This document shows positions 1-37,055 of a stretch of DNA of 37,055 nt, in pieces; position 1 is the stretch's first letter; every line of letters starts with the position of its first letter. The notes below the pieces were generated by a model. The model made no database searches. It was not told the origin of the DNA and saw only the letters and a list, made by a program, of their open reading frames with translations. The DNA comes from an uncultured Anaerolineales bacterium (lineage in GTDB: Bacteria; Chloroflexota; Anaerolineae; Anaerolineales; UBA4823): assembly GCA_903872065.1 (NCBI GenBank), contig CAIQJJ010000392.1, positions 1 to 37,055 on the forward strand, written 5' to 3'. The position numbers and the translations under genes were made by a program.

Positions 1-1782
1 GCCCAGTTAACCCTGGCCCCAGCCAAACTGGTCAACGTGGCCTTTGTGGTCAAAATCCCTGAAAACACTCCGCCCGAAGCGGCAATCCGCCTGGCGGGCA
101 ACCTGCTGGCATTGGGCAATACCTTCGCCGATCTGACCGGTGGGATGAACAGCGCAGCCTCTCGAATGCCCACCCTGAGCCGCCTGCCCGACGGGCGCTT
201 CAATCTGACCCTGGCGCTGCCGGCCGGGGCGGACATACGCTACAAATATACCCTGGGGGACGGCCTGTGGAGCGCTGAACTGGGGAAAGATGGAAATTTG
301 CGCACGCGGCAAATCATTGTCCCTGAAAACGGGGGCATGATTGAAGACAGTGTGCTATCCTGGAGCAGCCCTGAGCGCGGGGTTGTGAATTTTGATGTCT
401 ATGCGCCAAGCACCCCCATGGAAGAAGGGGTTTCGATTCAATTTCACCCCGGTTTTAGCTGGACAGAGCCGATCCCTATGTGGGCGATGGGCGATGGGCG
501 TTGGCGTTTCAGCCTCAGCAGCCCGCTTTATATGCTGGATGAGATCGGCTACCGCTATTGCCGCGCCGATCAATGCGGCCAGGCGGATGACATTCAAACC
601 CAGGGCAGCGACAGCCCGCCGCGCGGCAAGATTGCCATCACGGCGGAGGAGCAGTGGGTCCAAGATGTGATCGACGGTTGGGCTTGGCAAACTTCGCCGC
701 AGCCCGCCGTAGCGCCAAATTTGAAAGTGAATCCGCGCCAGGCGGACTTTGCGGCCGGAGTGGAGTTCGTCCGTTATTATGACGCCACCTGGCAGCCGCG
801 CTGGCCGCAGGCTTTGCAGGCAGTCAAACAATTAAACGCCAACTGGGTCATCCTCACGCCAGGCTGGAGCTTTACGCGCATCAACCCACCGGCGCTGGAA
901 TACACCGCCGGGCAAGATTTGCCGTGGGGCGAGGCGCTGCAATTGGGCGAGCAAGCGAGCCTGGAGGGATTGCAAACCGCGATTTATCCGGGAGCGCGCT
1001 TCGGGACAGAAAGCGGACAATGGTGGCAAACCGCGCAGCGGGATTTTGCCTGGTGGATCAGTTGGTTCGACCGCTATCAAACGTTTGCGCTGCATTACGC
1101 CGACCTGGCGCGCCGTTCAGGATCCAAAGTCTTGATCCTGGGTGGAACATGGCTCGCCCCGGCCCTGCCAGGCGGAACGCTGGCCGACGGCTCGCCGTCC
1201 GGCGTCCCGGCGGATGCCGAGGCGCGCTGGCGGTCACTCATCGCGGCGGCGCGCGAGCGCTTTCCGGAGGGGAAAATCTTCTGGGCGCTCTCCTATCCAC
1301 AAGAGGTAAAAACGCCGCCGCCCTTTGCCGATGCAGTTGATGGCCTATACATCTTGTGGTCGGTGCCCTTGCCCGTCAGCGCCGAGGCGCTCGAAATGAA
1401 GACCAAGGCCGGGCAATTGTTGGATGAGGATCTGGCGGCGCTGCAGCAAACGTTGAACAAACCGCTCTGGCTGGGTCTCAGCTATCCATCCGCCAAGGGC
1501 GGGGCGGCCGGCTGTGTGCAAACTGCTTCAGGCGACTGCCTGTCTTCTGAGTATCTGGCGCTGCTGCGCGAGGATGTGCCGGAAATCGCGGTGGATTTCG
1601 AAGAGCAAACTCGCGCCTATCGAGCGGTGTTCGCGGCGGTGGAGGAGAGGCCGTGGATTGGGGGCGTGATCAGCCAGGGCTTTTTGCCGTCCCTGGCGCT
1701 GCAAGATAAATCGGATTCGGTGCGCGGAAAATCCGCCGGCGGCATCCTGTGGTTTTGGTTTCCGTTGTGGTTGGGGAAATGA
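1..1782 (+). CDS. CBM20-like / TIM-barrel glycosidase-like protein, 5' partial
   Basis: The reading frame is open from the first base of the window and encodes 593 visible residues, so the true start lies upstream. The GTG at 37 falls inside a conserved beta-strand and is not a convincing start. Residues 10-110 resemble a starch-binding CBM20-like fold (a VVKIPENTPPEAAIRLAGN stretch, then YKYTLGDGLW). A second beta-rich module follows at about 118-230. From about residue 250 there is a TIM-barrel-like region similar in outline to GH113/GH5-type hydrolases. The places where such enzymes usually carry catalytic Glu (after the barrel strands LILGGTW and LWLGLSYPS) show no Glu, so hydrolysis is doubtful and the domain may only bind glycan. 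It is probably an extracellular protein, but no signal peptide can be seen because the N-terminus is missing. The family assignment of the barrel is tentative. Confidence 0.7.
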   Translation, partial: AQLTLAPAKLVNVAFVVKIPENTPPEAAIRLAGNLLALGNTFADLTGGMNSAASRMPTLSRLPDGRFNLTLALPAGADIRYKYTLGDGLWSAELGKDGNLRTRQIIVPENGGMIEDSVLSWSSPERGVVNFDVYAPSTPMEEGVSIQFHPGFSWTEPIPMWAMGDGRWRFSLSSPLYMLDEIGYRYCRADQCGQADDIQTQGSDSPPRGKIAITAEEQWVQDVIDGWAWQTSPQPAVAPNLKVNPRQADFAAGVEFVRYYDATWQPRWPQALQAVKQLNANWVILTPGWSFTRINPPALEYTAGQDLPWGEALQLGEQASLEGLQTAIYPGARFGTESGQWWQTAQRDFAWWISWFDRYQTFALHYADLARRSGSKVLILGGTWLAPALPGGTLADGSPSGVPADAEARWRSLIAAARERFPEGKIFWALSYPQEVKTPPPFADAVDGLYILWSVPLPVSAEALEMKTKAGQLLDEDLAALQQTLNKPLWLGLSYPSAKGGAAGCVQTASGDCLSSEYLALLREDVPEIAVDFEEQTRAYRAVFAAVEERPWIGGVISQGFLPSLALQDKSDSVRGKSAGGILWFWFPLWLGK

Positions 1783-1816
1783 ACAGTTCTGCGTGGTTGT
1801 GCGCGGTTAAATAAAA

Positions 1817-1858
1817 TGTCCTGACGCCGATTGAGGGGGGCAACCGGCCGCCAGGACA
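1817..1858 (+). terminator. Possible terminator hairpin after the CBM/TIM-barrel gene
   Basis: TGTCCTG at 1817-1823 pairs with CAGGACA at 1852-1858, with further imperfect pairing of the CG-rich inner parts. The stem begins 34 bases after the upstream stop codon. No good T-tract follows on the plus strand. A second small stem (AAGGG at 1891-1895 with CCCTT at 1904-1908, then TTT) lies downstream and may do the same job. Confidence 0.3.
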
Positions 1859-1910
1859 ATTAGAATTATACCTGTTTTAGCGGATGTGTCAAGGGTTTTT
1901 AGCCCCTTTT

Positions 1911-1929
1911 TGTTGCAGAATTTGCAACA
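1911..1929. promoter_or_regulatory. Perfect 7-bp inverted repeat, operator candidate
   Basis: TGTTGCA, five bases, TGCAACA. The arms are perfect and the element lies 32 bases before the start of the adenosine-specific kinase gene. It could be a repressor site or a small mRNA hairpin. I see no well-spaced -35/-10 pair around it, so the promoter itself is not placed. Confidence 0.4.
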
Positions 1930-1961
1930 TCAGGGTAAAGTTAAAATTGAGAGGAGTTTTT

Positions 1962-2450
1962 ATGAACCTGATTAGCGTCAAAATTGAAAAACCCGATGAA
2001 ATCAATTTCATCCTGGGACAGTCCCACTTCATCAAAACTGTGGAAGACCTGCAGGAAGCGTTGACGGCGGCGGTACCGGGCATCAAATTTGGACTGGCGT
2101 TTTGCGAGGCGTCAGGCAAGTGTTTGGTGCGCTGGAGCGGCAATGACGCCGGCATGGTCGAGCTTGCTCAACGCAATGCGCTGGCCATCGGGGCCGGCCA
2201 CAGTTTTATCATTTTCTTGGGCAGTGGTTACTACCCGATCAACGTCCTTAACCTGGTCAAGATGATCCCTGAGGTCTGCCGCATTTTCTGCGCGACGGCC
2301 AATCCGGTCGAGGTGCTGGTGGCGGAGACTGAACAGGGGCGCGGCATCCTGGGCGTGGTGGACGGATCGGCGCCGAAAGGGATTGAAGCGGAAGAAGACA
2401 TCGCCTGGCGGATCAAATTCCTGCGCCAGATCGGGTACAAGGTCGCGTGA
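1962..2450 (+). CDS. Adenosine-specific kinase family protein (COG1839)
   Basis: This 162-aa protein matches the PF04008/COG1839 family across its whole length. Diagnostic stretches are NFILGQSHFIKTVEDL, PGIKFGLAFCEASG, EVCRIFCATANPVEV, AETEQGRGILGVVDG and EEDIAWRIKFLRQIGY. The family is named adenosine-specific kinase from structural and binding work on archaeal members, and its physiological reaction is poorly settled. It is common in archaea and thermophilic bacteria. I chose the ATG at 1962 because GAGGAG at 1951-1956 is well placed before it; an upstream ATG at 1884 would add 26 residues unlike the family. The neighbours are on the same strand, but 72 bases separate it from the sensor kinase, so shared transcription is possible but not shown. 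Confidence 0.88.
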   Translation: MNLISVKIEKPDEINFILGQSHFIKTVEDLQEALTAAVPGIKFGLAFCEASGKCLVRWSGNDAGMVELAQRNALAIGAGHSFIIFLGSGYYPINVLNLVKMIPEVCRIFCATANPVEVLVAETEQGRGILGVVDGSAPKGIEAEEDIAWRIKFLRQIGYKVA

Positions 2451-2458
2451 GCGACGCA

Positions 2459-2491
2459 TAAAGCTCCAGGCGTAAAGCTCCAGCCTGGAGC
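2459..2491. repeat. Short direct plus inverted repeat between two genes
   Basis: TAAAGCTCCAG occurs twice, at 2459-2469 and 2473-2483. GCTCCAGG at 2463-2470 is the exact inverse of CCTGGAGC at 2484-2491. The second copy can also pair with the same right arm (GCTCCAG at 2477-2483 with CTGGAGC at 2485-2491), so two alternative pairings compete for one arm. It fills the gap between the kinase stop and the sensor kinase ribosome site. It may be a dispersed genomic repeat or an mRNA processing element. Confidence 0.5.
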
Positions 2492-2522
2492 GAGGATCGT
2501 CCGATTAGCGTTTAGGAGAACT

Positions 2523-4544
2523 ATGCACATTCTGATCGTTGAAGATGAGGCCTTGGTCGCAGCGGATTTAAAGCGCATTCTGCGAAAACGAAATCCAAAT
2601 GACAGTGTCGCCATCGCAGCCGATGAAGCTGAGGCGCTGCAGCAAATTGCGGCGCAAGTTCCAGACCTGATTTTCATGGATATCAAGCTGCGCGGCGGCG
2701 CGGATGGCGTCGTCACGGCGCTCAACATTCAACAACAGTATGATGCACCCGTGATCTACATTACCGGCCATTCTGATCGCAACACCATCGAACGCATCAA
2801 GATCACTCAACCGCAAGGTTATTTAATCAAACCCGTCGAGGCGAATGAGCTGCTGACCGTGATGGAAATCGCTTTGATGCGCCACAGCACCGAAAAACAA
2901 GTGCGGCGCGCCGAGCAGCAGTATCGCAAATTGATCAACACGACGGCGGATGGTTTCTGCGCCCTTAACCTGGCTGGCCGGATCACCGATGTCAACGAAG
3001 CGTACTGCCGGATGACAGGCTACACGCGCGACGAACTGCTGGAGCGGCATATCTCAGCACTCGAGGCGGACGATAGTTTCGAGGAAATCCAGCAGCGAAT
3101 CGCGCTGCTGATGAGCTTGGGATTCGATCGTTTTGAGACCCGTCATCGCAGTAAAGATGGGCGCTTGATTGACATTGAGGCGAGCATCAGCTATGTCCCC
3201 CAGCAAAGCGCCCTGTTAGCTTTTTTGCGCGATATTTCGGCGCGCAAAGCCTCTGAACGCCAGATTTTGCACCTGAACCATGTGCTGCAGCGTCGCGCCG
3301 ATGAAATCCAGGCGCTGTACGAGGCCGAACACGAACATCGCGCCCTGGCCGAAACACTGGTTCAAACCAGCCAGTCCATGACCATGACTCTGGATGTAAA
3401 CCTGGTGTTGGATCGCATCCTGGAACAAATCGGGCGCGTGGTGAAAAATGATGTCTGTAACATCATGTTGATTGATGGCGACAATACGCACACCGTACGC
3501 TCGCGCGGCTACGAAACTTTTGACGCCAGTGAGTTTATCGAGGGATTCGTGTTTCCGCTCAGTGGGCTGCCGGTGCGCCAGCAGATCATTGAAAGCGGGG
3601 AACCGGTGGTGGTTTCAGATGTGCGCACCGATTCAAAGTGGCCTTTGCCGGCGGGGGCCGCCTGGCTGCGCTCCTATGTGGCAGCGCCGATCTTGCTCCA
3701 AAACGAAGTGATCGGGTTCATCAACATTGGCACCTCGCAGCCCGGCTTTTATCACGACAACCACGCCCGCCGGCTGCAGGCTTTCGGACACCAGGCGGCC
3801 ATCGCCTTTCAAAATGCACGTCTCTTTGAAGAAGCGCAGCGCACTACCGCCCAGTTGCAAGTGCTTTCGCGCCGGCTGTTGGAAGTGCAAGAAACCGAGC
3901 GCCGCTACATCGCCCGTGAACTGCACGATGAGGTGGGACAAGCGCTGACCGCGGCCAAGATCAACTTACAAGCCTTGCAGCAGCAAGATAGCCCGGCGCT
4001 CCAGCAAGCCAAGTTGGAAAAAGCCACTCAAATTATCAACCTGGCGCTGCAGCAAGTGCGCGATCTATCGCTGAATCTCCACCCGGCCATCCTGGATGAC
4101 CTGGGGCTGCTGCCGGCGCTGCGCTGGTACACCGATCGTGAATCGCAGTGGGGCGATATTTATGCCCAGGTGTTGAGCTGCGAGCTGCCCAGGCGACTGT
4201 CGCCAGAGATTGAGCTGGTTTGCTTCCGGGTCGCGCAAGAGGCCCTAACCAATGTGGTGCGCCACGCCGGCGCGAAAAACGCGGCGATCGAAATCTGGCA
4301 GCGCAATAACGAACTGCACATGGTGATTCGCGATGACGGGATTGGCTTTGACCCCCAAGAGGTCTTTGCCAAAGTGATGAAAAGCACAAGTTTGGGCATA
4401 CTTGGCATGCAAGAACGCGTGATGCTGGCCGGCGGGACGATTGAGATCAACTCCAGCCCGGGCAACGGCGCCGAAATCCATTTGCGCCTGCCCATTCACT
4501 ATTATGAGGAGCCGAGACGCGTTAACCCTGAAGTGGGGTCATAA
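2523..4544 (+). CDS. Hybrid sensor histidine kinase, REC-PAS-GAF-HisKA_3-HATPase
   Basis: This 673-aa protein is a cytosolic two-component signalling protein with no membrane segment. A receiver domain occupies residues 1-120, with acidic pair E7/D8 region, phospho-acceptor D53, T81 and K103. A PAS domain follows at about 130-245, then a short coiled coil to about 280 and a GAF domain at about 285-435. The NarL-type dimerisation domain has the phospho-accepting His468 in the motif ETERRYIARELHDEVGQ. The ATPase domain has the N-box Asn577 (EALTNVVRHA) and the G box DDGIGFD at 604-610. The receiver comes first, so the protein can accept phosphate from another kinase and then feed its own kinase domain. 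The expected output is a LuxR/NarL-type regulator, but none lies in the window. AGGAGA at 2514-2519 supports the ATG at 2523. Its stop overlaps the stop of the convergent SDR gene. Confidence 0.93.
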   Translation: MHILIVEDEALVAADLKRILRKRNPNDSVAIAADEAEALQQIAAQVPDLIFMDIKLRGGADGVVTALNIQQQYDAPVIYITGHSDRNTIERIKITQPQGYLIKPVEANELLTVMEIALMRHSTEKQVRRAEQQYRKLINTTADGFCALNLAGRITDVNEAYCRMTGYTRDELLERHISALEADDSFEEIQQRIALLMSLGFDRFETRHRSKDGRLIDIEASISYVPQQSALLAFLRDISARKASERQILHLNHVLQRRADEIQALYEAEHEHRALAETLVQTSQSMTMTLDVNLVLDRILEQIGRVVKNDVCNIMLIDGDNTHTVRSRGYETFDASEFIEGFVFPLSGLPVRQQIIESGEPVVVSDVRTDSKWPLPAGAAWLRSYVAAPILLQNEVIGFINIGTSQPGFYHDNHARRLQAFGHQAAIAFQNARLFEEAQRTTAQLQVLSRRLLEVQETERRYIARELHDEVGQALTAAKINLQALQQQDSPALQQAKLEKATQIINLALQQVRDLSLNLHPAILDDLGLLPALRWYTDRESQWGDIYAQVLSCELPRRLSPEIELVCFRVAQEALTNVVRHAGAKNAAIEIWQRNNELHMVIRDDGIGFDPQEVFAKVMKSTSLGILGMQERVMLAGGTIEINSSPGNGAEIHLRLPIHYYEEPRRVNPEVGS

Positions 4545-5312
4545 ACGCCGCAGGTGAAAACCACCGTCTACATTAATGACCTCGCCGGTTGAAAAAGGCA
4601 GCGCATCCGAAGCAATCGCCAGGACCGCGCGGGCGACATCCTCGGGCTGTCCCCAACGACGGATGGGCGTCAAACCGCCGGCGATGAGGGCGTCATATTT
4701 TTCCTGGACGCCGGCGGTCATGTCGGTCTGGATGATGCCTGGACGAATTTCATACACATTGACGCCTTCCGCCGCCAGGCGATCGGCAAATAAGGCGGTC
4801 ATCATGGCGACGCCAGCCTTCGAGATGCAGTATTCGCCGCGGTTTAAGCTGGCGGTATAGGCGCTGATGGAGCTAATGTTGATAATCTTGGGGGAGACGA
4901 TTTGGCCGGCTTTGAGCAAATCCAACATGATCTGAGCAGCCTGTTGGGTAAGAAAGAAAGGCCCTTTCAAATTAACGCTCAAGACTTCATCAAAACTGGC
5001 TTCACTCAAGCTTAAGAGGTCGGTGCGTTGGCGCGGCGCCATCCCGGCGTTGTTGACCAATACATCAAGCCGCTGGAAGCGCTGGATCACCGTCTCCAGC
5101 AGACGGGCGCGGTCGCGGGCGCTGGAAATATCGGCCTGGATGGCCAGCATGCCGCTGCCAGATTCTTGCAACAAGCGAAGCGTCTCTTGGGCGGCCGCGG
5201 CGTCGCCGCGATAATTGATCGCCACCTGCCAGCCGGCGCGAGCTAAGGCCAAAGCAATGCCGCGCCCAATGCCGCGCCCCCCGCCAGTGACTAAAGCTAC
5301 TTGTGCGCCCAT
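4539..5312 (-). CDS. SDR-family oxidoreductase (FabG-like)
   Basis: This 257-aa protein is a classical short-chain dehydrogenase/reductase. The cofactor motif TGGGRGIG is at residues 9-16, the structural NNAG at 87-90, and the catalytic set is N114, S148, Y161 and K165 (YCISK). It ends with the usual INVDGG stretch. The family uses NAD(P)(H) to interconvert alcohols and ketones. In this operon, downstream of glycosidases and a GH88 enzyme, a role in converting sugars or keto-uronates is more likely than fatty-acid synthesis, but the substrate cannot be read from the sequence. The start overlaps the upstream GH88 gene by 16 bases, with AGGGGA just before the ATG. It is the last gene of the minus-strand operon, and its stop overlaps the convergent sensor-kinase stop by a few bases. 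Confidence 0.9.
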   Translation of the reverse strand: MGAQVALVTGGGRGIGRGIALALARAGWQVAINYRGDAAAAQETLRLLQESGSGMLAIQADISSARDRARLLETVIQRFQRLDVLVNNAGMAPRQRTDLLSLSEASFDEVLSVNLKGPFFLTQQAAQIMLDLLKAGQIVSPKIINISSISAYTASLNRGEYCISKAGVAMMTALFADRLAAEGVNVYEIRPGIIQTDMTAGVQEKYDALIAGGLTPIRRWGQPEDVARAVLAIASDALPFSTGEVINVDGGFHLRRL

Positions 5313-6412
5313 GTTTTCCCCTTGCTCAAGGCTTCAAGAAAGAAATAATCGCCCCACATCACGCTTTGGTCAACCCCCAGGCCCTTTTTGGTGTGATAAA
5401 TGCCATGCTTCAGAATGCCTTCCCAGCCTGGCGTTCGAGCAGCCAGGAATTCATCCTCGCACAGGGTAGCAAGGATGCGGTACGCATATTGACGGTAGAA
5501 AGCGGCGCGCGCCGGGTCGCCGGTCAAGGCTGCCAGGTCAAAGAGGCCACTGGCAGCGATGGCGGCGGCGGAACTTTCATAGGGCAAGGCGGGGGAGGGT
5601 TCATCCCAATCGTTGGGAGGAACGCCATGTTCGGGGGTATGCTCGATATAGAAATTGGCGCAGGCCTCAGCGGTCTGCAAGAAACGGGCGTCGTGGGTGA
5701 AGGCGTAAGTGGCGCTAAAGCCATAGAGAGCCCAGGCCAGGCCGCGCGCCCAGGCTGAGTCGCTGCGCCAGCCCTGCTGTGTACTTTGGTGAAGAAACTC
5801 GCCTGTGTCTGTGGCGAAAATGCCTTCGTGGGCGGTCGAGCCATCGCCGCGCACCAGGGTGCGGCGGGTCGTGAGACAGTGTTGAAAAGCAACCCGGTAA
5901 AGGTCGGCGTCGCCAGTCTGCTGGGCGGCGTAAAAGATGACGCCGACATTCATCATGATGTCAATAAACAGGCTGTTGTCGGCCAGGAAGGAACGCAAGT
6001 AAAGCCCCTTTTCTTTAAAGCGCAGAGCCAGTGTCCTGCCGGCTTCAATCACCACCTGGTTGACAGCCGCTTCGCCCGTCAAATCGTACCAACGCTTCCA
6101 GGTGGAAAAAAATAAGAAGCCGAGATCATGCACATTGCGATCGGTTTTGCGATGCTCGATCAGACGCGAATAGCGTTCAGCCTGGGCGCGCCACCAGTCG
6201 TCCTGGTTGCGCTGATAGATCAACCAAAGCTGGCCGCCTAAAAATCCCTCGCACCAATTGGTCCAGCTTTCACCGCTGAGATCCCACCTGCCGCCAGTGG
6301 TGTATAAGGGAAAACGATCGGGATGGGCGGCGATCAAATTGCGCAGTTGGACTTCGGCAAAATCAAAAACGGCGTGATACGTCGCGAGAAAGGAAATAGT
6401 TGGAGATGACAT
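5297..6412 (-). CDS. Glycoside hydrolase family 88, unsaturated glucuronyl hydrolase
   Basis: This 371-aa protein has the expected family length. GH88 enzymes remove the 4,5-unsaturated uronic acid left at the non-reducing end by polysaccharide lyases, through hydration of the double bond. Family signatures are WCEGFLGGQLW, VHDLGF, FIDIMMN, ARGLAWALYGF, YESSAAAIAASGL and GVDQSVMWGDYFFLEAL. The two aspartates matching the catalytic pair are D96 and D151. There is no signal peptide, so it acts in the cytoplasm on short oligosaccharides that must be imported. GH105 is the nearest alternative, but these motifs fit GH88 better. It sits 49 bases after the hydroxyacid dehydrogenase gene, without a clear Shine-Dalgarno sequence. 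Confidence 0.9.
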   Translation of the reverse strand: MSSPTISFLATYHAVFDFAEVQLRNLIAAHPDRFPLYTTGGRWDLSGESWTNWCEGFLGGQLWLIYQRNQDDWWRAQAERYSRLIEHRKTDRNVHDLGFLFFSTWKRWYDLTGEAAVNQVVIEAGRTLALRFKEKGLYLRSFLADNSLFIDIMMNVGVIFYAAQQTGDADLYRVAFQHCLTTRRTLVRGDGSTAHEGIFATDTGEFLHQSTQQGWRSDSAWARGLAWALYGFSATYAFTHDARFLQTAEACANFYIEHTPEHGVPPNDWDEPSPALPYESSAAAIAASGLFDLAALTGDPARAAFYRQYAYRILATLCEDEFLAARTPGWEGILKHGIYHTKKGLGVDQSVMWGDYFFLEALSKGKTWAHK

Positions 6413-6461
6413 AGCGGTGTGCAGATCTGGTAAGGGGTGGGATGCAAAAGGAATGGATCGG

Positions 6462-7436
6462 TCAGGCCATGGTGGCTAATCTTTCACGGGTAATGCCATA
6501 TTCAAGCAGTTGCCCGGAGAGATAACGCCTTAGTTCAGCCAGCATATATTCACCCATGCGGGCGCACTCAGGCCCGATAGAGCCAGCGATATGCGGCGTC
6601 AGCACAACGTTGGGCAAAGTGTAAAGAGGGGAATCGGGCAGCGGCGGCTCAGGATGGGTTACATCCAACACAGCAACCAGATCAGGGCGCTGAATCAAGA
6701 CATCAATCATTTCCTGCTCACGCACCACCGCGCCGCGCGAAGTATTGATGAAGGTGCTGTAGGGCTTGAGCATGGCAAGATGCCGCCCTGTCACCAGGCC
6801 CTCGGTTTGTTTAAGCCAGGGAGTATGCACACTGACAACATTTGCGCGGTGAAAGAGATCATCCAGTTCCACCATCTCTACACCAGGATAATGATGAACA
6901 TAGGGATCATACGCCAGAATCTTGAGGTTAAATGAGGCGAGCCACTCGGCAACCATCCGCCCAATCATCCCCAGCGATAGCAGGCCAACGGTCGCGCCAT
7001 AGCCGCTTGGCACCGGCAGGCGCACATAGGTGCGCTCACAGCGGTAAAGGGTTGCATGCTGCCAGCCGGCTTTCAAGGCAAAGAGAATCTGGCTCAAGGT
7101 AAATTCGACGACGGGGATGGCGTTGGCCGCGTAAGCGCTGGTAATTAAAATGCCGCGCTGCCAAAACTCGTCTGTGACCAGGTATTTGATCGAGCCTGCG
7201 CCATAAAAGACCGCCTTGAGCTTGGGCGCAAAGGATAACAAGCGCCGGTCAAGCACCGGGCAGCCCCAACCGGACAAAATCACATCGGCCTCCTGCAAAA
7301 TCAGAGGGTTTTCCTGCACGGATTCCGCCGATTGAACCGGGGCGTAAATTTCTACCAGCCTACCAATTTCATCCCGCACCGCGGGCGGGTAAATGTTCTG
7401 GTAAGAATCGGGATCGAGAACAAATAAACCTTTCAT
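6462..7436 (-). CDS. D-isomer-specific 2-hydroxyacid dehydrogenase
   Basis: This 324-aa protein has the two-domain fold of the SerA/GyaR group. The Rossmann glycine loop is GLLSLGMIGR at 151-160; the usual first glycine of GxGxxG is Ser154, a small deviation. The catalytic triad is R234 (NTSRGAVV), E263 (THPEPP) and H282 (TPHIAGS). Such enzymes reduce 2-keto acids to D-2-hydroxy acids with NAD(P)H. There is no ACT domain, so serine biosynthesis is unlikely. The gene starts at the ATGA shared with the GH42 stop, so translation is coupled. Between two glycosidases and GH88, it may handle a keto acid from uronate breakdown, but this is inferred from position. Confidence 0.9.
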   Translation of the reverse strand: MKGLFVLDPDSYQNIYPPAVRDEIGRLVEIYAPVQSAESVQENPLILQEADVILSGWGCPVLDRRLLSFAPKLKAVFYGAGSIKYLVTDEFWQRGILITSAYAANAIPVVEFTLSQILFALKAGWQHATLYRCERTYVRLPVPSGYGATVGLLSLGMIGRMVAEWLASFNLKILAYDPYVHHYPGVEMVELDDLFHRANVVSVHTPWLKQTEGLVTGRHLAMLKPYSTFINTSRGAVVREQEMIDVLIQRPDLVAVLDVTHPEPPLPDSPLYTLPNVVLTPHIAGSIGPECARMGEYMLAELRRYLSGQLLEYGITRERLATMA

Positions 7437-9445
7437 GCTGCCGCCTTTTCTTTCTCTAATTTTGTCAATACCGCAACACCATAGGTTGGCATGACCATCT
7501 CATCTTCAACTTCCAAACCAGTCAGGTGTTCGTAAGCCGGCCAGGGTAATTTCACTGCCTGGCCCTGGGTGGTATGGTTGATGATGATGACGATTTCAAC
7601 GCCGGCCGGATTGACCAAAGTGCGCGACTCAACGCCCGCCGGGGTTTCAACAGGTCTCAAGGATGCGGTGCGGATGAAACGATCGAGCATCTTATCTTGG
7701 GCGGTCTCGTCCAGATAGGTACCCACGTAATAGACCAGGCCCATGCTGTAAGCGCTGACCGTGATGGCAATTTGATCGTCCAACCAGCCGTTTGATTTGC
7801 CGTAATGGGCAATGACGGAGGTGGAAACATTGCCTTTCAGTTTAAGCCGCTCGGCCCACAGGCGCGAAGTCCCCTCAAACCAATTGGCCTTGACGGGTAC
7901 AGGTTCGTCCAGGGCAAAATATTCTTCCACCTCGACGCTGGCAATTTCCGAAAGCGGGCCAGGCTGCCGCGCCGGAAACAGGGCATTGTCGCTATTTTTC
8001 ATCCCACAGCGCGCTGTCAAGACCAGATTCCCGCCGCGCAGGACGTATTCTTTCAAGACGTTGAGGATCTGGTCATTGAGCAAGACCAGGGCGGGAGCGA
8101 ACACAAGGCGGTAACTGCTCAACTGCTTGCCATCGGTGAACGTCTCTGCGCCCAAAATATCCACCGGAATATTGTGCGCCGCCAGAGGGCGGTAATAACT
8201 ATAGAGGTGCTGCACATAGTCGAAATCTTTGTGATGGCGCTGCCACTGGATTGACCAGCGGCTCTCATACGAGTTAAGAATCGCCACTTTGGTGCGGGTT
8301 GTCGCGCCAGCCAAAAGCTCTGAAACTTTGGCAAACTCACGCCCCAGGTATTTGACTTCATCATAGAAGGGCCGCGGCCGGCCGGATTGATCCACCAAGG
8401 AGCCATGATACTGCTCTTGCCCGCCAAGCGCTGAACGCCACTGCCAATACAAGATGCCCTCCGCCCCATGCGCCACCCCTTGCCAGGCCATGGTGCGCGC
8501 TTCCCATTTGTTCAACTGATTATTGACCCCTGACCAGTTGACCGAACCGGGTTGAGTCTCCATGACCCAAAAATTCTTGCGCTTAAAACCACGGGTAAGG
8601 TCGTGTATGGCCCCGCTGTTGAGGTAATCATGGCGGCCCGTGCCAACGTAATAATCCCACGAAGCCATGTCCAGGTCTTCGGAGAAATTGTAGTGATCAA
8701 AGCCATCGTACCAGCCCATGAAATTGTGGGTGATCCACACGCCTTGAGGGATATATTGGCGCAAGATGTCCACCTGCACCTTTTGAAAATCACGATTGGC
8801 TTTGGTCACAAAGCGCTTCCAGTCTAACATCAAGCCAGGGTTATGACCGCCAATCGGGATGGGAATTTGTTCCCAGGCAGAATAGGTCTGGCTCCAATAG
8901 GCGGTCGCCCAACGCTGGTTGAGTGCATCCAGGGTGAGGTAGCGCGCCTGCAGAAAATCCTGGAACAATTTGCGACAGCGGGGGCAATAACACACCCGGC
9001 TAAATTCATTATCCGTTTGCCAGCCGATTACGTTCGGGTTGGGGCCAAAACGTTCGGCCATGGCCTGGGTAATCTTGCGCGAGGCTTCGAGCATTTCGGG
9101 AGAGGTGGGGCAATAATGGGCGCGGTTGCCATGCTGAGCGCGACGACCATACTCATCCACCGCCAGGGTGTCAGGGTTGGCATACGTCAACCAGGCTGGC
9201 GGCGCGGCGGTGGGCGTGCCAAGCACTGTAACCAGGCCATTGTCGGCCAAAAGCTGGATGGCGCGCTCCAGCCAGTCCAGGTGAATTTCGTCGGACGAGG
9301 GCTGCATGGTAGACCAGGCAAACTCGGCCAGGCGGGCGACGGTCAGACCAGCTTCTTTCATCAAGCGCACGTCTTCGGGCCAGCGTTCCTCGGCCCAATG
9401 TTCGGGGTAATAAGCAGAACCAAGATGTAAACGAGGGGTAGGCAT
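7433..9445 (-). CDS. Beta-galactosidase, glycoside hydrolase family 42
   Basis: This 670-aa protein has the standard GH42 layout: a catalytic TIM barrel (about 5-395), a trimerisation/glutamine-amidotransferase-like domain (about 395-600) and a short C-terminal beta domain. The acid/base is E147 (WQTDNEF) and the nucleophile is E296 (VMETQPG). Cysteines C112, C152, C154 and C157 match the zinc site known from the Thermus enzyme. It should release terminal beta-galactose, or a related sugar such as alpha-L-arabinopyranose, in the cytoplasm; no signal peptide is present. I chose the ATG at 9445 because GGAG lies seven bases upstream and the protein then begins MPTPRLHLGSAYYPEHW. A TTG at 9472 would add nine residues. 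It lies 75 bases after the GH2 gene. Confidence 0.94.
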   Translation of the reverse strand: MPTPRLHLGSAYYPEHWAEERWPEDVRLMKEAGLTVARLAEFAWSTMQPSSDEIHLDWLERAIQLLADNGLVTVLGTPTAAPPAWLTYANPDTLAVDEYGRRAQHGNRAHYCPTSPEMLEASRKITQAMAERFGPNPNVIGWQTDNEFSRVCYCPRCRKLFQDFLQARYLTLDALNQRWATAYWSQTYSAWEQIPIPIGGHNPGLMLDWKRFVTKANRDFQKVQVDILRQYIPQGVWITHNFMGWYDGFDHYNFSEDLDMASWDYYVGTGRHDYLNSGAIHDLTRGFKRKNFWVMETQPGSVNWSGVNNQLNKWEARTMAWQGVAHGAEGILYWQWRSALGGQEQYHGSLVDQSGRPRPFYDEVKYLGREFAKVSELLAGATTRTKVAILNSYESRWSIQWQRHHKDFDYVQHLYSYYRPLAAHNIPVDILGAETFTDGKQLSSYRLVFAPALVLLNDQILNVLKEYVLRGGNLVLTARCGMKNSDNALFPARQPGPLSEIASVEVEEYFALDEPVPVKANWFEGTSRLWAERLKLKGNVSTSVIAHYGKSNGWLDDQIAITVSAYSMGLVYYVGTYLDETAQDKMLDRFIRTASLRPVETPAGVESRTLVNPAGVEIVIIINHTTQGQAVKLPWPAYEHLTGLEVEDEMVMPTYGVAVLTKLEKEKAAA

Positions 9446-9520
9446 TGGAAAACTCCAGGAGGAGAAGATCAAAAGGGGATAGGGTGAAACAACAAGAACT
9501 TAGCCGGGGTATTCAGCCTG

Positions 9521-11680
9521 CTAGAAATCGGGCATCCATTGTGGATTGTTGGCCGAGGCGGACTCGGTGTAGACATATCCATCATAGTCATCGGGCGAAA
9601 AGTCCAAATCCAGCCAACGCTCAATCACAGGAAAGCCTGTTGGACGGAAGATAGTGACCTGCAAGACTTTGGGCAGCCCGGCAGATGATGCGGGCAAGTC
9701 CCATTTTAAGGTCGTAAAAGCGCCAGGGAAAAGATCGGGCAAAGGAATATCACCTTGCGCCAAAAGCGTCTCGTCCGCGCCGAGGCTCTTCCAATCCAGG
9801 CGATAATTTCTGAGGGTGTAGGCCGGGATTTCAGCTTCTACCGGGCCGCGGGCGCGCAAATCTACCTCAACCTTGCCGGCTTTGGCGCGGATGGCCTTAA
9901 TCAAGATAGGGGAAAATTCTTTGCGGATCGCCTCCCACGAATCGCGGCGGTATTGACATTTGAGCGCCGGATCCCAGTCAACGACCCCCATCGGGCCGCG
10001 ATAAGCCCAAAAGATGGCCGCTGAGAGGTAAGATTTCCGGCGGAAGGCGACCATTTGATCGCTGATCAAACATTGGCGCTGCAAATCAGCGTTACGATCG
10101 TTGGCAAGATAATACTGCATGGGGTCTGGTTCAAGCGGCCCTTCGATCTTTTGCCAGTTGGACATTAAGCCAAATTCGGAGATGATGACGGGCCGGCCAG
10201 GCCAGGTTTGATGGACAGCATCCAAAGCCAGCGGCAGAGCATCTTTAGGGCCATGCCACGAGCCAAAGTACTCATTCATCATGACAAAGTCGGCGTGTTG
10301 GGTGGCGTCAGCCCACGGACGGCTGAGGAGGTGATAGGAGGCAAAGCCAACCGGACGGGTAGGATCCAGCTCTTTGACATACGCAATCAATTCACGGACA
10401 AAGGCACGCCCGGCTACCGTGTCCGATTCCAGTTCATTGCCCACACTCCAGGCCCAAATGCAGGGATGGTTGGCAGCCGCGGCGATCATTTCGCGCAACT
10501 GCGTTTTTGCCAGAGCGATAAGGCGAGGGTCGCTCATCTGCCCGGCAGTAAGCTGCCAGGCGGGCAATTCCGGGGCCAGCAAGATGCCATACCGGTCGCA
10601 ATAATCATAAATAAATTCATGCTGAGGGTAGTGAACCGGACGGCCAAAAACCATATTGAGAAGCTTCAAATCTTTGAAATCATCCGCCATTACCTCTTCG
10701 GGCTCAGCCAGGCCATATTCAGGGGTATCCGCATGGCGCGAGAGGCCAACCAGGCGAACCGGCTCGCCGTTCAAAATGAAGTGGGCGTCTGCCAGATCGA
10801 TCTGGCGAACGCCAAAATTGAGCGTCTCCTGGTGCATTTCTTCTCCAGCAGACTCAGCCAGGCGCGTGGTCAAAGCATAGAGATAGGGGGCGTCAAAATG
10901 CCAGAGTAACGGATTAGGAAGCTCCCCCTCAAGGGTGAAAGAGGTCGTCTGGCCGGGCTGGAGAGTGATGGAGGATAGAGGCGAAAGGCTGACGGGAGGA
11001 CAAGGCTCAGGATGGGTATGGGTGGCAATGCAAGCGGTAACTTGGGCGGTAAGGCTGCCCGTGAAAGGCTGGGCGGAAGCATTGCGCAGGCAAACCGTCA
11101 AGGTGAGATGCGCCGAATCAGCCTGGTTAAAGCCTGAAAGGCGAGGCGCGGCCGCAATGCGCTGACTGACCATATAGACGCGCCCGGTGGTCAACAAACT
11201 GACCTCACGCACAATGCCGCCATCATTCCGCCAGCCAAAAGAGCGCCCTTCATAGAGATGGGCCGGGAGACGGTCAAGCACGCGCCGGTTATCCACTTGC
11301 AGCGCCAGGACATTCGGCCCAGGCTGCAACAAGCCACTCAGCTCAAATTCAAAAGGCGTATAACCGCCCTCGTGCTGTCCCAGGTAATGGCCATTCAACC
11401 AGACATGGGCCAGGTAAAAGACGGCGGCAAAACGCAGACGAGTGATCGCCCCGGCAGGTTGGGCGGGGTCAAAGGAAAATGTGCAGCGATACCAGGCAAT
11501 GCCCTCCGCAGGATAGTCGGGGTTGGTATTCCAGGTATGCGGGATCGTCACAGTCTGCCAGACCGAATCGTCAAAAGCTGGCGCGGTGCAAAACGGGGCC
11601 GCGTCTTCTAAGATCGCCGGGCTGCCATCGGGCAGCAGATGAAAACGCCATGGCCCGGTGAGAAGGGTCGTAAGTGTCAT
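9521..11680 (-). CDS. Glycoside hydrolase family 2 (beta-galactosidase/beta-glucuronidase type)
   Basis: This 719-aa protein has the GH2 order: a sugar-binding jelly roll (about 8-165), an immunoglobulin-like domain (about 168-295), then a TIM barrel (about 297-600) and a short C-terminal beta extension. The acid/base is E416 (SVGNELES) and the nucleophile is E502 (IISEFGL). The family hydrolyses beta-galactosides, beta-glucuronides or beta-mannosides; the size and the co-occurrence with GH88 make galactoside or glucuronide plausible, but specificity is not readable. No signal peptide is seen, so it is probably cytoplasmic. The start shares ATGA with the psuG stop, and GGAG lies seven bases before the ATG. 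Confidence 0.93.
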   Translation of the reverse strand: MTLTTLLTGPWRFHLLPDGSPAILEDAAPFCTAPAFDDSVWQTVTIPHTWNTNPDYPAEGIAWYRCTFSFDPAQPAGAITRLRFAAVFYLAHVWLNGHYLGQHEGGYTPFEFELSGLLQPGPNVLALQVDNRRVLDRLPAHLYEGRSFGWRNDGGIVREVSLLTTGRVYMVSQRIAAAPRLSGFNQADSAHLTLTVCLRNASAQPFTGSLTAQVTACIATHTHPEPCPPVSLSPLSSITLQPGQTTSFTLEGELPNPLLWHFDAPYLYALTTRLAESAGEEMHQETLNFGVRQIDLADAHFILNGEPVRLVGLSRHADTPEYGLAEPEEVMADDFKDLKLLNMVFGRPVHYPQHEFIYDYCDRYGILLAPELPAWQLTAGQMSDPRLIALAKTQLREMIAAAANHPCIWAWSVGNELESDTVAGRAFVRELIAYVKELDPTRPVGFASYHLLSRPWADATQHADFVMMNEYFGSWHGPKDALPLALDAVHQTWPGRPVIISEFGLMSNWQKIEGPLEPDPMQYYLANDRNADLQRQCLISDQMVAFRRKSYLSAAIFWAYRGPMGVVDWDPALKCQYRRDSWEAIRKEFSPILIKAIRAKAGKVEVDLRARGPVEAEIPAYTLRNYRLDWKSLGADETLLAQGDIPLPDLFPGAFTTLKWDLPASSAGLPKVLQVTIFRPTGFPVIERWLDLDFSPDDYDGYVYTESASANNPQWMPDF

Positions 11681-12630
11681 TGCGTCGCTCCATTCAATGG
11701 GCCAGTTTCCGCCAGGGCGCAGGCGGTTTGAGAGGCCAGGCGAGCATTGTTGAGCAATAACGCCAGGTTGGCGCGCAGGCTGGCGCGGCCGGTCAATTCA
11801 CTCACCCGCGCCAATAAGAAAGGTGTAACCGCCTGGCCGCGAATCGCCTGGGCATTGGCCTCGGCAAGAGCCTGTTCAATCGCCGCATCCACCGCTTCGT
11901 GCGGCAAAGCCGCCTCTGGGGGAGGCGGGTTGGTCACTAACAGAGCGCTTTCCAGGCGCAAAGCCCAATGGGCGCGGGCCATGGCGGCAATCTCGGCGGG
12001 GCTTTCGGCGCGGGCGCTGACCGGCAGGCCGCTGGAGCGTGAATAGAACGCGGGGAACTCGCCAGTCTGATAGCCAATGACCGGCACGGAAAGCGTCTCA
12101 AGCATCTCCAGGGTGGCGGGGAGATCGAGGATGGCTTTTGCGCCGGCGCAGACCACAACCAGGGGCGAAACGGCCAACTGCGGCAAATCGGCGGAAATAT
12201 CAAACTGCTGCGCGGCCTGGGCGCGGTGGACGCCGCCAATGCCGCCAGTGGCAAAGACGCGCATCCCCGCCAGGCGAGCAATAAGCAATGTGCCGGCCAC
12301 TGTGGTACCGCCGCTGGCGCGCTGCGCCACCGCCGGGGCAAAGTCACGGGCGCTAATTTTGCGCGCCCCCGACAGGCGCGCCAAACGCTCTAACTGGGCA
12401 GAGTCCAACCCAAGGCGCGCCTGTCCATCCAGCACGGCAATGGTGGCCGGAATGGCGCCCTGACGGCGGACTTCGGTCTCCATATCCTGGGCAAGCTGAA
12501 GATTCTCAGGATAGGGCAAACCGTGGGTAATAACTGTCGACTCGAGGGCAACGACGGGGGCCGCGGCTTTGAGGGCGTGAGAAACTTCAGGCGAGGGAAT
12601 GATTGAGGCAGGAAACTCAGATAAACTCAT
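11677..12630 (-). CDS. psuG: Pseudouridine-5'-phosphate glycosidase
   Basis: This 317-aa enzyme cleaves pseudouridine 5'-phosphate into uracil and ribose 5-phosphate. Conserved blocks are VALESTVITHGLPYPENL, SGGTTVAGT, FATGGIGGVHR, FDISADL and CAGAKAILD. Residues matching the described active site are E30, K91, D148 and K165. The frame is open far upstream, through the kinase gene, but only the ATG at 12630 begins family-like sequence and has GGAGA nine bases before it. It overlaps the 3' end of the PfkB kinase by 14 bases and the GH2 start by four. The kinase supplies its phosphorylated substrate, so the pair forms the second route of pseudouridine breakdown known from E. coli. Confidence 0.95.
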   Translation of the reverse strand: MSLSEFPASIIPSPEVSHALKAAAPVVALESTVITHGLPYPENLQLAQDMETEVRRQGAIPATIAVLDGQARLGLDSAQLERLARLSGARKISARDFAPAVAQRASGGTTVAGTLLIARLAGMRVFATGGIGGVHRAQAAQQFDISADLPQLAVSPLVVVCAGAKAILDLPATLEMLETLSVPVIGYQTGEFPAFYSRSSGLPVSARAESPAEIAAMARAHWALRLESALLVTNPPPPEAALPHEAVDAAIEQALAEANAQAIRGQAVTPFLLARVSELTGRASLRANLALLLNNARLASQTACALAETGPLNGATQ

Positions 12631-13555
12631 CGTACAACTTCTCCAAGGAGAGTTCCGCCAGCACTGCGCCGGGATGGCGCAAGGTGAGGGAGGCCGCCGA
12701 AACCCCAAGCCGCATGGCATCATCCAGAGGAATATCATTAAGCAAGGCAAAAATGACCGCCGCGGTAAGGGCGTCGCCGGCGCCGGTCGGATCAACCACC
12801 GGCGTACGGATGGCGGGGATATGACCGCTGGCCTGCGAGGAGGCGTAACACACCCCAAACTCAGGCAAGGTGACGATGGATATCTCGACGCCCAACGCCA
12901 CCAGGCGCTTAGCCGCCTCCACCACTTCCGCCGGCTCATCTGGATTGAAGTCATGCTGGCCCAAAATGGCCGCTTCGGCGCCATTTGGCACCAGCATGTA
13001 CATGCCATCCAGGTACGGCTGCAAGCGCGGCGCGAGGCGGTTGGAGGTGGGATCGGCGCCAACCGGACGCTGCGCCTGGCGCGCCAGGGAAAAGATGGCG
13101 CGCAGGGTTTGGGGATGCAAATTGGCATCCACAAAAATAAAGGATGAATCGCGAATCAGCTCGGCGGACTGGCGAACGTAGGCCGGGGTGATTTCGCTGA
13201 CTGCGCGCATATCGTCGAGGGCAAATTCAAGCTCGCCCTGTGAATTTAACACCGCTAGGTAAGAACTGGTGGCGTATTCTGTGGAGCGCAGCACAGGAGA
13301 AACATCCACGCCGGCGGCCGCCACTTGCTCAAGCAGGTGATCGCCGGTCGAATCCGCGCCGACAACGGACAATAGACGCACCGGTTGGCCAAGCCGCGCC
13401 AGGTTTTCGGCGATATTGCGCGCCACACCGCCAAAAGAGGAGCGAATCTCCGCCGGGGAGGAGGAGTGCGGCGACAATTCTGCTGTCAGACGCCCAACCA
13501 GGTCTACACCAGAAGCGCCAATCACAAGAACGGGGAGAGAGGGAGAGAGTTCCAT
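12617..13555 (-). CDS. psuK: PfkB-family kinase, probable pseudouridine kinase
   Basis: This 312-aa ribokinase-fold protein has the first PfkB motif at residues 42-69 (GGVARNIAENLARLG then VVGADSTGDHL) and the second at 253-263 (VVDPTGAGDAL), with catalytic base D261. Directly upstream of and overlapping psuG, it most likely phosphorylates pseudouridine at the 5' position; PfkB kinases of other sugars cannot be excluded from sequence alone. I chose the ATG at 13555; an upstream GTG-type extension would run into the S24 gene. There is no Shine-Dalgarno sequence, and a TACAAT box ends nine bases before the ATG, which suggests a leaderless transcript. It would be the first gene of the seven-gene catabolic operon. 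Confidence 0.85.
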   Translation of the reverse strand: MELSPSLPVLVIGASGVDLVGRLTAELSPHSSSPAEIRSSFGGVARNIAENLARLGQPVRLLSVVGADSTGDHLLEQVAAAGVDVSPVLRSTEYATSSYLAVLNSQGELEFALDDMRAVSEITPAYVRQSAELIRDSSFIFVDANLHPQTLRAIFSLARQAQRPVGADPTSNRLAPRLQPYLDGMYMLVPNGAEAAILGQHDFNPDEPAEVVEAAKRLVALGVEISIVTLPEFGVCYASSQASGHIPAIRTPVVDPTGAGDALTAAVIFALLNDIPLDDAMRLGVSAASLTLRHPGAVLAELSLEKLYDEFI

Positions 13556-13560
13556 AATGT

Positions 13561-14625
13561 CTACATTGTACAACGAACTGGGCGAAAGACACCTACAATT
13601 ACCCCATGAATTTGATACTCTGCACTTCCTTTGCAGGTAATATCTTTCCAAATCGCTTCTGATGAAGCAACTTTAAAGGTTATACCCTCTTGCGCTTCGA
13701 CATAGCGCCGGATGACAGCGTTTTTATCTGTCGTATTGATCACCACCGCAACGAGGTCATTACTTTTCGGTTCGGGGGGGACTTTCATCAAGACAAAATC
13801 GCCATCAAAAATATAGGCTTTATCCATGCTGTTGCCGCTCACCCGCAGCACCAGGTAGTCCCAGGCAAAGAGCGTCTTATCCGCTTTTTCTAAAAGCTCC
13901 AAGACACACAATTGTTTATTAATCCAAAATTGGGTAGATTCGATCTGGGCGGGCTTGTCTTTGAGCAGGTCTTTGGCATCCTTACAGCCGGCGGGAATGG
14001 CGTTCAAGGCATACCAGGTTTGCAGGGCGGCCGTTTTTTGCTCAGGCAAACCGTCCAACTCAATACAGCGCTTCAGCGAGACCTCCATTTGGTCAATACA
14101 GCGTTGGTAGAGGTCACGCTCAGCGCCGGCCATTAAAACAGAACGCAGGTCACGCAGAAAGCCCAGGCTGCGCTGCCAGACAAAACTGGCTTCCTCATGA
14201 TGGTCAGGCAACTGCCAAAGAACATAGCCTTTCATCCACAAAGCAATCGCCAACTCAAATCTTGAGCCATTGTAATATCTCCCAATGGCTTCGCGCAAGG
14301 CATTCAAGCAATCTTTTAAATGCCCCATATCGTAATAGGCCAGGGCGCAGCACAGGTAAATATAGCCCAAAATATAATCCTGGTAGGGTTTCGCGCCGGG
14401 ATCGATCAGATCCATTTTGGTCATTTCGTTCAGGCGTTGGATCAAGCGCCAGGTTTTGGCGCGATTCATGCTCTTCACCGCATCGGTCAACTGCCCCAAC
14501 AAGACCTGGGCCGAGGGACTGACGCCTTTGACCACGGCAGTGCTGCTGCGCCCGGCTTGCTCCACCCGCTCGGAGAGCCAACCGAAAACTCTGCGAATAT
14601 CCAGAATATATTCTGTCAGCGGCAT
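13561..14625 (-). CDS. Helical-repeat protein with C-terminal S24 (LexA-type) peptidase fold
   Basis: Residues 1-245 of this 354-aa protein are rich in alpha-helix and look like TPR-type repeats (for example YIYLCCALAYYDMGHLKDCLNAL at about 89-110). Residues 255-350 match the S24/LexA fold: VSGNSMDKAYIFDGDFVLM with the nucleophile candidate S266, then NDLVAVV and a closing IHGVIVGVFR. In LexA-type proteases the general base is a Lys in a V-x-V-K-R motif. Here the aligned stretch is AVIRRY, with Arg306 in that place, so self-cleavage may be lost. There is no helix-turn-helix at the N-terminus. AGAGGG precedes the ATG at a good distance. It may be a stress sensor or scaffold for the membrane proteins encoded upstream. 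Confidence 0.75.
   Translation of the reverse strand: MPLTEYILDIRRVFGWLSERVEQAGRSSTAVVKGVSPSAQVLLGQLTDAVKSMNRAKTWRLIQRLNEMTKMDLIDPGAKPYQDYILGYIYLCCALAYYDMGHLKDCLNALREAIGRYYNGSRFELAIALWMKGYVLWQLPDHHEEASFVWQRSLGFLRDLRSVLMAGAERDLYQRCIDQMEVSLKRCIELDGLPEQKTAALQTWYALNAIPAGCKDAKDLLKDKPAQIESTQFWINKQLCVLELLEKADKTLFAWDYLVLRVSGNSMDKAYIFDGDFVLMKVPPEPKSNDLVAVVINTTDKNAVIRRYVEAQEGITFKVASSEAIWKDITCKGSAEYQIHGVIVGVFRPVRCTM
13565..13570 (-). promoter_or_regulatory. -10 box (TACAAT) for the psuK-psuG-glycosidase operon
   Basis: On the minus strand TACAAT lies inside the last codons of the S24 gene and ends nine bases before the psuK ATG. A transcript starting at the normal distance would begin at or next to the start codon, which agrees with the missing ribosome site. 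No good -35 hexamer at 16-18 bases is visible. Confidence 0.4.
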
Positions 14626-14672
14626 CTGAGTTCCCTCTTGGCGGTGGATGCAAAAGATGACAACCGGGGATC

Positions 14673-16007
14673 TTACGCGCCCGGCTGCGACTTTTTGGTA
14701 TCTTCAACCAGCGGGATGCGTCCGATCTCGGTCATCGATTCCAAGACGCCGGCGGTGCGCGCCAGAATCATCTGGCGCAAGTTATCGGCATGATCCGAAC
14801 TCAAATCTACATCCTCGAGGGCATGAAAGATGCTGATAAGCATCTCGGCCTGCGCCTCGCCGCGCGCCAGGTCGCGATAGGCCACGCGCTGCGCTTTGCC
14901 ATAGGCTTCCACCACCGTGGCGCTGCCCTGCCACTTGGCGCTCCAGGTCTCATCGCGCTGCGCATCCACCGAATCGGGCAAGCCAAAATGGCCGATATCG
15001 CACCACAACAACTCTGCGCCAACATTTTTTAAACCTTCTCGTGTTCCTTTCGATTTAAGCTGATTAACAATCTCAAGGCGCGGATCCTTGTCATGACGCT
15101 TGGGGGCGGTTAAATAATCCACCTGATGTGAAGAGACGTACCCCGTAATGGCGCCTTTAATCACCCCTTCCACCGCCATCGGCCAGGGAGTCAACTTGCC
15201 ATCCCCGCCCACGGCGCGGCGGTACGCCATATTGCGCATGGCCTGGATTGAAAAAGGATAGGGGTTGCTGGATTTGCGGCGCACATAAGCATCTTTTTGG
15301 CTGCTGGCGCGCAAGCGATAGCGATAGGTAATGTTGCTGACCGTAACCAAAATGCCATCTTTGCTGGTGGCGGTCACTTCTTTGACCTCGCCGGGTTGAT
15401 CATCCAGGCTGCCGATCTCATCATTCAATTTCTCACGGCGCGGCACAAAATGCACACCGGCGGCGCGCACCGAGGCCGGTTCGCGCAGACGCTCGAACAA
15501 GACGATGCTGCCAGGCTGGACGCTGATGTAACCAGGGCCGCCGATGGCATCCAGGAGGTTGATCTCGCCGGGCTTGATCTGCTTGCTGCCGGCGGCAACC
15601 TCCAGATGAGGGTAGTTCCTGGCAAACAAGGTCGCCATCAGATAGTTGAACGCCGGCTTGAAGTTTTTCAATTCATAAATATCTTGCACGTAGCGCGAAC
15701 CCCACCACAAAGCAAAGCCAACCGCTGCAATCGGCATCAGCCAGTAGCGCGCGGCAGACCAATTCAAAAAATGGGCGAAAATTTCGAGAAACGGCAAGGG
15801 GATGCGCAGCAGGCGAAAGAGAAAAATCTTTGTGCGCCAGTCAGTCGCCATCGCTGTGACATCTACAGTCTCGAAAATGAAGCGCCCCAGGGCCATGTAA
15901 AGAAAGGCGGCGGCAATGAAGACGCCCAGGCGCACTCGCCCCCATTGGAGATCGCCTTCCCAAAAACCATTGATAAAATACCAGAAACGCCAGAGTGGGT
16001 TTTTCAT
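14673..16007 (-). CDS. SPFH/band-7-like membrane protein (A)
   Basis: This 444-aa protein has two or three N-terminal membrane segments (about 26-46, 62-80 and 86-103). They are followed by an SPFH-like domain at about 155-330 that begins GGPGYISVQPGSIVLFER and continues with VTATSKDGILVTVSNITYRYRL. The rest is helical (about 350-430) and Ala/Glu-rich, like the oligomerising part of flotillin-type proteins. SPFH proteins form rings or microdomains on membranes. The next gene upstream in the transcript encodes a related protein, and the two probably form a mixed complex. The start at 16007 has only a weak purine stretch (AAGATAG). There are 25 bases between the two genes and 47 before the S24 gene, consistent with a three-gene operon. 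Confidence 0.72.
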   Translation of the reverse strand: MKNPLWRFWYFINGFWEGDLQWGRVRLGVFIAAAFLYMALGRFIFETVDVTAMATDWRTKIFLFRLLRIPLPFLEIFAHFLNWSAARYWLMPIAAVGFALWWGSRYVQDIYELKNFKPAFNYLMATLFARNYPHLEVAAGSKQIKPGEINLLDAIGGPGYISVQPGSIVLFERLREPASVRAAGVHFVPRREKLNDEIGSLDDQPGEVKEVTATSKDGILVTVSNITYRYRLRASSQKDAYVRRKSSNPYPFSIQAMRNMAYRRAVGGDGKLTPWPMAVEGVIKGAITGYVSSHQVDYLTAPKRHDKDPRLEIVNQLKSKGTREGLKNVGAELLWCDIGHFGLPDSVDAQRDETWSAKWQGSATVVEAYGKAQRVAYRDLARGEAQAEMLISIFHALEDVDLSSDHADNLRQMILARTAGVLESMTEIGRIPLVEDTKKSQPGA

Positions 16008-16032
16008 AGAACTATCTTATTAAGAAGAACAG

Positions 16033-17898
16033 TTACTTCTCACCAGGAGTCGGGTCGCCCGGCGGAACGGCCGGGGGAAGCTCATCGAGATTATCCACCG
16101 GAGGCGGAAGAGAAGGAGGAAGATCGTCGTCCCGAGGGGGAGGGAGCGCTTCGATCGGCGGGGGGTTCGGCGGCATCAACCAGTTGCGTAGGTTCTCCAT
16201 CGTGGCGCGGGTGGTATCCGGCAGAAGCTTACGCGTCTCAGGATCGGCGGCGATGGCCTCTAAAGATTGGTAAACATTCCAGGCCAGGGCTTCTCTGGAA
16301 TACTCGCTGGACTGCATGAGCTTGGCAAAGGTATAGGCCATATCGCGCTGGACTTTGGCGCGTTCAGCGGAGACAACCCGCAGCGCATTCAGTTCCTGCT
16401 GCGCCAGGGTTTCTTCTTTCTCACGCTTCCAGGAAGAGCGCCAGTAATCCAGCAAGCCATCTTTCACCCGATCCGAAATTTTGAATTCACTAAAACCGGC
16501 TGCGATCACCACCAGGCCGCGGGCGCGCAGCATCTTGGGCGTCTCGAAATTGCGCGGGGGCAAGATTTCTAGCTCTTCGGGGTTCCAAAGGTAATCTTTG
16601 GTCAAAAATCCTCCACCCTTGCGCCGGACAACCTGAAAGGACATCATGCCCTGGTTGCGCACCAATTTCATAAACATGCCCCTGACCTTGCCCAGGGGAA
16701 AATCGCTGGCGCTCTCCGGTTGAAACAAAGCATCGTAATAATATTTGGCGATCAGGTTGCGGAAGATGTCGGCAGCAATGCGCGGGGGTAGATCGCGCCA
16801 GTCCACATAGCGTTTCTCGACATCTTTTTCGAGCGATTGGGCTTTTTCAAGCGGCTGCGAGAGGATGGCGGCAAAGATGCGGTCTTTGTCGAGTTTGTAG
16901 GGAGACATCGCGCCCGGCGTAGGCTGCGGGCGGGCCGGCTTTTTGGCCGGCGGCTTTTTGGCGGCCTTTTTGCCAGGCTTCTCGCTGGCCGGCGGAGGCG
17001 CGGGAGGGCGCTTCTTTTCGGCGTCAGTGCGCTGAATAAAGCGATGGATTTCTTGTTTGTCGTCCAGATCGAGTTCATCGCTAAACTCTTTGAGGTACTT
17101 GACGCGCTTTTTCTTGCCATTCGAGTCGGTAATCACCTTCTCATCCACGGTGATGACCGAAATTTTCTCGGCTGATTCGCCGCCATCGTAAGTCACCTGC
17201 AAAAGCGGCGGCGGCTGGCTGAGCGAGAAAAGGGTAAAAACCAGGGCGCTGACCTCAATCCCATCCCGCGTCATCGCCAAGACATTGGGTTGGACGCGGT
17301 TTTGGTTGCGCAAATCCACCACTTTGCGAATGGTCTCGCCGCCGGTAAAGACAATCCCCGGCCCTTCCACGCGAAACGCTTTCTTGCTGACGTCATCGGT
17401 CGTCGCATTCACCTTGGCGCTGGCCGGGCTAAAAAAGAGTTTTCTCTCCAACACAATCGCGCTGTTCATGCCGACCAGGATCACGCCCGGCCCGCGTTTA
17501 TTCATTTCCTCAGGCGAGGCGATCTTGGCGCCATCTTTGATGAAGGTTGCCGGGCCATGCTTGCCTTTGATATACAAAAGCAGGCGATCGTACACTTTGA
17601 GATGCTCGGCATGGGTTTGCACCGGCAGGACAAAATAAGAGATGACGTAGATGATGGCATAAAAGAGAACCGCAACCCCCCCCAGGCTGTAAATCAAGAC
17701 CAACATGGCGCGAAATGTCTCAATGTTGAGCGGCAAGACCACATTCGGGCGCAGCAGCACACTCAAAAAGGAGCCGATCAGCACCAACACCAACCAGATC
17801 TCGCCGCGAAAGGCAAACAAATAGATCAGCGCTAAAGAGGCATAGAACGCTCTGCGCTTGAAAAGCGGGTCATTGTAAAAGCGTTTCTTGATGAGCAT
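16033..17898 (-). CDS. SPFH/band-7-like membrane protein (B) with basic and proline-rich linkers
   Basis: This 621-aa protein has N-terminal membrane segments at about 18-50 and 64-92. The SPFH-like core starts RGPGVILVGMNSAIVLER at 135-152 and includes VEGPGIVFTGGE, VVDLRNQ and TRDGIEVSALVFTLFSL. It shares the GPG-x-I-x-V...S-x-IVL-x-ER signature with protein A. The core is interrupted at about 292-330 by a low-complexity segment of Lys, Pro and Ala, an unusual insertion. The helical C-terminal half (about 480-560) is followed by an acidic proline-rich tail (570-621). It is the first gene of the A/B/S24 transcript. No strong ribosome site precedes the ATG at 17898. Function is unknown; membrane organisation or quality control is plausible from the family. 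Confidence 0.72.
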   Translation of the reverse strand: MLIKKRFYNDPLFKRRAFYASLALIYLFAFRGEIWLVLVLIGSFLSVLLRPNVVLPLNIETFRAMLVLIYSLGGVAVLFYAIIYVISYFVLPVQTHAEHLKVYDRLLLYIKGKHGPATFIKDGAKIASPEEMNKRGPGVILVGMNSAIVLERKLFFSPASAKVNATTDDVSKKAFRVEGPGIVFTGGETIRKVVDLRNQNRVQPNVLAMTRDGIEVSALVFTLFSLSQPPPLLQVTYDGGESAEKISVITVDEKVITDSNGKKKRVKYLKEFSDELDLDDKQEIHRFIQRTDAEKKRPPAPPPASEKPGKKAAKKPPAKKPARPQPTPGAMSPYKLDKDRIFAAILSQPLEKAQSLEKDVEKRYVDWRDLPPRIAADIFRNLIAKYYYDALFQPESASDFPLGKVRGMFMKLVRNQGMMSFQVVRRKGGGFLTKDYLWNPEELEILPPRNFETPKMLRARGLVVIAAGFSEFKISDRVKDGLLDYWRSSWKREKEETLAQQELNALRVVSAERAKVQRDMAYTFAKLMQSSEYSREALAWNVYQSLEAIAADPETRKLLPDTTRATMENLRNWLMPPNPPPIEALPPPRDDDLPPSLPPPVDNLDELPPAVPPGDPTPGEK

Positions 17899-17914
17899 TT
17901 TATCGTAAATTTAC

Positions 17915-17942
17915 AGTGTACCCAGTGATAAGCGGTTACACT
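17915..17942. promoter_or_regulatory. AGTGTA / TACACT inverted repeat in the divergent promoter region
   Basis: AGTGTA at 17915-17920 and TACACT at 17937-17942 are exact inverses, 16 bases apart, in the 111-base gap between the divergent genes at 17898 and 18010. An operator for one or both genes is possible. A partial direct copy (AGTGAT) lies between the arms. Confidence 0.3.
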
Positions 17943-17948
17943 AGCTAA

Positions 17949-17957
17949 TGTTATAAT
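17949..17957 (+). promoter_or_regulatory. Extended -10 promoter (TGTTATAAT)
   Basis: The sequence TG-T-TATAAT is a perfect extended -10 element, so the lack of a good -35 hexamer matters less. It would start a transcript near 17964 and give a leader of about 46 bases before the 103-aa gene at 18010. Confidence 0.55.
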
Positions 17958-18009
17958 AGAACAAATATTCTATCTTCCATCTCTATCATAGAAAGGTGTC
18001 TACCTCATC

Positions 18010-18321
18010 ATGCTCTCAGTTCCTTTATCTCTGGAAAAAAGCTTCGACGCATTTGCCCGTTTCCTCCGCCTGGATGACTATCCAAACCAGCCGGAAATTG
18101 TCGAATGGCCGATGACGGAATTTGAGCGGGTGGAACAGGCGACCATGCAGGCGCTATCGTGCATGGAAGTCGAAAGAGCGGCGCTTGCCAACGCTCACCT
18201 CACCATCAAATCTGAAACAGGCCATCTGGAACCTGTCGCGGCGGCTGTACAGGAGTTCTTGCAACAACAGCCGTTTCAACTGCATGGGGAACTTACCATT
18301 CATATCGTCATTCAGCGTTGA
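18010..18321 (+). CDS. Uncharacterised 103-aa protein
   Basis: I do not recognise this small soluble protein. It has no membrane segment or cofactor motif. Its sequence mixes a hydrophobic helix (SLEKSFDAFARFLRL) with a C-terminal stretch likely to be beta-strand (GELTIHIVIQR). AAAGGTG at 17992-17998 and the extended -10 box upstream make it a credible gene. It is monocistronic: the next gene is convergent and ends 47 bases away. It lies opposite the SPFH pair and may share its control region. Confidence 0.6.
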   Translation: MLSVPLSLEKSFDAFARFLRLDDYPNQPEIVEWPMTEFERVEQATMQALSCMEVERAALANAHLTIKSETGHLEPVAAAVQEFLQQQPFQLHGELTIHIVIQR

Positions 18322-18368
18322 TCGAAGCCGGCCTCCTTAGTGTGAAGGGCAATCAAAATTTTCAGTCT

Positions 18369-19643
18369 CTAATGCTGCTGCATCAGCCAGGCGCGATTGG
18401 AGAGTTTTTCTCCTAAGTGATCACCATTGGACAGAATGCACACCGGAACGCCCAGAAGTTTGAAGCGCTCTTCCAAAGGCTGGATCGCATTCTGGCCGCC
18501 AAAGGTGATCGCATCAAGCAGGATCACGACCGGACGCAGCCCCTGGCGCACCAATTGGTCTACTTCGCCGGCCAGTTCCAAATGGCTGGCGGGGGTGATT
18601 AAAATGATGGTGCTGCCGCGCATCAAATGCTTGGCCTGGGTGGTCAACAAGCCATACATCGGCGCGACGCCATCAGCGCGCAAGATAGCCAGGGATTCCA
18701 AAATCTTGCCCAACTGGCGCGCCCCCCGATCGGGCGGGACAAGGGTCAAATACTGCCCGGCGCTGACCAGGCCCACCGAACGGTCGCGGCGCAAATAAAA
18801 GCGCGCCAGCGAGGCGGCCGCCGAAACGCCATATTCCTCGGTGGAGGGCGCCAGCGGAATCTCCACCGAGGGTCGCCAGAAATCTTCGGCGTAACTGGCA
18901 TGCGCCGGCAGGGGCAAGGCCGCCTGCACCTCTTGCGACGAGTCGAGGAAAATCCAGACATCCGCCAGGGGGTCGAGTTCAAATTCCTTCACCACCAGGC
19001 GGTTGTGGCGGGCGGTGCTGGCCCAGTGAATACGGTTGAAGGAATCGCCGGGGACATAATCGCGCACGCCAGAGGCGTTGGGCGTCACCTGGTGGGTGCG
19101 GCGGCGCAGCGCCTCGCCGCCGGGCAGCAAGCCGGGCGGGTTGGGAAAGGCGCTGATTTCGGCCATCATGGGATAAACGAGGAGAGTATCGGATGGCGTA
19201 TAGGAGCGGCGGACGGGGAACAAGCCAAACAAATCGCCGGAGGCCAGAACTGTAGGGCCCAAGGGAAACGCGCCGCGCTGGCGCAGGCGAGTGCGCGCCA
19301 GGTAAGAGCGCCCCTGCCGCGCCTCAATTAAGGTGAGGACGTGAGAACCTTTGGCGCCAGGCAGGGCGGATTCATCGCGCACCTCCAGCCAGAGGTGAGG
19401 CAGGCGGCTGTTGTTGTGAATGTCGAAGCGTTCCTCGAAGACCTGCCCAACCTGGGCGCGCAAGGAGCGGGCGGAACGTTCAAAATGCAAGCCGCGCATT
19501 GAGACAGCCGACCACAGCCACCCCCCTACAAAAAGCATCCCCCACAAATACGCCAGGCGGATATACAGCACGCCGCCTGTCGCGGCGGCCGCCACAAGAC
19601 TGAAAGCCAACAAAAGCAAAACAACCCGCTGCGCGGCGGTCAT
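18369..19643 (-). CDS. DUF58 domain protein
   Basis: This 424-aa protein has two hydrophobic N-terminal segments (about 7-27 and 31-47), then an extracytoplasmic-style beta region. The DUF58 signature GVRDYVPGDSFNRIHWASTARHNRLVVKEFE lies at about 192-222 (given here as positions; key residues are the DY-PGD and HW). A von Willebrand-A-like segment (VWIFLDSS) follows. DUF58 proteins are the usual partners of MoxR ATPases. Its ATG follows the moxR stop directly (TAA ATG), so translation is coupled. The pair probably assembles or activates a membrane or surface complex; the client is not evident here. Confidence 0.88.
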   Translation of the reverse strand: MTAAQRVVLLLLAFSLVAAAATGGVLYIRLAYLWGMLFVGGWLWSAVSMRGLHFERSARSLRAQVGQVFEERFDIHNNSRLPHLWLEVRDESALPGAKGSHVLTLIEARQGRSYLARTRLRQRGAFPLGPTVLASGDLFGLFPVRRSYTPSDTLLVYPMMAEISAFPNPPGLLPGGEALRRRTHQVTPNASGVRDYVPGDSFNRIHWASTARHNRLVVKEFELDPLADVWIFLDSSQEVQAALPLPAHASYAEDFWRPSVEIPLAPSTEEYGVSAAASLARFYLRRDRSVGLVSAGQYLTLVPPDRGARQLGKILESLAILRADGVAPMYGLLTTQAKHLMRGSTIILITPASHLELAGEVDQLVRQGLRPVVILLDAITFGGQNAIQPLEERFKLLGVPVCILSNGDHLGEKLSNRAWLMQQH

Positions 19644-20600
19644 TTATCCCTCCCGGCGCACATCGCCGCCCGGCACAGGGACGCGCGCCAGGATTTCGGA
19701 CAAAATCTGGTTGGCGCTTAAGTCGCGCAAGCGCGCCGCTGGCCCCAAAATGACGCGATGGGAAAGGGTGGGCTGCACCAGGGCTTTGACATCATCCGGC
19801 AGGACAAAATCGCGCCCTTGCAAAGCCGCCCGCGCCTGGCTGGTGCGATACAAAGCCAGGCTGCCGCGCGGGCTGGCGCCCAGGTACACGTCGGCATGCT
19901 GGCGGGTCTGGCGCACGAGTTCCACCATGTACTGTTTCAAGCCAGCCGCGACGTAGATATCTTTGATCGCCTCTTGCGCCTGCGAAAGCTCGTCAAGCGC
20001 CACGACGCGCTGCAAGCGCTCGATCGGATGGTGATGCTGTTGGCGATCCAAAATATCAATTTCCTGGTCACGTTCAGGGTAGCCCAGGCGGATGCGCATC
20101 AGGAAGCGGTCCAACTGCGCCTCAGGCAGCGGGAAGGTGCCTTCATATTCAATTGGGTTTTGCGTCGCCAGGACCAAAAAAGGCCGCGGCAAAGCATGCG
20201 TAACGCCATCCACAGTGATCTGGCGTTCTTCCATCGCTTCCAGCAGCGCGGCCTGCGTCTTGGGTGTGGCGCGGTTGATTTCGTCCGCCAACACCACCTG
20301 GGCCATAATAGGGCCAGGGCGAAATTCAAATTCGCGGCTGACCTGGTTAAAGATCGAAACCCCGGTGACATCGCTCGGCAGCATGTCGGGGGTGAATTGA
20401 ATCCGGCTGAAAGAGCAGCCCAAAGAGGAGGCCAGGCTGCGCGCCAGCATTGTCTTACCCACGCCGGGAACATCTTCAATTAAGAGATGTCCCTGGCAAA
20501 GCAAGCTGATCACGGCCAATTCCACTGAGCTGCGTTTGCCGATGATCACCCGTTCAATGTTGGTAATGAGTTTTTCGGTAAGAGCTTGTACTTCAGACAT
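19644..20600 (-). CDS. MoxR-family AAA+ ATPase
   Basis: This 318-aa ATPase has Walker A PGVGKT at 45-50, Walker B VVLADEI at 102-108 and sensor 1 in ATQNPIE with N148. The MoxR-specific insert is [18 protein letters not shown], and the C-terminal lid contains [12 protein letters not shown]. MoxR proteins act as chaperones that remodel or load cofactors on partner proteins, usually with DUF58 and VWA-domain proteins. It starts at 20600 with GGAG nine bases upstream and abuts the DUF58 gene. A TTGTGA hexamer on the minus strand about 50 bases upstream could be its -35 box, but the matching -10 is poor. Confidence 0.94.
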
Positions 20601-20651
20601 CGTGATGCTCCAAAGATGAAATAGGACTAGATAAATGTTATCACAATTCCC

Positions 20652-20686
20652 ACAGAGACGCTAACCTTGTGGTACAATTTCTCTGT
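20652..20686. promoter_or_regulatory. Nested inverted repeat between moxR and tRNA-Arg
   Basis: The outer arms ACAGAGA (20652-20658) and TCTCTGT (20680-20686) are perfect inverses. Inside them TTGT (20667-20670) faces ACAA (20674-20677). The element overlaps the likely tRNA promoter, so an operator or an RNA hairpin is possible. Confidence 0.35.
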
Positions 20687-20693
20687 ATATTAT
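20667..20693 (+). promoter_or_regulatory. Candidate promoter of tRNA-Arg
   Basis: TTGTGG at 20667-20672 and TATTAT at 20688-20693 are 15 bases apart, and TATATT at 20686-20691 is an alternative -10. Either would start transcription roughly 15 bases before the mature tRNA 5' end. Confidence 0.35.
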
Positions 20694-20714
20694 GAAGTTT
20701 ACCCATAGAGATAT

Positions 20715-20786
20715 GCCCCAATAGCTCAGTGGATAGAGTATTGGCCTCCGGAGCCAGGGACGGCAGTTCGAGCCTGCCTTGGGGCG
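20715..20786 (+). tRNA. tRNA-Arg, anticodon CCG
   Basis: A full cloverleaf can be drawn. The acceptor stem GCCCCAA/TTGGGGC has seven perfect pairs (20715-20721 with 20779-20785). The D arm is GCTC/GAGT, the anticodon stem TTGGC/GCCAG carries the loop CTCCGGA, and the T arm is GGCAG/CTGCC with loop TTCGAGC. The discriminator is G at 20786. Loop positions 34-36 are CCG, which reads the arginine codon CGG. The 3' CCA is not encoded and must be added after transcription. Confidence 0.96.
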
Positions 20787-20792
20787 CAGAAG

Positions 20793-20808
20793 CCAGAGAT
20801 TGCTCTGG
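20793..20808 (+). other. Tight hairpin just downstream of tRNA-Arg
   Basis: CCAGAG, loop ATTG, CTCTGG: six perfect pairs starting six bases after the discriminator. It is probably part of the tRNA precursor trailer, where it could guide 3' end processing. Confidence 0.5.
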
Positions 20809-20819
20809 AAACACGATAG

Positions 20820-20873
20820 CAGGTTACTTTGTTCAGTTGCACAGGTCGTCAACGCGAAGAGGTAACCTGTTTT
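20820..20873 (+). terminator. Likely terminator of the tRNA-Arg transcript
   Basis: CAGGTTAC at 20820-20827 pairs with GTAACCTG at 20862-20869, followed at once by TTTT at 20870-20873 and then ATT. The loop of 34 bases is long for an intrinsic terminator but contains a possible inner GTTG/CAAC stem. It separates the tRNA from rtcA. Confidence 0.5.
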
Positions 20874-20953
20874 ATTCACAGACGGCGGCAGGAACGAACT
20901 TTAAGTAGGCGTCCGTAATCCATTGCTGAACGAACTTTTGCAGCAAGCAGTTA

Positions 20954-20959
20954 TAGAAT
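20954..20959 (+). promoter_or_regulatory. Candidate -10 box (TAGAAT) of rtcA
   Basis: TAGAAT ends ten bases before the rtcA ATG. As with psuK, pstS and pstB1, no Shine-Dalgarno sequence lies between, which suggests a leaderless or very short-leader mRNA. GAACTT at 20932-20937 is a weak -35 candidate 16 bases upstream. Confidence 0.3.
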
Positions 20960-20969
20960 TCTGGTTGTT

Positions 20970-22034
20970 ATGATCACGATTGACGGTTCTCTTGGCGAGG
21001 GCGGCGGACAGGTGCTGCGCAGTTCGCTGACTCTTTCCATCCTCACCCACCAACCCATCCATCTCACCCACATCCGCGCCGGGCGCGCAAAACCGGGTTT
21101 ACAGCCGCAGCATTTGCAAGCAGTGAAAGCCGCGGCGGCGGTGTGTGCGGGAAGTTTCGAGGGCGGACAGGCCGGCTCGCAAACGCTGCGCTTTTGGCCT
21201 GGCGAAGTGCGGCCTGGGCGCTATACCTTTGAGATCGGCACCGCTGGCGCGACATCATTGGTCCTTCAAACCATTTTTCTGCCCCTAACTTTTGCGGATG
21301 GGGATTCAACAGTGACGATCCGCGGCGGCACCCATGTACCTTGGAGTCCAAGTTTTCATTACCTCGATTGGCAATGGCTGCCCCACCTGCGTCAGATGGG
21401 CTGCGCGGCCAGCCTGCAACTGACCCAGGCCGGCTTTTACCCGCGAGGCGGCGGCGAGATCAAAGCGGTCATTCAGCCAGCCGGGCCGCTCAAATCCTGG
21501 GTGTCGCTGGAACGGGGGATGCTGCAGCGTATCAGCGGCCTCTCGGCGGTCGCCAACCTGGATGAAAGCATTGCCCAGCGACAAAAGCTGCAAGCCTTGC
21601 GACGGTTGGAACCGATTTGCCAGATGAGTAAAATTCGCAGTGAAACCCTTCCTTCGCCAGGCAAAGGTACGACGATCATCCTACTGGCTGAATTGGAGCG
21701 CGCCCGGCTCTGCGCCTCAGCCCTGGGAGAACCCGGCAAACGGGCGGAACGCGTCGCTGATGAGGCCGCCGAGGCCCTGGAGCGCTCTTTGAATTCTAGC
21801 GCCACGGTAGATGAACACCTGGCGGATCAACTGCTGCTGCCGCTGGCATTGGCTGCTGGTCGCTCACAATTTTGCACACCGCGTGTGACACAACATTTAC
21901 TGACCAATGCCGCAATCATCCGGCAATTTCTACCGGTTCAGATTGATATTCGTGGGGAAAGCGGACAAGAAGGTATAATTTCGGTCAGTTCTCTATCCCC
22001 TTCAAACGAAAGCCTCTATGATTCCACGTCCTGA
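20970..22034 (+). CDS. rtcA: RNA 3'-terminal phosphate cyclase
   Basis: This 354-aa enzyme uses ATP to convert RNA 3'-phosphate ends to 2',3'-cyclic phosphates through a covalent enzyme-AMP. Family blocks are IDGSLGEGGGQVLRSSL (4-20), GQxGxxS-like GQAGS, FEIGTAGATSLVLQTI (87-102), FYPRGGGEI (156-164), HLADQLLLPLALA (283-295) and QHLLTN (308-313). His309 is the expected nucleophile, at the same number as in the E. coli enzyme. The usual neighbours rtcB and rtcR are absent. It lies downstream of a tRNA gene and overlaps the GyrA-C-like gene by 17 bases, so the two are co-translated. The C-terminal 20 residues are Ser-rich and not conserved. Confidence 0.95.
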   Translation: MITIDGSLGEGGGQVLRSSLTLSILTHQPIHLTHIRAGRAKPGLQPQHLQAVKAAAAVCAGSFEGGQAGSQTLRFWPGEVRPGRYTFEIGTAGATSLVLQTIFLPLTFADGDSTVTIRGGTHVPWSPSFHYLDWQWLPHLRQMGCAASLQLTQAGFYPRGGGEIKAVIQPAGPLKSWVSLERGMLQRISGLSAVANLDESIAQRQKLQALRRLEPICQMSKIRSETLPSPGKGTTIILLAELERARLCASALGEPGKRAERVADEAAEALERSLNSSATVDEHLADQLLLPLALAAGRSQFCTPRVTQHLLTNAAIIRQFLPVQIDIRGESGQEGIISVSSLSPSNESLYDSTS

Positions 22035-23097
22035 CCTTACTCACATTCCTCCCGCCGTGCGGGAATATATCGAAGCCCTCGAAGCCGAGGTGGAACGACT
22101 GGGCGGTAAAGCCAGCAGCCGGCCCAAGCCGCGCCCGGCGGTAAATTTCACTGCTCCCGAAGAAGAAGAAGTTCCTCCCCTACCGCCGTTGGCGCCCGAT
22201 GAGCCTCCGACCACAGTTAACCTGATCAGCATGACGGGAAACGGTCTCGCCAAGCGCACCTTGCGCCACCTGTACGGGCGGCAGCGGCGCGGCGGGATGG
22301 GCATCTTTGACCTGGATGCGCCAGCGGACGACCCGGTGGCGCTGCTGACTCTGGCTGAGAGCAGTCAGAGCTTACTGCTGTTTACGAACCTGGCGCGCAC
22401 GTTTCGGCTGCCCGTCAATCTGATCCCGGAGGAAGCGGTGCGCGCCCGCGGGCAGTTGATTACCGCCAAGATGACGCTGCAAGAGGGGGAACACTTTGTA
22501 GCGGCCCTGCCAGACGAAGCTCGCGGGGCAATTGCGCTGGTCAGCCAGGAAGGCTTTGTGCGCTATTTGAGACATCACGTCTTTGGGGAATATATGAAAC
22601 CGGGGGCGGCGATGTTCGACGCGCGCAAATGCGGCGAACTGGCCAGCGTCTGCCGCACGCCGGGCGACGCTGAACTGCTGATTGTGACGCGCCGTGGCAA
22701 AGGCATTCGTTTCTCAGAAAAATTGGTGCCGCCGCAGGGAGGGCCGGGCATTCGCCTGGAGACGGGCGACACAGCGACGGCGATTGTCTCGGTGGATGAA
22801 GACAGCCGCGTCTTCTTAGGCGATGCCGAGGGCCGCGGCACAATCCGCTTGATGGCAGGATTTGCCGCCAACAAAGCGGCCGGCGGCGGAGGAAAGGCGA
22901 TCATGAACAGCGATTGCCTGATCAGCGCCGCGACCGTTGAAGAAGGCGGCGAAATCTTTCTGATCTCTCGCCTGAGCAAGATCATCCGCTTTATGGCGGA
23001 CGAGACGCCGGCCAAAGAAAGCACAGTGCAGGGCGTTAACTGTATGATGCTGCGCAGCGATGAAGTGCGCGCCCTGTTGACAACGGTGGTTGTCTAA
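22018..23097 (+). CDS. Stand-alone GyrA C-terminal beta-propeller-like protein
   Basis: This 359-aa protein resembles the DNA-wrapping C-terminal domain of gyrase subunit A but has no cleavage/religation domain. Residues 10-30 form a short coiled coil, and 31-65 are a proline- and acid-rich linker. From 66 onward there are repeated propeller blades, for example VNLISMTGNGLAKRTL (67-82), IALVSQEGFVRYL, LLIVTRRGKGIRFSEKLVP and IFLISRLSKIIRF. The stretch QRRGGMG at 89-95 differs from the GyrA box QRRGGKG at one position. It may wrap or bend DNA, or modulate gyrase, but no partner is encoded here. It starts inside the rtcA 3' end and stops three bases from the convergent pstB1 stop. Confidence 0.85.
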   Translation: MIPRPDLTHIPPAVREYIEALEAEVERLGGKASSRPKPRPAVNFTAPEEEEVPPLPPLAPDEPPTTVNLISMTGNGLAKRTLRHLYGRQRRGGMGIFDLDAPADDPVALLTLAESSQSLLLFTNLARTFRLPVNLIPEEAVRARGQLITAKMTLQEGEHFVAALPDEARGAIALVSQEGFVRYLRHHVFGEYMKPGAAMFDARKCGELASVCRTPGDAELLIVTRRGKGIRFSEKLVPPQGGPGIRLETGDTATAIVSVDEDSRVFLGDAEGRGTIRLMAGFAANKAAGGGGKAIMNSDCLISAATVEEGGEIFLISRLSKIIRFMADETPAKESTVQGVNCMMLRSDEVRALLTTVVV

Positions 23098-23100
23098 AGA

Positions 23101-23865
23101 TCACCCCATGCGCCCGGTAATGTAATCTTCAGTCAGTTGTTGGGCCGGATTGGTGAAAAGGCGCTGTGTGAGGCCGACTTCCACCAATTCGCCCAACCAA
23201 AAGAAGCCGGTGATGTTCGAGACGCGCCCGGCTTGCTGCATATTGTGAGTGACAATGATGATGGTATATTCACGCTGCAGTTCGGCGATTAAGTCCTCGA
23301 TATGGCCGGTAGCCACCGGGTCAAGCGCCGAACATGGCTCATCCATCAGAATCACCTGCGGCTGAACCGCCAACAAGCGCGCAATGCACAAACGCTGCTG
23401 CTGACCCAGCGAAAGGCTGAGTGCATCTTGCTTCAACTGGGTTTTGACTTCATCCCACAGCACGGCGCGTTTCAAAGAATTTTCGACGATGGCATCCAGT
23501 TCCGCACGGGAACGGGTGAGACCCAGGACGCGCGGCCCATAAGCAATATTATCGTACACCGATTGCGGGAATGGGTTCGGTTTTTGAAAAACCATGCCAA
23601 CCTTGCGGCGCAGTTCTGCCAGGTCTACCCCCGGCGCGTAGATATCCTTACCCTCCAGGGTCAATGTACCGACCACGCGTGTTCCAGGAATGGTATCATT
23701 CATGCGATTCAAGCAGCGCAAGAAGGTTGACTTGCCACAGCCCGAAGGGCCGATCAAGGCTGTCACCTGGCGCGGCGGGATGTTCATGGTGATCTGCTTG
23801 AGCGCCTGCTTCGCGCCGTAATAAAAATCCAGTTTGATAGATTGGATAATAGGTTGTGTGTCCAT
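23101..23865 (-). CDS. pstB: Phosphate ABC transporter ATPase PstB (copy 1)
   Basis: This 254-aa ATPase powers phosphate import through PstC/PstA. Walker A is GPSGCGKST (39-47), the Q-loop is VFQKPNPFP with Gln94, Walker B is VILMDEP with D175/E176, and the H-loop is VTHNMQQA with His207. The signature motif reads LSLGQ at 151-155 instead of LSGGQ, so the first conserved glycine is lost. It is transcribed away from pstS and the second pstB. A TACAAT box ends seven bases before the ATG and no ribosome site is present, pointing to a leaderless transcript. See pstB copy 2 for the reciprocal change. Confidence 0.95.
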
Positions 23866-23872
23866 TGGGCTA

Positions 23873-23904
23873 ATTGTACCGTGCTTTTTCAGCTATAATA
23901 CAAT
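23873..23904. promoter_or_regulatory. Overlapping divergent promoters of pstB1 and pstS
   Basis: Plus strand: TATAAT at 23894-23899, with the pstS ATG seven bases later. Minus strand: TACAAT (complement of 23873-23878), with the pstB1 ATG seven bases later. ATTGTA at 23873-23878 and TACAAT at 23899-23904 are also inverse repeats, so one symmetrical element spans both promoters. A polymerase or regulator on one would block the other. I cannot see a clear Pho-box. Confidence 0.55.
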
Positions 23905-23906
23905 TT

Positions 23907-24788
23907 ATGCAACGAATCTGGAAACCATTTTTTCTGATCCTATGGGTCTTTGTCCTGGCAAGCTGCCAGACGAACCAGGCCGCCAGCGACACGCGCCCCA
24001 CGGGAAAAGGCGTTCAAAACGTTGGCTCAGATACCATGGTCAACCTGGCGCTGGCCTGGGCGGAAGCCTACCAACATGAGCACCCTGAGTTTAGCATCTC
24101 GGTGACAGGCGGCGGCAGCGGCACCGGGATTGCAGCGTTGATCAACGGGACGGTGGATATTGCCAATGCATCACGACAGATCAAAACGAACGAGATTGAG
24201 GACGCGCAAAAACAGGGCATCAATCCGGTCGAGTTTGTGGTGGCGAAGGACGCGATCGCAGTTATCGTGAATCCAGAAAACCCGGTCAGCCAGCTTACCC
24301 TGGAGCAAATCTCCGCCATCTACAGTGGGAAGATCAATCGCTGGAACGAGGTCGGCGGAGAAGACCGCCCAATTGTACGTCTCTCGCGTGAGACGAATTC
24401 AGGCACACACACCTATTTTCTCGAACAAGTGCTGCGCCTGGGGCAAAAGGGGGACAAAACCCTGTTCTCAACCGATACCCTGCTTATGCCCTCTTCAGAA
24501 GGGATCGGGATGGAGGTGATCCAGAACCCCAATGCGATCGGATATGACGGGCTAGGATATGTGACGCCTGAAATGAAGGTGATTGCCGTGGCGAAGACTG
24601 CGCAAGGGCCGTATATTCTGCCATCGGTTGAGACAGTCAATGATCACACGTACCCCATTGCACGTGATTTATATATGTACACCGCCGGTGAACCAATTGG
24701 CGAGGTTAAAACGTATATGGAGTATATCGCTTCTGCCGAAGCGCAAGCGATCGTCGAAAAGCTAGGGTTTGTCCCTATCTTGCCCTGA
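23907..24788 (+). CDS. pstS: Phosphate-binding lipoprotein PstS
   Basis: This 293-aa substrate-binding protein delivers phosphate to the PstCA channel. A lipoprotein signal peptide ends at LASC with lipidated Cys20. Conserved phosphate-site blocks are VGSDTM (49-54 region), TGGGSGTGIAALINGTVDIANASRQIK and SRETNSGTHTYF. I chose the ATG at 23907: a TTG at 23874 lies upstream of the TATAAT box and would not be transcribed from it. It leads the pstS-C-A-B-phoU operon. It is of the short PstS type common outside proteobacteria. Confidence 0.95.
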   Translation: MQRIWKPFFLILWVFVLASCQTNQAASDTRPTGKGVQNVGSDTMVNLALAWAEAYQHEHPEFSISVTGGGSGTGIAALINGTVDIANASRQIKTNEIEDAQKQGINPVEFVVAKDAIAVIVNPENPVSQLTLEQISAIYSGKINRWNEVGGEDRPIVRLSRETNSGTHTYFLEQVLRLGQKGDKTLFSTDTLLMPSSEGIGMEVIQNPNAIGYDGLGYVTPEMKVIAVAKTAQGPYILPSVETVNDHTYPIARDLYMYTAGEPIGEVKTYMEYIASAEAQAIVEKLGFVPILP

Positions 24789-24827
24789 AGCCAAACCGCG
24801 ACCCGGTGAATGAGGAAAGAGTATTGT

Positions 24828-25736
24828 ATGAATTTTGGACGATGGATGCCGCAGCAAACCGAACAGTGGCGCGAGATGTTGATCAACTGGCTGATCAAAA
24901 TAAGTGGGTATTCAGCAATTGTCTTTGTGACCTTGATTTTCTTCTTCTTGATTCGCGAAAGCCTGCCAGGCTTTAGCCCAGAGACTTTTAGCCGGCTGGC
25001 TGGCTCGCGCTGGTATCCGATTGAACAATATTATGGCCTTGCGCCGCTCATCGCGGGTTCGATCATGGTAACGTTGGGCGCGGCGCTGGTTGCCATCCCC
25101 TTGGGGCTGGGGACAGCGATTTTCATTGCGGAGATCGCGCCGCGCTGGGTGCGCGAAATCTTGAAGCCGCTGGTAGAAATCCTGGCCGGGCTGCCCTCGG
25201 TTGTGCTGGGCTTTTTGGGCATTTTGTCGCTTTCGCCCTGGGTGCGCGAGACGATGAACCTGCCCACCGGCCTGACGGCGTTCAGCGGGTCGCTGTTGTT
25301 GGGGATGACCTCCCTGCCCACCATCGTATCCGTCGCCGAAGATGCGCTGGACGCGGTGCCGCGCAGTTATCGTGACGCCTCGCTGGCGTTGGGCGCGACA
25401 GAATTGCAAACCATCTTTTTGGTCACCTTGCCGGCGGCGCGTTCGGGAGTGTTTACGGCGGTGATGCTCGGCTTAGGCCGCGCCATCGGAGAAACCATCA
25501 TGGTAATGATGGTGACAGGCAACGCGGCGATGATCCCCAACAGCCTGTTTTCGCCGGTGCGCACGATGACCGCCACCATCGCCGCCGAGATGGGGGAAGT
25601 CGCCAAGGGCAGTGAACATTATCATGTCTTGTTTCTGATCGGCCTGACCTTATTTGTGATCTCGCTGCTGGTCAACCTGACCGCATCGAGCGTGATTATG
25701 CGCCAGCAAAAGCGCGCCGAACGGGTGCTCTCATGA
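24828..25736 (+). CDS. pstC: Phosphate ABC transporter permease PstC
   Basis: This 302-aa permease has about six membrane segments, starting at residue 15, and the cytoplasmic coupling (EAA-type) loop EDALDAVPRSYRDASLALGATELQTIFLVTLP at about 173-204 (key residues A-L-G-A and the trailing LP). The GRAIGETIMVMMVTGN segment is typical of PstC. I prefer the ATG at 24828, which has GAGGAAAGA upstream; an ATG at 24810 would add six residues. The 3' end shares ATGA with pstA. It pairs with PstA to form the inner-membrane channel. Confidence 0.95.
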   Translation: MNFGRWMPQQTEQWREMLINWLIKISGYSAIVFVTLIFFFLIRESLPGFSPETFSRLAGSRWYPIEQYYGLAPLIAGSIMVTLGAALVAIPLGLGTAIFIAEIAPRWVREILKPLVEILAGLPSVVLGFLGILSLSPWVRETMNLPTGLTAFSGSLLLGMTSLPTIVSVAEDALDAVPRSYRDASLALGATELQTIFLVTLPAARSGVFTAVMLGLGRAIGETIMVMMVTGNAAMIPNSLFSPVRTMTATIAAEMGEVAKGSEHYHVLFLIGLTLFVISLLVNLTASSVIMRQQKRAERVLS

Positions 25737-26596
25737 ACAAATCTGTGTTTGCCCGCCAGCTCACCCAAAAAATCGGCTACGGGCTGCTGACTTTGCTGAC
25801 GCTGCTGACCGTGCTGCCGATCCTCTATATCATCGGGCGGATTTTGCTGCAAGGAGCGCCGGCGGCGCTATCGTGGGAATTTCTGTTCACCTTTCCGCGC
25901 GATGGCATGAAAGCGGGGGGCATCTGGCCGGCGATCGTTGGCACGATCTACCTGACCCTGGGCACGGCGCTCTTTTCGGTGCCGCTCGGCCTGGGAGCAG
26001 CCATCTACCTTTCCGAATACGCCCCCAACAACCGCTGGACGCGCTTAATCCGGCTGGCGATCATTAACCTGGCGGGCATCCCATCGGTGGTTTATGGACT
26101 GTTTGGCCTGGGTCTGTTTGTTCTATTTCTCAAACTGGGCGTCAGCATCCTGGCCGGCTCGCTGACGCTTTCGATTATGACCCTGCCAGTCATCATCAGC
26201 ACCGCCGAAGAAGCGCTGCGCGCGGTGCCGCAGGCCTTTCGCGTGGTCAGCATCTCGCTTGGAGCGACGAAGTGGCAAACCATCCGGCGGATTGTGCTGC
26301 CCCAGGCGCTGCCGGGCATCTTGACGGGAGTGATTTTGGGATTGGAACGCGCCGCAGGGGAGACGGCGCCGATCCTGTTCACAGCCGCCTCCTTTTTCTT
26401 GCCGCGGCTGCCCGGCTCGCCGTTGGATGCAACCATGGCGCTGCCGTATCATCTCTTTGTCATCTCCACCCAGGTGCCGGGCATGCCCCTGCGCATCCAA
26501 TTTGGCACGGCGCTTGTGCTGCTGGTTTTTGTCTTGAGCATGAACCTGGCAGCCACGGTCATCCGCTCGCGGGCGCGGGCGGCCAGGCAATGGTGA
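25733..26596 (+). CDS. pstA: Phosphate ABC transporter permease PstA
   Basis: This 287-aa permease has six predicted membrane segments. The coupling loop EEALRAVPQAFRVVSISLGAT is followed by KWQTIRRIVLP, and GLERAAGETAPILFTA is the PstA counterpart of the PstC GRAIGET segment. The start codon overlaps the pstC stop (ATGA), so the two subunits are made in equal amounts. The pstB2 gene starts five bases after its stop. Confidence 0.95.
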   Translation: MNKSVFARQLTQKIGYGLLTLLTLLTVLPILYIIGRILLQGAPAALSWEFLFTFPRDGMKAGGIWPAIVGTIYLTLGTALFSVPLGLGAAIYLSEYAPNNRWTRLIRLAIINLAGIPSVVYGLFGLGLFVLFLKLGVSILAGSLTLSIMTLPVIISTAEEALRAVPQAFRVVSISLGATKWQTIRRIVLPQALPGILTGVILGLERAAGETAPILFTAASFFLPRLPGSPLDATMALPYHLFVISTQVPGMPLRIQFGTALVLLVFVLSMNLAATVIRSRARAARQW

Positions 26597-26601
26597 ACCC
26601 A

Positions 26602-27357
26602 ATGAACAAAGTAACCATTGAAAATCTTTCTCTTGAATATTCAGATGGCGCCGAGTCGCTGCGCGGGATCAATCTCAATATCCCGGCCAATGCCATCAGT
26701 GTGCTGTTTGGGCCGGCGGGCGGGGGCAAATCCTCTTTGCTGCGCATCCTGAATCGCTTAAACGATCTGGCGGATGTCAAAACGGTGCGCGGCAAAGTGT
26801 TGATTGATGGGCAAAATATCCTGGAGCCTGGGGTGGATGTGATCGCCCTGCGCCGCAAAGTGGGGATGGTCTTCGCCCGGCCCGTGCCTTTGCCGTTGAG
26901 CATGCGCGCCAACCTGACTTATGGGCTGGAACTGGCCGGGGAACACCGCGCGGCGGTGTTGGCGGAGGCGGTGGAACGCAGTCTGACCCAGGCGGCGCTG
27001 TGGGACGAGGTTAAAGATCGCCTGGATGAACCCGCGGCGGCGCTTTCGGGCGGGCAGCAGCAGCGTTTGTGCCTGGCGCGCGTCCTGGCGCTGCAACCTG
27101 AAATTATTATGCTGGACGAGCCGACTTCGGGCCTGGACCCCATTTCAACCAGCAAGGTGGAGGCTTCGCTGCAAAAGCTGAAAACGCAATACACTATCAT
27201 TCTAGTACCCCATTCTGTCCAGCAAGCAGCCCGCACCGCGGATTACGCCGGGTTCTTCTTGCAAGGAGAGCTGGTGGAGTGGGCGCCGGGCCGAGCGATT
27301 TTTTCCACCCCCCGCGATAAACGCACGGAGGATTACGTAGTAGGACGGTTTGGATAG
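26602..27357 (+). CDS. pstB: Phosphate ABC transporter ATPase PstB (copy 2, divergent)
   Basis: This 251-aa PstB homologue has Walker A GPAGGGKSS (37-45), a normal signature LSGGQ (148-152), Walker B IIMLDEP with D172/E173, and His204 in VPHSVQQA. The Q-loop reads VFARPVPLP, so the Gln that contacts magnesium and the nucleotide is Ala92. Thr in the H-loop stretch VTHNMQ is Pro here. I chose the ATG at 26602 because GGTGA is placed five bases before it; an ATG at 26590 would add MVNP and overlap pstA. It probably joins PstB1 in a heterodimer in which only one ATP site is fully consensus. Confidence 0.92.
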   Translation: MNKVTIENLSLEYSDGAESLRGINLNIPANAISVLFGPAGGGKSSLLRILNRLNDLADVKTVRGKVLIDGQNILEPGVDVIALRRKVGMVFARPVPLPLSMRANLTYGLELAGEHRAAVLAEAVERSLTQAALWDEVKDRLDEPAAALSGGQQQRLCLARVLALQPEIIMLDEPTSGLDPISTSKVEASLQKLKTQYTIILVPHSVQQAARTADYAGFFLQGELVEWAPGRAIFSTPRDKRTEDYVVGRFG

Positions 27358-27368
27358 CAGGAGGAGCT

Positions 27369-28061
27369 ATGACGCGTGAAAATTTCGATCGCGAGATTGC
27401 CCAAATCCAGGATCAGGTCATGTTGATGGGCAATATGGTCAATGAAGCCGTGACACAGTCCGTCGAAGCGCTGCGGCAGCATGACCGGAAGAGCGCCCGC
27501 AAAATCCAGGCGGACGATCAGTTGATCAATGAAAAACGTTATGAAATTGAGTCCAATACGCTGATTCTGATCGCCACGCAGCAGCCCATGGCGCGCGATT
27601 TGCGCTTGCTGGCCGCCATTTTGGAAATCATCACCGAACTGGAACGCATCGGCGATTATGGCAAAGGAATCGCTCGGATTGTCACGCTGATCGAATCCAA
27701 AGACCTGGATATGCCCAAGAGCGAATTTAAACAGATGGCGAAGCTTGGGCTGGAGATGCTGCAAAAAGCCCTGCAAGCCTTCCTGGCGCGGGATGTCGAA
27801 GCTGCCCGCGCGATCCCGGCGCTGGACGATAATGTAGATGATCTCTATAATCGCGTCTACCGCAAGCTGATTAAGCAAATGATGGCGAACCCGGCTTTGA
27901 TTGACGATCTCAACCGCCTGATGTGGGCGGCGCACAACCTGGAGCGCCTCGCTGACCGCGTGACCAATATTTGCGAACGGATTGTTTTTGTGGCGACAGG
28001 TGAAATTAAAGAACTGGATCACTCCAATAACTCTCTGCAAGGCGATGAAAGGAAAGGTTGA
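27369..28061 (+). CDS. phoU: Phosphate-signalling regulator PhoU
   Basis: This 230-aa all-helical protein is made of two PhoU repeats (about 5-105 and 115-215). Metal-binding E/D-x-x-x-D type motifs are visible in ELERIGDYGKGIA (about 91-103) and NLERLADRVTNICE (about 195-208). PhoU restrains the Pst transporter and, where present, the PhoR/PhoB pathway when phosphate is plentiful. AGGAGGAGCT directly before the ATG is the best ribosome site in the window, so expression should be high. It lies 11 bases after pstB2. No phoR/phoB is in the window. Confidence 0.96.
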   Translation: MTRENFDREIAQIQDQVMLMGNMVNEAVTQSVEALRQHDRKSARKIQADDQLINEKRYEIESNTLILIATQQPMARDLRLLAAILEIITELERIGDYGKGIARIVTLIESKDLDMPKSEFKQMAKLGLEMLQKALQAFLARDVEAARAIPALDDNVDDLYNRVYRKLIKQMMANPALIDDLNRLMWAAHNLERLADRVTNICERIVFVATGEIKELDHSNNSLQGDERKG

Positions 28062-28064
28062 GCT

Positions 28065-28469
28065 ATGTGTTCAAGCAAAACGTTGATGTTCCTTGGGGCG
28101 GGGGCGCTCTTCTTGCTCGCGCTGCCCATCGTAGGATTTGGCCTGATCTATATCTGGGGATCGTTCAGCCCGCAGGGTCAGCAAAACTGGGCGGTGATCG
28201 GCGCGATGACCGTCTGCGTCGGTGTGCTGTTAATTGCGGGGGGAATCGCCTTGCTCTGGCTGGCTTCGCGCGCCGCCGCCAGCCAGGCGGCGCAAAATGT
28301 GACGTTGAAAGTAGACTTGCCCGGCAATGTCAGTTTGGATGCGATGAAATGCAAAGCCTGCGGCGGTGTATTAAGCACGGACAATATCCAAATGATCAAC
28401 GGCGCGCCCGTGGTAAGCTGCCCTTATTGCAAAACGACTTATCAGTTGACCGAAGAGCCAAAATGGTGA
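28065..28469 (+). CDS. Small membrane protein with C-terminal zinc-ribbon-like motif
   Basis: This 134-aa protein has two membrane segments (about 7-31 and 43-66), a short linker, then KCKACGG and SCPYCKTTYQL, a CxxC...CxxC pattern likely to bind zinc. I do not recognise the family. It starts three bases after the phoU stop, so it belongs to the phosphate operon by transcription. Its function may instead concern the membrane protein encoded next, which lies 70 bases downstream. Confidence 0.75.
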   Translation: MCSSKTLMFLGAGALFLLALPIVGFGLIYIWGSFSPQGQQNWAVIGAMTVCVGVLLIAGGIALLWLASRAAASQAAQNVTLKVDLPGNVSLDAMKCKACGGVLSTDNIQMINGAPVVSCPYCKTTYQLTEEPKW

Positions 28470-28539
28470 CCGCGTTGGATGGCGCGGCGAGTGAAACGGA
28501 TAACTTTCTTCTGCGTTTTACAATGTATGGAGGCCTCTG

Positions 28540-30249
28540 ATGCGTAAATTTTTGACGATCGTCTTTCTCCTTGCCCTGGCAGTGGGGTATACTGCCCTTT
28601 TCTCGGCGACCGATCTCGCGCGCGCCGAAACTTACTACTTCCGCCTGACCCAAGAAACGGTCAATATATTTTGGAACAGCGATGGGACGCAGTCGCTGGA
28701 TTATGTGTTAGTCTTCGAGAACAGCCCGACGGCAGACAACCTGGCCTATGTGGATCTGGGTCTGCCCAACGGCAATTTTGATATGGGGACGATCTATGCA
28801 GATGTAGATGGCAAACCCATCACCGATATTACCACCTCTGGCTACCAGGGCAGCGGCTCTGGGGTGGCGCTAGGGTTGGGGAATTACGCGATCAGACCGG
28901 GCAAGGTTGGGCGCGTACATGCGTTTGTCGGCGTCATCCAAAAGGTGTTGTACGAAGACTCCAGCGATAATACCTACGCCAGCGCGGTGTTCGCGCCGGT
29001 CACTTTTGGTTCGCAATATATGTACGGCGAGACCGATCTGACCGTCACCTTCCACCTGCCGCCGGGCATGGCCCCGGAGGAACCCCGCTGGCACGAGGAT
29101 AAAACCGCGGATGGATTCCCCAAGCAGCCGAGCAGCGTATACGATGCCGAAAGCCGGGTCACTTACACCTGGCGCAATGCCCACGCGGACGCATCCAAAC
29201 AATACACCTTTGGCGCATCCTTCCCACTGAAATATGTGCCGGAATCGGCCATTGTGCGGGTAACGTTTATTGATGTGATCCTGGGCGGCATTCTGATGAT
29301 TGTTGGCGCAACATCGGAACTTTGCATCCCGGTACTTGTGATCGGCGGTTTCTTTGGCCTGGTCGGACTCAGCGCCTACAGCGACCGGAAGCGGCGCATG
29401 CAATACCTGCCGCCCAAGATTTCGATCGAGGGGCATGGCATCAAACGCGGCCTGACCGCCATTGAAGCAGCGGTGCTGATGGAACAGCCTCCCGACAGCA
29501 TCTTGACCATGATTTTGTTTGCGCTGATTAAGAAGAACGCTGCCGAAGTGGTCAGCCGTGAGCCGCTGGAAATCAAGAAGATCGAGCCGATGCCTGAAGA
29601 CCTGCGTTACTATGAAAAAGAATTCATCAACGCTTTCGACGAAAAAGGCGCGGCGCGCCGCCGTGCGCTGCAAGATACCATGATTCATCTGATCCGGGCG
29701 GTCTCAGAGAAGATGAAAGGCTTCAGCCGCAAAGAGACTATGGCCTACTACGAGGATATCCGCAAGCGCGCCTGGGCGCAGGTCGAAGCGGCCAATACTC
29801 CTGAAGTGCGCAGCCAGAAATTTGATGAGGTGATGGAATGGACGATGCTGGATCGCGATTTCAACGACCGCACGCGCGATGTCTTCCGTCACCAACCGGT
29901 GTATGTGCCGGTCTGGTGGGGACGCTACGATCCAGGCTACCACCGCCATACCGCCACGCCAAGCTTCAACCGGCCGTCTGCGCCGAGCATCAGCAGCGGA
30001 GGCGGGCTGCCAAGCGTACCGGGGGCCGACTTCGCGGCTTCGATGGTCACAGGGGTGCAGAATTTTGCCGGCAGTGTGATCGGCAATGTGAATGATTTTA
30101 CCAGCCGGGTGACGCAAAGCACGAACCCGGTACCTGTCTCAACCAGCAGCGGGGGCAGCGGCGGCGGTGGGCGCAGCGGCGGAAGCAGCTGCGCCTGTGC
30201 TTGCGCCTGCGCGGGGTGCGCCTGCGCCTGTGCAGGGGGAGGACGTTAA
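28540..30249 (+). CDS. DUF2207-like membrane protein with a (CA)n cysteine tail
   Basis: This 569-aa protein has a signal peptide (1-29, cleavage after ARA), an extracytoplasmic beta-rich domain (about 30-240), and a hydrophobic stretch at 243-280 that is one or two membrane segments, followed by RKRR. A helical domain (about 295-450) and a Ser/Gly/Pro linker come next. The last 19 residues are (CA)4-G-(CA)3-GGGR, with cysteines at 551, 553, 555, 557, 560, 562 and 564. Only one other Cys (262) exists in the whole protein. Both Cys codons and all four Ala codons are mixed, so selection is on the peptide, not on a DNA repeat. The tail is a likely substrate of the radical SAM enzyme two genes downstream. 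GGAGG lies six bases before the ATG. Confidence 0.8.
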   Translation: MRKFLTIVFLLALAVGYTALFSATDLARAETYYFRLTQETVNIFWNSDGTQSLDYVLVFENSPTADNLAYVDLGLPNGNFDMGTIYADVDGKPITDITTSGYQGSGSGVALGLGNYAIRPGKVGRVHAFVGVIQKVLYEDSSDNTYASAVFAPVTFGSQYMYGETDLTVTFHLPPGMAPEEPRWHEDKTADGFPKQPSSVYDAESRVTYTWRNAHADASKQYTFGASFPLKYVPESAIVRVTFIDVILGGILMIVGATSELCIPVLVIGGFFGLVGLSAYSDRKRRMQYLPPKISIEGHGIKRGLTAIEAAVLMEQPPDSILTMILFALIKKNAAEVVSREPLEIKKIEPMPEDLRYYEKEFINAFDEKGAARRRALQDTMIHLIRAVSEKMKGFSRKETMAYYEDIRKRAWAQVEAANTPEVRSQKFDEVMEWTMLDRDFNDRTRDVFRHQPVYVPVWWGRYDPGYHRHTATPSFNRPSAPSISSGGGLPSVPGADFAASMVTGVQNFAGSVIGNVNDFTSRVTQSTNPVPVSTSSGGSGGGGRSGGSSCACACACAGCACACAGGGR

Positions 30250-30280
30250 GCTCCTGGCAGCCGGAAAAGCGAAAAAACAA

Positions 30281-30724
30281 ATGGGTGAGATTCAGATCGA
30301 ACGAGTGACTACTGTTACCGATGAACTGATGGCAGCTTTTGAACGCCTGATGCCGCAGCTTTCCCCGCAGGCGCGGCTGCCGGAAAGGGATACTTTGGCG
30401 CAGATTGTCGCCAGCCCAACGACTACTCTCTATATCGCTCGCGATGCCGGCGGGACGATCACCGGCGCGCTAACGCTGGCGATCTACCGCACCCCCCTGG
30501 CGCTGCATGCCTGGATCGAAGATGTGGTGGTAGATGAGAAGATGCGCGGGCAGGGCATTGGGGCGGCTTTAACGCAGCGCGGTCTCGAACATGCCCGTGC
30601 GGCCGGCGCAAAGAGCGTTAACCTGACTTCGCGGCCGGCGCGTGAAGCCGCCAACCGTTTATATCAAAACCTGGGTTTTGTGCGTTGGGAGACCAACGCC
30701 TACCGTTTCAATTTTAAAGAATAA
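30281..30724 (+). CDS. GNAT-family N-acetyltransferase
   Basis: This 147-aa protein has the acetyl-CoA motif VVVDEKMRGQGIGAAL (about 81-96) and the closing NRLYQNLGFVRWETNAYRF of the RimI-like group. It should transfer an acetyl group to an amine, either a protein or a small molecule. I chose the ATG at 30281, since upstream codons overlap the Cys-tail gene in another frame. Position between the tail protein and the radical SAM enzyme suggests a part in the same modification process, but self-immunity or an unrelated housekeeping role is equally open. Confidence 0.85.
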   Translation: MGEIQIERVTTVTDELMAAFERLMPQLSPQARLPERDTLAQIVASPTTTLYIARDAGGTITGALTLAIYRTPLALHAWIEDVVVDEKMRGQGIGAALTQRGLEHARAAGAKSVNLTSRPAREAANRLYQNLGFVRWETNAYRFNFKE

Positions 30725-30740
30725 AAGCGAAAAAAGGATG

Positions 30741-32258
30741 ATGAACTGGGTAGCGGTGCAGGTCAAAAAAATCATCGGCGCCGGGCGGGCGGCCAGCAGC
30801 AGTTGGCTGCCAGGCCAGGCAGGGCAAACGACCCTGGCGCAGCCGGGCGCGGCGCGCAGCGGCCAGGCGGCAGGCGAGGCCCGGCTCTACCACTATCAAA
30901 TTGAGGCCCCCGGTGAAAAAACGCGCGCCCACTTGCGCATTGACCCCGATGGCAGCGGAGTTTTGTTGATTAACGCCAGCCGCGTGCTGCACCTGAATCC
31001 CACGGCGGCGGCTATGGCCCACTTAGCGCTTGAAAAGACCCCTGAAGCGCAGGCCATCCAGGCCATCCGCGCCGCATACACCGTCAGCCGGCAGCAAGCC
31101 GCCTCCGATTACCAGGCATTCAACCAACAGCTCACTGAACTGCTGCGCCCGGATGGGGCATGCCCGCTGCACGATCTCGATCTTGAGATCGCTGCTCCGT
31201 TTAGCGCCCGCCCCTCCGCCCCGTATCGCATGGATCTGGCGCTCACCTATCGCTGCAATAACGATTGCGCGCACTGCTACAACCCACGTTCGAGCAGCTC
31301 GCGCCGGCCCAACGGCGAGGCCAGTTCGCCTTCTCTGGTCATTGGGACGCAGGCCAACGAGCTAGACACTGCGGATTGGAAGCGGATTCTCGATCAACTT
31401 TGGGCGATTGGGGTGCCGCATATCATCTTCACCGGCGGCGAACCTACCTTGCGCGCCGATCTTGCCGGGTTGATTGCTTATGCCGAGGGTTTAGGACAGA
31501 TCACAGGACTGAATACAAACGCCCGCCGCCTGCACGATTCGCGCTACCTGCAAAGCCTGGTGGATGCCGGCCTGGATCATGTGCAGATCACCGTAGAATC
31601 GCACGATCCGGCCATTCACGATCAGATGGTAGCCTGCCACGGCGCCTGGCAGCAGACTATCGCCGGGCTGCAAAATGCACTGCAAAGCCGGTTGTATGTG
31701 ATGACCAATACCACGCTCTTGCAAGAGAACAGCCCCTACCTGGGCGAGACGCTGGATTTTCTGGCGCGCCTGGGTGTTCCAACCGTGGGGTTGAACGCGC
31801 TGATTTATTCAGGGCGAGGGGCGGTAGTCGGCAGTGGAATCCCGGAAAAAGACCTGCCGCCGCTGTTGGAAGTGGCGCGCGCGAAGACTGAGGCGCAGCG
31901 CCAACGACTGATCTGGTATACACCGACCCAATATTGCCATTTTGACCCAATGCAGCTTGACCTGGGGGTTAAGGGATGCACGGCGGCGCTCTATAATATG
32001 TGCATCGAACCGAATGGCGATGTGCTGCCCTGCCAGTCTTATTACCATGCGCTAGGCAATCTGCTGTGCGACCCGTGGGAAAGTATCTGGCAGCATGATC
32101 TGTCCATCAGCCTGCGCGAGCGACGCTTGATCGAGGCGAAGTGCCAGGATTGTGCGCTGCTCTCCGAATGCGGCGGTGGATGCCCGTTAACCATTGAAAA
32201 AACGATACCTGATTTTAAGACTCGCTGCGCGCCAGACAGCAAAAGGAGTACGGAATGA
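30741..32258 (+). CDS. PqqD-like / radical SAM / SPASM peptide-modifying enzyme
   Basis: This 505-aa enzyme has an N-terminal PqqD-like peptide-recognition domain (about 49-135, with SGVLLINASRVLHLNPTAA). The radical SAM domain has the CxxxCxxC cluster loop C172, C176, C179 (YRCNNDCAHCYN) and GGEP at 232-235. A C-terminal SPASM region has Cys413, 421, 431, 443, 468, 471, 477 and 481 for auxiliary iron-sulfur clusters. This domain order is typical of enzymes that modify ribosomally made peptides, for instance by forming thioether bonds from Cys. The ATG at 30741 follows AAAAAGG; an ATG one codon earlier is possible. Its stop overlaps the next start (ATGA). Confidence 0.93.
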   Translation: MNWVAVQVKKIIGAGRAASSSWLPGQAGQTTLAQPGAARSGQAAGEARLYHYQIEAPGEKTRAHLRIDPDGSGVLLINASRVLHLNPTAAAMAHLALEKTPEAQAIQAIRAAYTVSRQQAASDYQAFNQQLTELLRPDGACPLHDLDLEIAAPFSARPSAPYRMDLALTYRCNNDCAHCYNPRSSSSRRPNGEASSPSLVIGTQANELDTADWKRILDQLWAIGVPHIIFTGGEPTLRADLAGLIAYAEGLGQITGLNTNARRLHDSRYLQSLVDAGLDHVQITVESHDPAIHDQMVACHGAWQQTIAGLQNALQSRLYVMTNTTLLQENSPYLGETLDFLARLGVPTVGLNALIYSGRGAVVGSGIPEKDLPPLLEVARAKTEAQRQRLIWYTPTQYCHFDPMQLDLGVKGCTAALYNMCIEPNGDVLPCQSYYHALGNLLCDPWESIWQHDLSISLRERRLIEAKCQDCALLSECGGGCPLTIEKTIPDFKTRCAPDSKRSTE

Positions 32259-33439
32259 AGACAAAGACATTGAGCCTCAAACAGGCGATTAAACGCTGGT
32301 TTACGCCGCCAGAAGCGCTTACCGCAGGCAGCTATCATTTTCAAGCTCCGCCTGACGCCCCAGCGCCTTATCGCCTGCACCTGCGCCTCGAGCCAGATCG
32401 AAGCGGGGTATTCATTATCAATGCAGCGACCGTGCTGCATCTGAATCCGACGGCGGCTGAATATGCCTATCACCTGGTGCAAAACACGCCGGAGGAAGAG
32501 GTCGCCAGCGCCATCTCCAGGCGCTACCGGATCAATCCCACCCAGGCGCACCAAGATTTTGTCAAGTTCAAGGAACAGATTCAAACGCTGATCAGCACAC
32601 CCGACCTCGATCCGGTCACTTTCCTGGATTTCGACCGCCTTAACCCTTATTCACAAGAGATCTCCGCTCCCTATCGCCTGGACTGCGCGCTCACTTATCG
32701 CCTGCCGGAAGGCGCGGATGCAGCCTACGCCCCTACCAAACAGGTTGACCGCGAACTGGACACCCGTGAGTGGGAAACTATCCTGGACAAGGCCTGGGAG
32801 GCCGGCATTCCGCATGTAGTGTTCACCGGCGGCGAGCCAACCTTGCGCGAGGATTTGTCCGAATTAATCCGCTATGCTGAACAAAAAGGCATGGTTTCGG
32901 GTTTGCTCACCGACGGGCAGCGCCTCGCCGATCCAGAGTACTTGGATATGCTCTTGCAAACCGGCCTGGATCACATTATGCTCAATCTGGATGTAGATAA
33001 TTTAGCCGTCGCGGCGGCAGTCAAAAATACCCTGGCGGCCGATGTGCACCTGGTGGTGCATCTCACGATCACAGCCCAAAACGCGGCGCGGGCCTCGTGG
33101 CAGCTTGAGAAATTACAGCAAAGCGGCATCACCGCGCTGTCACTCAGCGCCGCCGAGGCCAGCTTGCAGCCTGCTCTACAAGCCATGCGTGAACACAGCG
33201 CGGCTCTGGGGATGTCATTGGTCTGGGATCTGCCAGTGCCTTATTCGGCGTTTAACCCGGTCAGTCTTGAAACCGCGGCTGAGGAGCAGCCATCGGGGGC
33301 TGGACATGCCTGGCTCTATGTGGAACCGGATGGGGACGTTTTACCGGCGCAGGGGATCAACCGTGTATTGGGCAACCTGCTGCGCGATCCGTGGAATGCC
33401 ATCTGGCAAAATAGTGAACGGCGCGGCCAGCGTCAATAA
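32255..33439 (+). CDS. Cysteine-free radical SAM paralogue (probable pseudoenzyme) with PqqD-like domain
   Basis: This 394-aa protein is a close paralogue of the upstream enzyme. It keeps the PqqD-like domain (about 27-112, SGVFIINAATVLHLNPTAA) and the barrel landmark VVFTGGEPTLREDL (188-201). The cluster loop aligns without gaps, but Cys, Cys and Cys have become L150, A154 and A157 (YRLPEGADAAYAP). The SPASM part keeps EPDGDVLP and LGNLLRDPW, yet its cysteines are Ala or Arg and the final cysteine-rich segment is missing. Only one Cys (C144) remains. The frame is intact and translationally coupled, so it is not a decaying gene. It probably acts as a non-catalytic partner that binds substrate or stabilises the active enzyme. 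Confidence 0.9.
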   Translation: MKTKTLSLKQAIKRWFTPPEALTAGSYHFQAPPDAPAPYRLHLRLEPDRSGVFIINAATVLHLNPTAAEYAYHLVQNTPEEEVASAISRRYRINPTQAHQDFVKFKEQIQTLISTPDLDPVTFLDFDRLNPYSQEISAPYRLDCALTYRLPEGADAAYAPTKQVDRELDTREWETILDKAWEAGIPHVVFTGGEPTLREDLSELIRYAEQKGMVSGLLTDGQRLADPEYLDMLLQTGLDHIMLNLDVDNLAVAAAVKNTLAADVHLVVHLTITAQNAARASWQLEKLQQSGITALSLSAAEASLQPALQAMREHSAALGMSLVWDLPVPYSAFNPVSLETAAEEQPSGAGHAWLYVEPDGDVLPAQGINRVLGNLLRDPWNAIWQNSERRGQRQ

Positions 33440-33476
33440 CGTTTTCCCGACTATTACTTGCTGAAGGAGTTTGAAA

Positions 33477-36400
33477 ATGGATCAAGATAAAAAGCACCTC
33501 TCTATCGTCACAAGGCATCTTGTTTCCCGCTGGCTCATTTTTGTGGGTGTAATCCTGGCCGGGCTGCTGTTTGCGGGCAGCTTTTTGCAAGGCGCGAATG
33601 TGAGTACGGCAGCCGCCAACGCCACCGAGCCGCCGGCGGTGCAGCAACAGCCGGCTGCGACGCTTGCCGACCTGCAAATTGAAACCACAGTCGAAGGGCC
33701 AGATTCCTCAGACAAGGTGCGCCCCGGTGAACCGCTGATTTACACAATTCGCTACACAAACAACCGCAGCACGGCCATTTCGGGGGCGCTGATTAAAGAC
33801 ACCCTGAGCGATGAAACTTTAAAAGGTTTGGGACGACAGCATTTCGACTGCACGTATACCAGCACCCCCTCATTACCCGAATCGTCTTTCACATGCGACG
33901 CGACGGCCATAGGCTTCGAGATGCAGTGGAGCAACTTAACCATCAACGGCAACAGTTCTGGTACGATCGTTTTGCATACCACGGTATACACTAGCCCAGA
34001 ACCCAGCCTGCTGATCGCCAAGCCGATGCTCCTGGGGAACTCAGTTGAGATCAGCGCGCCTGGCGCGGTCGGCAGCATAGACGATACTTCGATCACGATT
34101 GTAGGGCCGCTGTTGAAGCTTGAAAAGGTCGCCGCGCCGGCGATAGTCCTGCCGGGGCATTATTTAGTATATACAATGACTGCTTCCAATGTGGTGCGCG
34201 CCGATTCGATCCGCGCCACCAATGTGGTGATCAGCGATGTGCTGCCAGAACGATCGTATTTTGTGGATGCGACCCATGGCGGCTATTATGATCGCGTCAA
34301 TAATCGCGTGGTGTTTCAATTGAGCGAAGCGCTCGACCCGGGAGAAAAGAGCGTCGTCTCCTTCCGCGTCCTGGTAAACCCGAACACCCAGTCCAATCTC
34401 TCGATCACCAATGCAAAAGCAGAATATGTGATCCGAGCGCAGGAAATAAAAATCAAAGACGTGCTGGGGAGCAAATCAATCACGGTCAAAGTGGGCAAGG
34501 TGCTGCAAAAAACCGCTGTCGCCGCGACGATGAAAGGCGCGATCCCCTACATTTTTCCAAGTGAAGAGGTCACCTATACCATCACAGTGTATAACCCCTA
34601 TACTGATACCTTAACCGGGATTGCTGTCACTGATACCCTGCCGGGCAACCCTGATCCCTTCATTTATGTCCGCATGGCAGATACGAACGCCCCGCCGACA
34701 ATTCTGGAGGAGGGACGCAAACTGGCCTGGACGCTTGAAAGCATCCCGGTAGGCGGCTTTACCACGCGCTCGTTTGTTGTACGCATCCCCCGCAACACGA
34801 TCATCCCGGATAACAAAACGTCTTACGATTACAAAAACATTCTCGACGCATTTCACCCCAAGGTGAAGTTTTTCACCGAAAAAGGTCTGGCAACCGTCAG
34901 AGTCAGAGCGGCCCTGGTGATCACCAAAGCGGTATCTATTGCCAGGCCGCAGCCCGGCCAAACCATCATCTATACCGTCACGCTCAACAATCAAGGCGTC
35001 TATCCCCTGTATGGCCTGCGGATTACCGATACCATCGCCATTGACCCCGATCGAGGCAGTTACTTCTTGCGAATGCTCAACGGGCCAGATCCGCTGCTCG
35101 ATTACAACAAAAATCCGATGGTGTGGGATGGAATAGACTTGAACAGCCGCCAGGCGGCGCAACTGATCTTTGAGGTTTACCCGGATGGACACTGGCTGGA
35201 CAAATATTGCAACCGGGTAGACGCCTCTGAACGCGGCGATGGGACAACCACGCCGACGGATATTCCCAGCATTACGAACAAAGCCTGTATTGTGATCGAT
35301 TCGCCAGTAAAGTTGATCAAAACGGTTGAGCCAGATGAGATCTTCCCTGGCGATACAGTGGAATACACGATCAGCATTTACAACGACACCCTGCAAGACA
35401 CCTGGACAATTGATCGGATTGTAGACAGCCTGCCGCCCGGATTCAACCAGGTGAATGTGGGCAACCCGGCAGTGATCGAGCTCAGCCCACCGGAGGATAT
35501 TCTCCCCGGCAGCCAGATTGACCTGCCATTCAGCGTGGTGGTCTCGCCGGAGGAATTGAACTGCGCCGACTTGCCCAAAACCTATTGGAACCCGGCCAAG
35601 GCGATCGCGGTGCATTTCACCGCGCCGATGACCATCACCGGTTATAATCCGTCCGCGTTGGCGCCGCTGAAGATCAACCCGCATGTGGTCTCGGACCTGA
35701 TCCCGCAGCGCCAGGCGGTGCTGCCCGGCTCTTATGTCACTTACACCTTAAGCCTGTTCAACGGCTCGTCTGTCGCGGCGCAAAATGCCACTGTAAGCGT
35801 CAATCTACCCGCCGATGTGATTTTCGTTAAAATGATCGGCGATAATGATCCAAATGTGGACTATGTCGCGACAGTTGAGGGCACTCTGGTTACGTGGGAT
35901 GGGGTCAATATTGCCCCGGTCAGCGAACTGCAAATCTATTTCCAGGTGCAAATTGCAGAAAATGCATCTTATGGCGTCAAGACGCCAACCTTGCAAGCTT
36001 CCGCAACGGGCGTCTGCTTTGGCAAGTTGGCTACGGGCGACGATCCGTTAGGCACCGGCAAGATCAATGTGGTTGAAGAAGTCGTCATCTTAAGCAAAAA
36101 GCACCTGATGAAAACTGTGCCGGTTGACTCTTTGGTGGATTACACGCTCAGCATCCGCAATATTGACGCTTACTCTTACAGAGTCCAACTGGTCACAGAC
36201 ACGCTCCCGACTGGTTTTACTTTTGTGGATATGCTTGTCGGGCCACAGCCGGTCCAGCAAATCGGCAATCAGTTAGTCTGGCAAAATGTTGATGTAGGCG
36301 GCAAAGCGACTGTCACCTGGAAAATCCGCCTGAAGTCGGCCACTTTGTTCAATTACTACTTGAACTATTTGAGCGCTTACAGCCGTGAAACGCCGATCAA

Positions 36401-37055
36401 AACCACCTCTGATTCAGATCTCAAAGAGGCGCTAGATGATCTACGCGGCGGTGTGTTGGTCTACCCGGTATTGGCCGTGATTAAAGAAAGCGGGGTGACA
36501 GAAACGGTGGCTGGAACGGTTGTCCCGTACACGATCACCCTGATCAATCAGAGTGATGTCAGCTATAACCAGGTAATGGTCACAGACACCCTCCCGACTG
36601 GCTTCACGTTTGTCAAGGTACACCCCGGCACTTCCGCGCCATCCTTCGTCAGCAGCGATAAAGCAATCGTTAGTTGGAAAGGATTGACCCTGCCAAAAAG
36701 CACCGGCAAGATCGTCCTGATCATAGATGCTAAGATTGACAGGAGTACGCCGCCAGGCGCTTACTTCAATAATGTCGAGGCCAGCAGCCCAACGGGGAGC
36801 ATCCCCAACATTGGGCCAACAGCACTTGTCTCCGTCACGCCGGCGCCGCTGCCGAAAGCTTCCGCCTCGATGGAAGTCCGCCCGACGGTAGTGGCTCAAG
36901 GCGGGGTGGTGACGTATACCATCACCCTGGCGCACAGTTATGACGCCGCCATCGGTCAGATCACCATCACAGATACCCTGCCGGCCGGTTTCAGCTATTT
37001 GAAAACGCTCACCGGCCCGGCGCCGGCGGCTGAAGGGAGGCAGCCAGTCTGGCGC
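33477..37055 (+). CDS. Large DUF11-repeat surface protein, 3' partial
   Basis: The frame is open for 1193 codons to the right edge. The N-terminus has charged residues and a hydrophobic segment (about 19-37) that serves as signal or anchor. From residue 80 on there are about nine DUF11-type beta-sandwich modules of about 130 residues. Each opens with a V-x-PG-x-x-V-x-YTI-type strand (for example near 33715, 34145, 34555, 34940, 35330, 35705, 36110, 36505 and 36890) and most carry a DTLPxGF motif. Such proteins form long stalks on the cell surface, often in adhesins or S-layer material. AAGGAG seven bases before the ATG is a strong ribosome site. It lies 37 bases after the radical SAM pair, so it is probably in the same operon. 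Confidence 0.9.
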   Translation, partial: MDQDKKHLSIVTRHLVSRWLIFVGVILAGLLFAGSFLQGANVSTAAANATEPPAVQQQPAATLADLQIETTVEGPDSSDKVRPGEPLIYTIRYTNNRSTAISGALIKDTLSDETLKGLGRQHFDCTYTSTPSLPESSFTCDATAIGFEMQWSNLTINGNSSGTIVLHTTVYTSPEPSLLIAKPMLLGNSVEISAPGAVGSIDDTSITIVGPLLKLEKVAAPAIVLPGHYLVYTMTASNVVRADSIRATNVVISDVLPERSYFVDATHGGYYDRVNNRVVFQLSEALDPGEKSVVSFRVLVNPNTQSNLSITNAKAEYVIRAQEIKIKDVLGSKSITVKVGKVLQKTAVAATMKGAIPYIFPSEEVTYTITVYNPYTDTLTGIAVTDTLPGNPDPFIYVRMADTNAPPTILEEGRKLAWTLESIPVGGFTTRSFVVRIPRNTIIPDNKTSYDYKNILDAFHPKVKFFTEKGLATVRVRAALVITKAVSIARPQPGQTIIYTVTLNNQGVYPLYGLRITDTIAIDPDRGSYFLRMLNGPDPLLDYNKNPMVWDGIDLNSRQAAQLIFEVYPDGHWLDKYCNRVDASERGDGTTTPTDIPSITNKACIVIDSPVKLIKTVEPDEIFPGDTVEYTISIYNDTLQDTWTIDRIVDSLPPGFNQVNVGNPAVIELSPPEDILPGSQIDLPFSVVVSPEELNCADLPKTYWNPAKAIAVHFTAPMTITGYNPSALAPLKINPHVVSDLIPQRQAVLPGSYVTYTLSLFNGSSVAAQNATVSVNLPADVIFVKMIGDNDPNVDYVATVEGTLVTWDGVNIAPVSELQIYFQVQIAENASYGVKTPTLQASATGVCFGKLATGDDPLGTGKINVVEEVVILSKKHLMKTVPVDSLVDYTLSIRNIDAYSYRVQLVTDTLPTGFTFVDMLVGPQPVQQIGNQLVWQNVDVGGKATVTWKIRLKSATLFNYYLNYLSAYSRETPIKTTSDSDLKEALDDLRGGVLVYPVLAVIKESGVTETVAGTVVPYTITLINQSDVSYNQVMVTDTLPTGFTFVKVHPGTSAPSFVSSDKAIVSWKGLTLPKSTGKIVLIIDAKIDRSTPPGAYFNNVEASSPTGSIPNIGPTALVSVTPAPLPKASASMEVRPTVVAQGGVVTYTITLAHSYDAAIGQITITDTLPAGFSYLKTLTGPAPAAEGRQPVWR

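Follow-up and report, generated by a model that had tools for sequence, protein, structure and literature searches.

A stand-alone GyrA-type pinwheel protein with an altered GyrA box and rim in a class of Chloroflexota

The window analysed here, a 37,055-nt stretch of DNA from an uncultured Anaerolineales bacterium (contig CAIQJJ010000392.1, assembly GCA_903872065.1), carries an open reading frame for a free-standing protein that resembles the GyrA C-terminal domain (CTD), and sequence comparison with its relatives shows a genuine gene that is under selection and arose once in its class (Table 1). The product is neither a gyrase subunit nor an unaltered GyrA CTD, and it most likely works as a free pinwheel in the manner of Borrelia Gac. 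That it would serve as a gyrase-independent architectural protein, descended from a GyrA-type pinwheel and bending DNA, seems to us to fall just short of an even chance.

Table 1. Coordinates of the stand-alone gene, its parts and its upstream neighbour in the window
Feature	Position	Strand	Details
GyrA-CTD-like free-standing protein gene	22018..23097	+	359 aa (P0001)
N-terminal helix	22051..22110	+	residues 12-31; AF2; within conserved RPDL...YI..LE segment
Linker	22111..22212	+	residues 32-65; low confidence 33-49; ends E62-P63-P64-T65
Six-bladed beta-pinwheel, GyrA-CTD type	22213..23088	+	residues 66-357; Pfam, NCBIfam, AF2, structural comparison
GyrA-box variant QRRGGMG	22282..22302	+	residues 89-95; QxRxG[MILV]G across the family
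rtcA (RNA 3'-phosphate cyclase)	20970..22034	+	PF01137 1.6e-80; neighbour outside any conserved unit
TATAAT, candidate -10 element inside rtcA	21974..21979	+	by eye; weak

The initial annotation had read the protein as a free-standing GyrA C-terminal propeller with several blades and no catalytic part, and each of these points was borne out. DNA_gyraseA_C is its sole Pfam match (E 1.9e-13, in three stretches), and the NCBIfam gyrA model matches at E 5.5e-30, both far beyond chance, with the latter covered at profile positions 499-791 of 800 only, its last third. The breakage-reunion domain with the catalytic tyrosine of DNA gyrase subunit A is thus missing, and the protein falls among the GyrA-type CTD pinwheels (PF03989 superfamily). 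In a sequence search of the PDB, 13 of the 14 matches were CTDs of GyrA or topo IV, including every match with E < 0.001, and the fourteenth (E 0.14) was unrelated. An AlphaFold2 model built from 18 sequences (mean pLDDT 89.3, pTM 0.80) has six blades in its strand list, from residue 67 to residue 356. When this predicted model was compared with known structures (Foldseek, VIA-align), as had been suggested as a check, the best match was indeed a GyrA CTD, that of Borrelia (1suu; Z 35.5, with 280 residues superposed at an rmsd of 2.0 Å), followed by the E. coli gyrase CTDs (8qdx, Z 32.9; 9gbv, Z 31.5; 8qdx, 9gbv and 9ggq together span Z 31-33), with the ParC CTD 1zvt at Z 16.4 and unrelated propellers below Z 5.

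The segment ahead of the pinwheel is conserved in its own right. Its start codon is backed by relatives, whose starts sit a few residues ahead of the same RPDL motif, and across 39 sequences R4, P5, Y17, L21 and E22 are invariant, as is E62 at the end of the linker, with P63, P64 and T65 nearly so; linker residues 33-49 are disordered in the AF2 model (pLDDT < 50). No Pfam family matched residues 1-65 above cut-off, and DUF1192 (E 0.017-0.042, below cut-off) was rejected. No second copy of the segment was found in the genome, where one weak match (E 1.7), in a frame that reads as histidine-kinase-like, was taken as noise. Of the N-terminal coiled coil that had been proposed as a dimerization element, the helix itself was recovered, but it is just ~20 residues long and its heptad moment lies within that of shuffled sequences (p 0.35). 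The distant members L105-L110 have longer N-terminal helices with a zipper-like pattern, as read by eye. The helix is possibly a dimerization or docking element, and dimerization of the window protein is plausible.

A scan of genome contigs found 17 loci, all in Chloroflexota-type metagenome-assembled genomes and 41-62% identical, of which 16 are Chloroflexota by name and one ('Candidatus Aquidulcis', L009) was placed there by its identity with L059. After removal of nine duplicate loci, 39 non-duplicate sequences align along their full length, dN/dS is 0.08-0.28 in six close-to-moderate pairs (a seventh pair was saturated), and in a FastTree phylogeny of CTDs a single clade with support 0.95 unites all 60 stand-alone sequences, apart from 28 Chloroflexota GyrAs plus that of E. 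coli and from 11 ParCs; an earlier tree with 42 stand-alone sequences had the same topology. Full-length members, purifying selection and a single origin together argue for a real gene. By hand count, 67 of the 396 genomes sampled in the class carry a match above 150 bits. Among 31 closer relatives there are five carriers, which have larger genomes (median 6.4 vs 3.4 Mb, p 0.001), a comparison that ignores kinship and that we do not use as evidence. In a profile search of 400 genomes of the phylum, of which 345 lie outside the class, the matches listed from outside it were GyrA-scale frames or fragments thereof, the best of them at 183 bits vs 501 for the window protein, and a weak stand-alone relative could be hidden beneath them. 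Among the papers listed in searches of the open-access literature, none dealt with a separate GyrA-CTD gene in Chloroflexota. A mobile origin was rejected: viral contigs held no relative, and the 20 rows listed from 31 plasmid and 25 phage records were less than 32% identical and GyrA-like or unannotated.

The likely automatic label of the window protein, 'DNA gyrase C-terminal beta-propeller domain-containing protein', also takes in fragments, for example a 525-aa GyrA-CTD-bearing protein on a Halorhabdus tiamatea plasmid (L125, 2350-3924), which lies near ISH3 and other transposase genes and is perhaps a transposon-truncated gyrA.

The family differs from GyrA at the box. The window's motif had been noted as one residue away from the gyrase box, and it does fit the consensus Q(R/K)RGG(R/K)G, as given in PMC3510516, at six of seven positions, departing from it at position 6. 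In E. coli K-12 GyrA numbering, Q560, R562 and G566 are each present in 58 of 58 distinct members, and position 6 (K565) is M in 48, I in 5, L in 2, V in 2 and T in 1, hence hydrophobic in 57 and basic in none, as against K or R in 26 of the 28 Chloroflexota GyrAs. These counts draw on 20 loci added to the member set, of which one merely repeats L023, and exclude L111, which has no box. This last locus (G390:C235, ~521-1390) lies in a genome that encodes the boxed form as well; its product, another stand-alone protein (374 aa), is more divergent, resembles the pinwheel weakly and begins with a segment like a coiled coil.

The rim was compared along the same numbering with 28 GyrA and 11 ParC sequences of the class, the numbers left once L065 and L066 had yielded no frame under the motif filter. 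In Salmonella, one DNA-holding arginine is named for each of blades 2-6 (612, 667, 716, 766 and 817), and mutating R667 and R716 is reported to have abolished DNA binding by the CTD (PMC7210945). These five positions are arginine in 27-28 of the 28 Chloroflexota GyrAs, whereas among the 58 members position 612 is mostly V or I, with R in two, 716 is a gap in all, and no member has R at 667 (L/M/F/Y), 766 (S/A/E/T/V/Q) or 817 (G/S/A/T); shifts of one or two residues in the alignment could mask displaced arginines in single blades, to which the blade-4 loop, five residues shorter than in GyrA in nearly all members, is less prone. R712 is likewise a gap in 42 of 42 stand-alone sequences, with a single R (L110) in the larger set, and R615 is retained as R or K in 56 of 58. 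The one-arginine-per-blade pattern of gyrase subunit A is therefore absent from the stand-alone family, and of the DNA-wrapping rim expected by the initial annotation, the GyrA-CTD fold and the box, the most constrained part, held up, while a basic residue at box position 6 and nearly all of the per-blade arginines did not.

Other basic residues are specific to the family. R83, K/R273, R277, K286, K293, K321 and R346 are conserved in 42 of 42 sequences, K333 and R88 in 40, and R90 and R142 in 38. By our own count, which rests on 42 rows (40 of them distinct), the columns that are at least 90% basic number 6, 3, 0, 2, 4 and 4 in blades 1 to 6. Blades 5, 6, 1 and 2 are contiguous in the closed disc, and the new invariant basic residues cluster there. 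Total charge cannot separate the groups, since the core has a median net charge of +4 whether the sequence is stand-alone, GyrA or ParC; that of the window protein is near zero (35 K/R vs 34 D/E). So low a charge speaks against DNA binding, although GyrA CTDs of the class share this median. On these sequences the stand-alone family is something other than a GyrA CTD that has merely come free of its enzyme.

It shares with the CTD of gyrase GyrA the fold, the six blades, the position of the box and its Q, R and G residues, and differs from it in having no catalytic domain, no basic residue at box position 6, a shorter blade-4 loop and almost none of the arginines at E. coli/Salmonella positions 612, 667, 712, 716, 766 and 817. 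With the ParC CTD of topo IV it has the superfamily and the pinwheel fold in common, but the ParC CTDs of the class mostly lack the box and have R712, R766 and R817 in 11 of 11, and the stand-alone family has the reverse of this pattern of an absent box and retained blade 4-6 arginines. The nearest experimental parallel, by analogy, is Gac of Borrelia burgdorferi, described as a free GyrA CTD that behaves like a nucleoid-associated protein and represses ospC (PMC10127594). Both are free CTDs made as separate proteins, and the flat, closed, six-blade pinwheel predicted here has the Borrelia structure 1suu as its best match. However, Gac is the CTD of GyrA itself, produced from a start within the gyrA gene, whereas the window protein comes from a separate locus in a genome whose gyrA lies on other contigs, and it is an old paralogue with an N-terminal helix of its own, a box that has changed and a rim that has lost arginines.

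We propose that the closed disc would bind and bend a DNA segment along an arc centred on blade 1 and made of blades 5-6-1-2, through residues that are basic and invariant or nearly so in the family (K79, R80, R83, R88, R90 and R91; R127, R142 and R144; K/R273, R277, K286 and K293; K321, R324, K333 and R346). Blades 3-4 would be released from the DNA, making the wrap shorter than that of gyrase, and two discs linked via the N-terminal helix could hold two bends together. Box loops on every blade have been described as touching the DNA minor groove (PMC11626157); here a strict box is found on blade 1 only, blade 2 is partly basic and displaced lysines lie on blades 5-6, which makes a shorter contact around blade 1 the likeliest arrangement. 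The GyrA box has been described, in the study cited for its consensus, as bending DNA and adding no affinity (PMC3510516), which fits a bending role, though it does not explain the mode of binding. Because the box is kept and the remaining arginine rim dropped, the two become open to separate study: this natural and widespread family separates them, and with it one can ask whether the box alone bends DNA.

The strongest evidence against DNA binding is the loss of both R667 and R716, the two arginines reported to be essential in the Salmonella CTD, and for this reason we keep as an unlikely but serious alternative that the pinwheel now serves as an adaptor for other proteins, in which DNA wrapping is lost and the rim and box hold a partner such as a gyrase or topo IV subunit, a nucleoid protein or a regulator. 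That the whole family has lost the arginines of blades 2-6 and the blade-4 loop, and has M, I, L or V in place of a basic box residue, would suit such an adaptor, as would the invariant non-basic C342 and F314 and the RPDL/YI/LE helix motif, which resemble interaction surfaces. Yet it would have no obvious need for the two other box arginines and the many new invariant basic residues that have been kept, and no conserved gene neighbour suggests a partner.

Two further readings turn on the genome's own gyrase. Contig C234 continues onto C161 via an exact 141-base overlap, and the GyrA so joined is complete (842 aa, box QIRGGRG) and coexists with the window protein; the other 20 carrier genomes that we tested all have a GyrA above the family cut-off. 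The genome also encodes a ParC-like subunit (1018 aa; L057, G000:C244, 1104-4160), whose long tail combines SKGE repeats with sequence rich in alanine, proline and lysine. One might suspect a gyrA remnant in decay, a frameshift or an error of assembly, since the window protein contains the C-terminal third of GyrA and the bin is fragmented into 927 contigs, but the N-terminus kept in all relatives, the low dN/dS, the single clade across many genomes and the intact GyrA leave this reading hardly credible and we rejected it; judged on sequence, the gene is an extra one and no broken gyrA. Improbable too, though far less so, is a modulator that acts in trans on gyrase or topo IV and would tune supercoiling by rivalling or supplementing the GyrA CTDs, whether on DNA or within the enzyme. 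Common descent with the GyrA CTD, the retained box and coexistence with a complete gyrase speak for it. However, no gyrase gene was seen among the examined neighbours of stand-alone genes, the patchy distribution of the trait implies that gyrase does not require it, and having lost the rim arginines the protein would be a poor direct competitor for wrapping.

For a DNA-bending protein, the distribution of HU (PF00216) offers a lead. HU was not detected in the window's genome or in 19 genomes of its family, and it was found in 91 of the 396 genomes of the class, most of which are thus without it. It occurs in 6 of 67 carriers and in 85 of the 329 genomes that lack the stand-alone gene (Fisher p 0.002, with the overlap of six counted by hand), and when only strong HU matches are taken (18 genomes, one carrier) p is 0.33; as the association ignores kinship we treat it as a lead only. 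The stand-alone family is a candidate chromosome organizer for bacteria without detected HU. The fuller version, in which a dimeric protein would bend DNA through a four-blade arc around the modified box and be the main chromosome-architecture protein of Chloroflexota lineages without HU, we regard as rather doubtful.

Genomic context adds little about function. The initial annotation had pointed to translational coupling with rtcA, and the two genes do overlap by 17 nt in the window, but among the 18 loci compared rtcA adjoins the stand-alone gene in one other only (L009), where it ends 92 nt upstream with no overlap, so the arrangement is not conserved and gives no functional hint. The TATAAT inside rtcA could mark a separate promoter for the stand-alone gene; a promoter scan did not recover this element. 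Around the 18 loci we found no conserved operon and the immediate neighbours are unrelated, including rtcA, GH31, a histidine phosphatase, CYTH, RecD2, an amidohydrolase, a protein kinase, an FAD oxidase and others (20 neighbour proteins from 17 loci were identified); operon logic was therefore set aside as a clue to function, and the absence of a conserved operon is what would be expected of a general DNA-associated protein. Downstream in the window, two ABC-ATPase genes that read as pstB-like (23101-23865 on the minus strand, opposite to the stand-alone gene and with its end 3 bases away from that gene's own, and 26272-27357 on the plus strand) bracket an apparent phosphate-uptake cluster. 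Within a single section of the family tree, the stand-alone gene lies beside a CYTH-domain gene and a gene that reads as biotin-carrier-like, in 7-8 loci (L015, L044-L046, L048, L049 and L051-L053; the CYTH domain was identified in L015), which we read as clade-level synteny.

Follow-up and report, generated by a model that had tools for sequence, protein, structure and literature searches.

A cysteine-free radical SAM/SPASM paralogue conserved beside an active-type enzyme and a membrane protein with a Cys-Ala tail in Chloroflexota

Introduction

Radical SAM homologues without cluster cysteines are known beside RiPP maturases; they are named in NCBIfam/InterPro and have been noted in Bacteroidales. 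For the pseudo-radical SAM proteins of Bacteroidales RiPP clusters a partnership with an active radical SAM enzyme has been proposed, and no function has been assigned to them experimentally (PMC10352776). The family TIGR04150 (pseudo_rSAM_GG; IPR026418) comprises Cys-less homologues encoded with an active radical SAM maturase and a precursor, and TIGR04347 (pseudo_SAM_Halo) is a second named family of the pseudo-SAM/SPASM kind. Non-catalytic proteins also serve these enzymes, as PqqD is a trans-acting RRE that brings the precursor to the SPASM enzyme PqqE (PMC8326336). The maturases SkfB and SuiB have an RRE at the N-terminus (PMC8326336), as has the protein described here.

The window analysed here, the whole stretch of 37,055 nucleotides from an uncultured Anaerolineales bacterium, encodes a protein (B) that an earlier note had singled out as a probable selected pseudoenzyme, namely a paralogue of the radical SAM enzyme encoded just upstream (A) in which the cluster cysteines are gone.

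Gene B and its upstream paralogue

Gene A (30738..32258, forward strand, as are all genes below) encodes an active-type radical SAM/SPASM enzyme of 506 amino acids with a fused PqqD-like domain, a CX3CX2C loop (31248-31286) and the SPASM motif CX2CX5CX3C. Gene B (32255..33439) encodes 394 amino acids with a PqqD-like (RRE) domain, a degenerate radical SAM barrel and a truncated, Cys-free SPASM remnant. The two genes are linked (32241..32258) by an ATGA overlap of the A stop codon (TGA, 32256-32258) with the ATG start codon of B (32255-32257), and the Shine-Dalgarno-like AAAAGGAG, 6 nt upstream of that start, is a good ribosome-binding site.

In pairwise alignment B, a paralogue of A, is 39% identical to it. 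The loop YRCNNDCAHCYNP of A (31248-31286) is aligned with YRLPEGADAAYAP of B (32696-32734), the former [4Fe-4S] cluster loop, so that B has no CX3CX2C; GGEP and EPDGDVLP are retained, the C-terminal CX2CX5CX3C is missing and every SPASM cysteine is lost. The open reading frames and the alignment thus bear out most of what the earlier note had read from this pair: the paralogy and the lost cluster cysteines, the retained GGEP, PqqD-like domain and EPDGDVLP, the absent C-terminal Cys segment, the single Cys in 394 residues and the ATGA overlap. Its position-for-position match of the two loops holds for the A/B pair of the window and not family-wide, where the loop differs in sequence and, to a small extent, in length. 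Its statement that the SPASM cysteines had become Ala or Arg is right for C432 (Ala); C422 has become Tyr, C400 Ser, C414 is lost within an altered stretch, and the Arg replaces C443, which lies outside the conserved SPASM Cys positions. The sole remaining Cys, C144, was considered as a residual cluster ligand and rejected, the corresponding residue being Leu in A enzymes (L167, a non-Cys position) and Ile in some orthologues.

Pfam matches B to Radical_SAM (PF04055, E=7e-12, above the cut-off) and to PqqD (PF05402, E=2.6e-5, 24.9 bits against a cut-off of 23.4), and leaves the SPASM match (PF13186, 18.0 bits) under its cut-off of 21.5. By fold and sequence homology B is a radical SAM protein; it has neither the CX3CX2C of the catalytic cluster nor the cysteine set of the SPASM auxiliary clusters.

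Both genes belong to a module whose order in most relatives is a small zinc-ribbon membrane protein, a DUF2207-like protein, A and B, often behind pst-phoU. In the window, PhoU (27369..28061) is followed by the first module gene, for a small membrane protein whose C-terminal part bears zinc-ribbon-like CX2C pairs (28065..28469), and by the DUF2207-like gene. Here a GNAT acetyltransferase gene (30281..30724) is inserted between the DUF2207-like gene and A; no GNAT gene occupies this place in the related module loci that were examined. That pst-phoU (24810-28061) immediately precedes the module in the window, as in many relatives, hints at a link to phosphate status. Beyond B, a gene for a long DUF11-repeat surface protein (33477-37055) starts after 37 nt and runs off the window; it was not seen at this place in relatives whose downstream genes were read.

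Of the 80 best B loci in public genomes, 67 have a Cys-bearing A upstream and co-oriented with B, and none has A on the opposite strand; the remaining 13 are fragments without A, several of which end near the gene. The spacing of A and B ranges from overlap to 3.8 kb, with unrelated genes between them in some loci, and in one genome (G081) both are present on separate contigs. Over 101 related genomes B co-occurs with A (p=6e-18, not corrected for shared ancestry).

Conservation and selection of the B family

Homologues of B, with 42-67% identity, were found in 57 of the 101 related genomes. In the first 29 orthologues that were aligned the cluster loop is lacking without exception, and CX3CX2C occurs at 0 of 112 loci with B homologues (some loci counted twice). 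Among these 112 are the 80 best B loci from a search across bacterial and archaeal genomes, all of them in Chloroflexota and all without the motif; Pelolinea submarina, Bellilinea caldifistulae and Anaerolinea thermolimosa are among the hosts. In the tree the Cys-free B proteins form one clade with support 100/100 on a long stem branch. As to their origin, they group with the enzymes of lineages that have no B and not with A1, the type of A found with B, at moderate support (81/95).

Pairwise dN/dS values for B, calculated by the Nei-Gojobori method with a custom script, are mostly 0.05-0.13, about the same as or lower than those of A in the same pairs; in the few B pairs with 0.2-0.3, A is likewise raised where it can be compared. 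As judged from these sequences, neutral decay of B is excluded and the gene is under purifying selection. The earlier note had held that its reading would fail if close relatives bore a Cys-containing version at this place and B alone were degenerate and neutrally evolving. No Cys-bearing version was found at this place among the 112 loci and the dN/dS values are low, so B is not a lone degenerate copy. The related prediction of a conserved Cys-free clade always adjoining the active form held for the clade, and for the neighbourhood in most cases; family f9, described below, is an exception to "always".

These results also bear on the simplest alternative, that B is a functionless duplicate undergoing decay. 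The loss of all catalytic cysteines and of the C-terminal segment, and the long stem branch, are what decay might leave. A reading frame that is intact, one clade that spans many families, the low dN/dS and the kept operon place are not, and we regard this explanation as refuted by conservation and dN/dS, with next to no probability left to it. The absence of Cys-bearing relatives, the single clade and the dN/dS values support a selected pseudoenzyme.

The membrane protein with a Cys-Ala tail

The candidate substrate is encoded by the second gene of the module (28540..30249), a DUF2207-like membrane protein of 569 amino acids. Its layout is a signal peptide, a beta-sandwich, a TM segment, DRKRR, a helical/winged domain, a conserved helix, a Gly/Ser linker and a Cys-Ala tail, CACACACAGCACACAGGGR (30190..30246), which is the candidate modification site. 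The tail form (CA)nG(CA)3GGGR is almost invariant in the protein and not in the DNA. The DUF2207-like proteins are about 50% identical overall, yet they end in CACACACAGCACACAGGGR or close variants. One 19-residue tail is encoded by 83 DNA versions among 96 sequences, which indicates that selection acts on the protein. Since the signal peptide is followed by a single hydrophobic stretch with the positively charged DRKRR behind it, the positive-inside rule places the tail in the cytoplasm.

Pfam gives a weak match of the C-terminal domain to PF20990 (DUF2207) in one member (E=0.0022) and no family for most members; Foldseek returned just low-coverage matches for the beta-sandwich (M1 aminopeptidase, OST), which are uninformative.

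Of the 101 genomes, 53 have both tail and B, 4 have B only, 6 the tail only and 38 neither (odds ratio 84, Fisher p=6e-17); tail and A co-occur likewise (p=1e-17), both values being uncorrected for shared ancestry. Several of the exceptions are incomplete genomes. Within the class Anaerolineae the tail is common; elsewhere it is rare, with 1 genome of another class among 301 sampled from the phylum. What was observed of a possible RiPP-type system is an RRE-bearing enzyme of the maturase type and a linked, co-occurring, near-invariant Cys-rich tail as its putative substrate.

Lineages without B and a second pseudoenzyme

Six families of the class (f16, f17, f20, f21, f27 and f28) have A and the tail with no strong B match genome-wide, and a fragment of one genome from another class also has A and the tail with no B; B is therefore not universally needed. 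The A enzymes of the two kinds of lineage differ in their SPASM region, a Cys after CGGGC being found in just 4 of 91 A enzymes from the lineage with A and B, against 11 of 12 loci (some counted twice) from lineages without B. The difference counts in favour of the role proposed for B below. Against this, the loss of the late SPASM Cys follows one clade and could have happened once, for reasons that have nothing to do with B.

In family f9 the usual A is gone, B directly follows the tail gene, and an active enzyme of a different type (A2) is encoded elsewhere, 130 kb off in one genome (G058). Such loci, together with the RRE conserved in B and the families that have enzyme and tail without B, would fit a stand-alone adaptor or regulator whose RRE binds the DUF2207-like protein, modified or still unmodified, and which controls what becomes of it outside any enzyme complex with A. 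Against such an adaptor stand the position of A, directly ahead of B and co-oriented with it in 67 of the 80 loci, the ATGA coupling in the window and the fact that the presence of B tracks that of A; we consider it unlikely. The f9 arrangement, in which B is still beside the tail gene despite the missing A, counts also in favour of the substrate-presenting role that we prefer for B.

In four other families (f6, f11, f35 and f64) the partner of an A2 enzyme is a different pseudoenzyme, B2, in which CX3CX2C and GGEP are lost and the four SPASM cysteines of CX2CX5CX3C are kept. B and B2 may share a single origin, which is not rejected (p-AU 0.18); B2 is on a very long branch. At the B2 loci (L055, L057, L058, L155-L157, L165 and L173) the gene lies beside that of A2, and it is the A2 enzyme that often has a Cys-rich C-terminal extension, GGGCSGCSGSCGT.

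The tail varies somewhat in these surroundings. Its layout is (CA)3G(CA)4 in the A2 lineage and (CA)4G(CA)3 in the A1 lineage, and at two loci (L155, L157) the DUF2207-like gene is doubled in tandem, both copies encoding a Cys-Ala tail. In genome G079 a shortened tail, SSCACACAGGGR, is encoded by an apparently frame-shifted gene that adjoins a divergent B (L062, 5771-8597), and a second divergent B lies near an A2 enzyme (L061).

Predicted fold and conserved residues

The AF2 model of B, built from a 26-sequence alignment, has a pLDDT of 84 and a pTM of 0.83. Its top structural matches are the RiPP maturases SkfB (Z 22.4 over 312 residues), PqqE (21.7) and SuiB (20.9). In this model the fold of RiPP maturases is retained in B, together with the PqqD-like recognition domain. 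Positions of the RRE and of the GGEP region are conserved alike in A and B. W253, H269, V328, P329, W353 and Y355 are conserved in B specifically, and four residues invariant in A (Q283, T285, E287 and N324) are changed. Judged by the general radical SAM fold, these four probably lie near the SAM site.

The near-invariance of GGEP and the B-specific invariant residues leave a small place for the idea that B is a catalyst of another kind, which might use bound SAM or a bound nucleotide in non-radical chemistry. Against it, the four A-invariant residues presumed to surround the SAM site are not kept, GGEP also shapes the barrel, and B2, the second pseudo family, has lost GGEP as well. We think this improbable, and more so than the adaptor.

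Proposed role of B

Taking the evidence together, we consider it probable that B is a pseudoenzyme kept by selection and that it serves, most likely as a scaffold or as a subunit presenting the substrate, in the action of A on the tail. The data above show the Cys loss, the single clade, the purifying selection, the predicted fold, the linkage and co-occurrence and the near-constant tail; the complex of A and B, the substrate and the chemistry are the parts of this reading that we infer. B would have descended from a duplicated radical SAM/SPASM peptide maturase. Because all cluster ligands are lost, it should be unable to form the 5'-deoxyadenosyl radical by the known route. It would assemble with A, to which it is adjacent and, in the window, translationally coupled. 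Through its RRE, B would help to bind or present the cytoplasmic C-terminal part of the DUF2207-like protein, the conserved helix serving as the recognition segment, and A would modify the Cys-Ala tail, plausibly with thioether bonds of the sactionine type. The RRE-radical SAM-SPASM architecture with a Cys-rich target suggests thioether chemistry by analogy with sactipeptide systems.

More tentatively, A and B could form a heteromeric maturase that is dedicated to cross-linking the Cys-Ala tail of the membrane protein, in place of a small peptide, and in which the cluster-free B is the essential substrate-presenting subunit. The missing late SPASM Cys of A would then reflect a division of labour, and pseudoenzymes would perhaps have been recruited twice, as B and as B2. 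We hold this fuller version to be possible, at rather less than even chances.

Comparison with known systems

Like the proteins of TIGR04150, B is a Cys-less homologue encoded with an active enzyme and a candidate substrate. It differs from them in score (19.3 bits against a cut-off of 250, so that it is not a member), in the candidate substrate, a 569-residue membrane protein, and in the host, which belongs to Chloroflexota. Nor does B fall into TIGR04347, which it resembles as a pseudo-SAM/SPASM protein (cut-off 525; B reaches 50.8 bits, a score that active families also attain), or among PqqE proteins (TIGR02109, 74.1 bits, with 110.1 for A, against a cut-off of 381). SkfB, PqqE and SuiB share with B the radical SAM barrel and a SPASM/twitch remnant, but they hold the catalytic cluster for which B has no ligands. 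PqqD is, as B would be, a non-catalytic protein with the same domain; B adds a whole degenerate enzyme, and A has an RRE of its own. To the DUF2207 proteins (PF20990) the tail protein is related by the weak match of one member, and it ends in Cys-Ala repeats. A literature search found no paper that joins radical SAM with DUF2207, nor one that joins it with SPASM and pseudoenzyme together.

As far as the sequences tell, what is new is a pseudoenzyme family outside the cut-offs of TIGR04150 and TIGR04347 that has a defined and unusual candidate substrate, and the inclusion of the A-B pair and a DUF2207-like membrane protein in one conserved module. The family has a wide distribution, is clearly under selection and is tied to that candidate substrate. 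It also comes with natural controls, in the lineages that have enzyme and tail without a pseudoenzyme and in B2, where the SPASM site is partly kept. If the proposed role is true, a Cys-Ala tail on a membrane protein would extend RiPP-like chemistry past small peptides.
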